64,000 nt of DNA from Kaiparowitsia implicata GSE-PSE-MK54-09C (lineage in GTDB: Bacteria > Cyanobacteriota > Cyanobacteriia > Elainellales > Elainellaceae). Below, one piece after another: positions 1-64,000 of this stretch. The DNA is taken from contig JAHHHI010000055.1 in assembly GCA_019359435.1 (NCBI GenBank), positions 1-64,000 on the forward strand. Direction: 5' to 3'. The translations under genes and the position numbers were made by a program. Position 1 is the first letter of the stretch; the number at the start of each line of letters is the position of its first letter. Under the pieces are notes generated by a model that searched no databases, was not told the DNA's origin, and saw only the letters and a list, made by a program, of their open reading frames with translations.

Positions 1-92
1 GCCTCAACTGTGACTATGAGGGACTGCCAGAAAGTACGGAAGCGATGATTTACATCGCCATGATTCGGCTGATGGTGAGGCGGCTGGCGTAA
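1..92 (+). CDS. Transposase, C-terminal fragment (cut by window edge)
   Basis: An open frame from base 3 runs to a TAA at 90-92 and ends in the residues EAMIYIAMIRLMVRRLA. Ends of this type, with an amphipathic helix around an IYIAMIRLMVRRL core, are familiar from DDE transposases of cyanobacterial IS elements; the precise IS family is an inference. The rest of the gene lies to the left of the window. The stretch just downstream (about 105-130, ending in CGCCCTCTTA) could be the right terminal inverted repeat, but the left end is not visible to compare. It marks mobile DNA next to the glycosyltransferase and lasso genes. Confidence 0.55.
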   Translation, partial: LNCDYEGLPESTEAMIYIAMIRLMVRRLA

Positions 93-588
93 TTGGTTAC
101 ACCGCTGTAACTTTTCAAACGCCCTCTTAGCGATAGATGGTATTGAAAGTTGATGAAATTTTTTGCGCCATAGTAGCAGGAAGAGAAAGGTCAGTGATTT
201 CCACGTATAAATGTTTCCATTTATACGTAAATATTCGATGAAGAATAGAGGTTGCTTCGTCCGAGATTACAGCCAGAATTCATTGATTTGCCTTGGCTTG
301 GTTGATTCTTGGAGTTTTGCGATTTTTCCCTGAACTCGATGAATCCCTCCGTGTGTGCGTGTATTTACTCTATTCGATGCCTTGAGGGAAATGTTATCAA
401 CCAGATAGGGTTACGTTTAGGTCTGCGCGTCAAGGCTGCAGGAGTTTAGAGCTTGCTGGGTTAGATCTGCTGCTGTGCAGTTCTGGTTCGGACAGCCTGC
501 CTAAAGACGTTGCCGACCAATTTATGAACTGGGCTTCTCTACAAGCAATTCAGGATTGGCCTTAACTGTCGAGGATTTGGAGTACTGA
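93..588. other. Intergenic, no gene seen; one perfect hairpin
   Basis: No convincing coding frame. It probably begins with the end of the IS element. A perfect 11-bp inverted repeat with a 4-base loop (ACGTATAAATG / CATTTATACGT) sits at 203-228. The rest is presumably the leader of the glycosyltransferase gene. Confidence 0.5.
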
Positions 589-1407
589 ATGAATAGCGTC
601 AGAGTTTTAAATGTGGAGATTGACAATCTATCAACGCGGGAACTGCTGCAGACCTTAAGGCAGGGCGTTGTAGTTACACCCAATGTGGATCATCTAGTCA
701 AACTTCAGCATGATGAAGCATTTATGGAGGTCTATCGCTCAGCAGACTTTAGAGTGTGCGATAGCAAGGTTCTACTATGGGCAGCGAAGTTCCTAGGCCA
801 ACCGCTCAAAGAAAAAATATCTGGTTCCGACTTATTTCCTGCTTTCTATGAGTTTCATCGTCACAACGAGGATATTCGTATATTCTTGCTGGGAGCCCGA
901 GAAGGCGTTGCTGCAGATGCCATGAGACGAATCAATCAAAAAATAGGCCGAGATATCATAGTTGATTGCTACTCTCCATCATTTGGGTTTGAAAAAAACG
1001 AAGATGAGTGCGCTGAAATTCTTCAAAAAATTCGAGATTCAGGTGCAACAGTATTAGCGGTAGGTGTAGGCGCACCAAAGCAAGAAAAATTTATTCATCA
1101 GTACAAAGATCAATTGCCGACAATCAAAATATTTTTGGCAATTGGGGCAACCCTCGATTTCGAGGCAGGAAATGTTAAGCGATCGCCCAAATGGGTCAGT
1201 GAAGTCGGCCTAGAGTGGATGTATAGACTACTCTCCGAACCCAAGCGTTTATGGCGTCGATATCTTCTTGATGATCCCCAATTCTTTTGGTTTTTAGTGA
1301 TGCAAAAACTAAGCCTTTACCAAGATCCGTATAAGCACACCGATTCATCTATGGGTCTGCCAGATAACCCTTATCTCAAAGAGCCAGGTAGTGTTGTACT
1401 AGAGTGA
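589..1407 (+). CDS. WecG/TagA/CpsF family glycosyltransferase
   Basis: A 272-residue protein of the GT26 family, which transfers N-acetylmannosamine-type or related sugars onto lipid-linked intermediates in surface polysaccharide synthesis. Family features visible: TPNVDHLVKL near residues 30-39, the conserved Asp in VCDSK (about 58), the FLLGAREGVA nucleotide-sugar stretch (99-108) and the hallmark VGVGAPKQE (158-166), followed by AIGATLDFEAG and GLEWMYRL. There is no signal peptide; the family is cytoplasmic and membrane-associated. Length is slightly above the usual 240-250 because of a C-terminal tail. The ATG is preceded by GGATTTGGAG. It lies about 340 bp upstream of the lasso genes on the same strand; a role in that cluster is not shown, and exopolysaccharide synthesis is the default reading. 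Confidence 0.9.
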   Translation: MNSVRVLNVEIDNLSTRELLQTLRQGVVVTPNVDHLVKLQHDEAFMEVYRSADFRVCDSKVLLWAAKFLGQPLKEKISGSDLFPAFYEFHRHNEDIRIFLLGAREGVAADAMRRINQKIGRDIIVDCYSPSFGFEKNEDECAEILQKIRDSGATVLAVGVGAPKQEKFIHQYKDQLPTIKIFLAIGATLDFEAGNVKRSPKWVSEVGLEWMYRLLSEPKRLWRRYLLDDPQFFWFLVMQKLSLYQDPYKHTDSSMGLPDNPYLKEPGSVVLE

Positions 1408-1746
1408 ACGCTCTGATATTCATCAACCTCATGATCAACCTCATGAGATTGGGATGAGTAGGGTTGTAGTTGCTTTGGCTGAGAGCGTTAACTTTGCAAA
1501 AGCTTTTCACAGTAACCGATTGCCTTGTGTAATTTTACTCAGGAATATTCACTGTGATTTTGCTGTACTGGTAACAGGTAATAAAGTGCGTAAAACGGCA
1601 AAAGAAAAGAGGTTAGAAGACAGCAGTTTAGATATCTTAACTCTTGTTTGCTATTTAATGTCGTTAATCACAATATTGAGCACTACGATAAGCGCGTAGA
1701 TTGCAATAGATAAATAGAGCCATAGATTTAGTTTGAGGTAATCGTT
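1408..1746. other. Intergenic upstream of lasso cluster
   Basis: No supported gene. An 81-codon frame at 1454-1699 has no recognisable family or clear ribosome-binding site and is left out. The stretch probably contains the promoter for the B1-B2-C-A genes. A TTTGAGG sequence at about 1731-1737 may be the B1 ribosome-binding site. Confidence 0.4.
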
Positions 1747-2037
1747 GTGTTGAATCAAGATTCGATCGTTAAAGCTTCTTCAACCCAGGTTGCATCGGAC
1801 TTAGGTGGAGAGACAATAATTCTAAATCTAAAGTCTGGTACATATTATGGTCTGAATAAGGTGGGAACAAGAGTCTGGACGTTGCTGCAAAGTGGCTTAA
1901 CCATAAAGCAGATTTATTCCACCCTTCTAGAAGAGTACGAGGTTGAATCTGAGCAATGCATGGTGGATTTGCTGCAGATTCTGAATAACTTGCAAAATGC
2001 AGGGTTGATTGAGGTCGGCCATGCGGCGGCTGCGTAA
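1747..2037 (+). CDS. Lasso peptide biosynthesis B1 protein (PqqD-like RRE)
   Basis: A 96-residue PqqD-family protein. The pattern of an N-terminal strand (VASDLGGETIILNLKSGTYYGLN), then KVGTRVWTLLQSGLTIKQIYSTLLEEYEV and a final helix is the RiPP recognition element fold, which binds the leader peptide of the precursor and presents it to the processing enzymes. In lasso clusters this domain is the separate B1 protein, as here. The start is GTG with a TTG next to it. It overlaps the following B2 gene in another frame, the usual sign of translational coupling. It is the first gene of the B1-B2-C-A run. Confidence 0.88.
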   Translation: MLNQDSIVKASSTQVASDLGGETIILNLKSGTYYGLNKVGTRVWTLLQSGLTIKQIYSTLLEEYEVESEQCMVDLLQILNNLQNAGLIEVGHAAAA

Positions 2038-2452
2038 GTTCTTGCACCTTTCATCGAGCGATCGCACGCTACTAATCGAAGCTTTAATCGTTATTCTTGT
2101 ACTGAAGTTAGGGCTGTGGTTGCTTCCATTTCGGGTGCTTCACACCTACTCCCTCAAGCTATCTCAAGTGTTGATGCAGCCCCACGGTCTCGAGGGTCAT
2201 CGAATCCAATCTATTGTGCAATCAATAGAAATTGTGACCTGGCATATCCCTGGGAAAGCCAAATGTTTGGCTCGCGCTATGGCTGTGCAATTTATGCTTC
2301 GGCGTCGAAATCATCAAACATCTTTGCACATTGGGGTAACGAAGCGAACGGATTCAGTTTTAGAAGCGCATGCATGGCTTGAGTATGACGGAGTTATTGT
2401 AATTGGCGGCGTCCCAGATTTTAATCGATTCAAGCCTTTGGTAATTCTGTAG
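2021..2452 (+). CDS. Lasso peptide B2 protein (transglutaminase-like leader peptidase)
   Basis: A 143-residue protein of the transglutaminase-like cysteine protease family (PF13471) that removes the leader peptide from lasso precursors. Visible: a hydrophobic N-terminal segment (ALIVILVLKLGLWLLPF), the catalytic Cys in GKAKCLARA (about residue 82) and the catalytic His in LEAHAWLEYDG (about residue 117); the acidic third member could be the Asp in EYDG or the one in GVPDF. I use the ATG at 2021. A TTG twelve bases upstream in the same frame (2009) would add four residues. With the ATG start it overlaps B1 by 17 bp. It ends 10 bp before the cyclase gene. Confidence 0.9.
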   Translation: MRRLRKFLHLSSSDRTLLIEALIVILVLKLGLWLLPFRVLHTYSLKLSQVLMQPHGLEGHRIQSIVQSIEIVTWHIPGKAKCLARAMAVQFMLRRRNHQTSLHIGVTKRTDSVLEAHAWLEYDGVIVIGGVPDFNRFKPLVIL

Positions 2453-2462
2453 GAAGCAACTG

Positions 2463-4556
2463 GTGAGTGGAATTGTAGGCCTTTACAACTTAAATGGGCA
2501 AAGCATTGATTCAGAGCATCTAAACGATGCGATGAAATCAATCTCTCATAGAGGGCCTGATGCATCGAACGTGTGGTCTCAAGACACAGTAGGAATGGCG
2601 CACTGCTTGCTGTGGACAACGCCAGAATCGCTATTAGAGCACTTACCTATGCTAAGTGGCGATCGCTCTCTTGTCCTGACTGCCGATGCCCGGATTGATA
2701 ACCGAGAAGAATTAGTTGCCAAGTTAGATATCGCAAACAAGCCTTTGGAAAAAATCACAGACAGTGAATTGATTCTGATAGCGTACAGCCATTGGGGTGA
2801 GCACTGTGTTGAGCACTTAATAGGCGATTTTGCCTTCGCTATTTGGGACCAACCCCAACAAAAGCTCTTCTGTGCCAGAGATCATCTTGGGGTTAAGCCG
2901 CTCTACTATTTCTATGACCCGGAACATACATTTTGTTTTGCCTCAGAAATGAAGGCATTGCTCACCTTCCCTTGGATTTCGCAAAACATAAATGAACGAC
3001 GCATTGCAGATTACTTGAGGAATTCAGTGAATGATGTTACTGATACGGTCTACAGCAATATTTCTCGGTTGCCACCAGCGCATACTCTAGTTGTCAGTGC
3101 TGCCTATGGGGCCAGACTCGAGCAATACTGGATGCTAGATCCCTCCCACAGCTTAGAGATGGATTCTGACGAAGCCTATGCAAACGCCTTTTTCGATCTT
3201 TTTGCTGAAGCAGTCCATTGTCGCTTAAGAAGTGCATTCCCCATTGGCGCACACTTAAGCGGTGGGCTGGATTCGTCATCTGTCACCTGTGTGGCGCGAC
3301 ACTTGCTTGCAGAGTCTGGGGCTGATCCACTCCATACCTTCTCCAACGTCTTCGACATTGTTGAAGAATGCGACGAGCGACCTTACATCAATACAGTGTT
3401 GCACCAGGGTGGGTTAATTGCTCACTATACCTATCCCGATCGAGTTGGCCCTCTTGCGCGGTGGCAGGATATGCTGCAACCACGAGAGGAACCCTGTCTT
3501 AATGGGGGAAACGGTTATCTGGTTTGGATACTGAATCAAGCGGCTCAAACTGCTGGAGTACGAGTCTCGTTGGACGGGTTTGATGGCGACACTACAGTTA
3601 GCCATGGGTTTAACCGATTTGCAGAGTTGTTGCAGCAAGAGCGTTGGCAGGAGTTTGCAGCGGAAGCTCGATGCCTAGCAGAACGGTTAGAGGGCTCCCC
3701 GAATCCGCTGGTAGTTCAGTATTTCTTGCCGTATCTTACAGAGCTGGCACGGAGTTGGCGCTGGATTGCGTTTCATCAGGCGATCGCCCAGATGAGCCAG
3801 CATTTTCGCCTACCATGCAAGCGACTATGGCTTCATGGCATCAAAGCCATACTGCCTTCTAGGATGCTGCGTCTGGGGCAGGATTTGCGCAGGCGATACG
3901 CTGAGGATCAAGAGGCTTCATCCTTAATTCATCCTCTATTTGACCAGCGCACCCAAACAGATACTGCGGTTCAATCGGGTAGGCGCGGTCTACCCTCGCA
4001 AACTTCCCAACGGGATGAAGCACTGATGACAGTTCGAGAGGCCCAATGGGCGATGCTGACATCCCCTGGGTTAACGCTTCTGCTAGAACTGCAAGATATT
4101 GCAGCAGCAGCGCACTCCATAGAAGCGCGGCATCCATTTCTGGATAAGCGCTTAGTCGAGTTTTGTTTAGCTCTACCCTCCCATCAAAAGCTACATCAGG
4201 GATGGTCACGCATTATATTGCGTCGAGCGATGAAAGGTTTTCTTCCCCATGAGATCCAGTGGCGAGCAGGCAAGATGGATATGAAGCCCAGCTTTATTAA
4301 AGGTCTGCGTCAGCAAAACCGTGCCCTACTGGACAATGTCATGACCCATGACATGGAGAAGATTCAAGATTACGTAGGCCTAGCTAGTCTGCGTAAGTCC
4401 TATGACCGTCTCACATCTGGTGCTGCAGCATCAGATCGTGACTTGATGGCGGTTTGGACAGGAACAGCGTTGGCCCTATGGCAACGCCAAATTGAGTCGG
4501 CATCTCTTGCCAACTCAACTGAATCGAATAGTTCAGTGCAATTGTCACTGAACTAG
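2463..4556 (+). CDS. Lasso cyclase (asparagine synthetase B-like)
   Basis: A 697-residue protein with an N-terminal class II glutamine amidotransferase-like domain (SGIVGLYNLNG, SHRGPDASNVW, DFAFAIWD, GVKPLYY) and a C-terminal ATP-pyrophosphatase synthetase domain with the PP-loop SGGLDSSS at residues 266-273 and DGFDGD further on. True asparagine synthetases begin Met-Cys, with the Cys as glutaminase nucleophile; here the GTG start is followed by Ser, so ammonia release from glutamine is not expected. That is typical of lasso cyclases, which adenylate an Asp or Glu side chain and close the macrolactam with the core N-terminus. Position between B2 and the precursor gene supports this call over asparagine biosynthesis. 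Confidence 0.9.
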   Translation: MSGIVGLYNLNGQSIDSEHLNDAMKSISHRGPDASNVWSQDTVGMAHCLLWTTPESLLEHLPMLSGDRSLVLTADARIDNREELVAKLDIANKPLEKITDSELILIAYSHWGEHCVEHLIGDFAFAIWDQPQQKLFCARDHLGVKPLYYFYDPEHTFCFASEMKALLTFPWISQNINERRIADYLRNSVNDVTDTVYSNISRLPPAHTLVVSAAYGARLEQYWMLDPSHSLEMDSDEAYANAFFDLFAEAVHCRLRSAFPIGAHLSGGLDSSSVTCVARHLLAESGADPLHTFSNVFDIVEECDERPYINTVLHQGGLIAHYTYPDRVGPLARWQDMLQPREEPCLNGGNGYLVWILNQAAQTAGVRVSLDGFDGDTTVSHGFNRFAELLQQERWQEFAAEARCLAERLEGSPNPLVVQYFLPYLTELARSWRWIAFHQAIAQMSQHFRLPCKRLWLHGIKAILPSRMLRLGQDLRRRYAEDQEASSLIHPLFDQRTQTDTAVQSGRRGLPSQTSQRDEALMTVREAQWAMLTSPGLTLLLELQDIAAAAHSIEARHPFLDKRLVEFCLALPSHQKLHQGWSRIILRRAMKGFLPHEIQWRAGKMDMKPSFIKGLRQQNRALLDNVMTHDMEKIQDYVGLASLRKSYDRLTSGAAASDRDLMAVWTGTALALWQRQIESASLANSTESNSSVQLSLN

Positions 4557-4592
4557 GCTTTTAAACCAGCATACAACGGAGATCTAACCATC

Positions 4593-4766
4593 ATGAAAAA
4601 GAGCTATATCGCTCCTCAACTGACCAACCACGGTAGTGTCGAGTCCCTGACTCAAGCTGTAGGCGACGTGAGCTTCTCTGATACCGTATTTCTCAGCGCG
4701 AGTGTGAATCCCGTGGCAATCGGTGACTCGGCTGGCTCTCGCGATGCTATCGTTGTGCCTCTCTAG
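4593..4766 (+). CDS. Lasso peptide precursor (A gene)
   Basis: A 57-residue peptide gene 36 bp after the cyclase stop, too short for most gene callers. The leader carries the canonical lasso motif: Tyr5, Pro8, Leu10, Gly14, Leu19 and Thr20 in the spacing Y-x2-P-x-L-x3-G-x4-L-T. In known lasso precursors a Thr sits at the second-last leader position. Applying that rule puts the cut after Gln21, and the core then starts AVGDVSFSD, so Ala1 and Asp9 would form a 9-residue ring. Starting at the Gly instead would give a 7-residue ring with the same Asp. The predicted core is 36 residues and ends IVVPL, longer than most characterised lasso peptides. GGAG at about 4578-4581 is the likely ribosome-binding site. 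Leader recognition is strong; the exact core and ring are inferred. Confidence 0.85.
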   Translation: MKKSYIAPQLTNHGSVESLTQAVGDVSFSDTVFLSASVNPVAIGDSAGSRDAIVVPL

Positions 4767-4848
4767 GATGAATTTTGACAGCGATAACCAGCGTTATTCC
4801 TGTTAAATTTAGCCTTGCGATCGTACAAGTAATATAATCGCATAAGCA

Positions 4849-4895
4849 ATGTAGCAGTTGAGGGTGAATTTGCGCGCTCAACTGCTACATTTTTG
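4849..4895 (+). terminator. Rho-independent-type terminator after lasso precursor
   Basis: Perfect 14-bp stem ATGTAGCAGTTGAG (4849-4862) / CTCAACTGCTACAT (4877-4890) with a 14-base loop, followed by TTTTTG. It lies about 80 bp after the precursor stop and should end the B1-B2-C-A transcript, or thin it out before the kinase, exporter and nucleotidyltransferase genes. A stem at the 3' end could also stabilise the precursor message. Confidence 0.85.
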
Positions 4896-5137
4896 TATTG
4901 AAATTCAGCTTCTACTTTAGAAATTAGAGGTTCGAGATAGTCTTGATAGTCTTCTGGATTGTTTTTTGGAACCATGTTTTAGGAAGCTATTTGCCGTAGC
5001 AGCTAGAGACCAATAATAGTTCTGCGCCAATGGCATGCTATCTGATATAAATCGCCGTAGTTTGGGCATTGTGGGGTGGGCTCAAAGATGTGTAGCAAGC
5101 TCATCGCGTTTGTTGCAGTGGTTTGAGAAACTCCAAT
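4896..5137. other. Intergenic between lasso terminator and kinase gene
   Basis: No gene supported. A 70-codon reverse frame (4763-4975) crosses the terminator and the precursor stop and shows no family features. The stretch may hold a second promoter for the downstream tailoring and export genes. Confidence 0.4.
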
Positions 5138-6079
5138 ATGTCAATTCCTGATTTTATGTATACCTATACTGCTTACAACCTGATAATTCAATCTGAAATT
5201 GAGCTACCGGAGCTAATTCCATCTGATGGGTTGGGAGATATAACGATTCGCATGGGCAATTTAATGCGGCCCAATCATCGCAGAAGCGATGGCGGAAACC
5301 ATTTTTTGGGAAAGGTTGACGGTGCCGGAGTATTTCGGGTGTTGGATGGGTGCGATATCACCATTCAGCCGGAGCCTGGGGTCGATGAGGCAGTACTCCG
5401 TCCATTGATTGAGGGGCCAATATTATCGACGCTGCTGCGGCAGCGGGGTTTACTGGTACTCCATGCCGGAAGTTTTATTGCTCAGCAGGGAGCGATCGCC
5501 TTTATGGCAGACTCCGGATGGGGTAAATCCACATTAATTGAGACGTTTCACGGACGGGGTTATGAGATCCTGACTGACGATGTGATGGCGCTCAATCTGG
5601 AAACAGGCCAGCCGTTGGTGCATCCTGGCATTCCGCAAGTAAAGCTTTGTTTTGATGCAGCAGAATATACGGGGCATGCGCAGAATAGTTTGCCGCTCAT
5701 TCATTCTCACGCGCTAAAGCTATCGCATCGGCTGACCGATGGCTTTTCATCTCGTGCGGTTCCACTACGGCGACTGTATGTGTTGGATTATGGCGATCGC
5801 AACGAAATTATTCCCCTGACCCAGCAAGAAGCCTTTCTAGCATTGGTGCACCACTCTCGCTCCATGATATTGCTGACCGCGCCAGAGTTTCAGGCGGCGC
5901 ATCTACATCAGTGTTCGCGTCTGCTACAGTCGGTGCCGGTCGGTCGGTTGGTGCGGCGGCGATCGCTCGCCAACATGCCTCAGGTTGTCGCCATGATTGA
6001 AGCAGACATTGAGCAGGCCCCCTACGAAACCATTCCACCCCATCCTGTGCCATCAGATAATGCGTTGGCTAATGCCTAA
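5138..6079 (+). CDS. HPr kinase-like protein, probable lasso peptide kinase
   Basis: A 313-residue protein resembling HprK-type serine kinases. Visible: LLVLHAGSF (about 105-113, with the His typical of the family), the Walker A loop ADSGWGKSTL (124-133) and LTDDV (145-149), which corresponds to the acidic metal-binding stretch. HPr kinase homologues in lasso clusters (for example the paeninodin type) phosphorylate the C-terminal Ser of the peptide. The precursor here ends in Leu, so the substrate residue, or even the role, may differ. The frame extends to a TTG at 5123; I prefer the ATG at 5138. It lies downstream of the terminator and may have its own promoter. Family call firm, substrate unknown. 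Confidence 0.82.
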   Translation: MSIPDFMYTYTAYNLIIQSEIELPELIPSDGLGDITIRMGNLMRPNHRRSDGGNHFLGKVDGAGVFRVLDGCDITIQPEPGVDEAVLRPLIEGPILSTLLRQRGLLVLHAGSFIAQQGAIAFMADSGWGKSTLIETFHGRGYEILTDDVMALNLETGQPLVHPGIPQVKLCFDAAEYTGHAQNSLPLIHSHALKLSHRLTDGFSSRAVPLRRLYVLDYGDRNEIIPLTQQEAFLALVHHSRSMILLTAPEFQAAHLHQCSRLLQSVPVGRLVRRRSLANMPQVVAMIEADIEQAPYETIPPHPVPSDNALANA

Positions 6080-6458
6080 GCGTTCAACTGTATGGCGAGA
6101 TAGAGGTTGCGCTCGGTATCCCGCTTTATCCATATCTTGAACGTAGCGAGATCCACGCGGTGGAATCTTTTGCGTTGTTTAGACCCATCTAAATACATCT
6201 ATATGAGAGTCTGTCAGCAGCTTCGGGCACTCTAGCGGTGGACAAGGCGCAACTAATAGATTTGCATTTGCGGGTCTGACCCACTACAACTCTACGTGTC
6301 GGCAAATGCCGTGTGGTTACGGCTAAATCTAATCGTCTTGTAATTGCATAGTTGCTAAAGGCAGCTATTTTCTAGAACCTATGCCCAGAGAAGGTTCTAC
6401 AGGAAGAACAATCATCTGCACGTCAAGCGCCATGTTACTAAACTGAACGAGGAACGAG
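6080..6458. other. Intergenic before exporter gene
   Basis: About 380 bp with no coding frame of note and no strong hairpin. The exporter ribosome-binding site GAGGAACGAG lies directly before 6459. Confidence 0.4.
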
Positions 6459-8312
6459 ATGATAAGCCGCAGACTGCAACAGGTGTTCCAAACTGGACTG
6501 GCTCAGGCTGCTTATTTGCCTCAAACCGCGCAACTAATTTGGCAGGCCTCTCGGGGATGGATGCTGGCTTGGGTAGGGCTGCTAGTTTTGCAGGGTCTCC
6601 TTCCAGGTCTTACGGTGTATCTAACTGGAATGCTAGTAGATGGGCTCGTTCAAATTACGGGTGCTGGGTTCAGTCGTGCCAGTATTCAGCCTATTTTGGT
6701 GCCCGGTAGCTTGATGGTAGCAGCGCTAGTTCTGACAGAGCTGTTGAAGAGCGCTGGTGAATGGGTACGAACCGTGCAGGCAGAACTGGTGCAAGACCGA
6801 GTCAGTTCGCTGGTGCATCAGCAGTCGCTAGCGGTAGATTTGGGGTTCTACGAATCATCTGAATTCTATGACCACATGGATCGGGCAAGAACTGATGCGG
6901 CGGGGCGATCGCTTGCCCTGCTCGAAAGCATTGGGGGCTTGCTACAAAATGGCATCACGTTACTAACGCTAAGCGCAATTTTGCTGCCCTATGGGCTCTG
7001 GTTACCGCTGGTACTGCTGGTTAGTACGATTCCTGCATTTTTTGCAATGCTGCATATTAACCGTCAGCAGCATCAGTGGTGGCATCGTACAACGATCGAT
7101 CGACGGTGGCTGCAATATTATGAGTTGCTGTTGACCCAGGCTATGGCTGCGCCTGAGATGCGGTTGTTTGGCCTAGGGAGCTATTTTCAGACTGTTTACC
7201 AAACCTTGCGGAAACGGCTGCGTGGCGAGCAGTTTGCGCTAGTAAAACGGCAGGGAATAAGCCGGTTGGCTGCAACGGCGATCGCCCTATTAATCTCTGG
7301 TGGTGCAATGCTTTGGATGGGCCGGCAGGTGTTGCTGGGGGCGCTGACCTTAGGAGACTTAGCCCTGTTTTACCAGGCCTTTAACCGAGGTCAGGGAATC
7401 ATGAAAGCGCTGCTAGGGAATTTGGGGCAGGCCTATAGCAATAGCTTGTTTATCCGCAGTTTATTTGAGTTTTTGGCGCTGCAACCACAGGTTGTGAGTC
7501 CAGCTAAGCCATGCTCAGTCCCAACCCGGTTCTGCCATGGCATTGAGTTTCGAGATGTGACGTTTCGCTATCCAGGGAGCGATCGCCCTGTCCTAGAACA
7601 TTTCAACCTATCTATTCCGGCTGGCAAAACCGTCGCGATTGTGGGTGACAATGGCGCAGGCAAAAGTACCCTAATCAAGTTACTCTGTCGTTTCTATGAT
7701 CCCCATGCGGGCGCAGTTGAAATAGATGGCGTAGATCTACGGGCATTTGCGGTAGAAGACCTACGACGGCAGATTACCGTTTTGTTTCAAAACCCAGTCC
7801 CCTACTTTGTCACTGCAGTACAGAATATTGCACTAGGCGACATCAGCACCACCCCGTCAGAAGCAGACATTGAAGCCGCAGCCCAATGTGCAGGCATTCA
7901 CGACACAATTTTGGATCTGCCTAACGGGTATCAGACTCGGTTGGGTAAGTGGTTCCCCAATGGAACGGATTTGAGTGGCGGACAGTGGCAACGGTTAGCG
8001 TTAGCGCGCTCCTTCTTACGTCAGGCTCAGTTAATTATTCTGGATGAGCCCACCAGCGCCATGGATCCCTGGGCAGAACATGACTGGATTGAGCGGTTTC
8101 GGGCCTTGGCGAGCGATCGCACGGCTGTCGTCGTTACCCATCGATTCACCCTGGCTATGCGAGCTGACCTAATTCATGTCATGCGAGCCGGGCGCATAGT
8201 CGAATCGGGTACCCACAGCGAGCTCCTGGCTCTGAACGGTCTCTATGCTGAGTCATGGCATGCTCAGATGAGTCATGAAACTGCTCCATTGCCTGTCGTC
8301 AGCCTGGCATAG
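6459..8312 (+). CDS. ABC exporter, permease fused to ATPase (lasso peptide export)
   Basis: A 617-residue half-transporter with an N-terminal membrane domain of about six helices (residues about 30-350) followed by a nucleotide-binding domain. Walker A GDNGAGKST is at 396-404, signature LSGGQWQR at 505-512, Walker B LIILDEP at 525-531 and the switch His in VVVTHR after it. This is the architecture of McjD-type exporters, which pump mature lasso peptides out and give self-immunity. There is no C39 peptidase domain, consistent with a separate leader peptidase (B2). Position between the kinase and nucleotidyltransferase genes supports the role in the cluster; the transported substrate is inferred. 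Confidence 0.9.
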   Translation: MISRRLQQVFQTGLAQAAYLPQTAQLIWQASRGWMLAWVGLLVLQGLLPGLTVYLTGMLVDGLVQITGAGFSRASIQPILVPGSLMVAALVLTELLKSAGEWVRTVQAELVQDRVSSLVHQQSLAVDLGFYESSEFYDHMDRARTDAAGRSLALLESIGGLLQNGITLLTLSAILLPYGLWLPLVLLVSTIPAFFAMLHINRQQHQWWHRTTIDRRWLQYYELLLTQAMAAPEMRLFGLGSYFQTVYQTLRKRLRGEQFALVKRQGISRLAATAIALLISGGAMLWMGRQVLLGALTLGDLALFYQAFNRGQGIMKALLGNLGQAYSNSLFIRSLFEFLALQPQVVSPAKPCSVPTRFCHGIEFRDVTFRYPGSDRPVLEHFNLSIPAGKTVAIVGDNGAGKSTLIKLLCRFYDPHAGAVEIDGVDLRAFAVEDLRRQITVLFQNPVPYFVTAVQNIALGDISTTPSEADIEAAAQCAGIHDTILDLPNGYQTRLGKWFPNGTDLSGGQWQRLALARSFLRQAQLIILDEPTSAMDPWAEHDWIERFRALASDRTAVVVTHRFTLAMRADLIHVMRAGRIVESGTHSELLALNGLYAESWHAQMSHETAPLPVVSLA

Positions 8313-8432
8313 CCCCAACGATAGGTCTTGTCTTGCAATAGATTCCGCTAGTTATCTGCTGAGCAACTCAGCTCTTTGCCTGCGCCTGCTTTTACTCGTT
8401 GATATAACCCTTGTCCTGGAGCGCCACTGACG

Positions 8433-9494
8433 ATGTCTACGCCACTTGTTCGTACCCTTATTAGAACCTGCCTAGCTGACCCAGGAAGCACGTGGACACA
8501 GATCGCAGCAAAGCATGTGCAGCAGGCGAGCCATGCAGAGTGGCAGCAAACCTTGCTTACTTTACTCGTTCATCGTCTGGTTCCCCTAACCACCTATGCG
8601 CTCGAGCAGCATAGCCTGCTGGATGCCGTTCCTGCCGAGCATTTAACCGTGATGCGACTTGTAGCGCAGAAAGCTAAGACGACAACAATGCTGAATCTGC
8701 TGACCCTAGACGGCATCCTTACCACTATGCAGCAGGCGGGTTTACATCCCGTTTTGTGGAAAGGGGTTGTGCTAGCAGACAGTTTTTATCCGCATCCCCA
8801 AACTCGAGCGATGGACGATATTGACTTTTCACTGCCACCAGAAGAAATGTCTAAAGCCCATGACGTCTTTCAGTCGCTGGGGTTTATTCGGCAAGAGCAG
8901 ATGGCAACTGATGACGCAGTGTATTACCTGAATCGACTGGGTGTCCTGTGCGATGTACATCACCGAGTTCGCTTATTTGAAGCATTAGACACGACTATAG
9001 ATTCATCCCATCCATTGACGATCGATTTCAACCCAACTCATCTCAAAACCAGACCTATGAATGTACTAGAACCCAACGCTATGTTGGTTCATTTAGTAGT
9101 GCACATGGATGGACATCGCGACGAAACGGGGCCGCTACTGATCTGGATGCTGGACGTGGCCTTTGTCCTGCGGCGATGGGGCGGTCTGATTGATCTAGAG
9201 CGAATCCAAACTCTCATGCCTGCACCAGAGTATCTGATCTCGCTTCTACGGCTAGTGCGGTTCTTGCATGAGGAATTGCATGAGCCATTACCAGAATCAC
9301 TGGCGATCGCCGCTCAAAACTATCCTCCCTACACCCTGGCAGAAATTTTGCGCCAGCGCCGACTGGCGATTTGGGGCTTGCCAACCTGGCGTGGCTGGGT
9401 GCGGCTACTCGGGTGCAGGCTGGGCATTACAGCACGAAAAAATCGGATTTATCCTCACATCCATGATTTGCTGCCCTGGGCTACTGCATCATGA
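8433..9494 (+). CDS. Nucleotidyltransferase-like protein of lasso cluster
   Basis: A 353-residue protein of the uncharacterised nucleotidyltransferase family PF14907 (NTP_transf_5). The diagnostic stretch is VLWKGVVLADSFYPHP then TRAMDDIDF, with Asp128, Asp129 and Asp131 as candidate metal ligands, as in the polymerase-beta-type fold. Members recur in lasso clusters with an HPr-kinase homologue; in the pseudomycoidin system the nucleotidyltransferase is thought to act on the phosphorylated peptide. Here it may add a group to a phosphate placed by the 5138 kinase, but that is inference. It is 120 bp after the exporter, same strand. Its stop overlaps a following ATG by 4 bp. Confidence 0.8.
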   Translation: MSTPLVRTLIRTCLADPGSTWTQIAAKHVQQASHAEWQQTLLTLLVHRLVPLTTYALEQHSLLDAVPAEHLTVMRLVAQKAKTTTMLNLLTLDGILTTMQQAGLHPVLWKGVVLADSFYPHPQTRAMDDIDFSLPPEEMSKAHDVFQSLGFIRQEQMATDDAVYYLNRLGVLCDVHHRVRLFEALDTTIDSSHPLTIDFNPTHLKTRPMNVLEPNAMLVHLVVHMDGHRDETGPLLIWMLDVAFVLRRWGGLIDLERIQTLMPAPEYLISLLRLVRFLHEELHEPLPESLAIAAQNYPPYTLAEILRQRRLAIWGLPTWRGWVRLLGCRLGITARKNRIYPHIHDLLPWATAS

Positions 9495-9751
9495 ACCAGC
9501 CCCCTTATCGCTCTTCATTGGTTCTCGGATTTAAAGTGCCAAAACCTCGAGAATTGGTTGGGCGCCGAGTACAACAATTAACATATATGCGCTGGTTCAC
9601 CTATTCTCTGCCCAAAGTCAATGAAGAGGATTATATCAGTTCCGAAAATTTGGGCTACAAATGGGGAGCAAGGAGGCTTCGCCCCCTTTTGGGGAACTCA
9701 GCTCTCCACTCCACTCCTCAAACAGTCCGTCGTTCTGATTTAGAGAATTAA
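9491..9751 (+). CDS. Hypothetical small ORF overlapping the nucleotidyltransferase
   Basis: An 86-codon frame whose ATG overlaps the upstream stop in the arrangement ATGA, which often means translational coupling. The product has no recognised domain, no membrane segment and an irregular composition. The region beyond about 9650 looks like intergenic DNA with short hairpins. It could be a real last gene of the lasso operon, a remnant, or chance. I cannot assign a function. Confidence 0.3.
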   Translation: MNQPPYRSSLVLGFKVPKPRELVGRRVQQLTYMRWFTYSLPKVNEEDYISSENLGYKWGARRLRPLLGNSALHSTPQTVRRSDLEN

Positions 9752-10376
9752 TATCAGGTCTATTCTTCTAGATAAAAAAATGGGTGCCAGAACCAAGCTT
9801 TGAGGAGACATCCCCTCCCGGAACCCTCGCTAGGGGAAGAAATACGTTCTTTAGAACTCCTCTGTAATGGGCTTGGGTGGGGACAGCTTCAGTCTGGGCG
9901 GTGGCAAAACCGCTTCGATGGGCAGAGGAGGGGAACAGGAGCGATCGCCGGGTAGAGCCACTTTAAACACCTTGGATTCAGGTGGAGGATAGAGAGCCGC
10001 GTGTGACGCGCAGTGCTTCACCACCCTTGACGCTTCTAAGCATCAAGGGTTTGAGGTTGTCGCGCACTCTCAAGAAACAAATCCCACAGGTAAGGCTAAA
10101 ACCCTTGATATTCAGACCTTTTGTTTCTTTTCACCTTCCTGCCCCCCGGCATTGGAGACTCACGTTTTACCTAGCTACCTACTACACATAAAGTATTGCT
10201 AGGAGTTTGATCTTTTTGAATAGAAGCCTTCGGATGATTCTACATAGCCATAGATATTCGCAAAAAGCCGCACATTCTAGCTTTTCGTCAGCTTTTATAG
10301 TACAAATGAACTGTATACTCAAATAGGGTGCTCCGAACAATTCAACCCGACTTTATTTTATGTAGGAGCGAAAAAG
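9752..10376. other. Intergenic, possible regulatory site near the right end
   Basis: No supported gene; a 69-codon frame at 9982-10191 has no family features. An 8-bp inverted repeat ACCCTTGA (10023-10030) / TCAAGGGT (10043-10050) is present. At 10299-10312 AGTACAAATGAACT resembles the cyanobacterial LexA-box consensus with one deviation. Confidence 0.35.
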
Positions 10377-10619
10377 ATGATACGCGATATCCTGATGGCT
10401 CGCCTAGATGCTCGTAAAAGTCATGCAGAACCTTACGGGAAAAGGGCACCCAACATGGCTTACCAACAACCTCAACAACCAGGGCGCATCATTTGTGAAA
10501 GCTTGTCATCTCTTAAAGAAGAAATAGAGAAAATGCAACCCCCAAATAAAGCAGAGTTGACAGAGGCGGTACATAAGCTTTGGTTATTTCGAGGCTGCGA
10601 CAGAATGAGTTCTAAATAA
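10377..10619 (+). CDS. Small hypothetical protein
   Basis: 80 residues, no recognised family. The ATG has a good ribosome-binding site, TAGGAG, about 10 bases upstream, which is the main reason to list it. The N-terminus (MIRDILMARLDARK) and a later stretch (SLSSLKEEIEKMQPPNKAELTEAVHKLW) look helical; the middle is rich in Gln, Pro and Arg. No signal peptide. It stands alone between the lasso cluster and a reverse-strand gene. Function unknown. Confidence 0.45.
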   Translation: MIRDILMARLDARKSHAEPYGKRAPNMAYQQPQQPGRIICESLSSLKEEIEKMQPPNKAELTEAVHKLWLFRGCDRMSSK

Positions 10620-10724
10620 GACTATTCGTTTCTGATTGGCTGATAATAAGCATATAAGCTTAGTCTCGTACAGATACTTGATAAAGTTGTAGTCGATACT
10701 GCGGGAAGCGACGTAACGCTCTTG

Positions 10725-11456
10725 TCAGCCAATCAGTTTAACTAACTCGCCAAGGTAATCTTTCAAGTATTGAGCTTCAGAGGTCGATAGCTGTCCAAAA
10801 TCCTTTGTGGCTATGATCTTATGTATGGCTGTTCTGTATGGAAAGACCAAGTCAATAGTGTGATTCTCCACATAGTCCTCTATCCTGCAAAAGAAGCCAT
10901 GCTGTAAACTTTCGGCTAGCCAACGCAAGTATTCATAGATGTCTTGCTTGAAAGATTCAACTTTATCATCAGTAATGAGATCGGGATGTGCTTCTGAAGC
11001 AGTTCTGAGAGCTAGTTGAAGCCAATCATCTTTCTTATAATGAACCCAATCTGCTGCCGTTTGAGAGCTTTGAAGATACTCTTTATTTTGTTCTATAGTA
11101 ACTAAAAAACTCTCAATCTTTCTGAGGCTGTAGCTTGTTTCAGAAGTAATACCTTTCTGGGCTAGATCTTCTACTGCTTCTTCAAGAAGCTGCCTAAAAT
11201 CTCCCATTCTCTTTAGCTCAGACTTCTTGCTTTCTAGATCTCGATGGAGATATCCAACCTCTTGATCGTGCTTCTCTTTGAGAATTAAGACATGCTTAGC
11301 GTGTGCCTTTTCGAGATCCTCTTTCGATCTTTCTAGGCGTCGTATCGTTTCATCTTTAGAATCTGTCAGAGACTTAATTACGAGAGCTGACAAACCAATT
11401 ATTCCACCACCACCAAAAACTAACGGTAGCCAGGCAAGTAGAGATGCTTGTGACAT
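10725..11456 (-). CDS. Membrane-anchored coiled-coil hypothetical protein
   Basis: 243 residues. Residues about 7-27 (LAWLPLVFGGGGIIGLSALVI) form one membrane helix, followed directly by a charged coiled coil (about 32-95, rich in Lys, Glu, Asp) and a helical C-terminal half with several Trp and Tyr. I do not recognise a family. The arrangement suggests a protein tethered to the cytoplasmic membrane by its N-terminus. The base composition is more A+T-rich than the housekeeping genes nearby, so transfer is possible. The ATG at 11456 is clear. No obvious operon partner. Confidence 0.6.
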   Translation of the reverse strand: MSQASLLAWLPLVFGGGGIIGLSALVIKSLTDSKDETIRRLERSKEDLEKAHAKHVLILKEKHDQEVGYLHRDLESKKSELKRMGDFRQLLEEAVEDLAQKGITSETSYSLRKIESFLVTIEQNKEYLQSSQTAADWVHYKKDDWLQLALRTASEAHPDLITDDKVESFKQDIYEYLRWLAESLQHGFFCRIEDYVENHTIDLVFPYRTAIHKIIATKDFGQLSTSEAQYLKDYLGELVKLIG

Positions 11457-11585
11457 TGTTTATCCCACTTTGACTTAGCGTATGATGAATTTTCTAGAAG
11501 TGTACACTATTAGATCTGACTAACACGAAGTTCTGCCTTCTCATATCTTTATGAATGAAGGAGTGACAGGGTATTCTCCTGAGGC

Positions 11586-13616
11586 TCATCGCACATAGGC
11601 GATCGCCCCTCGACTTTCCTGGGCTAGGCGATTGACGGCACACAGCGCATAGGTGCCAGCAGACACTTCCAGACTGGTGGCGGTAGCGGGGAGCAACTGC
11701 TGCAGTTGCCATTGGTCGTTGACGACACGATAAAGGCTATAGGCGTGGGGCCGAGGGGCGGGTGCCGTCCACATCAGACGCTGCCCGCCGCGCAGGCTGG
11801 TGACGGGGGTTGCAGAGGCGGTGCTGAGCCAGGGCATGGTGGGGGGCAAGGCTGGCTGGGCGTAGAGCTGAGTTGAGAGGCGATCGCCAAAACCCGCCCG
11901 GTTGGTGGCAAGCGACTTCATGCTGTAGAAGATATTGCCCAAGGCCAGACGAGAGGAGCGATCGCGCGTCTCATTCACCTGCCGCTCTAGTTCGGTAGTG
12001 TCGGTAGTGCCCTCCTTGAGCAACGCCAGGTTGTTGCCAGGGTAGATGTGGCGATGGCGCGAGTTTTGCGCTAACCACCAGTCCAACAGGGCCATGTAGC
12101 TTTGGCCTGGGGAGTCAATGCGCCAGTACAGCTGTGGAGCCAGATAATCGACCCAGCCTGCCTGCAGCCACTTCAGCGCGTCGGCATAGAGCTGGTTATA
12201 GGCGTCTAATCCCTGAATTTGCGGGGGCTGCCCCGGTCGATAAATGCCAAAGGGGCTGATGCCAAACTTGACCCAGGGCTTGGCGCTGCGAATGCCCTCC
12301 GCCAGCCGTTGCACGAGCCGATTTACATTGTCGCGTCGCCAGTCGGCGCGGGCAAGCTTGCCGCCCTGGCTTTGATACGCTTGGTAGGTGGCATGATCGG
12401 GAAACTCTTGTCCCGCAATGGGATAGGGATAAAAATAGTCATCCAAATGAATGCCATCCAGGTCATAGCGACGCACAACGTCCAAAATCACGCGGTAGGT
12501 GCGCTCTTGCACGGCGGCAGAGCCTGGGTCCATCCACATCTGATTGCCCCAGGGATAGACCACCGACGGATCGGTGATGGCGGCGTGGGGCAACACATGC
12601 ACCGTTTGGGCGCTGGTGCGAGCGCGGTAGGGGTTAAACCAGGCGTGCAGTTCTAGGTTGCGGCGGTGGCATTGGGCGATCGCCCACTCCAATAGGTCAT
12701 AGGTCGGATTGGGGGCTTTACCCTGAGTGCCCGTCAGCCAAAAGCTCCAGGGTTCTAACGACGAGGCATAGAGCGCATCGCCTTCAGGGCGCACTTGCAA
12801 AAACACGGCATTGAACTTCATGGCTTGCAGCTTGTCTAAGAGCGCCGATAGCTCGCTCTGCTGCTGCGCCACTGTCAGCGTCCGCTGCGAGGGAAAATCA
12901 ATATTCCATACCGTGGCAATCCACGCACCCCGAAATTCGCGGCGATGGCTCACCTCCACCAGTCGCACCCAAGAGACGATGCCCGGCGCATCTAGATCGG
13001 GAGCGCTGCCCTGGTGGACGAGGCATTGGTAGATAAAGGCGGCAATCTCGGCGCGGGTGGCGGGCTGGTTGGGGTGCAGGCGGGTGCGATCGGGATAGTT
13101 GACAATGATGCGGGCGTCAGTGCAAGCGGCGATCGCCCCCATCGCCCACGTCGCAATCTCTCGACTATCGTGATATAGCTCCGCGAGTGGAATTGCTTCG
13201 GCGGTCGTGAGGCCAAGCCCGCTGGCCAATGACACCAGCGCCTGCACGCGGGGAATCGACTCTAGCGGGCGAAACAAATTCCCAGGATAGCCCGACAGAA
13301 AGGCCGTTTCGTAAGCCCACTGCACCGCCCCCGCCGCCCAATATCCCGGCGCAATATCCCCAAAGGGCATGTAAGGGCGCACCCCCAGTTTAGGAAATGC
13401 CGCTCGCAACAGGGCCGCAAACTCTGCACGACTGGTCGGGGCCTCGGGACGAAAGGTGCCATCGTCAAAGCCTCGCACCACACCGCGTTGGGTGAGCCCT
13501 TCGATAAAGGGTCTGGCCCAGTGGGTTTGAATGTCGGGAAATGTCTGGAGAAAAGCCTCAGAACTAGCGCTGGACTCGGCTGGCGCTGGAGAACTGGAAG
13601 GATTGATGTGGCTCAT
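11586..13616 (-). CDS. SLH-domain protein with glycoside hydrolase-like (GHL10/DUF187) domain
   Basis: 676 residues from an ATG with AGGAG 8 bases upstream; a GTG eight codons earlier is less likely. Three S-layer-homology repeats fill about residues 25-205 (FPDIQTHWARPFIEGLTQRG, FGDIAPGYWAAGAVQWAYE, and a third ending in TRAEIAAFIYQCL). Then comes a family-10-like glycosyl hydrolase domain beginning EFRGAWIATVWNIDFPS, with AWFNPYRA and DGIHLDDYFYPYP carrying the likely acidic active-site residues. A small beta domain closes the protein. Such proteins are thought to act on cell-wall or sheath polysaccharide. No signal peptide is apparent before the first SLH repeat, which is odd for a surface protein. 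Confidence 0.82.
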   Translation of the reverse strand: MSHINPSSSPAPAESSASSEAFLQTFPDIQTHWARPFIEGLTQRGVVRGFDDGTFRPEAPTSRAEFAALLRAAFPKLGVRPYMPFGDIAPGYWAAGAVQWAYETAFLSGYPGNLFRPLESIPRVQALVSLASGLGLTTAEAIPLAELYHDSREIATWAMGAIAACTDARIIVNYPDRTRLHPNQPATRAEIAAFIYQCLVHQGSAPDLDAPGIVSWVRLVEVSHRREFRGAWIATVWNIDFPSQRTLTVAQQQSELSALLDKLQAMKFNAVFLQVRPEGDALYASSLEPWSFWLTGTQGKAPNPTYDLLEWAIAQCHRRNLELHAWFNPYRARTSAQTVHVLPHAAITDPSVVYPWGNQMWMDPGSAAVQERTYRVILDVVRRYDLDGIHLDDYFYPYPIAGQEFPDHATYQAYQSQGGKLARADWRRDNVNRLVQRLAEGIRSAKPWVKFGISPFGIYRPGQPPQIQGLDAYNQLYADALKWLQAGWVDYLAPQLYWRIDSPGQSYMALLDWWLAQNSRHRHIYPGNNLALLKEGTTDTTELERQVNETRDRSSRLALGNIFYSMKSLATNRAGFGDRLSTQLYAQPALPPTMPWLSTASATPVTSLRGGQRLMWTAPAPRPHAYSLYRVVNDQWQLQQLLPATATSLEVSAGTYALCAVNRLAQESRGAIAYVR

Positions 13617-13995
13617 GGGGCAGCTCCTGCAATACGGCACCTATGGCTATGGTTATAGCCTGGCTCGCGAGAGATGCAGCATGGGGGGAACAGCCATCAT
13701 GCCATGACCAATGTCCTAAGCATGCCGTCTTAGCGCTACATCCGCAGGTAGATCTGCGCGCTAGGGGTGCATCCAACCTTCAGCATTTTTTCGTAAACGG
13801 GCTGGAAGGCAGGCGCATCGTTTGTTTTCGCAAATGGTCTCGGCTCGAGGTCTGGCTTTGCGTTGCCTGCGTTTAGCAAAAGCACGACAGCGTGTTTGAG
13901 CAGATTGGGGGACTTGTGTGCAGCAAAGCTAGCGCCCCCAAGTCAAAGCCTAGCCATTCCATGTTCTTCGATGTTTCTTTACTGAGAGTGCCGAT
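13617..13995. other. Intergenic between divergent surface-protein genes
   Basis: About 380 bp between the starts of the reverse SLH gene and the forward RTX gene; presumably contains both promoters. No gene or strong repeat seen. Confidence 0.4.
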
Positions 13996-16728
13996 ATGAA
14001 TCCGTTGTCTTATGTATTTATTGACCCCGCAGTCGCTGATTACCCACAGTTGGTGGCTCAGGTTAAGCCGGGTCACCGGGTCGTTGTGTTGGAGGGCGAT
14101 CGCGACGGCATCGCACAAATTAGCCAAGTCTTAGCAGAACACCAGAATGTGGCCGAGGTTCACCTGGTGGCCCATGGGCAACCCGGTCGCCTGCAACTGG
14201 GGTCTACCCAATTAGATCTGAACTATCTGGCACCCTATGCCAAAATGCTGGCCCAATGGCGCAATGCCCTTCTTCCCAATGCCAATCTGTTGATCTATGG
14301 CTGCCGCTTTGCGGCTCAGGGATGGTCGCACTTGCTGCACCATCTGCAAGTGTTGACGGGGGCAAATGTGGCCGCATCTAGCCAAGCGGTGGGCAATGGT
14401 CATTGGGATTTGGATCGGCGACTGGGACGGTTCATTCCCTCGTTGGCATTTACCGATGTGCTGCAACAGCAGTATGCAGGCACCTTTGGCACAGGCTTTG
14501 TGCTCAGCGACAACAGCCTGATCCCGTTCGATATCTCCAATCCAGGGAATTCTGGTGGGGCGATCGCCCTCTCTGGCATTGCCGACGGCGAAACCTTAGT
14601 CGGCATCGACTTTCGCCCCCAAAACGGCCAGCTCTATGGCTTAGCAACCAACGGCAGCCAGGTGCGGCTTTACCTCATCAGCACCCAAACAGGCATCGCT
14701 ACACCGCTCACCGAGGCTCCGGTCGGGTTCGACGACACACCCATTACCGGCACCAACTTTGGGTTTGACTTCAACCCGACAGTCGATCGCATCCGCGTCG
14801 TGACCGAAACAGGGCTTAACTTCCGCCTTAACCCCAACACCGGTGAACTGGTAGATGGCAACCCCGACATGATGGGGAGCAACCCCGATGGCAGCGTGAG
14901 TGGTGGCACCACCAGCGTTAGCGCTACCGCCTACACCAACAGCGCCCCCAACGTCACAGCGACCACCCAATACACCCTAGACGCAGGCACGAACGCACTG
15001 TTCATTCAGAACCCACCCAACGATGGGGTGCAGGTTCCAGTAGCACCGATTACGCTCAATGGCGCACCGCTCAACTTTTCAGCCGTCAATGGATTCGACA
15101 TTCCGCCTAACGTGATGGTAGCAGAAGGCAACGCGCCTGCGATGGGGCAGGGCTTTGCGGTGCTCACGGTGGATGGCACAACCTCGCTCTATGGCATTGA
15201 CCTAGCGACCGGCGCAGCAGCGCTGATGGGGCCTGTGGGCAATGGCAGCAATCCGGGCGAGGGCTTTGCCTTTCAGCGCAATGTGACGGTTGCCAATACC
15301 GACGCCATTGGGGTGGATGGCAGCAACAATTTGATCCGGTTTAGCAGCGCTGATCCAGGAGTGGTCGCCACCACGGCGGTCTCTGGCTTAGCCAATGGCG
15401 AGCAAATTGTGGGCGTTGATTTTCGTCAGGCCACGGGCGAGTTGTTTGGCCTCACCACCGATGGCACGGGCGGCGTGCGGTTGATTGTGATTGATCCGCA
15501 GACGGGAGCGGCCAATCCGCTAACGTCTGAGTTTCAGCAGTTTAGCGATGGCGATGGCAGCCCAGTGCCCATCATGGGCGATGCCTTTGGCTTCGACTTT
15601 AACCCCACGGTGGATCGAATTCGGGTGGTGTCAGATGCGGGGATGAACTTCCGCTTTAATCCCAATGACGGTCTGCTGGTGGATGGCGACAATGGCGGTG
15701 CGGCGGGCAGCATGCCCGGTGTTAATCCGGATGGTGCGGTCAGCAACGGCACGATGATGGTGGATGCTACGGCCTATACCAACAGCTTTAACGGCACAAT
15801 GGTGACGACCCAGTACACTCTGGACTCTGCCAGCAACCGCCTGTTCATCCAAAATCCACCCAATGCTGGGGTGCAGACGGAAGGTATTGCCTTGACGCTG
15901 GATGGGGCACCGCTTAACTTCACCGCAGCTAACGGGTTTGATATTCCCGCTCGGACGCGCACGGGTGAGGCGAACGATCCTGTCAATGGCGTTGGTTTTG
16001 CAGCGCTGACGGTCGAGGGCGTCACGAGTTTGTATTCCATTAATCTAGCGACGGGCGTGACCCGTAATCTGGGTGCGGTGGGAGATGGAACGATGTCGCT
16101 GTCAGGTTTAACGGTGGCAAACGGCGTGGTTCCGATCAATCAGGTGTTGGTGGGTGGTCCCGGTGCTGATGAACTGATGGGTGGGGCGGGCAACGACACG
16201 TTGCAGGGCCTAAACGGTCGCGATACGCTGATTGGCGGCCCGGGTAATGATGTCCTGATTGGCGGAGGGGGCGGTGATTTCTTGATTGGCGGCCCGGGGG
16301 CTGATCGATTTGTCTATCGGGGCAACACGCTGCGGAATGCTCATCGTCAGTCGCTGGTGGGCCAGCCGGATCGCATTTTTGACTTTAATGTGTTGGAGGG
16401 CGATCGCATCGAACTCAACTACCAGGGAGCAGGCAGCCGCAACAGTCCCCGTGGGTTGTTCAATGCTGGGCAGGTAGCTGGCGGTACCCTAGTTCGTGCA
16501 GCGCGCAATGCCTATGCCAACAAGAACCAAGTGGCCGAGGGCAACCAGGCGCTGGGTGCCCGAGAATCTGTGTTCTTTGAGTGGAGCGGTGGCACCTACC
16601 TATCGGTGAACAACAATAACCCCGGCTTTCAGGTTGGCGGCAGTCTGGTGATTGATGTGACCAACGCTCAGTTCAACCCAGGAGATCAAACGGCTGGCGT
16701 GCTGAATGTGGCGAACTATTTCGCTTAG
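13996..16728 (+). CDS. DUF4347 - DUF4394 x2 - RTX calcium-binding surface protein
   Basis: 910 residues. Residues about 6-160 are a DUF4347 domain ([37 protein letters not shown]). Two DUF4394 domains follow (about 165-430 and 432-700), both containing [29 protein letters not shown] and NGFDIP, so one arose by duplication of the other. Residues about 719-774 are glycine-aspartate nonapeptide repeats ([30 protein letters not shown]) that bind calcium and fold as a beta-roll, ending in GADRFVY. The C-terminal part resembles the tail after such repeats in cyanobacterial secreted proteins. No Sec signal, in keeping with type I secretion. Role in adhesion or sheath is inferred. Confidence 0.85.
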
Positions 16729-16741
16729 TCCGGCTATAACG

Positions 16742-16774
16742 ATTGAGTCGTGCCACGGTTGAGTCGTGCCACGG
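16742..16774 (+). repeat. Short tandem duplication GAGTCGTGCCACGGTT
   Basis: Just after the RTX stop, the 16-mer TTGAGTCGTGCCACGG occurs twice in tandem, at about 16743-16758 and 16759-16774, followed by a third TTGAGT. It looks like a slippage duplication in untranslated DNA. Confidence 0.75.
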
Positions 16775-16776
16775 TT

Positions 16777-16806
16777 GAGTTGACCAAATTGACATTTGGT
16801 CAACTC
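16777..16806. terminator. Hairpin after RTX gene
   Basis: Perfect 12-bp stem GAGTTGACCAAA / TTTGGTCAACTC with a 6-base loop, about 50 bp past the stop. No T-run follows on the forward strand, so termination is likely but unproved. Confidence 0.6.
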
Positions 16807-16908
16807 CTGAAATGCTGCTGCCTGCGTTGTGGGCCGCAATTTAGGTGCTGTGGACTGCACAGTCTTTAAGACCCTGTAGCTTTTGCTGTGAGGTCTGTTG
16901 AATTAGAA

Positions 16909-16953
16909 ATTAGAAAGCGTCCTCGACTTAATAAGTCGAGGACGCTTTCTAAT
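16909..16953. terminator. 45-bp near-perfect palindrome between converging genes
   Basis: Perfect 21-bp arms (starting ATTAGAAAGCGTCCTCGACTT) around a 3-base loop AAT. It sits between the 3' ends of the RTX gene (forward) and dnaK (reverse), so a two-way transcription terminator is the natural reading. The T-run is weak on both strands. Confidence 0.7.
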
Positions 16954-17019
16954 GGATCTTTCTATGTGCGATCGCCACAAGGGCGATCGCACTCCTTAGC
17001 CAACAGCCAACTGGCTCGT

Positions 17020-18963
17020 CTACTTAGTTTCGGAGAACTCAGCGTCAATCACGTCTTCACCGCCATCAGAGGAGCCAGAAGAGCCTGCATCGCTTGCGTC
17101 ACCTGAGCTTGCATCGGGGCCACCCGAGCCGCCAGGCCCACCCATGCCTTCATCGCCTCCTGCACCCTGGTAGAGATTGCTGCTAATGCTATACAGCACT
17201 TGCTGAAGCTCAGTGGTGAGCGACTTCATGCGATCGTTGTCTTCTTGAGCCACAGCTTCTCTGAGATCAGCCACTAGCCCGTCCACCTTCGTCTTTTCAT
17301 CGGCGGGCACTTTATCGCCCAAGTCAGCCACCTGCTTTTCTGCCTGATAGGCGAGAGAATCAGCCTGATTCTTCAGATCAATCCGCTCGCGACGCTCGCG
17401 GTCAGCCTCGGCATTGCTCTCGGCCTCGTTCACCATCCGTTCCACTTCATCCTTCGGTAAGGTAGAAGCACCCGTGATGCTAATAGACTGTTCTTTACCC
17501 GTGCCTTTGTCACGCGCCCGCACATTCAAAATACCGTTGGCGTCAATGTCAAAGGTCACTTCGATTTGGGGCACCCCACGCGGAGCCGGGGGAATGCCAT
17601 CCAATCGGAAGGTTCCCAAGCTTTTGTTATCGCCAGACATCTGACGCTCCCCTTGCAGCACGTGGATTTCCACATTGGTCTGTCCATCGGCTGCAGTCGA
17701 GAAGACCTCAGACTTCTTAGTGGGAACTGTCGTGTTGCGGGGGATGATCGCAGTCATCACGCCGCCTAGGGTTTCAACCCCCAACGACAGCGGCGTCACG
17801 TCTAGCAGCAGAATGTCTTTCACTTCCCCAGCCAGCACCCCGGCCTGAATCGCCGCGCCCACTGCAACCACTTCATCTGGGTTCACGGTTTGGTTAGGTG
17901 CTTTACCTAGAATTCGGGTCACCAGCTCTTGCACAGCGGGAATGCGAGTAGACCCCCCCACCATCACCACTTCGTCAATGGCTTCTTTGTTGAGCTTGGC
18001 ATCACGCAGAGCGTTTTCAACCGGCACTCGGCTGCGATCGATTAGGTCAGAGCAGAGTTCCTCAAACTTGGCACGGGTCAGCGTCATCTCTAGATGCTTA
18101 GGCCCGTCTTGCGTTGCCGTGATGAACGGCAGGTTAATCTCGGACTGAGTCACGCTCGAAAGCTCGATCTTGGCCTTTTCAGATGCTTCGGTCAACCGCT
18201 GCAAGGCTTGCTTGTCTTTCCGCAAGTCAATGCCTTCATTGCGTTTGAACTCGGCAGCCAGATAGTCCACAATCTTTTTGTCAAAGTCGTCGCCACCCAA
18301 GTGGGTGTCGCCCGACGTGGCTAGCACTTCAAACACACCATCGCCCACCTCTAGGATGGACACGTCGAAGGTACCACCGCCAAGGTCAAACACGAGGACG
18401 GTTTCGTTGCTCTTCTTGTCTAAGCCGTAGGCGAGAGAAGCCGCCGTGGGTTCGTTAATAATTCGCAGCACGTCAAGCCCAGCAATCTTACCTGCGTCTT
18501 TTGTGGCTTGGCGCTGTGAGTCATTAAAGTAGGCAGGAACCGTAATCACGGCCTGGGTTACATCTTCGCCTAAATACTTGCTGGCATCTTCCTTCAGCTT
18601 CCGCAGCACCTGCGCTGAGATTTCTTCAGGGGCAAATTGTTTGCCTTCGGCAGGGCAGTCTAGTTTGACATTGCCGTTAACGTTGAGCACCTGATAAGGC
18701 ACTTCAGTCGTCTCGTGGGTGACTTCATCAAACCGCCGACCGATGAAGCGCTTGACGGAGTAGAAGGTGTTTTCCGGGTTCATCACCGATTGCCGCTTGG
18801 CAATTTGCCCAATGCGGCGCTCCTTCGTTTTTGGGTCAACGGCAACGACTGAAGGTGTAGTGCGATACCCGTCTGCGTTGGCAATCACAGTGGGTTTCCC
18901 CCCTTCCATCACAGCCACGCAGGAGTTTGTCGTTCCTAGGTCTATTCCTACAACTTTTGCCAT
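17020..18963 (-). CDS. dnaK: Molecular chaperone DnaK (Hsp70)
   Basis: 647 residues. The ATPase domain opens [17 protein letters not shown] and carries [28 protein letters not shown] and [11 protein letters not shown]. The substrate-binding domain begins [17 protein letters not shown], followed by a helical lid and a Gly/Ser/Asp-rich tail that ends in [10 protein letters not shown]. The EDVIDAEF-type C-terminus is that of the essential cytosolic form (DnaK2 type) among the several cyanobacterial paralogues. It binds unfolded proteins in an ATP cycle with DnaJ and GrpE, neither of which is next to it. The ATG has GGAG about 14 bases upstream. No CIRCE-like element was seen before it. Confidence 0.97.
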
Positions 18964-19287
18964 ATTGCTCTCGTGCTCCGGTTCTATGTGCTTCTGTATG
19001 CGGTCGATTATGCGGTTGGGCGCAATGCGGGGAAGCGGCCAACCGCCGCGCGGTTGCCCTGCATCGCGTTCCTGAGATTCTGGTCAGAATCCTGATGTTC
19101 CTAAAGACGTTAGGAGGTTTGCATAAGTGCTGGCGACTGCCACCGTTGCCACAACGCAAGGGCGCGATCGCACCTCAATGGTCATAGCTTTGGCAGGATG
19201 TGCCTCCCTTCTATAGTGCGGAGAATAGACGGTCTGATGAAGGGGTATTTACCGAACAAGGGGGAGGACGGTTCGGGCTGAAAGGCC
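18964..19287. other. Intergenic upstream of dnaK
   Basis: Holds the dnaK leader. Two small hairpins are visible, CAACCGC-CGC-GCGGTTG near 19040 and GATTCTG-GT-CAGAATC near 19075. No gene seen. Confidence 0.4.
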
Positions 19288-20121
19288 CTAGGGGGCTGCG
19301 ATCCAATGGGGAAAAGGCTGGGCAAACTGCGGCAGAGTGATGAGGTTAATCGAAGGGTGTTGCTGGGCAGCATGGCGATCGCCCTCGGTGTTGTAGCCCC
19401 AGTCGGCTAGAAACAGCCGCACATTCGCCAAGTCGGGCTGCTGGGCAATGTTTTGTAGTGTCTTGAGGCGGTCTTCTACAAACCAGATCACGGGTTCTGG
19501 GAATTCTGGAGATTCTAGGGATTCTGGAGAGGTGCTAGAGTCGCTGGATAGAGCGGCGTGTTGGAGCTGTTGCAGCGTTTGGGCTTTAGGCTGTTGAATT
19601 TCTTTGCCAATGATGCGATCGCCCGGAAACGCCACGCCCTGCCCCTGCAAAATCTGCCGGATAAACCGAGCTTCTTTGGTGCTGATGATGGTGATCGGCA
19701 GGCCGCTGTCGAGCCACTGTTGCAGGCGATCGCCCACACCGGGGTAGAGCCGATGCAGCCCCAGCCAGCGTTCCACATCCTGCTGAATCCACTCGTCCCG
19801 CAGGCCATCCACTGCTGCCGTCAACGCGTTGGGGGTCAGCCCTTCTTGCACAATCAGCGCTGGAGCCATCTGACTCCAGTTTGCCAGTAGGTCAGTTTCA
19901 GAGACGCCCAAGAGGAGCGATCGCACCACCAGCGGCATTTCCCAGCCCGTCTCAACAACGGGTCGCAGCCGCCCAAAGGCCGCTTCTAGCCCTGCGGGCG
20001 GCGATTGCCCTAGCGCAGACCAGAGGTGCTGGTAGGCCCGCCACGCCGTCTGAAAATATTCCGCTAGGCCGTCACACACCACACCGTCAAAATCGAGAGC
20101 CAGTACTGTGGGGTGATCCAT
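19288..20121 (-). CDS. HAD-superfamily hydrolase
   Basis: 277 residues from the ATG at 20121; the frame stays open another 70 codons upstream but that part has no domain. Motif I is LALDFDGVVCDG (both Asp present), motif II is TIISTKEARF, the motif III Lys is in GKEIQQPKAQTL and motif IV is WFVEDRLKTLQ. A helical cap lies between motifs I and II. Members are phosphatases or phosphohydrolases for small substrates; the substrate cannot be read from the sequence. It is divergent from the DUF4231 gene. Confidence 0.85.
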   Translation of the reverse strand: MDHPTVLALDFDGVVCDGLAEYFQTAWRAYQHLWSALGQSPPAGLEAAFGRLRPVVETGWEMPLVVRSLLLGVSETDLLANWSQMAPALIVQEGLTPNALTAAVDGLRDEWIQQDVERWLGLHRLYPGVGDRLQQWLDSGLPITIISTKEARFIRQILQGQGVAFPGDRIIGKEIQQPKAQTLQQLQHAALSSDSSTSPESLESPEFPEPVIWFVEDRLKTLQNIAQQPDLANVRLFLADWGYNTEGDRHAAQQHPSINLITLPQFAQPFPHWIAAP

Positions 20122-20448
20122 AAAACGGGTGGGGCTGAGGTGGGGCGCAAAGGAGAAATATGTCGGGGGCGATCGCCCGACAGGCACACTAGAGCAGGAT
20201 GACTCTGGACAAACGGCTCTGGGCAACAGTGTACTGCAGCCAGGTTCAATCGTAGGGTTGACGTGAGGTCGATTTTTGAGGGGGTATCGTTGACAGACTC
20301 CTACGAGCGTTTGCTGTGGCGACACTCCCACAGGCCTTTAATCCTACGCTTAGGAAATTCTCAGCTTATAGTCCTAAATGTAGTGGGCAAAAGGTGTAGT
20401 GCTATGAAAGCCCCCTTCAGTCGCTGTGTTGCATTCAGGATGATTACT
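20122..20448. other. Divergent promoter region
   Basis: Between the reverse HAD gene and the forward DUF4231 gene. Both may have promoters here. The open frame extending left from 20449 to 20263 shows no conserved features and is treated as non-coding. Confidence 0.4.
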
Positions 20449-21045
20449 ATGACCCAATCGATGCCGCAGGCCGTTTCGTTTCCTTCAGCCCCGTTTAAGT
20501 CTCAGTGGGACGCTCGCAGTCAATTCCACGCCGAGGTGCCCATTGCAGGCATGCCTACTGCAGACATGCCCGCTGAGCCCCGTGCGCTGCAACTGCCGCT
20601 GTCGTCGATTATGGAGCGGCGAACCATTGCGCTGACGGAGTGCGATCGCCTGATTCAGCATTACAGAGACGAAGCGACTCAAAACAAACGCATCTTTGAC
20701 CAGTTGAAATATGCCTGCATTGTTTTGGGAATGCTCACCACCCTCAGCTCTGGGCTAAGCGTGGCGGGCAAAATGGGGGAATGGGAGTGGGGGTTGCCAA
20801 TTGTCAGCGCACTGACGACCGTCACCACAGCCCTCCTCACCCAGACCAACGCGCAGAAAAACTGGGTGCAGTCTCAGGCGGTGCAGCAGCGCCTTGCAGC
20901 GGAGAAATTTCTCTATCTGCAAGAAGCTGGGGACTACGGCAGCGTGGAGATGGGCGATCGCACCCGGCTGTTTTCTACAAAGATTGTGGAGATCTGGACC
21001 GAGAGCCACGACACGCTGCTGGAAGTAGCAGAAACGAACGGCTAG
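20449..21045 (+). CDS. DUF4231 domain membrane protein
   Basis: 198 residues from the ATG at 20449, chosen because AGGATG lies about 10 bases upstream; starts at 20263, 20404 and 20440 are also in frame. The conserved part begins about residue 50 (LTECDRLIQHYRDEA) and continues with two closely spaced membrane helices (ACIVLGMLTTLSSGLSVAG and GLPIVSALTTVTTALLTQT), then an amphipathic helix. This layout, two helices with a flanking coiled coil, is that of DUF4231, related to the SLATT group. Function unknown; SLATT proteins have been linked to membrane pores and defence, but nothing nearby suggests a defence system. Confidence 0.75.
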   Translation: MTQSMPQAVSFPSAPFKSQWDARSQFHAEVPIAGMPTADMPAEPRALQLPLSSIMERRTIALTECDRLIQHYRDEATQNKRIFDQLKYACIVLGMLTTLSSGLSVAGKMGEWEWGLPIVSALTTVTTALLTQTNAQKNWVQSQAVQQRLAAEKFLYLQEAGDYGSVEMGDRTRLFSTKIVEIWTESHDTLLEVAETNG

Positions 21046-21163
21046 CATCAATTCTCCACCAGCAAGCCTGCACAAGGCAAACAGCTATTCGCCCCTTCAA
21101 GAAAGATGCCTACAGATTGAGATGGGATGTTCTTGGGTGAAAATCTCCTTAGTGAAAATGACC

Positions 21164-21613
21164 TTAGGCCGGAATAGCTAACCACGACACGATGACGCCC
21201 AAAATACAGCCTGCGATCACCTGCACTGGGGTGTGGCCCAGCAACTCCTTCAGTCGGTCTTCGCGAAATTCGGCATCGTGAAACATTTCATCCACAATCT
21301 GGTTTAGCACGCGGGCCTGCTTCCCGGCGGCTTGGCGCACCCCTGCCGCGTCATACATGACAATGACCGCAAAAATCGAGGCGATCGCAAATTCCGGCGT
21401 CTCCCATCCCATCGTTTGCCCGACGCCAGTGGCTAGGGCCGTTACCAAAGCTGAGTGAGCGCTCGGCATGCCCCCCGTTTCGACCAACGTGCGAAAGCTT
21501 ACTTTTCCGTGACGCAGAAGCTCGACCACCAGCTTAAGCACCTGGGCAATGATGCAGGCGGCGATCGCCACAACTAGAATCTGATTCTGAAACACGGTGG
21601 CGATGTCCTGCAT
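21164..21613 (-). CDS. Divergent PAP2 family protein (DUF212)
   Basis: 149 residues from an ATG with GGGGAG eight bases upstream; a TTG eight codons earlier is less likely. Hallmarks are the ETGGMPSAHSALVTALATGVG stretch with Ser-Ala-His, and FAVIVMYDAAGVRQAAGKQA. Four or so membrane helices. The family is distantly related to acid phosphatase/vanadium-dependent haloperoxidases and is widespread in cyanobacteria and plants; its substrate is not established. It follows GGPP synthase by about 40 bp on the same strand, so co-transcription, and perhaps a link to isoprenoid diphosphates, is possible. Confidence 0.88.
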   Translation of the reverse strand: MQDIATVFQNQILVVAIAACIIAQVLKLVVELLRHGKVSFRTLVETGGMPSAHSALVTALATGVGQTMGWETPEFAIASIFAVIVMYDAAGVRQAAGKQARVLNQIVDEMFHDAEFREDRLKELLGHTPVQVIAGCILGVIVSWLAIPA

Positions 21614-21650
21614 GGTGAGACTCCCCAGTGACGGCAAACGGCAAGCAGAC

Positions 21651-22583
21651 CTAATGAGTGCGGGCGGTAATATAGTCGGCGATCGCCATCAGTGGCAGCG
21701 CTGCTGTGCCAAATGGCTCTAGCTTAGCTTTTGCGGCTGCGATCAATTGGTTCGCCTGGTGACGCGATTCTTCTAAACCCCAAAAGCTAGGATAGGTTGC
21801 TTTTTGGGCTTGCAGGTCTTTGCCCGCCGTTTTGCCCAGTTCCTCAGGCGTCGCGGTAATATCCAGCACATCATCCACAATCTGAAACGCTAGCCCAATA
21901 TCCTGGGCATAGCCCGATAGCCGCTTCAAGGCAGACTCATCGGCTCCCGCCAACAGCGCTCCGCTCACCACGCAGGCCTCTAACAGCGCCCCCGTCTTGT
22001 GGCGGTGAATCCAGGTGAGCGTGTCCAGCGACACATCCGTCTTCCCTTCCGATTCCAAATCCACGACCTGTCCCCCCACCAAGCCTGCGGCACCCACGGC
22101 TCGCGCGACATGGCTCACCACTCGCAGCACCCGCTCCGGAGGCACAGACTGGGTTTGCGTCGCAATATATTCAAAGGCATAGGCCAACAGCCCATCCCCT
22201 GCCAAAATGGCAATATCGTCGCCATAGACCTTATGGTTTGTGGGCTTGCCTCGCCGAAAGTCGTCATTATCCATAGCCGGCAGATCATCATGGATCAGCG
22301 ACATGGTGTGGATCATTTCTAGGGCACAGGCGGTGGGCATCGCCATCTCAACCGTGCCGCCCAGCAGGTCGCAGGTGGCAAGGCAAAGAATAGGGCGCAG
22401 CCGCTTGCCCCCCGCCATCAGCGAGTAGCGCATGGCCTCATAGATGGTGGGGGGATATTCCACCGTGACCGACTGATCCAAAGCGGCTTCGACTAATTGC
22501 TGTTGCTGCCGCAGATAGACCGACAAATTGAAGGTGGCGGCGGTAGACGTGATGGAACCGGTGGGATCGTGCAAACTTGCCAT
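21651..22583 (-). CDS. crtE: Geranylgeranyl diphosphate synthase (polyprenyl synthetase)
   Basis: 310 residues of the trans-prenyltransferase family. First Asp-rich motif is [17 protein letters not shown]; second is QIVDDVLD; the substrate-binding Lys/Arg stretch GGKRLRPIL is near the N-terminus. The residues before the first motif ([12 protein letters not shown]) fit the short-chain group making C15-C20 products. In cyanobacteria this enzyme condenses IPP with allylic diphosphates to GGPP for carotenoids, chlorophyll phytol and tocopherol. The last point matches HPT and the methyltransferase further along in the window. Followed by the DUF212 gene. Confidence 0.93.
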
Positions 22584-22748
22584 GCTGTTACTGGGCCAAC
22601 CCGATCGCCCTTAACTTTATCGCGGAATGGGGCACTTCGACGGGGCTGTTTTTGGGGTTCAGCCTCAAGAGGGAAAGATTTTTGGTTTGGGATAGGATGC
22701 GACCGATGTGCTCGCTGGGGGCGAGTGGGGTTAAGCCCGTCCTTGAGC

Positions 22749-23633
22749 TTAGCTGGACTCTCGCTCGGACAACCGGCGGCGATAGCTCCACACGGTGTTA
22801 TAAAGCAGCATCGTTACGGTCATCGGGCCAATGCCACCCGGGACGGGCGTAATCCATGAAGCCGTTGCCGCCACCGCATCGTAATCCACATCTCCTACTA
22901 GGCGACTGCCGCCCTCACTGGCTACTCGGTTGATGCCCACGTCCACCACGACGGCTCTGGGCTTCACCATATCGGCTGTGATAAACCCTGGCTTGCCAAT
23001 GGCCGCTACTAGCACATCGGCCTGCTGGGTAACGGCGGCGAGATCTGTTGTGCGGGAATGGGCGATCGCCACCGTTGCATTCTCTTCAACCAGCATCAGC
23101 GCTACGGGCTTGCCGACTAAGATGCTGCGCCCCACCACCACCGCCTGTTTCCCTGCGAGGGGAATTTGATGGGCCGCCAGCAGCTGCATCACTCCAGCGG
23201 GCGTGCAGCTGCGCAAGCCGGGCTCGCCGCGCACCAGTCGCCCTAGATTTACCGGGTGCAGTCCATCAGCATCTTTATCGGGATGAATGTGGTTGAGCAG
23301 CGCGACCGAATCTAGATGCGGCGGCAGCGGCAACTGCACCAAAATGCCGTCTACCCGATCATCCTGATTCAACTCGCTAATTATCTGCATCAGTGTCTCT
23401 TGCGCCACATCCACGGGAAAATGCGTGCCAAACGAGGCAATTCCCGCTCGCTCACAGGCGCGCTCTTTATTTCGCACATAGGCAGCACTTGCGGGATTGT
23501 CGCCCACCATCAGCACGGCCAATCCTGGTGCTCGGTGTCCCTGGTTCACCCAGCCCGCGACCTCCTGCGCTAATTCTGCCTGCATCGTCTGCGCCAGTGC
23601 CTTGCCGTCCAAAATCTCTGCCCTGTGGGTCAT
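22749..23633 (-). CDS. folD: Bifunctional methylene-THF dehydrogenase / cyclohydrolase
   Basis: 294 residues from the ATG at 23633, with GAGGTG about 9 bases upstream; a GTG three codons earlier is possible. Landmarks: [14 protein letters not shown] (the catalytic Lys lies in this stretch), [40 protein letters not shown]-like [28 protein letters not shown] and [12 protein letters not shown]. It interconverts 5,10-methylene-, methenyl- and 10-formyl-tetrahydrofolate with NADP, feeding purine and formyl-Met synthesis. It is upstream of crtE on the same strand with a gap of about 165 bp, so a common transcript is possible but not required. Confidence 0.97.
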
Positions 23634-23943
23634 CAATCGCACACCTCATCACGTTGGGGGACTCATGCAGCAGCATACACATAAGCACATCACTTCGGTA
23701 TAGTCGTCCCGCGCCAACGCCTGCCGAACGCGCCGAATTTGCAAAACCCATGTCCCCAGGCAGCAAATGGAGTGAGTTTTGACCCGAGTCTTCATGCCAG
23801 GGAGGAAGGTGCAAGAAACAAAAGGTCTGAACTATCAAGGGCTTCAGCCTTGTCCGTAAATTTCGTTTCTGAGGAGTTTGGGCTAAGCCAAAACCAGCAC
23901 TGCAAGCGTTTACGCTAAACAGGATTTACCATAAACAGGATTC
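23634..23943. other. Divergent promoter region folD / OB-fold gene
   Basis: About 310 bp between divergent starts. No gene or strong repeat seen; reverse-strand frames here are shadows. Confidence 0.4.
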
Positions 23944-24510
23944 ATGACGGTGTTGTCCACCTGCTCCAACCTGCCGATGAGCAAGTTTCCCGCCAGAAAA
24001 CCTAGCCGCAACCCCAATCCCCCACGTCGCCGGGTTAGTCACCGGGTTAAAAGAAGGCGATCGCCCGTGGTTCTGCTTGCGGTGCTGTGCCTGCTTTTGG
24101 GGCTGGTGCTGGCCTCGCCGCTGCGGCTGTTGGCGCTTACGGCAATGCGGCAACCCCTAACCGTGCAAGATATTGTGCGAACCTCGCTGCTGATCGATCG
24201 ATCGGTATATTTGCATGGTCAAGTGGGCGATCGCGCCCCATTGCTGACCGGGCAGGTGTATGAACTCAGCGATGCCACGGGAATACTCTGGGTTCTCTCT
24301 CCTAACGCAGGTTTACAAACTGGGGATCAGGTCACAATTAGGGGTAAGGTTCGACAAGAGTCGTTTACCATCGCAGGCCAGCAGATGACTGAGATTTATA
24401 TAGAAGAACTGCAAGTGCTAGGCAGCCCTACACAGGTAGGGGGTTTGACGGGGATAAGGGATGATAGAACCAGAACCGGGGCGATCGCCCCGGTTCTGGT
24501 TCTATGTTGA
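23944..24510 (+). CDS. Membrane-anchored OB-fold-like protein
   Basis: 188 residues. A strongly basic N-terminus (RKPSRNPNPPRRR, KRRR) leads into one membrane helix at about 42-60 (VVLLAVLCLLLGLVLAS). The outer part has beta strands with LTVQDIVRTSLLIDRSVYLHGQVGDRAPLL, DATGILWVLSP, GLQTGDQVTIRGKVRQ and a final strand, the pattern of the bacterial OB-fold (BOF-like) domain. The last 15 or so codons are the left and right arms of a 42-bp palindrome, so the natural protein end may have drifted into a terminator. An alternative start is the Met at residue 12. Function unknown. Confidence 0.65.
   Translation: MTVLSTCSNLPMSKFPARKPSRNPNPPRRRVSHRVKRRRSPVVLLAVLCLLLGLVLASPLRLLALTAMRQPLTVQDIVRTSLLIDRSVYLHGQVGDRAPLLTGQVYELSDATGILWVLSPNAGLQTGDQVTIRGKVRQESFTIAGQQMTEIYIEELQVLGSPTQVGGLTGIRDDRTRTGAIAPVLVLC
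24464..24505. terminator. 42-bp perfect palindrome centred on HIP1
   Basis: Arms of 20 bp (ATAGAACCAGAACCGGGGCG and its complement) meet at a central AT, so that GCGATCGC forms the tip. It overlaps the last codons of the OB-fold gene. Likely terminates that gene; no long T-run follows (TATGTTGATAG). Confidence 0.65.
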
Positions 24511-24521
24511 TAGACTTCCTT

Positions 24522-24626
24522 CAAGGCGGTCGCCACAGCAATCAACCACAGCAGTGATCCGCACAATGCACCGAATCAGACAACAGACTGGGGGCCGTAG
24601 ATACAGGCTTTGTCCTGACCGCCTTG
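24522..24626. repeat. Long-range inverted repeat CAAGGCGGTC / GACCGCCTTG
   Basis: Perfect 10-bp arms at 24522-24531 and 24617-24626 enclose 85 bases in the gap before the helicase gene. Could be structured RNA, a small mobile remnant or chance. Confidence 0.4.
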
Positions 24627-24706
24627 CCCTTGATTGGGTGAGCTATTCTGCTGCCCGCCCGTCACAGCGTTACGCTTAAACCCTAAATTCCCCATCCTTC
24701 ACCCCC

Positions 24707-26023
24707 TTGTCCTCCATCTCCCACCGCCGCTCTCGTGCCGATGTGCTGCCGGGCATTCGCCTCAACCGGCAGCAGCGCAAGGCGCTGCGCGAGCTAGAAG
24801 CCTTTACCCAGAGCCGCGACAAATTCTATTTGCTCACGGGCTATGCCGGAACGGGCAAAACCACCCTGCTGCAAGCGCTGCTTAAACGGCTGCGCGCCGA
24901 GGGCGACAATCGCAAAATTGTGTTTACGGCCTTTAGCAATAAGGCGACCAAGGTGCTGGAAAATATGGCTATGCAGTGGGAGCTCAACACAGACTGCATG
25001 ACCTGTTGCAAACTGCTGGGGCTGAAGCCCGATATTGACACCGCATCGGGCAAGCAGGTGTTTCGTCCCGACCCCAAGAGCGAAACTCACATTCACCGCT
25101 ATCAGCTCGTGGTGATCGATGAAGCGTCGATGATCAACGCAGAGCTGTGGGATTTGCTGGCAGGCTCAGTAATGGATCTACTGTCCTCGACACAATTGCT
25201 GTTTGTGGGGGATGTGGCGCAACTGCCCCCCATTGGCGAACCCCAGTCGCGCGTATTTCAGGAGATTGGCGATCGCTCCGATCTCACAGAGGTAGTGCGC
25301 TATGGTGGGGCGATCGCCCTGTTGGCTGAGTCGATTCGCAATAATCTCGAGTCGGCCCATCTGCCGCCGTTTCGTGCGGATGTCAATGGCGATCGCACCG
25401 AAGGCGTGCTCACCCCCACCCGTTCAGAGTGGGAAAAGCTCTTGGTTCGTGCGTTCCAGAGCGACGCCTACCGCGCCGACCCCGACTATGTACGCGCCCT
25501 AGCTTACACCAACCGCCGCGTGGATGCCCTCAACCACATCATCCGCACAGCTATCTATGGCGAAGGCACACCCCGCTTTATGGAAGGGGAACGGCTCGTG
25601 GCCAATAGCCCCTGCATGGCAGGCGACATGCTGCTCATGCAAACCTCTGCCGAGTGCGAAGTGCTCAACATCACCCACACCACTTTTGGCCCCTGGCAAG
25701 TCTGGGCGTTGCAGGTGTTTACAGACGATGGCTACCCCCGCACCGTCAACGTGCTGCACGAGGCCAGCCAAGCAGACTATGCCAAGCTGCTCAAGCTCTA
25801 CGCCGACGAAAAGCGCTGGCAAGAATTTTGGGATCTCAAAACCCTATTTGCCAACCTCAGCTATGCCTACTGCCTGACCATCCACAAATCTCAAGGCTCA
25901 ACCTTTCAAAACGTATTTGTGGATGTGCCCAACGCCCTGATCAACCGCAACATCCGCGAGCGGAATCAGCTGCTATATGTCGCCATTACCCGCTCGGCCA
26001 AGCGCCTATTTGTGTATGCATAA
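24707..26023 (+). CDS. RecD-like superfamily 1 ATP-dependent DNA helicase
   Basis: 438 residues. Walker A is LTGYAGTGKTTLLQALL (about residues 43-59), motif Ia TAFSNKATKVL, Walker B LVVIDEASMIN, motif III LLFVGDVAQLPPIGE and, near the end, AYCLTIHKSQGSTFQNVFVD with LLYVAITRSAKRLFVYA, which are motifs of the UvrD/RecD C-terminal domain. This is the compact RecD/Dda-type helicase architecture, 5' to 3' in characterised relatives. The annotated start is TTG (24707) without a clear ribosome-binding site; a GTG at about 24746 is an alternative. Role in repair or replication-fork processing is inferred. Confidence 0.88.
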   Translation: MSSISHRRSRADVLPGIRLNRQQRKALRELEAFTQSRDKFYLLTGYAGTGKTTLLQALLKRLRAEGDNRKIVFTAFSNKATKVLENMAMQWELNTDCMTCCKLLGLKPDIDTASGKQVFRPDPKSETHIHRYQLVVIDEASMINAELWDLLAGSVMDLLSSTQLLFVGDVAQLPPIGEPQSRVFQEIGDRSDLTEVVRYGGAIALLAESIRNNLESAHLPPFRADVNGDRTEGVLTPTRSEWEKLLVRAFQSDAYRADPDYVRALAYTNRRVDALNHIIRTAIYGEGTPRFMEGERLVANSPCMAGDMLLMQTSAECEVLNITHTTFGPWQVWALQVFTDDGYPRTVNVLHEASQADYAKLLKLYADEKRWQEFWDLKTLFANLSYAYCLTIHKSQGSTFQNVFVDVPNALINRNIRERNQLLYVAITRSAKRLFVYA

Positions 26024-26062
26024 GCTTGAGGTGAGGTGCATGAGATTCGTTGCGGTTCTCTA

Positions 26063-26122
26063 AGGCCTGTCATCAATCGACCGCCATGACCGCTGATGGC
26101 CCAAAAATCAGATGACGCGCCC
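26063..26122. mobile_element. Short degenerate MITE-like copy
   Basis: 60 bp flanked by TA, starting AGGCCTGTCATCAAT and ending CAGATGACGCGCCC. The ends resemble those of the 125-bp elements at 27651 and 50136, with an internal deletion. Similarity is limited to the ends. Confidence 0.4.
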
Positions 26123-26240
26123 TAGGCCGTCAGCAAGACATCGGTATGATGGTAGGTAGGCGGCAATTGTTCTATGCATCCACCCCACCCGATGGGGTTC
26201 AGCGCCACAACCTTCTCTCCTTCACCCCCCCTGCCGATCC

Positions 26241-27581
26241 ATGCTCGTTCACTTCAACATCCTGCGACAGACGACCGAAACCGCACCCCATAGTCACACT
26301 TTTCCCCTAGAGGTAGAGCCCAGCAGCACCATCCTAGACTGCCTTAACCGCATCAAGTGGGAGCAGGACGGCACCCTCGCCTTTCGCAAAAACTGCCGCA
26401 ACACCATCTGTGGCAGTTGCTCAATGCGGATTAATGGGCGATCGGCGCTAGCCTGCAAAGAAAATGTCGGGCAAGAGTTGGCGCGGTTGCAGTCAATTCA
26501 GGCGTTCGCCCCCGAGAGCAGCGAGTCCCGCCCTGGCACCCAAACGGCTGAGACCGATATTCCAACTTTTACGATAGCGCCCATGGGCAACATGCCTGTG
26601 ATTAAGGATTTGGTGGTGGATATGCAGCCCTTTTGGGACAACCTGGATGCGGTTGATCCCTATGTCAGCACGGAGGCGCGGCAGGTGCCCGAGCGCGAGT
26701 TTTTGCAAACGCCGGAGGAGCGCGATCGCCTCAATCAAACCGGTAACTGTATCCTCTGCGGCGCTTGCTATTCTGAATGCAATGCACGGGAAACCAACCC
26801 CGAGTTTGTGGGGCCTCATGCGCTAGCGAAAGCCTGGCGCATGGTGGCAGACTCGCGGGATGATCGCACCGCCGAGCGATTAAGCCAGTACAACGATACC
26901 AGCGGGGCCTGGGGCTGCACCCGCTGCTACTACTGCAACTCGGTGTGCCCGATGGAAGTAGCACCGATGGATCAAATCGGGCACATAAAGCAGGCTATTC
27001 TAGCTACCCATGATGACCAAGCCAGTCGTGCCATCCGCCATCGCAAAGTGATGGTAGACATGGTGAAAACGGGCGGCTGGATCGATGAGCGCCAGTTTGG
27101 GTTCAAGGTTGTGGGCAATTCGCTGCGGGATATCCGCGGCCTTGCGAGCTTAGTGCCGCTGGGATTGCGGATGCTGGCGCGAGGCAAGCTGCCCATGACC
27201 TTTGAACCGTCTGAAGGGACAAGAGAGGTGCGATCGCTCATTCATGCAGTTCAAGCTTTAGAATCAAAATCGCCAGCGTCACCTCCGCCTGGGCCTCCCA
27301 GTGAAAAGCCGACTCAATCAGATTCCTCTACGTCCGCTGAAAGTTCGACCCCGTCAAATTTATCTTGGGCTCCTGCCATGCCGTCCGAAGACTCTGTATC
27401 CTCTTCATCCTCACCTTCTGCAGCCCCCGTCACAACTCAGGTAGAGCCAAGCCCCGCTTTTGGCTGGACGGCCTATGCAGAACAGATCAACGGCCGATTT
27501 GCCATGATTGGGTTTGTGTCGCTGCTGCTGCTAGAGTTGTTCACTCGGCAAGACTTCTTTACCTGGCTGGGGTGGCGTTAA
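26241..27581 (+). CDS. sdhB: Succinate dehydrogenase iron-sulfur subunit fused to an Hlip-like LHC helix
   Basis: 446 residues. The N-terminal ferredoxin domain holds [2Fe-2S] ligands Cys52, Cys57, Cys60 and Cys72. The helical domain has Cys170-x2-Cys-x2-Cys-x3-Cys180 and Cys226-x2-Cys-x2-Cys-x3-Cys236 for the 4Fe-4S and second cluster. This is SdhB, passing electrons from succinate to quinone. From about residue 333 there is a Ser/Pro/Thr-rich linker, then residues 407-446 read [20 protein letters not shown] and on into one membrane helix, with the E-x2-N-G-R-x-A-M chlorophyll-binding motif (Glu414, Asn417, Arg419) of high-light-inducible proteins. No other sdh genes are adjacent. SdhB call firm; fusion read directly from one open frame. 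Confidence 0.93.
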
Positions 27582-27899
27582 AACGGCAATTCCCCAGTGC
27601 GAGACACTGCGAACAAAGCTTAACCTTGAGAACTTCATAGGGAAACCCTAGGGCGTGTCATCAATTCCAACCAAAAGTTTTATGCTACGAGCGTTGCCAC
27701 ACCCGGCCCAAAAACTAGGCTAGGGGCTGTGACTGTTGATTTCTGGGACATTAGAGACTAATTGATGACAACCCCTAGTTCTATAGGGCAGCAATCCGCC
27801 AGTGCTTGATGGGGTAAGCATCGATAAACTCAAGCTACCGTGTCTTAGTTCAACCTTAGTTTGGGAGAAGACTGCTTTGGAGCGACACGCGGTGCCCCA
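27582..27899. other. Intergenic between sdhB and sigF, mostly a MITE
   Basis: Holds the 125-bp MITE (27651-27775) and flanking DNA up to the hairpin at 27900; no gene. Confidence 0.6.
27651..27775. mobile_element. MITE, 125 bp, copy 1
   Basis: Begins GGGCGTGTCATCAATT and ends AATTGATGACAACCCC, so the two ends are inverted repeats of about 16 bp, and it is flanked by TA on both sides (27649-27650 and 27776-27777). A copy of the same length is at 50136-50260 with about a dozen differences. No coding capacity. TA flanks point to the IS630/Tc1-mariner type of transposase as the mobilising partner. Confidence 0.85.
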
Positions 27900-27946
27900 A
27901 AACCCTCGATGGGCCGTGCGCAACGCACACGGCCCATCGAGGGTTT
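27900..27946 (-). terminator. Strong hairpin at the 3' end of sigF
   Basis: Perfect 19-bp stem AAACCCTCGATGGGCCGTG / CACGGCCCATCGAGGGTTT with a 9-base loop, 20 bp beyond the sigF stop on the reverse strand. A related stem (CATGGGCC.TGCGC arms) is at 44589-44619. Confidence 0.75.
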
Positions 27947-27966
27947 GAGCTTATCCTGAACTGAGA

Positions 27967-28728
27967 TTAGTTCAGGGCTTTTTTTAAGAGTTGGAGTCCT
28001 TTTTTAACCCGACGGGACACCGTGACAGCGCTAATGCCAAGCCGCTCTGCAGTTTCTTTTTGGGTCAGGTCATACAAAAACACAAACTCTAGAACCTCTC
28101 GGGTTCGCGTTTCGAGTTTGACAAGAGCTTGCTGTAGACGAATCTGGTCTTCTTGGGCGAGCTGAAAGCTGCGGTACTGAGGGTCGGGAAGTAAATCGCC
28201 CAAGGTAGAGCAATCTTCTTCATCTCGCAGCGGTGCATCTAGGCTCAGCGGAGAGCGGTTGCGGTAGGCCAGTGTGATTTCTTGCCATTCATATAGGGGA
28301 ATTTGCAAACCAGCCGCCACTTCTGTGTCTGTGGGGGGACGGTTGAGAGATGCTTGCAATTCTTTAGAAATGGCAGAGGCCTGATGCTGGATGGCCTGCC
28401 ATCGGCGGGGAATCCGCACGGGGGAACCCTTGTCGCGCAAATAGTGTTGAATTTCGCCGCGAATGTAAGGAATGGCAAACGAGCTAAAGGCATGCCCTTT
28501 CGACATGTCAAACCGCTCAATAGCGCGGATTAAGCCGAGGCTGCCCACTTGAAGCAGGTCGTCAAAGCTTTCGGTGCATTGATTAACCCAGTGATGGGCT
28601 TCTTTGCGCACTAGGCCAATGTTAAGGCTGACCAAGCGATTGCGAAGCTCCAAGCTTGGATTGTCCTGATAGGCTCGCAAAAGTTGTAGGGATGTATTCT
28701 TTAATTCGCTGTCAATCAAGATAGCCAT
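27967..28728 (-). CDS. sigF: Sigma factor, SigF type (group 3)
   Basis: 253 residues from the ATG at 28728; an ATG 11 codons upstream is also in frame. Region 2 is visible as NIGLVRKEAHHWVNQCTESFDDLLQVGSLGLIRAIERFDMSKGHAFSSFAIPYIRGEIQHYLRDKG, region 3 around VRIPRRWQAIQ, and region 4 ends in the helix-turn-helix LTQKETAERLGISAVTVSRRVKKGLQLL. The NIGLVRKEAHHW and SFDDLLQVG wording is that of cyanobacterial SigF, which in Synechocystis controls pilus genes and phototactic motility. No anti-sigma partner is adjacent. Followed by a strong hairpin. Confidence 0.88.
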   Translation of the reverse strand: MAILIDSELKNTSLQLLRAYQDNPSLELRNRLVSLNIGLVRKEAHHWVNQCTESFDDLLQVGSLGLIRAIERFDMSKGHAFSSFAIPYIRGEIQHYLRDKGSPVRIPRRWQAIQHQASAISKELQASLNRPPTDTEVAAGLQIPLYEWQEITLAYRNRSPLSLDAPLRDEEDCSTLGDLLPDPQYRSFQLAQEDQIRLQQALVKLETRTREVLEFVFLYDLTQKETAERLGISAVTVSRRVKKGLQLLKKALN

Positions 28729-30080
28729 GACGATGTCCAGGTTGCGACGGTAGAAGACCATAACGGCTTGTCGGATGCATATCTGCGATCGCCCCTCGGC
28801 ATATCAAGAATCAATATGCGTTGGCTGCTGATGGCAGGGTGCGGCTCGACAAGGTTGGCCAGACTGGGCCAGGTATAGAGTTGAATATGCCGTTTCAATG
28901 ACTCAACCTAGCGACTGCTAAGGTGCACATCAAACTTATTTCTTCGGCCCATGTGCAACAACGGCAATTTTACGGAAGTGCAGCCCTTGAAGCTGGGTAG
29001 CTCAGCAAGATACGGAGTCGTTCTGAAGCAAGGGTAATGGTTCCGTATGAAGCAATTTCTTCAATTGCAACGCTTGGCTCAGCTGGGTCGCAGACTCAAA
29101 AACCACCGTTATTAGAAGCAAGAGCAACTACCAAAAAATGTATAAAATCAAACAACAGGAAGGCCATTAAACACACTAAGGGCACAGAGGCAGAGTGGCT
29201 CAATGCAAGCCACCTGCACTTGTGAACGCTGCTTAAGGCAACCTAAAACTTGACCTTAAATCAACATAGCTATGAGAATGCCATTGATTGGAGACGCTTG
29301 AAGATTCGTGCTGAGAAACTTCAAGGAAATGAGATAAACCCAGTTGATTTATCAAGAGGGAGTTAAGCCATCGGAGCGGACGCAACCCACATTGTTAGGC
29401 AAGACAGGCTTGCGGAGAGGGCAAATTTCTCCTCATCCTGCTCAGACGCGTTTGGGCTGATTCGGTGCCCTTCTTCCTACCAAAGAAGGAGATAGCGGTT
29501 GTTTGGGATGAATGTTAGGGCGATCGCCCACCCGATCCCGATATCAGATTTTATCTAGTCTGGCCCAATTCCGAAAGGCTGCATGGATTTCTCGATCGGC
29601 AGGTTAAGCCTGGGCAGCAGCGCTCAAGCAAACCAGAGTATTTTGCTAAGCCGTGTATCCACTGCTCTGAGGCGAACTGGGGCATGCCTAACTTGCAGAG
29701 AGCAAGAGGTTCTCAGGTAGAGAGGCTAGTGCAGCGTCAAGTCTTAATTTTAGAGTTGCCACCTTTTGGTAGGCCTGCCGAAAAAGACTTTCGGGGAACG
29801 CCAACCCTAATTCTTAGCGCTGACACTGCACTAGCCCGTAACGTTATGTAACGACTGAGGAAGAAAACGTTGCTGCAACGTCAAGCCGTTGCAAAATCGG
29901 CAACTATGCTCTGACCCCATACGTCACCGCTTAGAGTAGGGTGACAGTGGTGATGGGAGCGCAGAGCATCCTAGAGTTTGATCTAGACTGGGGTAGTGTG
30001 ACCGAGCCTTGGGCCTTGGCCACACCTCGCTCTAGACTCGCCTTTCATCGCGATTTAACGTCTTGCCTTTCAGCGTGACC
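28729..30080. other. Long intergenic stretch with a MITE-like element
   Basis: About 1.35 kb without a supported gene; a 62-codon frame at 29037-29225 lacks any family feature. GGGTAGCTCAG near 28994 looks like a tRNA D-arm but no tRNA folds around it. A small element with inverted ends is at 29726-29834. The stretch may be a decayed insertion. Confidence 0.45.
29726..29834. mobile_element. Candidate MITE with CTAGTGCAG ends
   Basis: Left end CTAGTGCAGCGTCAAG and right end CTGACACTGCACTAG are inverted repeats differing at a couple of positions. TA lies at both borders (29727-29728, 29832-29833). No coding capacity and no second copy seen here, so the call rests on end structure alone. Confidence 0.55.
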
Positions 30081-31289
30081 ATGACTTATTCCTTTGCAAA
30101 TCGAACGCTACCTGGCCCCCTGCGCGAGCCGATGATTTGGGGGGCGATCGCCTCTTTAGGCGTCCATAGTCTAATGTGGCTGGTGCTGCCCCTGCTGCCC
30201 TCCCAAGCAGAACCAACCGAAGACCAGATTCAGCGCCCAGTGGACTTGATCGAGCTGTCACCTGTAGAGCAAAGTCGGCTGCCAGATGTGCTGATTCAAG
30301 AGAATCAGACGCAGAATCAGATGCCTGATGGAACCGCAGATTTTGGTGACTTTTTTGGGATGCAGCCACCTGGGTTGTCGATGAGCCCTATCCCAGGTCA
30401 ACCGCCAGCCCGGCTGACGCCAACCCTGCCGCCTTTTTTTGTGCCGCCCCCCCCACCAGCTGCGCCTTCAACCCCGTTTCAACTGCCGCCATCGCGCTTT
30501 CCGCCCTTAGGGTCACGGTCTACTGCGCCCATTACGCCGACCGTGAGGCCCAATTTAGAGCGGCAGCTTGAGGTTGAACGTGAAGCTCTGGATTCTCCAT
30601 CCGCTGAGGCGACACCGACGCCGACGCTAACGCCTGGAACCACACCACCAGAACTTGAACCAGGTGCGGCTGATTTACAAACCACGCCTGCAACACAGGC
30701 CAATCCTAGCCCGTCACCCTCTGATGTCGCCGCCAACGAGGATGAGGCTGCTAATGGCCCAGAAGCGCTGGAGCGATCGCCCGAGTTAACTCAAACTCTG
30801 CTAGCAGATGTAGAAGCAAATCCCGAACTCTATGCCTATAGCGCCAGTGGCACCACGACAGACGAAACCACCGAAAGCTATCTGGGCTGGCTGGCGACTG
30901 CAAGCGAATGGATGGGTGAAGACTATGATCCGGCTGATTATGGCGCGGATGCCCCGGTTCGCAACATCACGGCAACTGTGCCCCAGCAAGCCTGCGTGAT
31001 CGGTGAGCTAGATCAGGTGCAGCCTGCCATTGTGGGGCTGGCGGTGGATGCAGAAGGGCAACTCGTCGATGAGCCGCCTCCCACACTGCTGCGGAGCACT
31101 GGGTATGAATTTTTGAATCGCCGGGCATTGACCCAGGCAAAGCTCTTGTCCTTTGAGGGAACTGGAATTAGGCAAGCCGTGCGGGTCGAAGTCGACTTTG
31201 TGCAGGCGGATGCATGTGATGATGTGGAAGAGGTGGCGAGTGCCCCCGTAAGCACTGTCCGGGCGGAAAGTGGGGATTCGAGAGTGTAG
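30081..31289 (+). CDS. TonB-like proline-rich membrane protein
   Basis: 402 residues from the ATG at 30081; a TTG six codons earlier is less likely. One N-terminal membrane helix (MIWGAIASLGVHSLMWLVLPLLP) is followed by a long Pro/Thr/Ala-rich region (about 60-240) with runs such as PPFFVPPPPPAAP. The C-terminal 100 residues carry two Cys and a compact domain with GLAVDAEGQLVDEPPPTLLRSTGYEFLNRRALTQAKLLSF, the pattern of the TonB C-terminal fold. TonB proteins couple the plasma-membrane proton gradient to outer-membrane receptors; no ExbB, ExbD or receptor gene is nearby. Function is therefore tentative. Confidence 0.65.
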   Translation: MTYSFANRTLPGPLREPMIWGAIASLGVHSLMWLVLPLLPSQAEPTEDQIQRPVDLIELSPVEQSRLPDVLIQENQTQNQMPDGTADFGDFFGMQPPGLSMSPIPGQPPARLTPTLPPFFVPPPPPAAPSTPFQLPPSRFPPLGSRSTAPITPTVRPNLERQLEVEREALDSPSAEATPTPTLTPGTTPPELEPGAADLQTTPATQANPSPSPSDVAANEDEAANGPEALERSPELTQTLLADVEANPELYAYSASGTTTDETTESYLGWLATASEWMGEDYDPADYGADAPVRNITATVPQQACVIGELDQVQPAIVGLAVDAEGQLVDEPPPTLLRSTGYEFLNRRALTQAKLLSFEGTGIRQAVRVEVDFVQADACDDVEEVASAPVSTVRAESGDSRV

Positions 31290-31654
31290 TCGTAGAGGTC
31301 TACAGTCTTTTAACAGGCGCTTCAAGAGTCTGTCCTGCTGCAGGCTTTATGTGTGGTCTCACCACGTCACGCCAGTTGATAGAGAGCCTTTCCAAGTCCT
31401 GATGAAGGCATGGGTCAGTGCTGAGCGTTCTTGCTGAGCACCCTTATAGGAGGTCAGGGGGCGGTTCAATCAACGATAAAACCTGTGAACCGATGGGTTC
31501 TCGGGGGTTCTCGGGGGAGAGTAGGCTCACGAAATGTCTATGGCGCTCGTTACATATGTGCGGAGCAGAATCTGCCACTGCGCGACACCTATTGTTCAAG
31601 AATGATGCGGTAGAGTGAGAAGGTTGTTCGTTTATCGACCGAGTCTGCCCTGAA
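31290..31654. other. Intergenic before YdcF gene
   Basis: About 365 bp with no supported gene; several 60-codon frames overlap each other on both strands without family features. Confidence 0.4.
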
Positions 31655-32296
31655 ATGTATAGACATGGGGCCGTACAGGGTTCTTCTAACCATATGGGAT
31701 CGCCCAATTCTTCCAATGTGCCGCTGGTCTATCGTCAGTCGAAGCGGGTTCGCCGTAAGCGGGTTCCGCTGGTGCGACTGGGTCTGCTGACGCTGCTGCT
31801 AGCGATCGCCCTGCGCCAGGGCCAACTGTGGATTATGCAGCCCCAAGCCATTTTGGTGTTGGGTGGGTCTCCAGAGCGCGAGCAATTTGCAGCGAGTTTT
31901 GCCCAACGCCATCCCCAATTGCCCATTTGGATTTCGTCAGGCAGCAATCAAGAATATTCGCAGTGGGTGTTTACTGAGGCCGGCATTGAGGGCGATCGCC
32001 TGCATTTGGACTATCGCGCCAGTGACACCGTCACCAACTTCACGACGTTGGTCGATGAATTCAAAGATCAAGATATCTCAAACCTCTATTTAATTACGTC
32101 AGATTTCCACATGCGGCGCGCCCGCGTGATTGGCACGATTGTGCTAGGCAGCCGAGGCATTGATTTCAAGCCGGTTCAGGTGCCGTCTTCGCTAGAGACT
32201 GAATCTTGGGGCAAGGTGACGCGCGATGCCGTGCGCTCAGTCCTCTGGGTTGCAACGGGACACACGGGCGCGCGCTTGGGACGCCATTTTGAGTGA
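31655..32296 (+). CDS. YdcF/ElyC family membrane protein (DUF218)
   Basis: 213 residues; an ATG at 31694 would give 200. An N-terminal basic stretch leads to one membrane helix (about 41-60: VRLGLLTLLLAIALRQGQLWIM). The DUF218 core begins AILVLGGSPERE and includes WISSGSNQEYSQWVFTEAGI, DYRASDTVTNFTTLVD, LYLITSDFHMRRARVIGTIVLG and a short C-terminal end. The fold binds a small phosphorylated ligand; E. coli ElyC and SanA act in envelope and lipid-carrier homeostasis. No partner gene is nearby. The reverse PRC-barrel gene converges on it, with a hairpin between. Confidence 0.82.
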   Translation: MYRHGAVQGSSNHMGSPNSSNVPLVYRQSKRVRRKRVPLVRLGLLTLLLAIALRQGQLWIMQPQAILVLGGSPEREQFAASFAQRHPQLPIWISSGSNQEYSQWVFTEAGIEGDRLHLDYRASDTVTNFTTLVDEFKDQDISNLYLITSDFHMRRARVIGTIVLGSRGIDFKPVQVPSSLETESWGKVTRDAVRSVLWVATGHTGARLGRHFE

Positions 32297-32500
32297 CGCC
32301 CGCGAGTTGGGTCTATGCTTCAAGGAGCGGGGCTGATGTTTTCTGGCGTCTCGGGCACCTCCATGATGGCAACGCTGCTAGCCAAACTTCCCTATAACCA
32401 GCGGATGTAATGGTCATGCAAGGTTTTACAACAGTGCCTGTTCAAACCCACTCGACAGATGCAAGAGCAACAGCTCCAATGAGTTTATGCGCCTAACGCG

Positions 32501-32535
32501 GAATGGGGTATTGCGTCAGACGCAATACCCCATTC
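32501..32535. terminator. Hairpin between converging YdcF and PRC-barrel genes
   Basis: Perfect 16-bp stem GAATGGGGTATTGCGT / ACGCAATACCCCATTC with a 3-base loop CAG. Position between two gene ends suggests a two-way terminator; no strong T-run. Confidence 0.65.
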
Positions 32536-32578
32536 TGCACGGCTCTCGTCGAGCTGTTGCCCCAGGCTTAGCGGAGGT

Positions 32579-34447
32579 TTAGAGAACTAGCTCAGCCTGA
32601 ACCGGAGGCTTGCTTTCAGTGGAACTGCCGCCATTCTGAGCCAGTGGCAGCGCTGCCATGCCTGACTCAGGCGCGCGCAAATCCTCTGTGGTCAGTTTTG
32701 GAGTTTCGGTATAAACCGAACTCAGCAGAATGTTCAGCACGCCCGCTTGTTGAGCTTGGGCGATCGCCCGATGGGTAATCAACTCGCCTACGTTCAAAAT
32801 CACATTGTCGTGTCGATCTAACACGACACGGGTCGCAGGTCGTCCCAACGCCCGATCAACTTGGCGCTGTTCGTAGACGGCAGTGCTTCGCTGCTGCATT
32901 CTCTGATAGGATGCCTGTAGCTGTTGCCAGAACGACTGTGCACCCGTTTGCAACTGTTCTGCCCCCTTTTGAAGCTGCATCCCAATTTCTTGCGCCGCAG
33001 ACTCTACCCGAGCATTGGCGTTTTGAAAGCCAGCGTCGGTTCGGCTGCGTGCGGCATCTCCAACGGTTAGCCCGACGGCTTCTAGCAGTGCCAATTCTTG
33101 ATGCTGCTCTCGGGTGCGCTGCAAGATGCGCTCATCCACAATCTGACCCGGAGCTGCCACAATCAGTCCATTTTGGGTGCGAACCGTCTGCTGGATGCGG
33201 CGCCCCAACGCCTGATCAATGGTGAGACCTGCAAACCATTGTTGGGTTCGAGTAGATAGCTCATCAGACACCTTGCCGCCTGTGGCACGATAGAGCTCAT
33301 CAAGGATGTTAGCATCCTGAGCCTGCTGAGCGATCGCCCGCGATACGGTCTGACCTGCATTGACCAATACATCCCCTGTTGGCGTGGCGACGCTCCACTG
33401 TGCCTCGCGGTCAGTGGCAAATTCTATCTGCTGCTCCGGCGTAACGATTGAGTTTGTTAGAGAGGCCGCTGTGCCGCCCCGTGCGCCGGATAGTCGCTGC
33501 CTTGCGGCTAGACTAGCTCCCTGCAGTTGCTCGTTCAATCCGGTTGTAGAGGTTTTGAGGCGATCGCCCGTCTCTGACATTGCAAGCTGCAAACGCTCAT
33601 TTGCGCGCTCGGTCAGGCTCCCGCCGACTGCTCGGTAGAGCTGATCCAGCACGCCTGCCGATTCGGCTAAATCAGCGTCTACCTTAGATACCACGATTCC
33701 AGAAGCGATCAGTACCAGTCCGTTGGCATCTAGCACATCGGTTTGTGTGGTTTTGCCCACCACAAAGTCACGCTGCTCTTCTGGCGTTACGATAGCATCA
33801 GCGATAGATTTCGATAACTGTCGATTGCCGCCTTGTAGCGCAAGTTCGGCCTGCTCACTGGCAGACTGAAGCGCCTTGCCCGTATTGTCTGCAGCATCTT
33901 GAATTTGCACTGTAGCAGAGAGCATCGCGCCACGAATGCCGCCCACTTGCTCCTCCATCAGCAGAGCGGTCTCTGGGGGCACAAATGCGACGTCGGTTCC
34001 GATACTAATCGTGTCAGGAGCTGGCACAAACGATCGCCCACTATACATATCAGCGAATAGCCCGCCAGACACTTCATACCCTTCGATTAACCCTGTTTCA
34101 GCATCAACAAACAGATCCAGCATTTGCCCCAAATCGCGCCCGTCAGTAGTCATGATGTGGGTGCCGCGCAACACGTTGTCTTTCTGCAAGATTTGTCGCA
34201 TTTCTGGATGGGCCTTGGCGCCTTTGACGGAGCTTTTTGCAGGAACCACAATCGCGTCTGGGCCAATTGCTTTTACGTCTTCGAGCGCAATCACTCGGGC
34301 ATCGCGAAACAATCCGCCTTCATCAATTAGAAAGCCGCTGAGCCGATTGGCGGTGTCATCAAACAGCAGATCCAACACTCGGCAGAGCTTTTCACCAGTG
34401 TCGTAGGCGATGATTACTCGTCCAATTAAATCGCTTCCCTTGCGCAT
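32579..34447 (-). CDS. PRC-barrel protein with four tandem C-terminal modules
   Basis: 622 residues from an ATG preceded by AAGGAGAGAGAA, a near-ideal ribosome-binding site; the open frame extends 33 codons further up. Two PRC-barrel domains fill about residues 1-165 (LIGRVIIAYDTGEKLCRVLDLLFDD; LRGTHIMTTDGRDLGQMLDLFVD). After a helical segment, four copies of a module of about 60 residues occur, with the pattern V..T..G..V.. G..V....A..A...G.L..L. Two open with IVTPEEQ or IVTPEQQ, and all are separated by coiled-coil-like helices. PRC-barrel proteins occur in RNA processing and photosynthetic reaction centres; the role of this architecture is unknown. Many Gln and Ala residues in the helical parts. 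Confidence 0.8.
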   Translation of the reverse strand: MRKGSDLIGRVIIAYDTGEKLCRVLDLLFDDTANRLSGFLIDEGGLFRDARVIALEDVKAIGPDAIVVPAKSSVKGAKAHPEMRQILQKDNVLRGTHIMTTDGRDLGQMLDLFVDAETGLIEGYEVSGGLFADMYSGRSFVPAPDTISIGTDVAFVPPETALLMEEQVGGIRGAMLSATVQIQDAADNTGKALQSASEQAELALQGGNRQLSKSIADAIVTPEEQRDFVVGKTTQTDVLDANGLVLIASGIVVSKVDADLAESAGVLDQLYRAVGGSLTERANERLQLAMSETGDRLKTSTTGLNEQLQGASLAARQRLSGARGGTAASLTNSIVTPEQQIEFATDREAQWSVATPTGDVLVNAGQTVSRAIAQQAQDANILDELYRATGGKVSDELSTRTQQWFAGLTIDQALGRRIQQTVRTQNGLIVAAPGQIVDERILQRTREQHQELALLEAVGLTVGDAARSRTDAGFQNANARVESAAQEIGMQLQKGAEQLQTGAQSFWQQLQASYQRMQQRSTAVYEQRQVDRALGRPATRVVLDRHDNVILNVGELITHRAIAQAQQAGVLNILLSSVYTETPKLTTEDLRAPESGMAALPLAQNGGSSTESKPPVQAELVL

Positions 34448-34769
34448 TTCTCTCTCCTTAAAACAGTGTGTTGGGTTTTCTACTGCGTTTCTGATGTGTT
34501 TCTGACTAGTTATTTCGTCATAGCTGAACCGCTTGTCTATCGACATTACACGGATCTATTCTCGTCAGAACAGCATCTACAGGTTGATTCACAGATAGCT
34601 TCATAGACTCATTACGTCATCTAATGCATGAACGAGCCATGACTCTATTTCAGCGCGTTACACCGATTTAGAATCTTCGGTGCCCATTTTGCTGCAGAAG
34701 CTGCCTAAATCAATCCAACGTCCACTTAAATCGACTCTATGATTCTTACTTAACGCTCGATAGTTGACT
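34448..34769. other. Intergenic between PRC-barrel and small membrane protein genes
   Basis: About 320 bp, A+T-rich, presumably the PRC-barrel promoter region. No gene seen. Confidence 0.4.
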
Positions 34770-34973
34770 TTAATCGCTGACGTCATCAGACAAGCTCGTG
34801 GATGAAGAGCGTTGCGAATCTGTTTGCTCTACTCGTCCACTCTCGCGTCCAAACTCAGGAATAAAATTTGTGGCTCCCATATATTCCAGCGTGCCAACCG
34901 CTGCAACACCGGCGATTAAGACTAGACCAATCATCCAACTGTTATCCTCTCGCTTCCCAGCTAATCGAGGCAT
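34770..34973 (-). CDS. Small single-pass membrane protein
   Basis: 67 residues with an excellent ribosome-binding site, AGGAGG, seven bases before the ATG. One membrane helix lies at about 12-30 (SWMIGLVLIAGVAAVGTLEYMG), after a basic N-terminus. The tail is hydrophilic and rich in Ser, Asp and Glu. No family recognised. It sits 320 bp upstream of the PRC-barrel gene on the same strand, so the two could share a transcript. Antisense frames over it are shadows. Confidence 0.7.
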   Translation of the reverse strand: MPRLAGKREDNSWMIGLVLIAGVAAVGTLEYMGATNFIPEFGRESGRVEQTDSQRSSSTSLSDDVSD

Positions 34974-35355
34974 AGATCCCTCCTACTCTTCACTTTTATT
35001 TTTTTCTGTTTGCACTATCCGCTTGCATTAGCCCACTGCTCCTTCGGTACTCTCTTCAAGTCTTTTTATTCTTAACAGAGATGAAAGCGTCAGTTAAGAA
35101 TTTCGGTGGGCAAGTCAACCAGCGAATCAACTTAAATCAACTTCTTGATTTTTGAACTGAAAAAATTTTTGTTATTCATGTTACCTATTCACTATAGAAA
35201 AAAAGAGCGATCGCCAAATCGCTCAATAGTATTAACCAAATCAATCAACGATCCCCCCTGGGGCATAGATTTAGTATTACGTTGTCGTTTAGGGGCGATC
35301 GCCCTTGAACATCCATCAGCAATTCATCCTGGCATCAATGGCTGTATGTCTTACG
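34974..35355. other. Intergenic downstream of polA
   Basis: A+T-rich stretch of about 380 bp between the polA stop and the small membrane protein start. Contains two HIP1-type octamers but no strong terminator. An 85-codon forward frame here overlaps polA and is not supported. Confidence 0.4.
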
Positions 35356-38253
35356 CTATTTGGCATCCATCCAATTGTTGCCTGCATTCATTTCTACCCT
35401 AAGCGGTACGCTCAAGTTGACTGCCGATTCCATCGCCTCGCGAATCTGTGGTTTTAGGTCATCCCACTCAGCAGGATCAATCTCAAACACGAGTTCATCA
35501 TGCACCTGCAGCAGCAGGTTAGCGTTGCGCCCTTTGAGGAGCTTGTGCAGTTGAATCATCGCAAGTTTGATAATGTCAGCGCTTGAGCCTTGGATGGGGG
35601 CATTGGCCGAGGCTCGCAGCGATTGAGCATCATACTGATCGCGATAGCGCAGCTTGTCTAGGTCGATGCTGTCGGGGTTGCTGCCGCGCAGCGCTTTGAG
35701 CCCCTCGCTGTTGAAATTAAAGTAGCGCCGCCGTCCCAAAATGGTTTCGACATAGCCGTGGGCGATCGCCGCTCGCTGCATCTGTTGCAGATAGCCAAAC
35801 ACGTTGGAATAGCGCTCATAAAAGCGATCGATAAACATCTTGGCCTCGGCATTGCTAAAGCCCGACTCGCGGGCAAATCGCTGGGCTCCCATGCCATAGA
35901 TCACGCCAAAGTTGAGGGTCTTTGCCAGTCGCCGTTCATCAGCGGTGATGCTGTCTTTCTCAAACAACAGCCGAGCTGTTAACGCGTGAACATCCTCATT
36001 GTTCTGATAGGTTTCGATCAGAATGGGCTCTTGACTGAGGTGCGCCAAAATCCGCAGCTCAATCTGCGAATAGTCTGCCGCGATCATCAGCCAACCTTCT
36101 TTAGGGATAAAGGCTTGGCGGATCTGACGGCTAAATTCTGTGCGAATGGGAATGTTTTGCAGGTTGGGATTGGAGGAGGAAAGCCGCCCCGTCGCGGTGA
36201 TGGTCTGATTGAAGTCGGTGTGGACGCGGTGGGTGTCGGGGCGCACCAGTTGGGGCAGGGCATCCACATAGGTCGATTTGAGCTTTGACAGCTCGCGATA
36301 GTCTTTAATGCAATCAATGACGGGGTGGTCGCCCTCTAGCTTTTCTAGCGTGGCGGCATCGGTGGAATAGCCCGTGGTGCGCTTCTTAGACTTGCGTTTG
36401 TCTAGCCCCAACGTGTCAAATAGCAGCTCACTCAGTTGCTTGGGCGAGCCTAGGTTGAAGGTGGTGCCCGCTACGTCGTAGGCTTTGGCCTCGATGCGCT
36501 GCAAGTCTGTTTCTAGGGATTGGGAGAACTTGCCTAGATACTCTACATCAATGCGAATGCCAGTATATTCCATCTGCGCTAGCACTGGCTCTAGCGGTTG
36601 CTCTACGGCAGTCAGCAAGTCGTGGAGCTGGGGAATAAGGGTCAGTTCTGCCCGCATCAGCGGCACTAGGCCGTACACGGTGTAGGCGTCGGTGCCGCAG
36701 TAAAGGGCAGCTTGGGCGATCGCCACACTAGCAAAGGTATCTCCCTTTTTTACCAGGTCGCCATAGGTCTGGGCTTCAATCCCCAGGTAGCGCATCCCCA
36801 AGTCGCTCAGGTTGTGCGTTTTTTCAGGGTTCAGCACATAGCTTGCCAGCATCGTATCCATCACCACGCCTGTCAGCTCAACGCCCTGGCAGCGCAGCAC
36901 TAAACGATCAAACTTGGCGTTTTGCAATACTTTGGGATAGCGCGCATCTTCTAAAATCGGGCGCAGGGCGTCTAGCACGGTCTCACGCGGGAGGTTGGTG
37001 CCCTGGGCATGCCCGATGGGAATGTAGGCCGTCTCGGTTTCTCCTGAACCCCAGCAGCAGCCGAGTCCCACCAAGGTTGCATCGCGCGGCTCCAATGAGG
37101 TGGTTTCGGTATCCCACCCGACGGGGGTGTCGGGATTGGTGCAGGCGGTTAAGGTGGCAACAAGGGCGTTCAGCTTTTCCTCGGTGTCAATGATTTGAGG
37201 CGTTAGCGCTAGGGTTTGTCGGGTCGGGGCGGCATCGGTTTCTTCCGCAGAGAAGAACCAGAGGTCGCCGTCTTCGACGGGCATGGGGGCTGGGGCTGGG
37301 GCGGCAGATGTGGGAGAAGCCGCGACGCCGCTAAAGCGATCGCGCAATTTGGGTAACTGCCGCAAAAACTGCTGTAGCTCTAGCGTTTCAAACCACTGGC
37401 GCACGGGTTCTTCGTCAAAGCCGGTGAGCTTGCAGTCGTCGAGATTGGCATTGACGGGCACATCGAGGTGAATCTGCGCCAGATATTGCGATCGCAGCGC
37501 GTCTTCTTGACCGTTCTCGAGCTTGGTGCGCACGGCCTTTTTGGCAATGTCGTCCAAATGTGCATAGATCTGATCCAGGCTGGCGAACTGGGTGAGCAGG
37601 TCTATCGCCGTTTTTTCGCCAATGCCTTTTACACCGGGAATGTTGTCAGAACTGTCGCCGCACAACGCTTTGAAGTCCACGACCTGCGCGGGCTCAACGC
37701 CCATTTTTTCCTTGACTTCTGCGGGGCCATACTCCTTGAGCGACGAGGTGCGGCGGAAGGGGTTGGTGCTGAGGTAGAGAACGCTGACGCCTGTCTCGCC
37801 GTCTACGGGAGCATCGACCAGCTGAAACATGTCGCGATCGCCCGTCAAAATCTTGACCCGATAGCCCTCGGCACTGGCCTTGCGCGCTAGGGTGCCAATC
37901 ACATCGTCGGCTTCGTATCCCGGCACTGTATAGATGGGCAAATTCAGCGCCAGCAGCACCGCCTGAAGGTTTGCCAAATCGGGCAAAAAATCCTCTGGCG
38001 CGTCGGGCCGTCCGGCCTTATAGGTTTCATCTTGCTCGTGGCGAAAGGTGCGCTCTTCGGGGTCAAAGGCGATCGCCAGATACTGGGGGTTCTCCTTGGT
38101 CATCGTATCCATCAGCGACTTGAGAAAGCCGTAGGTGGCGCTAGTCGGAATCCCCGTAGAGGTGCGCAAGCCACCCTCTTGGCTCTTGGAATGGGCAAAG
38201 TAGGAGCGAAAGGCCAGCGAGTGACCATCAACCAAAATCAACAGAGGAGCCAT
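35356..38253 (-). CDS. polA: DNA polymerase I
   Basis: 965 residues from MAPLLILVDGHSLAFRSYFAH; 49 codons of open frame upstream are arginine/proline-rich and not conserved. Domains in order: 5'-3' exonuclease (GYEADDVIGTLA, CGDSSDNIPGVKGIGEKTA), a 3'-5' exonuclease and the polymerase. The proofreading residues are present: D-x-E in WDTETTSL, N-x3-D in QNAKFDRL and Y-x3-D in YCGTDAY. Polymerase motifs A (DYSQIELRILAH), B (RRLAKTLNFGVIYGM) and C (QVHDELVFE) are intact. The enzyme processes Okazaki fragments and fills repair gaps. A ribosome-binding site-like GAGGAG overlaps the region before the ATG. Confidence 0.97.
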   Translation of the reverse strand: MAPLLILVDGHSLAFRSYFAHSKSQEGGLRTSTGIPTSATYGFLKSLMDTMTKENPQYLAIAFDPEERTFRHEQDETYKAGRPDAPEDFLPDLANLQAVLLALNLPIYTVPGYEADDVIGTLARKASAEGYRVKILTGDRDMFQLVDAPVDGETGVSVLYLSTNPFRRTSSLKEYGPAEVKEKMGVEPAQVVDFKALCGDSSDNIPGVKGIGEKTAIDLLTQFASLDQIYAHLDDIAKKAVRTKLENGQEDALRSQYLAQIHLDVPVNANLDDCKLTGFDEEPVRQWFETLELQQFLRQLPKLRDRFSGVAASPTSAAPAPAPMPVEDGDLWFFSAEETDAAPTRQTLALTPQIIDTEEKLNALVATLTACTNPDTPVGWDTETTSLEPRDATLVGLGCCWGSGETETAYIPIGHAQGTNLPRETVLDALRPILEDARYPKVLQNAKFDRLVLRCQGVELTGVVMDTMLASYVLNPEKTHNLSDLGMRYLGIEAQTYGDLVKKGDTFASVAIAQAALYCGTDAYTVYGLVPLMRAELTLIPQLHDLLTAVEQPLEPVLAQMEYTGIRIDVEYLGKFSQSLETDLQRIEAKAYDVAGTTFNLGSPKQLSELLFDTLGLDKRKSKKRTTGYSTDAATLEKLEGDHPVIDCIKDYRELSKLKSTYVDALPQLVRPDTHRVHTDFNQTITATGRLSSSNPNLQNIPIRTEFSRQIRQAFIPKEGWLMIAADYSQIELRILAHLSQEPILIETYQNNEDVHALTARLLFEKDSITADERRLAKTLNFGVIYGMGAQRFARESGFSNAEAKMFIDRFYERYSNVFGYLQQMQRAAIAHGYVETILGRRRYFNFNSEGLKALRGSNPDSIDLDKLRYRDQYDAQSLRASANAPIQGSSADIIKLAMIQLHKLLKGRNANLLLQVHDELVFEIDPAEWDDLKPQIREAMESAVNLSVPLRVEMNAGNNWMDAK

Positions 38254-38389
38254 GAGCAGCGGCAAAGAACAGAGACAAGATCTGGGTCTAGTGTATCGCT
38301 TCTGATGGGGCGACTCTGCACCCGGTCTCGGCGCACCCAGTCTCAGCACACTCGGCCTCGGCGCACCCGGTCTCAGCCTCTCGTCGGAG

Positions 38390-38857
38390 TCAGATGCCAA
38401 TGGGTGACATCACCACATCCAAAAGCACCTGCTGCTGACGCAGCTGCGACAGCAGGTGCTCAATGGCTCTGGGGCAACCGGCCAGCAGCAGGGTGGTGTG
38501 GTTTGGGGTTTGGGCAATGATCTCGCTGTGAATCAGGGTATTGTCCAAATCCACCTGGGTAAGGTCAGAAATTTGGGCTAGGGCGATCGCCCGCAACCCT
38601 GGATCATCCTGCGCATATACCGCCACCGCCACCACGCTAGAAAGCCGCTGGGTAGCCCGATACAGCGTCGTCTTCTTGGCCTCCGTGGCGCGAAAGCTAA
38701 TGATCAGCCGCGCATCTGCTGTTGTGCTGGCGTCAATGCCGCTGCCCAGCGTGGCCTCTAGCGACACCCCGCGATTCGAGAACACCGACGCCACCGCCGT
38801 CATCGTCCCCGGTTTATCCAGCGCTCGAATCACAAACACCCATCGCTGTTCAGCCAC
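38390..38857 (-). CDS. ACT-domain protein
   Basis: 155 residues from a GTG at 38857. The gene overlaps the end of the dehydrogenase gene by 8 bp (CGTGGCTGA holds both the GTG and the upstream TGA). The conserved part is at the N-terminus: EQRWVFVIRALDKPGTMTAVASVFSNRGVSLEATLGSGID, an ACT domain as in ligand-binding regulators of amino-acid enzymes. The rest alternates strands and helices and could be a second, diverged ACT unit. Upstream open frame to 39046 lies inside the dehydrogenase gene and is not used. The tight overlap suggests the two proteins act together, perhaps with the ACT protein sensing a metabolite. Confidence 0.75.
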   Translation of the reverse strand: MAEQRWVFVIRALDKPGTMTAVASVFSNRGVSLEATLGSGIDASTTADARLIISFRATEAKKTTLYRATQRLSSVVAVAVYAQDDPGLRAIALAQISDLTQVDLDNTLIHSEIIAQTPNHTTLLLAGCPRAIEHLLSQLRQQQVLLDVVMSPIGI

Positions 38858-39905
38858 GCTGCAAATCCTCTGCGAGTCGCTGACTAAGAAACGCCGCCAT
38901 CTGGCGCAGCAATTTCTCTTCTTCATCCCAGATGGGAATCGGGATGACCTGAGTCCAGCCAAAGGGGGTGAGCACGATCGGCACGCCCATTGGGGTGTGA
39001 ATGTCGCAAAACTCGCCCCGGAGCTGCACCTGCCCAGACACCACAATTTCGCGCCCGTCCATCAGAGCCTTGACTAAATCCACCGTGACGTTGGCCGTGG
39101 CAGAAATCGTCTTTGCGCCCGACAAGTGGGTGATAAACGGCTTGATGACGACCCGCAGATCCGGCGAGAGGCGATCGACATAATCATAGGCGGCTGCGAT
39201 GTTGCCCGCTTTGACCAGCGCCAGCACCGCCGTCCGCTCTTGGCTCACATAGTCAGGAAACTCGGGAACCGCATGACCTTGGCGCAGTCGCGTCAGAGCC
39301 TCTTCTAATTCCTCTGCATCCATGCCGTGAATGTTGACACTGCTCCACAGCGGCACCATGCGATCGCCGTGCTCCCCCACCACAAACCCCTGCACCAGCT
39401 GTCGTCGCACGCCAATATCCACCGCAATCTCTCGCCGAAACCGCAGCGAATCAGAATAGGCCCCAATCCCCACGACGCGGTGCCGCCCTAGGTGCTGGCT
39501 AAACACTTCTACCGCCAGCTCTTGAGGATTTGTGACCACGACGACGACCTCATGCCCACTGCCATAGCGGGCGATCGCCCGAGCATATTGCTCAAAGACA
39601 GAAAGATTCACGGCTGCTAGCTCCGCCCGCGAGGTAAGATTCCCGCCGACCGTTGCGCCCGCCGTCATCACAATCACATCTCCCACGATGTCTTCGGGAT
39701 GCAGCGCCACATCGAGTTCTGGAGCCATTTCGGCATAGGCATCGTTGAGATCGCTGCCCATGCCCGCCAGCACCCGCGCGCTCTTGCCCTCAGCCCGCCC
39801 CACCAGTTGCAGCCGTTCGGTCGGCATCAGCACCCGCGACACCAACAGTTGGGTGACAATTTCTCGACCGCAGTCGCCGCTGGCTCCAATAATGGCAATA
39901 TCCAT
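38850..39905 (-). CDS. Malate/lactate dehydrogenase family protein
   Basis: 351 residues. The Rossmann start is IAIIGASGDCGREIVTQLL, with Ser and Cys where typical enzymes have GAGNVG-like spacing. Then MTAGATVGGNLTSRAELAAVN replaces the usual substrate-loop wording (VTAG.PR), TNPQELAVEVF replaces TNPVD, and GEHGDRMVPLWSSV keeps the catalytic His. The substrate-loop difference means the true substrate cannot be assumed to be malate or lactate. A C-terminal extension FGWTQVIPIPIWDEEEKLL follows. Overlaps the ACT-domain gene. Family call firm, substrate open. Confidence 0.82.
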   Translation of the reverse strand: MDIAIIGASGDCGREIVTQLLVSRVLMPTERLQLVGRAEGKSARVLAGMGSDLNDAYAEMAPELDVALHPEDIVGDVIVMTAGATVGGNLTSRAELAAVNLSVFEQYARAIARYGSGHEVVVVVTNPQELAVEVFSQHLGRHRVVGIGAYSDSLRFRREIAVDIGVRRQLVQGFVVGEHGDRMVPLWSSVNIHGMDAEELEEALTRLRQGHAVPEFPDYVSQERTAVLALVKAGNIAAAYDYVDRLSPDLRVVIKPFITHLSGAKTISATANVTVDLVKALMDGREIVVSGQVQLRGEFCDIHTPMGVPIVLTPFGWTQVIPIPIWDEEEKLLRQMAAFLSQRLAEDLQRG

Positions 39906-40053
39906 GCCTGCACCCCATTGCAGAGACTGTGTAGACTGGGGATTAATCGCAATCTGCTACACTAGAGCGCTAGCATAGCTCATTCGGTTAGCCTAGGGCT
40001 GCATTGCATCACACGCTTCACGGTTTTTTACCAGACGGGTAGACCCAGCACTT

Positions 40054-40356
40054 ATGGCTCACGCTTCTGAAAACTCCGCCCCCAAAGAGCAAACGCATCC
40101 CCTATGGAAGAGCGATCGCCAAATTGTCGATGCGCTACTAACCGGCGACCCCAGCGACTATAACCTGTGCGAGCTAGCTCGTCTCCGCATCCGCTATGAC
40201 GGCTTCCCCGGTGCTCAAGACATTAAGACTGATTTGGATAAAGCGCTGACTCAGTGGCAGCTCACCGAAGACGCCCTGTTCGAGAAGACCCGCGCCATTC
40301 ACCAAGTGGCCCAAGTCTACAAAGGTCGAGGCTCTCAACGTGAAGACTGGAGCTAA
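40054..40356 (+). CDS. DUF3288 family protein
   Basis: 100 residues. Conserved wording HPLWKSDRQIVDALLTGDPSDYNLCELARLRIRYDGFPGAQDIKTDLDKAL matches the cyanobacterial DUF3288 family; the C-terminal part is a helix ending QVYKGRGSQREDW. No signal or membrane segment. The function of the family is unknown. It stands alone, divergent from the dehydrogenase gene, with its ATG after an ordinary leader. Confidence 0.85.
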   Translation: MAHASENSAPKEQTHPLWKSDRQIVDALLTGDPSDYNLCELARLRIRYDGFPGAQDIKTDLDKALTQWQLTEDALFEKTRAIHQVAQVYKGRGSQREDWS

Positions 40357-40514
40357 GAAAGCACCCGCGTGTCGATCTCCATCGCGATATCTGCGCGCAG
40401 GCGCAATGGTCGGCAGGGGACTCTCTTCCGCCCTTCGTTTGGGCTTAGGCTTGGCTTAGATCATGTCTATCGCTAAACTTCTCAACTGCCCCTCCATAGG
40501 CTAAATAACCAGTA

Positions 40515-40617
40515 CCGCCTGCAATGCGGGTGCTAATGGCTCAGAAACCGGGCCATTCGTTTAGTTCGCGTTCTCAGGGTCAGATGGTTTCGCAGGTAGC
40601 ATCCGCATTGCAGGCGG
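40515..40617. repeat. 20-bp inverted repeat spanning 103 bp between converging genes
   Basis: CCGCCTGCAATGCGGGTGCT (40515-40534) pairs with AGCATCCGCATTGCAGGCGG (40598-40617), with one G-T-type mismatch. The right arm ends one base before the stop codon of the reverse M41-like gene. It may be a terminator stem, a structured 3' region or the remnant of a small mobile element. Confidence 0.6.
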
Positions 40618-40618
40618 A

Positions 40619-41326
40619 TTACGTTAGAAGGCGTTTGCAGTCGTCGATGGGGGCATTTTGTGCCATGGCGGCAACGAGGGCATCGTAATGGTCACGCTGA
40701 GTTTCAATCAACGTTTTTGCTTGGAGAGCGGCCCAGCGCTGCTTTAGCACGGCTTCAGAGGGAGAGCGTTTGAACAGGTTCCACAGGGTGCGAATTTGGG
40801 CGCGATCGCTCTCCCCTCCTTCCGCATTGCCATAGACCATCTGCTCTGCGGCGATTCCCGCCATCCATACCTGACAAAACTGATCAACTCGCTGCGCTGA
40901 AAGTTGCCCGGTTGCGGCTTCAGCTTCTAACTCAGTCGTATCGAAGCTGACCCCGCCGACGCCTCGTTGCCCTTGGCGAAACGCCTCCCAAGCGCTGAGG
41001 GTATACCCGGTGATCGGAATTCCCAAATGGTGCGCCACCAGAAAATGTCCAGCCTCGTGGTGCAGCACTCGTTCTCGATGCTCCGGCGAAAACCGGGCGA
41101 TCGCATCCACTAGCAGGGTGCTACCGCGATTCTGCCAGCCCAGCGTATCAACTGCCGCCAGCCCCATCGCCCCGGCAACGGCGATCGCCGGAACAGCAGG
41201 CGGAATGTGAATTAACGGCCCCACCAGCACAGAGAGGACGACCGCAAAAATAGAAATCGAAATAATATTAAGCGAGGTCTGTTGCACAATTTTTCTGATG
41301 ATTTTTTCTAAGTTGAGGACGTTCAC
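40619..41326 (-). CDS. FtsH-protease-domain-like membrane protein (M41-like, no AAA domain)
   Basis: 235 residues from a GTG start. Two membrane helices near the N-terminus (about 20-38 and 42-60) precede the zinc-binding motif HHEAGHFLVAHHLGIP, with HEAGH as in M41 peptidases. A third ligand could be the Glu or Asp in NAEGGESDRAQI. No AAA+ ATPase domain is present, unlike FtsH. Similar stand-alone peptidase-domain proteins are found in cyanobacteria and chloroplasts. Activity and substrate are unknown. It converges with DUF3288 and ends within the inverted repeat. Confidence 0.75.
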   Translation of the reverse strand: MNVLNLEKIIRKIVQQTSLNIISISIFAVVLSVLVGPLIHIPPAVPAIAVAGAMGLAAVDTLGWQNRGSTLLVDAIARFSPEHRERVLHHEAGHFLVAHHLGIPITGYTLSAWEAFRQGQRGVGGVSFDTTELEAEAATGQLSAQRVDQFCQVWMAGIAAEQMVYGNAEGGESDRAQIRTLWNLFKRSPSEAVLKQRWAALQAKTLIETQRDHYDALVAAMAQNAPIDDCKRLLT

Positions 41327-41515
41327 CCATCCAGCTTGAGCGAATTTCCTAGGGTTTAGCGTGGTCGCAAAGCGCGATTAAACTGACTAAAACTCCTCTC
41401 TATCAGAAGGTAGCGTCTCAGCGGGTCAACTGCCTCAATCGCTCGAAAGAAATCGGGTTCAATAGGATAGAGAGATCACCGCTTTAAACTCACCGTTTAA
41501 ACAAAGAGGCATCCG

Positions 41516-42803
41516 GTGGATTCACAGTATCAGCATGGCGCAACGCACCAGACCGGCGATGTGATCAATGACCGTTATGAGATCCTAGCGTCTTTGGGTA
41601 AGGGGAGCATGGGCACCACTTATCAGGGGCGAGATCGGATGCTGGGCCATCAAAACGCTGTCTCTGCGGCAAGCGGGCGATTGGAAGCTGCTAGAGCTAT
41701 TTGAGCGCGAGGCCCGCGTCCTTCAAACCCTCAGTCATCCTGCAATTCCCCAATACATTGACTATTTTCATCTCGACACGCCGAGCGATCGCCAGTTTTA
41801 TCTCGTGCGAGAGTTGGCAGAAGGCATCTCCCTGGCGGAGTGGATAGAGCAGGGCGGTCGCGCCGACGAGGCCACCGTCAAAGCCATGGCGATTCAACTG
41901 CTCAACGTGTTGGACTATTTGCACCGGCTTACACCCCCGGTCATCCACCGCGACATCAAGCCCGAAAACGTGATTCGGCGAGAGGATGGGCAGCTTTACC
42001 TAGTGGACTTTGGCTCAGTGCAGGATATCTATCGCTATACCATGAGCAAGAGCGGCACCTTTGTGGGCACGGTTGGCTACATGCCCCTAGAGCAGTTTCG
42101 CGGCGAGGTGTTTCCCTCCTCGGATCTATACGCGCTGGGCGCAACGCTGGTGTATGTGCTCACCGGGCGATCGCCCGATGCGCTGCCCCAAAAGCGCATG
42201 AAGCTCGACATCCGCCCCTACCTCACCACCTCGCCCGCCTTTACCCGCTGGCTAGAGCGCCTGCTAAAACCGGCAAGCGAATCATTCGACGGCATGACTG
42301 ACTCTCTCGTCTACCTATTGCTTCAGCAGCTTTTGCAGGTGCGATCGCTCACCTTTAGCGCCCACAGTCGCAGCGCCACTGGCTGGAGTGGTCAGGGCGC
42401 TGGCACCGTCAGCGTCACGCTGCCGCGCGACGCCTGTGTGGTGTGGCAAGAACGGGGAACCTGGCAAAATCAGCAGGGCACGATCATGCCCTTTCACAAC
42501 CGCTATCGCTGGACTGGTGTGGGCGATCGCCGCCTGAGACTAGAGCACTTGCGCTTCCAAACCCCAGTGCACCTCATAGATTTGGTGCCCTGCTGCAACG
42601 ACCCCAAACCCCAAACTTGGCAAGCAGAGCAGCCCCACGCCTGCGGAGACGATGCCTACCATCTCAGCCTGCAACGGCATGACATAGCGCTGCAGATGGA
42701 TTGGACCATCACTGGCCCCCACAAGCAAGAGCATATTGTGTATTGGTATCGCGATCGCCCTAGCGCCAGCGGGGGTCTAAGCTTAGCCAACCAAAGGGAT
42801 TGA
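41516..42803 (+). pseudogene. Serine/threonine protein kinase gene with a frameshift
   Basis: A Hanks-type kinase read in two frames. Frame 1, from a GTG at 41516 with AGAGG upstream, gives DRYEILASLGKGSMGTTYQGRDRML. Frame 2, open from about 41646, resumes AIKTLSLRQAGDWKLLELFEREARVLQTLSHPAIPQY and continues through HRDIKPENV, LVDFGSV, GTVGYMPLEQFRGE and an extra C-terminal part to 42803. The residues normally linking the Gly-rich loop to the VAIK Lys are missing, so about 11 bases seem to have been lost there, not just one inserted. It could be a real pseudogene or a sequencing or assembly error. All catalytic motifs downstream are intact. A start at 41805 would lack the ATP-binding lobe. Confidence 0.85.
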
Positions 42804-42858
42804 GAGCCTTCAGTCTCGACGCAACCACTACCCAGCATTCCACCTCTGGCGTCAACCG

Positions 42859-44160
42859 CTACAACAGGCGTAACTGCGACGACTGGGCAGCGGGTTCTGC
42901 TTTAGCGGGGGGCGTGTCGCGGCTCGCATAGTCTAATTCAGCGTCTGCCGTGGCCGACAAAAGCGCATTAGCCGCCGTGATCAGATCTAGTTCCAGATCC
43001 TTTAGAGTGGGCTGATGAGCAATGTAAGACTTGAGCGCATCAATCGGGTCAATGCTGTGCCCCACGCCCAACTCTGGCAAGCGAGGCCGAGCCAATTGGC
43101 TCACCAGTTCGGGATAGATCGTGTATGTGTGGGCCGATTGAAGCGCCGCGTGAACCGCAGCGTTATCAACTTGGGGCAGTTGGTCAGGGTGAATTTGGTA
43201 GACTAGGCGCACCACCGCATCTTGAATGGGGGCTTGGGCGATCGCCCGACTCAGCTCATCCTGCGGGTCGTCTGCGGTGACCAGATTCACCCGAATAGTG
43301 AGGAAGGTGCGCACCGGCAGCGGACAAAAATCGACCTGGGCGCGACCGCGCTCTAGCTCCACGAGCACATAGCCCTTGGCTTCATCTTCTTCGCTAAAGT
43401 CCACCCGCTCAATGCTGCCAGGGTAAACCACAGGGGGGTGGTCGCATAGCACCTGATGGCGATGCACATGCCCCAGCGCCACATAGTCGAAGCAGTCGCG
43501 CGTCAGCAGCGCCATGGGCACAGTAAACCCCTTCCCCGCTGCCAAAAACCGCTCCGCCCCAAAGCTCGCAGTATCGGTCATCAAATGCGCCAGCAACACC
43601 GTCGGTAGCGTCAGGTCAAGCTGGCGGATTTCCCCCTCTAGCGCCACCCGCAGGCGGTCGATCAGTAGCTCTTGAATATCCCCAATCGACAGAGTTTCGG
43701 TATCGGGGCGGGTGAGCAAAGCCGAACGCGTCAGCCAGGGCAGCGTCAACACTTGCACCGCACCAGCCCGAGTGTCAACGCGGTGGGTTTGCAGGCGATC
43801 GCCCACAATAAATTTAGGCACCCCCAGCGTGCGATAAATGCACAAACTAGCGCCCCCCTGCCCTTGAGAATGCTGATCGTGGTTTCCCACCAGCAGCACC
43901 GTAGGAATATCAGCATCTACCAAACGGTGGAACTGGCGAGCAAACGCATCTTGCACCACGGGCGGCGGCGTGGCATCAGGAAAAGCATCGCCGCCAAACA
44001 GCACCAGATCTACAGGATCTGCCAAAGCGCGATCAATGCAGAGGCTGAGGCTATGCTCAAAATCATCAAGCCGGGTATTACGTCCGGTATTGGGGTTAAT
44101 GCGCCCGTGGGAAAATCCACTACCCAGGTGGATATCTGATAAATGCAGAATCTTGATCAT
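42859..44160 (-). CDS. sbcD: Exonuclease SbcCD, nuclease subunit SbcD
   Basis: 433 residues of the Mre11/SbcD calcineurin-like family. Metal-binding motifs in order: LHLSDIHLGSG, FGGDAFPDATPP, LVGNHDQHS, LLAHLMTD and ALGHVHRHQ. The C-terminal capping region has VYPGSIERVDFSEEDEAKGYVLVEL, typical of SbcD. With SbcC it would cut DNA hairpins and process broken ends; sbcC is not in the window. The wording FGGDAFPD in place of the usual GDLFD is a small deviation. Start ATG at 44160. Confidence 0.92.
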   Translation of the reverse strand: MIKILHLSDIHLGSGFSHGRINPNTGRNTRLDDFEHSLSLCIDRALADPVDLVLFGGDAFPDATPPPVVQDAFARQFHRLVDADIPTVLLVGNHDQHSQGQGGASLCIYRTLGVPKFIVGDRLQTHRVDTRAGAVQVLTLPWLTRSALLTRPDTETLSIGDIQELLIDRLRVALEGEIRQLDLTLPTVLLAHLMTDTASFGAERFLAAGKGFTVPMALLTRDCFDYVALGHVHRHQVLCDHPPVVYPGSIERVDFSEEDEAKGYVLVELERGRAQVDFCPLPVRTFLTIRVNLVTADDPQDELSRAIAQAPIQDAVVRLVYQIHPDQLPQVDNAAVHAALQSAHTYTIYPELVSQLARPRLPELGVGHSIDPIDALKSYIAHQPTLKDLELDLITAANALLSATADAELDYASRDTPPAKAEPAAQSSQLRLL

Positions 44161-44476
44161 GGGGGATGACGTACCGCGTTCACGATTGCCTCCACAGCAA
44201 GCTCTACTGCGGCAAACAATCGTACTAACTAAGCTCCCCTTATTCTGTACCCATTTTGCGGGAACGATTCACTTATTTTTCCAGTGGCCTCCCTCGGTTC
44301 CTCCACACACACGCATCAGGACTTACGCACTCCGTGCAGCATCCTTCACCCCATCTCAGGGATTTAGCCCAGCCCTAGCTCAGAGATAGAGTCTGACTCC
44401 CGTCTGCCCCAAGCCAAGCGGCCTTGCTAGCGCCCAGTTTAACGCCACAAATCCAACAACCCCTTGCGGAGGGGTT

Positions 44477-44528
44477 CTAGGGGACGTGCTTCGTCCCCTA
44501 GCGGGGGTTCGGGGGGACGTCCCCCCGA
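44477..44528. repeat. Two adjacent G/C-rich palindromes
   Basis: CTAGGGGACG-TGCTT-CGTCCCCTAG at 44477-44501 and, seven bases on, a 20-bp perfect palindrome at 44509-44528 (TCGGGGGGAC with its complement). Both share the GGGGAC/GTCCCC core. Confidence 0.7.
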
Positions 44529-44588
44529 GGCTTGGTTCCGACGCCCGTTTTTCTATCCACACCGTAAGTTTGAGATAGCTCAAATCCT

Positions 44589-44619
44589 CATGGGCCATGC
44601 GCATCGCGCACGGCCCATG
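44589..44619 (-). terminator. GGGCC hairpin near the 3' end of the HlyD gene
   Basis: Arms CATGGGCCATGCGC / GCGCACGGCCCATG with one mismatch and a 3-base loop, 40 bp past the HlyD stop on the reverse strand. Related in sequence to the sigF terminator at 27900-27946. Confidence 0.55.
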
Positions 44620-44658
44620 AAGGTTTTGGAGCCTATATGTCTGCACCATCCCAAGGCT

Positions 44659-46068
44659 CTAGCGGCCCTGAAATGCTTCATTGAAGCGCCGCGTGACCGG
44701 CTCTAGCAAAAATGTGAGAATTGAGCGCTGGCGCGTCACCAGCTCTGCAGTGCCCACCATGCCCGGCAACAGCGCGACCTCCTGTCCATAGACGACCACG
44801 TTCGACTGCGCCAGCCGCACCCGAGCAATGTAAACCGGCCCCAGCTCTCGATCGGCGATCGCACTCGGGCTAAGCTGCATCACCTCGCCCTCTAGCGTGC
44901 CAAATTCCTGAAAGGGAAAGGCCGCCAGCTTCACCTTGGCGCGCATCCCCGGTGCAACAAACCCAATATCGCGATTCCGCACCTTGGCTTCTAAAATTAA
45001 GCCGCCGTCATCGGGCAAAATTGTCAGCAGTTCTTTGCCCGGTTGCAGAGTGCCCTCCGCAGCGCTGACTTGAAGGTTATAGACAACGCCATCGATCGGG
45101 GCACGCAGGCTATCTTGATCTTGCTGAGTGGTGGCCTGCGCCAGTTGCCCATCAATGTTAGTCAGCTCTTCGCGACGCTGGTTTAGCTGGGTCAAGATCT
45201 CGGCTTGGCGCTCAGAACTCAGGCGATTGGCAGCATCTTGAGCGATAGCGTAGGCGCTTTCCACTTGGCGGATGGCCTGTTGCTGGGCAATGATGTCTTG
45301 CTCAAGCGAAGCAACCTGATCTTGCGCCTGGTTGAGGCGATCGCGCGCTTCGAGATAATCAAACCGGGGAATGGCTCCGGTGGCTGGGTCGGCGAGCGAT
45401 CGCAACCCCTGCTCTCGCTGGTCTGCGGTGCCTAACGCCAGCCGCGCACTCGCCAGATTTTCTTGCAGACGGGCCAGCCGGGCTTGGGCTTCGGCAATGG
45501 CTGCGCCTTGGCGCGTCACTTCAGTTAGCGCTGCGGTTTGTCGGGTGTCAAATTCCCGCCGCCGCGCAGTTAACAATTGTGATTGCAGCGTGTCATCCGC
45601 TAAGTCTGTGTCATTGCGCTCGGCCTCTAACCGGGCAATATCCTGGCGGATCAGCGTTGCGGTTTCGGCTAGCTGCTCAATTCCCGCCTGAGAAACAGCG
45701 GCATCTTGCTCAATGAGCAAATCGCCTTGCTGCACGCGATCGCCCTCTTGCACCAGCACCCGTCGAATCGTGCCCGCACTCAGCGCCTGCACCGGCCTCA
45801 CCTGTTGATTCACCGCCAGCTCACCGGGGGCGATCGCTACTTCATCAATTTTGCTCAAGGCGGCCCAGGCGATGGTGCTCACCACCACTGCCGTCAGGCT
45901 GCCCGCCAGCAACCGCAGGTATAGCGGGGGCAAGGCCTGCACCGCTTTGCCCAATTCGTAGGAGAGATGGTCGTCAGCCGTTGCAAACTGCAACCGAGTT
46001 TGTCGGGCTTGCGCCGGGGAGGCTACAGGAACCGACGACGAGGAGGGGGCATGGGGCAAGTGGGTCAT
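44659..46068 (-). CDS. HlyD-family membrane fusion protein
   Basis: 469 residues. A cytoplasmic N-terminus (about 1-50) leads to one membrane helix (LRLLAGSLTAVVVSTIAWAALS). Then come a lipoyl half-motif (AGTIRRVLVQEGDRVQQGDLLIEQDAA), a long coiled coil of about 200 residues, the second lipoyl half (LRAPIDGVVYNLQVSAAEGTLQPGKELLTILP) and a beta-barrel domain. Such adaptors bridge inner-membrane ABC transporters and an outer-membrane channel, mostly for protein or peptide secretion. No ABC partner is adjacent; the RTX protein at 13996 is a possible cargo of such a system but is 28 kb away. Family call firm, partner unknown. Confidence 0.9.
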   Translation of the reverse strand: MTHLPHAPSSSSVPVASPAQARQTRLQFATADDHLSYELGKAVQALPPLYLRLLAGSLTAVVVSTIAWAALSKIDEVAIAPGELAVNQQVRPVQALSAGTIRRVLVQEGDRVQQGDLLIEQDAAVSQAGIEQLAETATLIRQDIARLEAERNDTDLADDTLQSQLLTARRREFDTRQTAALTEVTRQGAAIAEAQARLARLQENLASARLALGTADQREQGLRSLADPATGAIPRFDYLEARDRLNQAQDQVASLEQDIIAQQQAIRQVESAYAIAQDAANRLSSERQAEILTQLNQRREELTNIDGQLAQATTQQDQDSLRAPIDGVVYNLQVSAAEGTLQPGKELLTILPDDGGLILEAKVRNRDIGFVAPGMRAKVKLAAFPFQEFGTLEGEVMQLSPSAIADRELGPVYIARVRLAQSNVVVYGQEVALLPGMVGTAELVTRQRSILTFLLEPVTRRFNEAFQGR

Positions 46069-46172
46069 GGGATGGCACTAGCGCTACTCTGTTAGCATAA
46101 GGTTTAGTGATATGATTTCTGTTTTGCGACTATTTTTCGCGCAATGACACACCCTTACCGACGAGGTCAAGA

Positions 46173-46358
46173 ATGGCTAAACGCCGCAACCTGAAGAAAG
46201 AAAAAGCACTCCGCAACTTAGAGTATGCCCGCAAGTTTCGTAAGCGCAGCAGCACCGGCCGGGGCGGGTTCCGTAGAGGCCGTCCGGGTGGCATGGGCGC
46301 TCAAGGAGACGATAACGAGCAGGAAAACAACAGCAACAATGAAGGCGCAGCAGATTAA
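46173..46358 (+). CDS. Small basic cyanobacterial protein
   Basis: 61 residues with a GAGGT sequence 9 bases before the ATG. The N-terminal half is strongly basic (KRRNLKKEKALRN, ARKFRKRSS), then a Gly/Arg stretch (GRGGFRRGRPGG) and an acidic Asn-rich tail. The basic half and Gly/Arg part resemble RNA-binding or ribosome-associated proteins, but I do not recognise a named family. No membrane segment. Divergent from the HlyD gene. Confidence 0.6.
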   Translation: MAKRRNLKKEKALRNLEYARKFRKRSSTGRGGFRRGRPGGMGAQGDDNEQENNSNNEGAAD

Positions 46359-46562
46359 GCGGGTGCTGCAAGGTTAATCGGTGCGGTAATCAGGTGCAGC
46401 TACGGGGTTCGCTAGAAAACGAACCTGCTGATTGGGGTTTCTCCCGTTAGGAGACGCTGCACGGTGGCTAAATCTGTCTGAAGGACAAACGATGCTGCTC
46501 AACCCTCGGCACACTGGGCGCGGACTGGGCAGCAGACTGGGACATCATTCACCCGCAGACTC

Positions 46563-47663
46563 CTAACCCAGCACCGTAGTCGCGGCAGGCACTCCCACAT
46601 GGCGCAACTGCTGATCCACAGTTTCTGCGAGGTCTAATCCAGCCTGAAGCGCGGCTTCAATGCCCTGCCCCCAGCTCCAGTCGCCGCTGCAAGCCAGCGG
46701 CAACGGCAAGGCCGAAGCCAGCGGGGCAGTCTTGAGGGGCGATCGCACCAGCGCATAGCGCCAGCGGTGTGTTTGCAACTCCTGGGCATCCTCCAGCCAA
46801 GTTATGGGAGTTCCCTCTGGCCCAAGCTGTTGTGCCGCCTGGTGCAGCAAGTGTTGCCCCACTGCTTTCAAATCAGCCGCGTCTAGATAGGCCTCGGCAA
46901 ACGCCGCACTGCTTTGCACAATCACGGCTGGAATCTTAGATTCCAGCCGTTTTGTGTGTTCTAGGCTAACCCACAACAGGTCGCTAGGCGGTGCCACCGC
47001 AACACTCGTCCAAGGCAGTTGCGCGGCCACTGGGTAATAGTGAGCGTCATAGGCGGCGATCGCCGTAATACACGGGGCATAGTCCACCGACTGCAGCGAA
47101 GTCAACAGCGAGGCGGGCATCCCCTCTGCCACTAGGGGATGCAGCAGTTCCACGGCTTGCAGCGTGGGAATGGTTAGGGCTACCGCCGATGCCGTAAGCG
47201 CCGGGGTGGAAGCAGCGGAGGGGGCGATCGCCTCTAGGCCAATCTGCCAAAGTCCGGCGTCGGGCTGCAGCGTGATGGCTCGCTGTCCTCGGCAGATCTC
47301 TAACCCCTGGCTCAACGCTTTGGCGATCGCCGTCATGCCCTCGGGTGCCACATAGCGCGCGGGAGAATTTACGCTAGGACGCAGCCTCCCCTTGATTAAG
47401 TCATAGGGAGTGCCTGTCCAGGGCTGCACAATGCCGCGCGTGAGCAGTGTCGTGAGCCATTGCTCAGTTAGCGGCCCCTGTGCCTCCAAGCACCGCGCCC
47501 CATGGTCGGCACAGGTGCCTGCAAGCCGCCGCGTGGCCACCCGCCCCCCCAATCCCCGAGATTTTTCGACCAAAACCACGGAGTATCCCGTCTGCTGCAG
47601 CAATTGTCCACACAGCAGTCCTGTAAGGCCAGCGCCGATGATTGCAATGTCAGGAGAGGGCAT
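46563..47663 (-). CDS. FAD-dependent amine oxidase/renalase-like oxidoreductase
   Basis: 366 residues. The N-terminal dinucleotide-binding motif is IAIIGAGLTGLLCGQLLQQTGYSVVLVEKSRGLGGRVATRRL, followed by DHGARCLEAQGP, the layout of renalase-like and amine-oxidase-type flavoproteins. A C-terminal FAD segment appears as CSGDWSWGQGIEAALQAGLDLAE. Electron donor and substrate cannot be read. It converges on the small basic gene at 46173 and precedes the tocopherol genes by 150 bp on the same strand, so a role linked to quinone or isoprenoid redox chemistry is possible but unsupported. Confidence 0.85.
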   Translation of the reverse strand: MPSPDIAIIGAGLTGLLCGQLLQQTGYSVVLVEKSRGLGGRVATRRLAGTCADHGARCLEAQGPLTEQWLTTLLTRGIVQPWTGTPYDLIKGRLRPSVNSPARYVAPEGMTAIAKALSQGLEICRGQRAITLQPDAGLWQIGLEAIAPSAASTPALTASAVALTIPTLQAVELLHPLVAEGMPASLLTSLQSVDYAPCITAIAAYDAHYYPVAAQLPWTSVAVAPPSDLLWVSLEHTKRLESKIPAVIVQSSAAFAEAYLDAADLKAVGQHLLHQAAQQLGPEGTPITWLEDAQELQTHRWRYALVRSPLKTAPLASALPLPLACSGDWSWGQGIEAALQAGLDLAETVDQQLRHVGVPAATTVLG

Positions 47664-47822
47664 GGGGCTGATCCAGAAATAGAGAGGCTAAACAGACGCG
47701 GCCAGGGATATGGATCGTGGGTCATCAACAGACCACACGGGCAAACAGGACGGTGCGCCTCGCAGGGCAGAACGACAGACCCTTCCTGGCCCTCGCGACC
47801 GCTTTTTTTCCTTGCCTGCGCC

Positions 47823-48803
47823 TCAACGCCCTAGCCAACACGCCAAGGGAAAGAGCAGGTATTCCAGAAAAAAGAGCTTCCAAATGAATTGGTAAAAGCG
47901 GGCGATCGCCCGTCTATCTTGCAGATCGACCGTGCGGCTTTGCAGCCACAGGGCCGCCAGCGCCAGCCCTTGAGAGAGCACAAGCACAATCGCGTTGACC
48001 TGGGGCAACACCAGCGCGGCTAGTATCATCCCCAGATAGCAGGCCGTGAGCACCCATCGGGCCAGGTTAAAGACGGCGCGTGCCCCCAGCCGCAGGGTAA
48101 AGGTGCGGATATGGTAGCGGCGATCGCCCTCCAGATCGGGAATGTCCTTAAAAATGGCGATCGCAAAGGTGAACACCAGCACAAACAGCGTCAGCGCCCA
48201 CACCGGGGCAGAAATGCGGGCCGGGTCGCCCAACCGCTGCTGAAAGTGGAGAAACAGCCCCAGGTTTACAATCACGCCCCGCACCGTAAAAATGCACAGC
48301 GACGCCCACACGGGAAATCGCTTCAGGCGAATTGGTGGCAGAGAATAGGCGGTGCCAATCAGCACGCTGATCCATACCGTAGCCGCTAGGTATGGCCCCT
48401 GGGTCATTGAGAGCCCTAGCGCCATCAGCAGGGCGATCGCCACAATCATCTGAGCTTGCCGCCGCGAATATTCCCCCGCCGCAAGGGGCAGATGGGGCTT
48501 ATTGATGCGGTCAATAGCCACATCTTCGAGCTGGTTTAGCCCCACGATATAAACGTTGCCGCCGAGGCAGGCCAGCAACGCGGGCAGCGTTAGCCCTAAG
48601 GGGGGAGGAGCGGTGCGATCGCCCAATGACCACGCTATCCAAAACAAGCCCAACACGCTCAGAGTGGTGCCAATGATGGTGTGCGGTCGCGAAAACTTCC
48701 AAAAAAAATAGAGCCAGGGCAGGTGCTTGCTGACCCAGCGCATCCTCGGGTTCGGCAGGTTGCTAGAAGCAGAGGGTGTTTCAGTCGAATCCGTCCGGCT
48801 CAT
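47823..48803 (-). CDS. hpt: Homogentisate phytyltransferase (UbiA family)
   Basis: 326 residues of the UbiA prenyltransferase family, eight or nine membrane helices. First Asp-rich motif: NQLEDVAIDRINKPHLPLAAGE; second: DIPDLEGDRRYHIRTFTLRLG. The sequences KFSRPHTIIGTTLSVLGLF and GTAYSLPPIRLKRFP are the wording of homogentisate phytyltransferase, not of chlorophyll synthase. The enzyme joins phytyl diphosphate to homogentisate to make MPBQ, the committed step of tocopherol synthesis. A gamma-tocopherol methyltransferase gene starts about 200 bp away on the same strand, which supports the call. Confidence 0.93.
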   Translation of the reverse strand: MSRTDSTETPSASSNLPNPRMRWVSKHLPWLYFFWKFSRPHTIIGTTLSVLGLFWIAWSLGDRTAPPPLGLTLPALLACLGGNVYIVGLNQLEDVAIDRINKPHLPLAAGEYSRRQAQMIVAIALLMALGLSMTQGPYLAATVWISVLIGTAYSLPPIRLKRFPVWASLCIFTVRGVIVNLGLFLHFQQRLGDPARISAPVWALTLFVLVFTFAIAIFKDIPDLEGDRRYHIRTFTLRLGARAVFNLARWVLTACYLGMILAALVLPQVNAIVLVLSQGLALAALWLQSRTVDLQDRRAIARFYQFIWKLFFLEYLLFPLACWLGR

Positions 48804-49001
48804 GAAGGGTTACATCAATCCAATCGTGACAAGCATGACAAGAGATAACAGGCAGACTAGAGACCCTGACACCACAGCAACGGAAGGTTGCGGAAGACAG
48901 GGTATGGGGGAGCGTTTGGCTGCGCCAAGGTTCCCAAACGTTACCAGAAGACCAGCCCCGTCTCAACCTACCAGACCAGAGTCCCTGCAAAACCAGCCCT
49001 A

Positions 49002-49847
49002 TCAGGATGATTTTTGGCCGCAGAGCAGCCCAAACCGCACCAGCCCGCTGCGGTAGCCGCGCTGCATTAAGCCCAGAGACAGAGCCGCCTGGATGGTGGT
49101 TTTGCCCGCGCGCAGCAGCCCCACCACCGCCTGGGGGGTGAGCGCCGAGCCAATCACCACATCCCAAAAGGGGGCAACCGCCGTTGACCAGTCCGCGGTG
49201 CGCAGCTGCTGAAAATTGAGGGATTGGGCGATCGCCTCATAGTCCGGTAGCGACACCACAAACGGCAGACAGTAGACACGATAAATCTTGTCTAAGAGCG
49301 CTTGCTCATCGGCAGAGAGCGGGGTGTCTGGCGTGGTGGGACGGTGACACCACGTCGCCATCAACAGCAGGCCCCCCGGCTTCAGCACGCGATGGCACTC
49401 GCTGAGAAACTGGCGCTTGTCAGGCATATGTTCGCCGCTTTCCAGCGTCCACACTAGGTCGAACGACGCATCGTCAAACGGCATCTGTAGTGCATCGGCC
49501 ACTAAAAACTGCGCCGATACCCCAGCCACCTCAGCGCGCTCGGTCGCACGATTCGCCTGCACTGGACTTAGAGTAATGCCCGTGGCCCTAGCTCCAAACC
49601 GCTCCGCCAGATATAGCGAACTGCCGCCGATGCCGCACCCCACATCTAAAATTTCATGAGCCTGCTCCACACCACCCCAGGCCAACAACTCATCAATCAA
49701 ATCAATCTGAGCTTGGCGGCGCTCTTTCTTCTGAGAGCCATCGGCACCATAATAGCCATGGTGCATGTGCTCACCCCAAATGTCTTCCCACAGGGTCGAA
49801 GACTGGTCGTAAAACTGCCGGATTTTTTCCTGTAGCGAAACTGTCAT
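49002..49847 (-). CDS. Gamma-tocopherol methyltransferase-like protein
   Basis: 281 residues, class I SAM-dependent methyltransferase. Motif I is ILDVGCGIGGSSLYLAERFGARATGITLSP, with VADALQMPFDDASFDLVWTLESGEHMPDK and the C-terminal HRVLKPGGLLLMATWCHRPTT. The N-terminus (IRQFYDQSSTLWEDIWGEHMHHGYY) and the PDK-type motif match the plant and cyanobacterial VTE4 group, which methylates gamma- to alpha-tocopherol. Related enzymes (MPBQ or sarcosine methyltransferases) share these motifs, so the exact substrate is a good inference, strengthened by HPT next door. The two may be one transcript; the gap is about 200 bp. Confidence 0.85.
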   Translation of the reverse strand: MTVSLQEKIRQFYDQSSTLWEDIWGEHMHHGYYGADGSQKKERRQAQIDLIDELLAWGGVEQAHEILDVGCGIGGSSLYLAERFGARATGITLSPVQANRATERAEVAGVSAQFLVADALQMPFDDASFDLVWTLESGEHMPDKRQFLSECHRVLKPGGLLLMATWCHRPTTPDTPLSADEQALLDKIYRVYCLPFVVSLPDYEAIAQSLNFQQLRTADWSTAVAPFWDVVIGSALTPQAVVGLLRAGKTTIQAALSLGLMQRGYRSGLVRFGLLCGQKSS

Positions 49848-50433
49848 TGCGTAGGCTAAGTCTCAAATAAAGGGGGTTAGGATTACAGCCACGAGGGCCA
49901 TGCCCTCCAGAATACTGGCTGACCCGATCTTGTGCATGGCCCAGAGTGACTAGAGCCTCCTAGTCGTTATGGGTTTGACCGAATTCAGGCTCATCTGTCT
50001 GAGCCGATCGTCCCAGGATTTATCAGGTGCCTATGGCCAAGCTCTTGAACGCTTTTCAAAAGAATTAAGGATTTTGACGTCAAGATTTCAGGTGGTGCGG
50101 GTTCTGTTCACACAATCCAACCGTCTTAACCTCTAGGGCGTGTCATCAATTCCAACCAAAAGCCTTATGCTATCAGCGTTGCCACGCCCGACCTAAAAAC
50201 CAGGCTAGGAGCTGTGACTGTTGATTTCTGGGATATCAGAGGCTAATTGATGACAGCCCCTAGAATCCTGATCGATGGAGACCGTCTACAGAGTCTGTCC
50301 TGCCAAGAGTCTGCGGAGTCTCCTACCCGCAGGCGTGCTTCCTCCCCTTACGCCTCTAGAGCATCCCAATTGGGGTGCACCGCACCGATGAGTCAAACTG
50401 CCAACATACTTCTATGGTTGAGCTAAGCGCACT
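49848..50433. other. Divergent intergenic region with MITE
   Basis: Between the reverse methyltransferase start and the forward ktrB start. Holds the 125-bp MITE (50136-50260). An 18-bp near-palindrome GCATCCCAATTGGGGTGC at 50361-50378, about 60 bp before ktrB, may be an operator. No gene. Confidence 0.5.
50136..50260. mobile_element. MITE, 125 bp, copy 2
   Basis: Same length and ends as the copy at 27651 (GGGCGTGTCATCAATT ... AATTGATGACAGCCCC), TA on both sides (50134-50135, 50261-50262), and about a dozen differences inside. It lies in the region upstream of ktrB and the tocopherol methyltransferase gene. Confidence 0.85.
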
Positions 50434-51768
50434 ATGACCGTTTCTCGGACGATTTGCTTGGGCTTTTTGGCCGTGATAGCAGTAGGCACACTGCTGCTGT
50501 TGCTTCCCTTTACCCACACCGACGGCAGTTGGGGCGGGTTGGTCACAGCCCTGTTTACTGCCACATCTGCGGTCTGTGTAACGGGGTTAATTGTGGTAGA
50601 TACGGGCTCTTATTTCACCCATTGGGGTCAGATGGTGATTCTGACGCTGATTCAGGTGGGTGGGCTGGGATATATGACGGCTACTACGTTTTTGCTGCTG
50701 CTGCTCGGGCGGCGATTTGGCCTACGAGATAAGATTGCGCTGCAGCAATCACTTGACACGAAGGGAATGTCAGGAGTCTTGTCGTTGGTGCAGTCGATCA
50801 TTGCGATGACGCTGATTTTTGAGCTGTCGGGGGCCTTTGCTCTGACGGCTCTGTTTGCGCCGCAGGTGGGCTTCGATCGAGCCGTATGGTTTGGCGTATT
50901 TCACAGCATTAGCGCGTTTAACAATGCCGGGTTTTCGCTTTTCTCAGACAGCATGGTAGGCTATGCCACCTCATTGCCGATGAATATTGTGATTCCCACG
51001 TTGGTGATCATGGGCGGCATTGGCTATCAGGTCATTATGGAGCTGTATATGTGGATGCGCGATCGCCTCACAGGCTGCACCGAATGCATTGTGTTTCCGC
51101 TCAATTTCAAGATCGTCGTCAGCACTACAATTGCCCTGCTGGTGTTCGGCACGCTGGCCTTTTTCCTGGTGGAGTATCACAACCCCAACACCCTGGGCTC
51201 TGCTAATTTTGGCGGGCAACTGCTAATGGCGTGGTTTTTGTCCGTCATACCACGGACAGCTGGATTTAACTCAATCGACTATGGGCAGATGACCACGGCA
51301 GGACTCTTCCTCACCATCGCCTTTATGTTTGTGGGAGCCAGCCCTGGCAGCACGGGAGGCGGGCTTAAAACCACGACTGTGCGGGTTCTCTTTAGTGCAA
51401 CAAAAGCAGTATTGCAGGGAAAGGAAGAGGTGTTGTGCTATCGCCGCAAAATTCCAACACAGCTGATTTTGAAGGCGGTGGGTGTAGTGTTTGGCTCAAT
51501 GACGGCTGTGGTAATCAGCACTATCTTCATTTCGATTAGTGACCCAGAGCTCGACTTCATCAAAATTCTGTTCGAGGCGGTGTCGGCCTTTGCAACGGTG
51601 GGGCTATCAACCGGCATCACCGCTAGTGTCTCCACCACAGCAAAGCTGATTTTGATTGGAACCATGTATGTGGGGCGGGTTGGCGTGCTGATGCTGATGT
51701 CTGCAATTCTAGGAGACTCTGAACCCTCGTCGGTGAACTATCCCGAGGAAAACCTGCTGGTGGGCTAG
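50434..51768 (+). CDS. ktrB: Potassium uptake protein KtrB (TrkH/NtpJ family)
   Basis: 444 residues, hydrophobic throughout, built from four membrane-pore-membrane units. The selectivity-filter positions are visible as TSAVCVTGLIVVDTG, FNNAGFSLF, PRTAGFNSID and FATVGLSTGIT, each holding the central Gly. KtrB is the sodium-coupled potassium channel of cyanobacteria, important in osmotic shock; it works with the KtrA regulator, not seen here. There is one non-canonical filter (AVCVTGL). Ends about 140 bp before the converging photolyase gene. Confidence 0.92.
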   Translation: MTVSRTICLGFLAVIAVGTLLLLLPFTHTDGSWGGLVTALFTATSAVCVTGLIVVDTGSYFTHWGQMVILTLIQVGGLGYMTATTFLLLLLGRRFGLRDKIALQQSLDTKGMSGVLSLVQSIIAMTLIFELSGAFALTALFAPQVGFDRAVWFGVFHSISAFNNAGFSLFSDSMVGYATSLPMNIVIPTLVIMGGIGYQVIMELYMWMRDRLTGCTECIVFPLNFKIVVSTTIALLVFGTLAFFLVEYHNPNTLGSANFGGQLLMAWFLSVIPRTAGFNSIDYGQMTTAGLFLTIAFMFVGASPGSTGGGLKTTTVRVLFSATKAVLQGKEEVLCYRRKIPTQLILKAVGVVFGSMTAVVISTIFISISDPELDFIKILFEAVSAFATVGLSTGITASVSTTAKLILIGTMYVGRVGVLMLMSAILGDSEPSSVNYPEENLLVG

Positions 51769-51862
51769 CAGGGCGGCATGAATATACCCTGAATTGGGAT
51801 TCGAGATAAGCTAAAACCCTGTCAACCTGAGCTGACGCTAACTCAAACTAGAGTGGATTTAG

Positions 51863-51912
51863 GAGCTGAGCTGAGCTGAGCTGAGCTGAGCCGAGCCGAG
51901 CCGAGCCGAGCT
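51863..51912. repeat. Pentamer microsatellite GAGCT/GAGCC
   Basis: Ten uninterrupted pentamers: five GAGCT, four GAGCC and one GAGCT. Its right end touches the stop codon of the reverse photolyase gene (51911-51913). A 5-base unit would change the reading frame if the tract reached into the gene, which it just avoids. Confidence 0.9.
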
Positions 51913-53422
51913 AAGTCTGCCCTTGACGATGCCAAGATTGGGCTCGCTGGCGAATTTCGGCTAGTTCTTCTGGCGCCATTTTGTCCAAGTTTTTGAGGAT
52001 GAAGCTCATTCGCCCCTGCTGACTCAGCACGCTGCGGTGGCGGTCGAGAAAATCCCAATAGAAGAAATTAAAGGGGCAAGCGTCGTCGCCCGTGCGCTGG
52101 TCAGGTGTGTAGCGGCAGCCTTTGCAGTAGTCACTCATGCGCTTGATGTAGTTAGCCGAGGCGGCATAGGGCTTAGAGGCGAGAATGCCGCCATCGGCAA
52201 AGAGGCCCATGCCAATCACGTTGGGCTGCATCACCCAGTCATAGGCGTCGATGAAGGCGGCATGGAACCAGCTTTCGACCTCTTGGGGGTTGAGCCCAGC
52301 GATTAGGGCGAAGTTGGCAAGAATCATCAGCCGCTGGATATGGTGGGCATAGCTGGTGCGCTCGACCTGGCTAAGCACTTGGTGGAGGCAGTTCATCTCG
52401 GCCTGGCTGGCATCCCAGAAAAAGGATGGCAAGGGCTGTTGGTGATCAAAAAAGTTGCGCTGGGGGTAGTCGTCATCGACATGGTGGTATAGCCCAAACA
52501 TATATTCGCGCCAGCCCAGCACCTGCCGGATAAAGCCCTCAACGCTGCTGAGGTTAAGCTCGTGCGCATGGCAAGCGTGTTCAACGGCTTCAATCACTTC
52601 CATGGGATGCAGCAGGCCCAGATTTAGGTAGGGCGACAGCAGCGCGTGCCACAGGGTGTTTTCACCGGTCACCATGGCGTCTTGATAGGGGCCAAAGGTG
52701 GGCAGGCGGGTCTTAAGGAAGTGGTCAAGCACTTGGAGGGCGTGCGATCGCTCCACGCCCCAGTGAAACGAATCCAGATCTCCATAGGTCGAAAAATTGC
52801 CTTGTTCGACCCAATCCATTACCTCTCGGGTGATGGCGTCGGGTTGAAACCAGAGGGGGGATGGGGTGTCGAGCTTGCCCTTGGGCGGCTTGCGGTTGTC
52901 TTTATCAAAATTCCACTGCCCACCGGCAGGCTGTTTGCCCTCCATCAGCACGTCAAACTGCTTTCGCCCTTCACGATAGAAATACTCCATCAGTAGGGTT
53001 TTGCGGCCAGAGGCCCATTGCTCAAAGTCTGCGCTAGACCAGAGAAAGTGATTGTTGGGCAGCAGGGTCAGTTTGCACGGCAAGTCTAACGCCTGGAGCA
53101 GGGTCAGAAACGGGCGATCGCCCGGCTGCATCACCCGCAGTTCCGTAATGCCTTGAGTCTTTACCCACTGCCGAAGCGGTGTTGCAAAGTCTGCGGCACG
53201 CTCGTAGGTCACAGGCCAGTCTGCGTCTCGCAATTCCTGCGCAAAGTGGCGCATAGCCGACCATACCAGTACAAGCTTCTGGCGGTGGTAGGGCCGCTGC
53301 TGAACCCACTGGCGCGACTCAATCAAAATCACAGGCGTATTCGCCCGCTCATTAGCACAGTGTTGCAGGGCTGCCTGCTGATGGTTAAGCTGGTCGCCCA
53401 GCACCCAAATGCCTACAGTCAT
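51911..53422 (-). CDS. Cryptochrome/photolyase, iron-sulfur (FeS-BCP) family
   Basis: 503 residues of the PF04244 family (prokaryotic 6-4 photolyase/CryPro group). The N-terminus is WVLGDQLNHQQAALQ, then WSAMRHFAQELRDADWPV. The C-terminal catalytic domain carries WREYMFGLYHH, HIQRLMILANFALIAGL and, near the end, the iron-sulfur ligands Cys-Lys-Gly-Cys in YCKGCRYTPDQRTGDDACPFNFFYWDF. Such enzymes bind FAD plus a lumazine-type antenna and a 4Fe-4S cluster and repair UV damage, mainly 6-4 photoproducts. Length is normal for the family. No neighbouring repair genes. Confidence 0.93.
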   Translation of the reverse strand: MTVGIWVLGDQLNHQQAALQHCANERANTPVILIESRQWVQQRPYHRQKLVLVWSAMRHFAQELRDADWPVTYERAADFATPLRQWVKTQGITELRVMQPGDRPFLTLLQALDLPCKLTLLPNNHFLWSSADFEQWASGRKTLLMEYFYREGRKQFDVLMEGKQPAGGQWNFDKDNRKPPKGKLDTPSPLWFQPDAITREVMDWVEQGNFSTYGDLDSFHWGVERSHALQVLDHFLKTRLPTFGPYQDAMVTGENTLWHALLSPYLNLGLLHPMEVIEAVEHACHAHELNLSSVEGFIRQVLGWREYMFGLYHHVDDDYPQRNFFDHQQPLPSFFWDASQAEMNCLHQVLSQVERTSYAHHIQRLMILANFALIAGLNPQEVESWFHAAFIDAYDWVMQPNVIGMGLFADGGILASKPYAASANYIKRMSDYCKGCRYTPDQRTGDDACPFNFFYWDFLDRHRSVLSQQGRMSFILKNLDKMAPEELAEIRQRAQSWHRQGQT

Positions 53423-53594
53423 GAAGGGGGAGTTAGGAGAGAGTGGACGGCGATCGCTTCACAGGGGCTCAGGGGACTCGCTAGAACATAGCGAACCGTC
53501 TGACTGGGGTGCAACTTTTTGGAGTACGACTTTTTGGGGTTCAACGTTGCTCAACCCGCGACAGTCTCCTGGTGGAAACTTAACCTGTAGATCT

Positions 53595-53975
53595 CTAGTC
53601 AGGCTTGCTAGAGTCGAGGGTTGATGGATCAACCGATTGAGCGGGCGTGCCTTTGATCAGCAGTTGAATCGCCAATCCCACGAGGCCCAACGCGGCGATC
53701 GCAAACGAAAAGGTCGCCAGGGCGCTAATGCCCGTCACCAACGTGCGCACCAGCACAGACAGCCGCAGCGCCAACACATTGTCTGACACCAAAGGTTTGG
53801 CGACAAAGGTGGCATGGATGGAGAGGGTCATGGCATAGGCCGCAACGGCGATCGCCCCAGAAATGGCAGATCCGATTAGACAGCGGAGAGGCGTGGGGGC
53901 ATTGTTATCGGTCGCGGAGGCTTGAGGTGCCGTGGGGGTGACCTCTGCACCGGGGGTAGAGTTAGGATTCACCAT
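53595..53975 (-). CDS. DUF3082 membrane protein
   Basis: 126 residues. A Thr/Pro/Ala-rich N-terminus (about 1-30) leads into two membrane helices (CLIGSAISGAIAVAAYAMTLS and LVTGISALATFSFAIAALGLVGLAIQLLI), separated by a short loop FVAKPLVSDNVLALRLSVLVRT. This wording fits the cyanobacterial/chloroplast DUF3082 family. Function unknown. Its neighbours (photolyase, ispE) give no hint. Confidence 0.85.
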   Translation of the reverse strand: MVNPNSTPGAEVTPTAPQASATDNNAPTPLRCLIGSAISGAIAVAAYAMTLSIHATFVAKPLVSDNVLALRLSVLVRTLVTGISALATFSFAIAALGLVGLAIQLLIKGTPAQSVDPSTLDSSKPD

Positions 53976-54082
53976 AAGGGTTGAGTAAACCTGTAAGAGA
54001 GAACCTGAATTCGGTCGGGTATTTCTTTCACGCTATCATCCTTCAGGAAAAACGGTGAAGCCCAGCGCGGTAGGTTTTGCGC

Positions 54083-55045
54083 TTAGAGCGATTCACTAAG
54101 CTGGATGCCGCTGGCGCAAAATCGTGTCACCCACAGATCCAAATCGGGATCAGCCATCTGCTGTTGAATGGCCTGTTTGAGATGCATCGCTTGGTCTGCT
54201 GAGTCTAGCAGGGCAAACACCGTTGGCCCCGAGCCAGACATCATCACCCCCAGGCTGTCATGCTCTAGCAGCGCCTGCTTCAACGCGGCGACTTTGGCAT
54301 AGTCTGGGGCGGGCAGCACGACTTTTTCTAAGTCGTTGTGCAGCAGGCTGCCGATTGCTCTGCCATTGCGGGTGGCGATCGCCCCCATCATTGGGCCAGC
54401 GTGAATGGCCCTGCGGCGCTGCTGCAAGCGATCGCCCTCGCGGAGATAGCTGCCACCAAACTGCTGGCGATAGGCATTGTAAGCCCACGAGGTCGAAACC
54501 GACAGGCTGCGATATTTCGCCAGCAGCACATGCAAGTGATCGAGATCGGGCAGCGGCGCTAGCTGTTCGCCTCGCCCAGTGGCGATCGCCGTTCCGCCCG
54601 ACACACAAAAGGGAATATCTGACCCCAACTGTGCGCCCAAGTCTTGCAGCTCTGACTGCGTCAGCCCCAGGTTCCACATTAGATCCAGCCCCACTAACAC
54701 CGCTGCCGCATTGGTAGAACCACCCGCCAGCCCTGCCCCAACGGGAATGCGCTTGTCGATGGTGATGTTAGCGCCACCAAATTGATAGAAGGGCTCTGGA
54801 AACGTCTGGGCCAGCAGCATCGCTGCGCGATAGGCCAAATTGCTCGAGTCGCTGGGCACTTGGGGGTGGTCGCACGACACCTGAAACCGCTCGGCCCCAT
54901 TGGCGCGCACCTCAACCCGATCGGCCAAGGCCACGCTCTGCAACACCATAGCCATCTCGTGATAACCATCCGGGCGATCGCCCAGAATCTCTAAATACAG
55001 ATTAATTTTGGCCGGAGCCAGCAACACATATCCCCGCATGCCCAT
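54083..55045 (-). CDS. ispE: 4-diphosphocytidyl-2-C-methyl-D-erythritol kinase
   Basis: 320 residues of the GHMP kinase family. Landmarks: LLAPAKINLYLEILGDRPDGYHEM near the start, the ATP-binding RIPVGAGLAGGSTNAAAVLVGLD, LGSDIPFCVSGGTA and the C-terminal GVMMSGSGPTVFAL. The enzyme phosphorylates CDP-ME in the MEP pathway to IPP and DMAPP, so it feeds the crtE and tocopherol branches seen elsewhere in the window. An ATG two codons in gives an equally plausible start. No operon partner. Confidence 0.96.
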   Translation of the reverse strand: MGMRGYVLLAPAKINLYLEILGDRPDGYHEMAMVLQSVALADRVEVRANGAERFQVSCDHPQVPSDSSNLAYRAAMLLAQTFPEPFYQFGGANITIDKRIPVGAGLAGGSTNAAAVLVGLDLMWNLGLTQSELQDLGAQLGSDIPFCVSGGTAIATGRGEQLAPLPDLDHLHVLLAKYRSLSVSTSWAYNAYRQQFGGSYLREGDRLQQRRRAIHAGPMMGAIATRNGRAIGSLLHNDLEKVVLPAPDYAKVAALKQALLEHDSLGVMMSGSGPTVFALLDSADQAMHLKQAIQQQMADPDLDLWVTRFCASGIQLSESL

Positions 55046-55137
55046 ACTCTAGCGTGTCCCTATTGACCTCTCGTGGCCCCAAGTCTTATGGCCCCAGCAA
55101 TAGGAGCCATTGTCAAGCATAAACGCTTCTGAGCCTC

Positions 55138-56325
55138 TTACCGATAGCGCTGAGCGAGCCGCTCCCAGTCAATATTGGGATGAGTCGCCAGATGGTTCGC
55201 CACGGCGCGCGCCCCAGTCTGGTTCAGGTGGCTGGGGTCAGCAAAGTAGCTGTGTTGCCCGCCCCATTGCTGGGTTAGATCCAGTGCTAAAAAGCCATAG
55301 AGCCCCGCCAGCCGCTGCATGTGCTGCTGAAACTGGCGCTCGCGTGTGAGTCGAAAACCATCGAGATAGTCACGATTAAGGGGCAAATTGACGAACACCA
55401 GCGGAATCTGATAGCCCCGAGCATAGTTCGCCAGCGCCCGTGTAGCAGTTTCTTGGCTACCGCTGAGGCGAAATGACGCATAGTTGTCGTCAAACTGACC
55501 CGCTACCCGCGGAAACTGCTGGTAATAGGTGGCGGGATTGTAGGTTTGTCCCACCGGCTGAAAGCCCTTTTGATCCAGATTGGTGCTAAACGCGGCATAC
55601 CCCGCCTGAATCGGTTCTGGCACTATAGCTGGGGGTGCAGCATCCTCTGAGGAAGGCAGACACTGCCCATCGCGTTGCAGAAACGGCAACCAGTCTTGTA
55701 ACTCGGTGCAGACCTCGGCATCGGCCTGGGCCACAACGGTTGGCCTAGGCTCTGCAGCGGCGGGGGGCTGGGCAATGGGGCGATCGCCCGCTGCTAATCG
55801 CTGGTATCCCGCCGATCCCACAATCGCCTGATAGGTTAAATCAGGCTTGCCGCTGTTAAAGGCGCGCGAGCCATCCGCCCAAATGATCAGTCGCGGCAGT
55901 TGGCTCGGCTCTAGCAACTGCCGCAGCATCCAATCCACCACCTGAGCCGTAGCTCCGTTGACGCTAAAGTTGTAGATTCGCAGTTCAGGATAGCCCTGCG
56001 CCATCAGTGCCTGCTGTAGCGTATTCGGGTCAACGCCTTGGAGCGATCGCGAGCTGCCCACAATCAGCACATCTGGGCGACCATGCTCCCACAGATAATT
56101 GGTATAGAGACGAATTTGATGATCGAGCGGCTGACTGTTAAACGAAGGAAACTCGGGCAAATAGCTTACCCCCGCCACAGGCGAAACATGCGCCGCAGCC
56201 GACGCCAGCCGAGTTTGCTGTGGCGGCTGTGAGGCCGCCATGCTACACGCAGGCAGCAGCAGCACTGACGTTGCTAGAACGCCACGACGAACCAGCCCCA
56301 ACCGGCGGCAAAACGTAGATGGCAT
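55138..56325 (-). CDS. SGNH-hydrolase-like (DUF1574-type) lipoprotein
   Basis: 395 residues from the ATG at 56325. The open frame continues 33 codons up into hetR, but this start gives a clean lipoprotein signal: basic MPSTFCRRLGLVRR, a hydrophobic stretch, and the lipobox LLPAC with Cys28 as lipidated residue. The enzyme-like core starts VLIVGSSRSLQGVDP (the Ser-containing block of SGNH hydrolases), continues with LRIYNFSVNGATAQVVDW and ends with ADPSHLNQTGARAVANHLA, where Asp and His would complete the catalytic set. Related proteins act on exported polysaccharide (AlgX/DHHW type). It begins 13 bp after the hetR stop on the same strand. Confidence 0.8.
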   Translation of the reverse strand: MPSTFCRRLGLVRRGVLATSVLLLPACSMAASQPPQQTRLASAAAHVSPVAGVSYLPEFPSFNSQPLDHQIRLYTNYLWEHGRPDVLIVGSSRSLQGVDPNTLQQALMAQGYPELRIYNFSVNGATAQVVDWMLRQLLEPSQLPRLIIWADGSRAFNSGKPDLTYQAIVGSAGYQRLAAGDRPIAQPPAAAEPRPTVVAQADAEVCTELQDWLPFLQRDGQCLPSSEDAAPPAIVPEPIQAGYAAFSTNLDQKGFQPVGQTYNPATYYQQFPRVAGQFDDNYASFRLSGSQETATRALANYARGYQIPLVFVNLPLNRDYLDGFRLTRERQFQQHMQRLAGLYGFLALDLTQQWGGQHSYFADPSHLNQTGARAVANHLATHPNIDWERLAQRYR

Positions 56326-56338
56326 GACCTGATTAATC

Positions 56339-57662
<1,324 letters not shown>

Positions 57663-57875
57663 CTAAAATGTAGAACCGTCACACAATGGGGCGGCACAGC
57701 GGCCACTGCCTCGGTGAAAAAACTCGGTGCTCGGGCGCTCAGAGGCTTGATCTGCGGCTGGCGTCCAGGCTTTTGTACTAGTCAATGCAGTAGTCGATGC
57801 CCCGACCCACGTTGGCAGTGCCATCAAGATCAGCAGTGAAACAAAGGCAGAAAAACCAAGGGTAGAAGTCAGCAT
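57663..57875 (-). CDS. Possible small secreted protein
   Basis: 70 residues whose N-terminus (MLTSTLGFSAFVSLLILMALPTWVGA) reads like a Sec signal peptide with an A-x-A-like cleavage area (VGAST). The mature part is about 44 residues and rich in Ser, Thr and Ala, with two Cys near the end. No family recognised and no strong ribosome-binding site. It lies upstream of hetR on the same strand. It may be real but is not proved. Confidence 0.4.
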   Translation of the reverse strand: MLTSTLGFSAFVSLLILMALPTWVGASTTALTSTKAWTPAADQASERPSTEFFHRGSGRCAAPLCDGSTF

Positions 57876-57936
57876 GAAAAGGCTTCCGGGAGTGGTGTAG
57901 TGTTCTACTCCTTGATACGCAAGCTACAGAAACAAA

Positions 57937-59763
57937 TCAGGAAAGTTGTGTTGATTTTGTCAAGTCCTCTGCTATTATCCACCCCCCTGCTGGGTTAAAT
58001 GCCCCCCATACTTGCACCATTGTCGGTCGAGGGAGCTGGCGCAGCTCTTGGTCAACTCGACTCCGCAGCGTTACCACCTGTAACACTTGCCCTGCAAGAT
58101 GGGGTGGATAATACAGCCGCAGTGGATAGGTGTGGTCGAAACTGGGCAGGAGTTCACCGCTGAATTGACTTGGGCCGGGAGAGCGCATGGATGAGGGGGA
58201 AGAAGCCACTGGGCGATCGCCCGCATCGTTATACTGTTCGGGATGGTTGAGATAGTGCCGCTGCCACTGCAGCCAGTCCGGGTGGTGTGGCTCCAAGCGC
58301 AGCAGGGGCACGACAGCAGCAGGAGCGGTTGGGTCTGTCAGCAGGGCCTCTTGGAGCGATCGCACCGAGAGCGATCGCGGCATGCAGTTTTGCTCTATGC
58401 ACAGCGCCGCCGCCATGCCCGCCGCCTGCCCAATGCCCAGAACAACCGGCTGCAGTCGAGTTGCACCATTGGCAATGTGCGACACCGAGATGTTTTTTTC
58501 GCAGACCAGTAGGCTATCCACCGCTGCCGGAACTAGGCTGCCGTAGGGAATCGTGAAGGGCGTCCCCGTCCAGCGTCCGCCCCAGGTCATGGCTTTGGAC
58601 TGGAGCGGCAGCCTAAAGCCAGGATAGTGGTGGTCGTTGACATAGTTGCCCAGGGCGATCGCATCCACGGTGCCCGCCGCATCCCTAGACAGCAGCGCAG
58701 CCATTTGGCCGTTTGAGGGTAGGATATCTGGCTCGGTCACGGTTCGCAGCCCCACCAAACGTCGACTTTCCCGCAGGTAAGGCTGTAGCGCATAGGCACC
58801 GCCGCCGATGCTGTTGGGGCTCAGGGGAAACGCCTGCGCCGCTAGGCCATAGCGTCGACCGGCCTGCTGTTGGATAAACCGTGCAAAATCCTGAGCGTAG
58901 TATCGTGCCGCTTGGAATAGCTCACGCCGAGACTCGGGCGATCGCACCAATCGGTCTAAATCAACGCCGTAATCATTGCCCTGCTGGGGCCAATTGATCA
59001 TCAACTGTCGCTGATAGGGAGCATGATGCTGGGCACTGGGCAACTGCCCATAGCTTAAAAATCGCTCCAACCCATAGCCCTCCCACGCTCCGGCAAAGTC
59101 CTCATCCTTAGACGCCAACGGTGAGGGCGGAATGATAGGTAAGGCTGCCCCCTCATCTCCATCCTGCATGACTATAACCCAGGTGGGAGACTGCACGGGG
59201 GCTCGCTGCTGCCACGCCGTGGGGTCTAAGGGGGCACTTAGTTCACCAAAGGTAGCCTGAGATTCCCAACCCCAGCGGTAGGGCACCGCTGCCAACGCCA
59301 GCAAGTCTCCCAATTCAGTGCCATCCAGCACGATTTGCGCCTGCACTTGCACCGACTCAAACTCAACGCCGGTAATGCGATCGCCCTGGCGTAGCACCGT
59401 CTGAGGCGTTTGCCCCACAATCCAGGTGAGGTTAGGGAGCGATCGCACCCAATCAGCAAAAATGGCGGCTCCAATTCGGGGCTCGTAGGTAAAAAAGCTG
59501 ACCCAGGCATGGTTCAAGCCGCCGTGTTGGTGCTGATGGAGCGATCGCAAAAACGCACCCCACAGCCCAGTGTGAAACGCCGATAGCTCGTTACCGTCGG
59601 GCGCGCTGACACCAGCCGCCGTTAGCATTCCCCCTAGCCAGCTAAACTCGCTGACCAAAACCGTCTGCGCACCGCGCCGTGCTGCTTGAATAGCGGCTGC
59701 CGTGCCGCCAGTGCCACCCCCCACCACCAGCACTTCAGTTGTGAGATAGTTCACCAAACCCAC
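57937..59763 (-). CDS. FAD-dependent oxidoreductase (PF12831 type)
   Basis: 608 residues. The N-terminus has LTTEVLVVGGGTGGTAAAIQAARRGAQTVLVSEFSWLGGMLTAAGVSAPDG, with the GxGxxG dinucleotide motif and the GG-L-AG wording of FAD_oxidored proteins. A second FAD-contact stretch is LVCEKNISVSHIANGATRLQPVVLGIGQAAGMAAALCIEQ. A beta-rich domain at the C-terminus (about 530-608) follows. Related proteins include glucose-fructose and xanthan-type lyases and other uncharacterised oxidases; the substrate is not known. No secretion signal is apparent. Starts about 370 bp from the recA stop. Confidence 0.85.
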   Translation of the reverse strand: MGLVNYLTTEVLVVGGGTGGTAAAIQAARRGAQTVLVSEFSWLGGMLTAAGVSAPDGNELSAFHTGLWGAFLRSLHQHQHGGLNHAWVSFFTYEPRIGAAIFADWVRSLPNLTWIVGQTPQTVLRQGDRITGVEFESVQVQAQIVLDGTELGDLLALAAVPYRWGWESQATFGELSAPLDPTAWQQRAPVQSPTWVIVMQDGDEGAALPIIPPSPLASKDEDFAGAWEGYGLERFLSYGQLPSAQHHAPYQRQLMINWPQQGNDYGVDLDRLVRSPESRRELFQAARYYAQDFARFIQQQAGRRYGLAAQAFPLSPNSIGGGAYALQPYLRESRRLVGLRTVTEPDILPSNGQMAALLSRDAAGTVDAIALGNYVNDHHYPGFRLPLQSKAMTWGGRWTGTPFTIPYGSLVPAAVDSLLVCEKNISVSHIANGATRLQPVVLGIGQAAGMAAALCIEQNCMPRSLSVRSLQEALLTDPTAPAAVVPLLRLEPHHPDWLQWQRHYLNHPEQYNDAGDRPVASSPSSMRSPGPSQFSGELLPSFDHTYPLRLYYPPHLAGQVLQVVTLRSRVDQELRQLPRPTMVQVWGAFNPAGGWIIAEDLTKSTQLS

Positions 59764-59929
59764 TCCCTCGCGCTAATCCCAAGCGTCCCATCACGACACG
59801 GAGCAGGGTCAGGATGTTCTTCTAGATAGAGGTTCCACACACTAAACACCGAACTCAATCGCCCTAAGCCAGCAGCTTACCCACCCCCGTCTTGCACAGC
59901 TTGGGGAAAGTGCCTCAAGGCAGCCCAAG

Positions 59930-59973
59930 GAGGCAATTCCTCCGAATATAAGAGGCAATTCCTCCGAATATAA
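59930..59973. repeat. 22-bp direct tandem repeat
   Basis: Two perfect copies of a 22-mer starting GAGGCAATTCCTCCGAATAT (59930-59951 and 59952-59973). Each copy contains the short hairpin GAGG/CCTC, and a third GAGG follows. Confidence 0.85.
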
Positions 59974-60030
59974 GTGAGGTCTATTCAGACTCTCAAACTG
60001 ATTACCACCCATAACTAACCCACAACTAAA

Positions 60031-60065
60031 GGTATGGCACGGTGGCACATCCACCGCGCCATACC
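60031..60065 (-). terminator. recA terminator hairpin
   Basis: Stem GGTATGGCACGGTGG / CCACCGCGCCATACC with one mismatch, about 70 bp past the recA stop on the reverse strand, followed on that strand by TTTAG. Confidence 0.7.
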
Positions 60066-60136
60066 CCCATCACAGATAGAGACGACCCACAAGAACCCGT
60101 CAGCGTCAGGCCAAACACGACCGGATCTCGTGGTGT

Positions 60137-61213
60137 TTATTCGTCATCCATATCCTCATCCTCTTCGTCGTCTTGTGGCCCCAGAGGCGACACTGAGTTA
60201 GCCGAGACAACTGCTCCGAGTTCGAGCTGTTCCCGCACTTTCTTTTCGACTTCTGCCGCAATATCAGGGTTTTCCTTCAGATACTTCACGGCATTATCGC
60301 GCCCTTGGCTAATGTTCTCGCCGTTGTAGCTATACCACGCGCCTTTGCGCACCACGACGCCCGTTTCTTCTGCCATATCCATCAGGCAGCCCAGAGCCGA
60401 AATACCTTCCCCAAAAATGACGTCGAATTCTGCAATGCGGAACGGCGGTGCAATTTTGTTCTTGGCCACTTTGACCTTGGCGCGAATACCAAACTCTTCA
60501 GTGCCTTTTTTCAGCGTTTGGATGCGGCGAATGTCGAGACGCACAGACGCATAGAACTTAAGCGCGTTGCCGCCTGTGGTAGTTTCGGGGTTGCCATAGG
60601 TGACCCCAATCTTTTGCCGGAGCTGGTTGAGAAACACCACGCTGCATCCAGTTTTGCCAATGTTGCCCGTAATTTTGCGCAACGCTTGGCTCATGAGGCG
60701 CGCCTGCAACCCCACGTGGATGTCGCCCATATCGCCTTCAATTTCTGCCCGGGGCACCAGAGCCGCTACGGAGTCTACTACGACAATATCAACTGCGTTA
60801 GAGCGAACGAGCTGATCCACAATCTCTAGACCTGCTTCACCCGTATCGGGTTGCGATACCAGCAGGTTTTCAATATCAACCCCGAGCCGTGCTGCATAGG
60901 TAGGGTCAAGCGCGTGCTCAGCATCGACGAAGGCTGCAACACCGCCCGTTTTTTGCACTTCGGCGATCGCATGCAGCGCTAGCGTTGTTTTCCCTGAGCT
61001 TTCTGGCCCATAGATCTCGATCACGCGACCTCTGGGCAGACCACCGCCCAGCGCCAAATCGAGCGTCAGCGCCCCACTTGATACCGTCTCCACCTTCATG
61101 CGCGAGGCATCCCCCAGCCGCATAATGGCCCCTTTTCCAAAGGAGCGCTCAATTTGGCTCATCACCAAGTTGAGCGCTTTATCTTTTTCTGAACTTTCGG
61201 TAGCTTTAGCCAT
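60137..61213 (-). CDS. recA: RecA recombinase
   Basis: 358 residues. Walker [10 protein letters not shown] (about 68-76), [20 protein letters not shown] (Walker B region), loop 2 near [25 protein letters not shown], and an acidic tail ending EDEDMDDE. RecA coats single-stranded DNA, drives strand exchange and activates LexA cleavage where LexA acts that way. The ATG has GAGG about 9 bases upstream. No clear LexA box was found in the leader. Divergent from xseA. Confidence 0.98.
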
Positions 61214-62088
61214 GGATGCCTCAACAAATGCCAGCAGGATGCAAAAATATGGTCAGCTTGAGCGAACAGATGGGAACGACCTAAACCATCACCCAACATT
61301 AATCAATCAGGTTAGAACCACAATTGGTGGAGCCAAAATTAGTGGAGCCCAGCAGCAGTCAACCTGGGTATGAGGGCTGGGCGCTAGACCCAATGTTAAT
61401 CAAAGCAGGCTTCACAAAATCTAGCGCAAACCTGTGATAACCGTTTGTGTTCTAATGTTTCGAGTGCTTCTCTTATTCGAGTGCTTCTCTTAAAGGATTA
61501 GACGCAGAGCGTTAACGAAGGAGCGCTGCAGGGATGCTATCTCCCAATAGTCTTGGTTTGGCAGGCTTAGCTTGATGGGGCAATATTCTCTGCTATGCAT
61601 TTTATCCCGTTCGTTACTCTGCCTCTCATTAATGGCACGGTTCCAGGAAATGGCGGTAAGCAGGTCGCTATCGAGGCGATCAGATTACTTAAAAAGCCTC
61701 CGATGCATTCAAGGGGAGTATGGAATGGTGGAACAACAAGCGTTTGCCCTAGTTAAAGCAGTCTTTAGGAACACAATATGCTGCAAGCATAGACATTACC
61801 GTCACTGAACCGTCACTGATCAACAGACCAAATTCCAGCCTAGATTCTATGATCTCCAGTGATCCCCAGCAATCCTCAGCGACTGCCCGAGTCAACGACC
61901 CGACAGGTTCGCTTCCATCAAGAATTATGGCTCAGCGATCGCCCAACCATTTCCATACAATTGTACTATAAAAATTGGCGTGTGGGGTGTGGCGGGAGCG
62001 ATCGCCCCAAATCGCGACTATTTATATGCCTTAATGTGCATACATCAATGGTCACTTCCTGATCGAACCCTTATTAAATAAATCGGCT
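61214..62088. other. Divergent region recA / xseA
   Basis: About 875 bp with no supported gene; frames of 67-91 codons here have no family features. Holds a 17-bp tandem repeat at 61459-61492. Both promoters should be here. Confidence 0.5.
61459..61492. repeat. 17-bp direct tandem repeat
   Basis: Two perfect copies of TTCGAGTGCTTCTCTTA (61459-61475 and 61476-61492) in the region between recA and xseA. Confidence 0.85.
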
Positions 62089-63378
62089 ATGGCAGCACAT
62101 TCCTTTGAGTCGTTTGATTTTGATGCATCCCCAGGTTTGGATGAGGTAGCGGCTGGGATGCTGCCAGACAGCGTGTTGTCGGTGGGGGGGCTGACGGCCT
62201 ATCTGCAAGCACTGCTTGAGCAAGATGTGCAGTTGCAGCAGGTGTGGGTAACGGGGGAGGTGTCGAGTGCGCATCGGCATCGGAGCGGGCTGTTTTTTAC
62301 CCTGCGCGACCCCGACGATGGGGCTTCGATCAACTGCGTGGCGTGGCACAACAGCCTCAATCAGATGGTCACGACACCGACTGCGGGTGAGCAGGTGGTG
62401 GTTTTGGGGCGCATCAGCCTTTATCCCCAGCGCGGTAATTATCAGCTTGTGGTGTGGCAGGCGTTGCCAGACGGCGAGGGGTTGCAGGCGCTGCGGCTGC
62501 GGCAAATGCGGCAGCGACTAGAGGCTGAAGGGCTGTTTGATCCCAATCGCAAGCGATCGCTCCCGTCTCATCCCCAAACTGTTGCCGTGGTGACATCACC
62601 TCAAGCAGCCGCCTGGGGCGATGTTCAGCGCACGTTGCGCCATCGCTATCCGGGGTTGCGGGTGCTGCTGTCTCCAGCGGTCGTGCAGGGGGATCAGGCG
62701 CCAGCCTCCATTGTGCGCGCATTCACGCGAGTGCAGCAGCATGGGCAAGCAGAGCTTGTGATTTTGTCTCGCGGGGGCGGAGCGGTCGAAGATCTGGTCT
62801 GTTTTAACGATGAGCGGGTGGTGCGGGCGATCGCCACCTGTTCTATTCCCGTGATTGCGGGGATTGGGCATCAGCGGGATGAATCGCTAGCGGACTTAGC
62901 GGCTGACCATTGTGCCCACACGCCGACAGCAGCAGCCGAACAGGCCGTGCCCCTCCTGTCTGATTTGTGCTATCAGCATGTAGAACGAATTTTGCGATTG
63001 CAGCGGGCGACCCAACAGCACTACCAAACGGCGGGCGATCGCCTGCAGCAGGGACGCGATCGCCTGCAGCGGTTACAGCTCGATCGCCACTTGGCCCAAT
63101 GCCAGCAGACTCTCGCCGGGTTACAGCAGCGGTTAATCCACAGCACAGCCACCCGCGCCCAGCAGGCCCAGCGCCATTGCCAAGCCCTGCAACAAACCTT
63201 ACACAGCCTTGATCCCAAGCTGGTATTGCAGCGGGGGTATGCGCTAGTGCGGCAAGAAAATGGAGCGATCGCCCGCTCAGTTCACGCCATTCAACCCAGC
63301 CAAACCCTCTGGGTGCAGCTTGCCGACGGGCGGCTGCGGGCGCAGGTGCTCGATACCCATCCCGATACCGTGGAATGA
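62089..63378 (+). CDS. xseA: Exodeoxyribonuclease VII large subunit
   Basis: 429 residues. An OB-fold domain comes first (LTAYLQALLEQDVQLQQVWVTGEVSS, FFTLRDPDDGASINCVAW, GRISLYPQRGNYQLVV). The catalytic domain follows with VAVVTSPQAAAWGDVQRTLRHRYP and VILSRGGGAVEDLVCFNDERVVRAIATCSIPVIAGIGHQRDESLADLAADHCAHTPTAAAE. A coiled-coil region with many Gln residues then ends in PKLVLQRGYALV. ExoVII degrades single-stranded DNA from both ends with the XseB small subunit, encoded just downstream. The long Gln-rich coiled coil fits the subunit-binding part. Confidence 0.96.
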   Translation: MAAHSFESFDFDASPGLDEVAAGMLPDSVLSVGGLTAYLQALLEQDVQLQQVWVTGEVSSAHRHRSGLFFTLRDPDDGASINCVAWHNSLNQMVTTPTAGEQVVVLGRISLYPQRGNYQLVVWQALPDGEGLQALRLRQMRQRLEAEGLFDPNRKRSLPSHPQTVAVVTSPQAAAWGDVQRTLRHRYPGLRVLLSPAVVQGDQAPASIVRAFTRVQQHGQAELVILSRGGGAVEDLVCFNDERVVRAIATCSIPVIAGIGHQRDESLADLAADHCAHTPTAAAEQAVPLLSDLCYQHVERILRLQRATQQHYQTAGDRLQQGRDRLQRLQLDRHLAQCQQTLAGLQQRLIHSTATRAQQAQRHCQALQQTLHSLDPKLVLQRGYALVRQENGAIARSVHAIQPSQTLWVQLADGRLRAQVLDTHPDTVE

Positions 63379-63493
63379 TTGTGCTAGGTCGCACCGCATC
63401 GCACAATCATGACATTCACTCCTGTGAAATTAGTCCTGTTGAAATTAATCCTGTTCACGTTTCCTGTCGTCACTCACTTGATTGCACCTTGTT

Positions 63494-63790
63494 ATGACTC
63501 AGCCTTCATCCGGCGCAGCCCGTTCGCCTCGTTCGCATCGCACTAGCTCGCCTCAAGCAGAGCAGTCTGCCCCTGACCCAACCTCGGCTTGGCATTATGA
63601 AACCTCCGTTCGCGAAATCGAGGCCATCATTGCTCGAATTGAGTCAGGAGAGCTAGACCTGGCAGAGGTATTTGAACAGTTTGCCGGAGCAATTGACCGA
63701 CTACAGCAGTGCGAATCGTTTCTCAATCAGCAGCAGCGCCAGATGGATCTACTAGTCGAAACCCTGGTAGACGGGCCAGATGCAGAGTAA
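63494..63790 (+). CDS. xseB: Exodeoxyribonuclease VII small subunit
   Basis: 98 residues from the ATG at 63494; a TTG four codons earlier is in frame but weaker. After a polar Ser/Pro-rich N-terminus (about 1-33) comes the XseB core YETSVREIEAIIARIESGELDLAEVFEQFAGAIDRLQQCESFLNQQQRQMDLLVETL, two helices with the typical E-L-L-like spacing. It wraps the XseA coiled coil. Encoded about 115 bp after xseA, same strand. Shortened family domain plus an unusual N-terminal extension. Confidence 0.93.
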   Translation: MTQPSSGAARSPRSHRTSSPQAEQSAPDPTSAWHYETSVREIEAIIARIESGELDLAEVFEQFAGAIDRLQQCESFLNQQQRQMDLLVETLVDGPDAE

Positions 63791-64000
63791 TGTGGCCGAG
63801 CCCCTCCGCCAGCCTCTAAAAAGGCCGACTAGTTAAGGATAAATTGGGGTCGGATGCCTTTGGAAATCTGGCATCCCGGTACATCAACATGGGCCAACCG
63901 AACCCGGCTCAACCGGAATCCTCAAAATAGTTGCTGCAACCGTCGAGAGAAGCGGTATAAGAGGGAGCATCAATGTTTATCGTTGCGCTGTTGTATCATC
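63791..64000. other. Tail of the window
   Basis: No gene start or strong repeat seen in the last 210 bases. Confidence 0.4.

Follow-up and report, generated by a model that had tools for sequence, protein, structure and literature searches.

The window analyzed here is a 64,000-nucleotide stretch of Kaiparowitsia implicata DNA in which seven genes, B1, B2, C, A, K, D, and N, lie on the + strand between positions 1747 and 9494, and it raises the question of what the lasso-peptide kinase K modifies. Lasso kinases phosphorylate the C-terminal Ser of the precursor, often several times (reviewed in PMC9266682 and PMC8498205). The unexpected point of this locus is that K is intact without its known acceptor, a conserved internal Ser being present instead. 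The explanation that we favor on balance is that of a lasso operon in which K would phosphorylate the precursor, likely on Ser28, and N would act on the phosphate.

That the cluster is a lasso-peptide operon is nearly certain. B1 (1747..2037, + strand) is a PqqD-type RRE, the leader-binding element, with 66 bits against the PqqD model PF05402 (cut-off 23.4) and 79.4 bits against NF033536 (lasso_PqqD_Bac), 0.6 bit short of the cut-off of 80. The leader peptidase B2 (about 2021..2452, +; PF13471) scores 100.8 bits against NF033537 (cut-off 33), and its Cys86 (2264-2266) and His121 (2369-2371) are each kept by 95% or more of 98 relatives; ATG 2021 is the likely start, and TTG 2009 is open too. 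The lasso macrolactam cyclase C (2463..4556, +), of the asparagine-synthetase type, reaches 880.6 bits against the cyanobacterial model NF033535 (lass_lactam_cya, cut-off 525) and keeps the SGGLDSS loop and the family-invariant residues, while its glutaminase Cys is replaced by Ser, as it is throughout the family. D (6459..8312, +) is an MsbA-like ABC exporter comprising permease and ATPase (PF00005, 106 bits; PF00664, weak; MsbA/HepA-like profiles) and has no peptidase domain. The active-site residues of B2, C, K, and N are all intact. The preliminary description had spoken of a complete cyanobacterial lasso cluster, which is borne out by the presence of all seven genes and by the scores of B2, C, and A, all above the curated lasso cut-offs. 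It had also named the alignment of catalytic residues and precursor motif as the point on which this identification could fail; B2 Cys86/His121, the SGGLDSS loop of C, and the precursor motif agree with 98-111 relatives. Chance open reading frames were rejected on the basis of scores far above curated cut-offs. Directly upstream of the cluster lies a WecG/TagA/CpsF-type glycosyltransferase gene (589..1407, +; PF03808, 197 bits), possibly an accessory of the cluster. A close homolog of this glycosyltransferase occurs near one related cluster (L068).

A contig scan with the window cyclase found one relative only, and whole-genome searches of families were used instead. A cyclase above the cut-off is present in 8 of the 36 genomes of the window's own family, the same 8 holding a K homolog; in a second family from this class, the one that includes G091, 83 of 218 genomes carry the cyclase. 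We assembled 114 stretches around cyclase and precursor matches, together with L002; loci were picked by cyclase or by precursor and none by K. The usual cyanobacterial order is B1-B2-C-A-K-D, often with N last, so the position of the precursor after the cyclase, pointed out in the preliminary description, is confirmed and is the rule among cyanobacteria. Among the 113 cyclase loci with at least 3.5 kb downstream, K lies within 4 kb in 111, and 32 contain two to five precursors. Where 7 kb are available downstream (101 cyclase loci), D is present in 92 and N nearby in 61. Of the "two add-on enzymes" proposed earlier, N is thus optional, whereas K, which adjoins the cyclase in nearly every locus, is a standard part rather than an add-on. 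Indeed, a lasso kinase is near universal in cyanobacteria, while elsewhere it is described as a tailoring extra (PMC9266682, PMC8498205). The window cluster is therefore genuine and complete, and typical of a lasso-cluster group that is widespread in cyanobacteria. Nor is it exceptional in pairing a kinase with a nucleotidyltransferase, a combination already known from pseudomycoidin.

The precursor A (4593..4766, +; 57 residues) scores 43.8 bits against the cyanobacterial model NF033528 (lasso_cyano, cut-off 33) and 22.1 bits against NF033521 (cut-off 19). It is single-copy in the genome, and a plasmid search with it gave zero matches. Its leader, MKKSYIAPQLTNHGSVESLTQ, has the YxxPxL...G...T pattern with Thr20 at position -2, which sets the core as AVGDVSFSDTVFLSASVNPVAIGDSAGSRDAIVVPL, 36 residues ending in ..SAGSRDAIVVPL; the last residue is Leu (..AIVVPL), and a C-terminal Ser is absent. 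Of 152 related precursors, 118 have Asp or Glu as residue 9 of the core, so that a 9-residue ring closed by Asp9 (4680..4682, +) is the natural reading. To our knowledge, a core of 36 residues exceeds the length of known lasso peptides, which makes trimming possible. Toward the end of the core lies a G-S-R-D tail motif (4734..4745, +), whose Ser28 (4737-4739) is a putative phospho-acceptor. The corresponding G-S-x-D/N motif, placed about 5-40 residues before the precursor end, is found in 92 of the 152 related precursors, compared to a mean of 21 and a maximum of 34 in 200 shuffles. Most of the 152, including the window precursor, take a long form, whose extended core has its ring acid at position 9 and an internal G-S-x-D/N but no C-terminal Ser, and a minority of about twenty take a short form ending in Ser, as in paeninodin. 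About one quarter fit neither strict pattern, many of these being near variants.

K (about 5138..6079, +) has a clear P-loop, matches profiles only weakly (TIGR04352, 27 bits), and has no match in Pfam; sequence searches of the PDB with K and N returned nothing useful. Its AlphaFold2 model (51 sequences, pLDDT 93.6) has the HprK/PEPCK kinase fold, with 263 residues aligned to PEP carboxykinase (VIA Z 18). All 50 listed fold matches are PEPCK, with HPrK structures not among them. HPr kinase belongs to the PEP carboxykinase superfamily, and the absence of HPrK from these 50 is no argument against kinship. The catalytic set His109 (5462-5464), Lys130, Asp147, and Asp148 (both Asp at 5576-5581) is kept in 118-121 of 121 K homologs. 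This His-Lys-Asp-Asp set is essential in paeninodin-type kinases (PMC9266682), and its retention led us to reject a degenerate kinase and suggests that K is probably active, even if the reported acceptor is missing. The kinases of paeninodin, ThcoK, and SyanK share these four residues and a gene position inside the lasso cluster with K; they differ in acting on a C-terminal Ser, which the window precursor lacks (PMC9266682, PMC8498205).

We consider it very probable that K acts on the precursor. With no C-terminal Ser available, the most likely target is Ser28, in the conserved G-S-x-D motif within the core, and we give this predicted site a slightly better than even chance. What counts against it is that the published lasso kinases reportedly need a C-terminal Ser. 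Nevertheless, LppK, which phosphorylates Ser3 only, in a 45-residue linear core (PMC13381572), provides a direct precedent for a kinase acting on a Ser that is not C-terminal. The LPP system of LppK and LppN resembles the window in its HprK-like kinase, NTP-transferase, RRE, MsbA-like exporter, and YxxP leader, as well as in its long core (45 residues) with a phosphorylated Ser away from the C-terminus. It differs in having no cyclase and a signal-peptidase-like protease, whereas the window has C and B2 (PMC13381572). A linear product of the LPP type was rejected given the presence of C and B2 and the lack of an extra peptidase among the cluster ORFs.

In the kinase trees, we observe that kinases of the Ser-ending class are placed apart from those of the G-S-x-D class. 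The FastTree tree requires two changes of tail class, one of which comes from a mislabeled row (L175, labeled Ser-ending and yet carrying a motif form too), and the IQ-TREE mixture-model tree (48 rows) requires one. Several kinase positions are fixed differently between the classes, among them Asn14/Gly, Arg101/His, Tyr142/His, Thr146/Ala, His239/Asn, and Arg241/Tyr. Since the shift of kinase clade coincides with that of tail class in only one event, there is no independent replication, and the split supports the tail as substrate without proving it.

These differences between the two kinase classes also speak against an explanation that we regard as unlikely, in which the tail would be trimmed by removal of RDAIVVPL, so that Ser28 would become the true C-terminus of a 28-residue core and K would be paeninodin-like. 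Trimming would square the window precursor with the published C-terminal Ser rule, and Ser-ending precursors do occur alongside short-extension paralogs within a single kinase clade and even within a single cluster (..LTFS, ..LTFSGTF, ..LTFSETPMRG). However, the cluster holds no extra peptidase gene, and the published kinases act before the precursor folds, a step that trimming would need to precede. The tails, moreover, are 5 to 40 residues long and show roughly the same constraint as the ring. A comparison of 20 independent pairs of related long precursors gave pN/pS values of 0.25 for the leader, 0.48 for the ring, 0.54 for the linker, 0.46 for the tail, and 0.26 for the motif, this last value being biased and not independent, as the pairs were selected by motif. 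The tail value, near those of ring and linker, led us to reject an unconstrained tail; it suggests that the residues after the motif Ser are under constraint and do not drift freely, which argues weakly against their simply being discarded.

Compared to modification of Ser28, it is also improbable, to about the same degree as trimming, that K targets another Ser or Thr of the precursor, or another protein in a regulatory role, with G-S-x-D serving the cyclase, the exporter, or a receptor. The core does hold several more Ser and Thr residues, G-S-x-D could be a recognition element, and motif and K are linked by clade only, through one change. Against this, Ser far outnumbers any other residue at the motif position (98 precursors, followed by Gly with 31, with a Ser background of 11%), and the motif Ser sits in the tail, where known lasso kinases act. 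A silent or decayed cluster making no product is very unlikely given seven intact frames, retained active-site residues, and a conserved precursor, even if the window begins at a contig end, which places upstream control outside our view, and a sigma-70-type scan of the + strand upstream found no promoter-like site.

A possible expression signal lies directly 3' of the precursor gene, where a 15-bp perfect hairpin is followed by T-rich sequence (4848..4891, +; folding z-score -6.7). It was missed by the terminator scan, whose loop limit is 8, and was detected by direct search and folding. A hairpin with a T tail is found in 34 of 99 A-K gaps, compared to 6 of 111 random control stretches, an excess that may partly reflect intergenic sequence in general, the controls being drawn from all parts of the loci. 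This hairpin is likely an attenuator or a 3' stabilizer, which likely raises precursor mRNA above that of the downstream genes.

N (8433..9494, +) is a protein of the NTP_transf_5 nucleotidyltransferase fold, with 121 bits against PF14907 (cut-off 31). Its catalytic pair Asp129/Asp131 (8817-8825) is invariant across 44 relatives, together with Lys110-Gly111 and Arg125, and the best Foldseek matches of its structure model are ANT(2'')-Ia, other nucleotidyltransferases being matched also. In the pseudomycoidin cluster of Bacillus pseudomycoides, which like the window combines lasso genes with an HprK-like kinase (PsmK) and a nucleotidyltransferase (PsmN) (PMC9266682), PsmN adds one or two hexoses onto the Ser phosphate (PMC9266682, PMC8498205). 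By analogy, a phosphate bearing a further group would be expected for the window product, and we put the odds that N modifies the phosphate at about even. N is likened to PsmN on its PF14907 match, and pseudomycoidin is modified on the C-terminal Ser of its core, whereas the window precursor has none and carries an internal G-S-x-D in a 36-residue core. The "decorated product" of the preliminary description is thus plausible, pseudomycoidin bearing both phosphate and hexose, while the published substrate feature, the C-terminal Ser, is absent here, a point that the description had passed over. An account of Nostocales lasso genes, for example in Cyanocohniella sp. LLY, proposes a 36-residue cleaved product, as here; kinase, nucleotidyltransferase, and tail motif go unmentioned in the parts of that account available to us (PMC9332814).

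Taken in order, the favored pathway would begin with B1 binding the YxxPxL leader. K would then phosphorylate the precursor before folding, most likely on Ser28 of the internal G-S-x-D, and N would probably attach a sugar or nucleotide to the Ser28 phosphate, two steps predicted from sequence. By analogy with published relatives, B2 would cut after Gln21, with Thr at -2, and C would join Ala1 to Asp9 through an isopeptide bond, closing the ring of a threaded, long-tailed lasso with a 36-residue core, which D would export.

This reading supplies concrete product masses to search for. Should it prove wrong, the cluster would remain a good, ordinary representative of a group of cyanobacterial peptides that is widespread but has received little study. 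More generally, we tentatively suggest, at somewhat less than even odds, that most cyanobacterial lasso clusters make long-tailed lassos with an obligatory kinase that phosphorylates the internal G-S-x-D Ser, a second substrate class with corresponding fixed differences between the kinases. If this is true, the two kinase clades, with two tails and a few fixed residues, would offer a natural comparison for testing the substrate code, the accepted C-terminal Ser rule for lasso kinases would cover only a minority of cyanobacterial clusters, and the kinase would belong to the basic lasso pathway of the cyanobacterial phylum.

Position 1 of the window is also the first base of contig C55 in the assembly, and sequence farther upstream is therefore not visible. 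A glycosyltransferase of the WecG/TagA/CpsF type (589-1407) lies beside the lasso cluster, and a close homologue (16847-17662) lies beside the cluster in the fetched locus L068, the two lasso clusters being themselves related. Group-1 glycosyltransferases and Wzz/tyrosine-kinase-like genes are frequent in the fetched flanks (27 and 18 loci, respectively), much as clusters for linear polyphosphorylated peptides (PMC13381572) have polysaccharide genes around them. Downstream of the cluster, the minus strand (11586-13640) encodes a protein that combines a GHL10 glycoside-hydrolase-like domain with three S-layer homology repeats; there is no sign of its membership in the lasso cluster.

Between the precursor and kinase genes of the window, we observe a strong hairpin with a T-rich tail (4848-4891), and similar hairpins are present in about one third of the relatives. 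Paralogous precursors occur in L084 (7832-8613) and L152 (12423-12653), with endings ..LTFS, ..LTFSGTF or ..LTFSETPMRG; the same Ser is thus either C-terminal or shortly before the C-terminus, and all of these paralogues fall inside one kinase clade. L086 comes from a distant member of the phylum and carries a tandem array of five ORFs (11146-15991, minus strand), each about 320 aa long and each with a match to B1 (PqqD); their neighbours are C, K, N, and D.

Clusters devoid of cyclase are found in the G091 family, namely in L083 (2540-10748), L087 (2279-11932), and L088 (1360-11094, minus strand). They comprise B1, a group-1 glycosyltransferase, one or two precursors, K, a group-2 glycosyltransferase, B2, D, and N, with the glycosyltransferase labels assigned by reading the sequence rather than by profile search. 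Their precursors have no ring acid and contain ..LTQQVGGSGGFGTT..; this precursor type occurs in approximately 13-15 of the 218 genomes of the family. These cyclase-free clusters look like a cyanobacterial counterpart of the linear polyphosphorylated peptides, in which B2 replaces the signal-peptidase-like protease.
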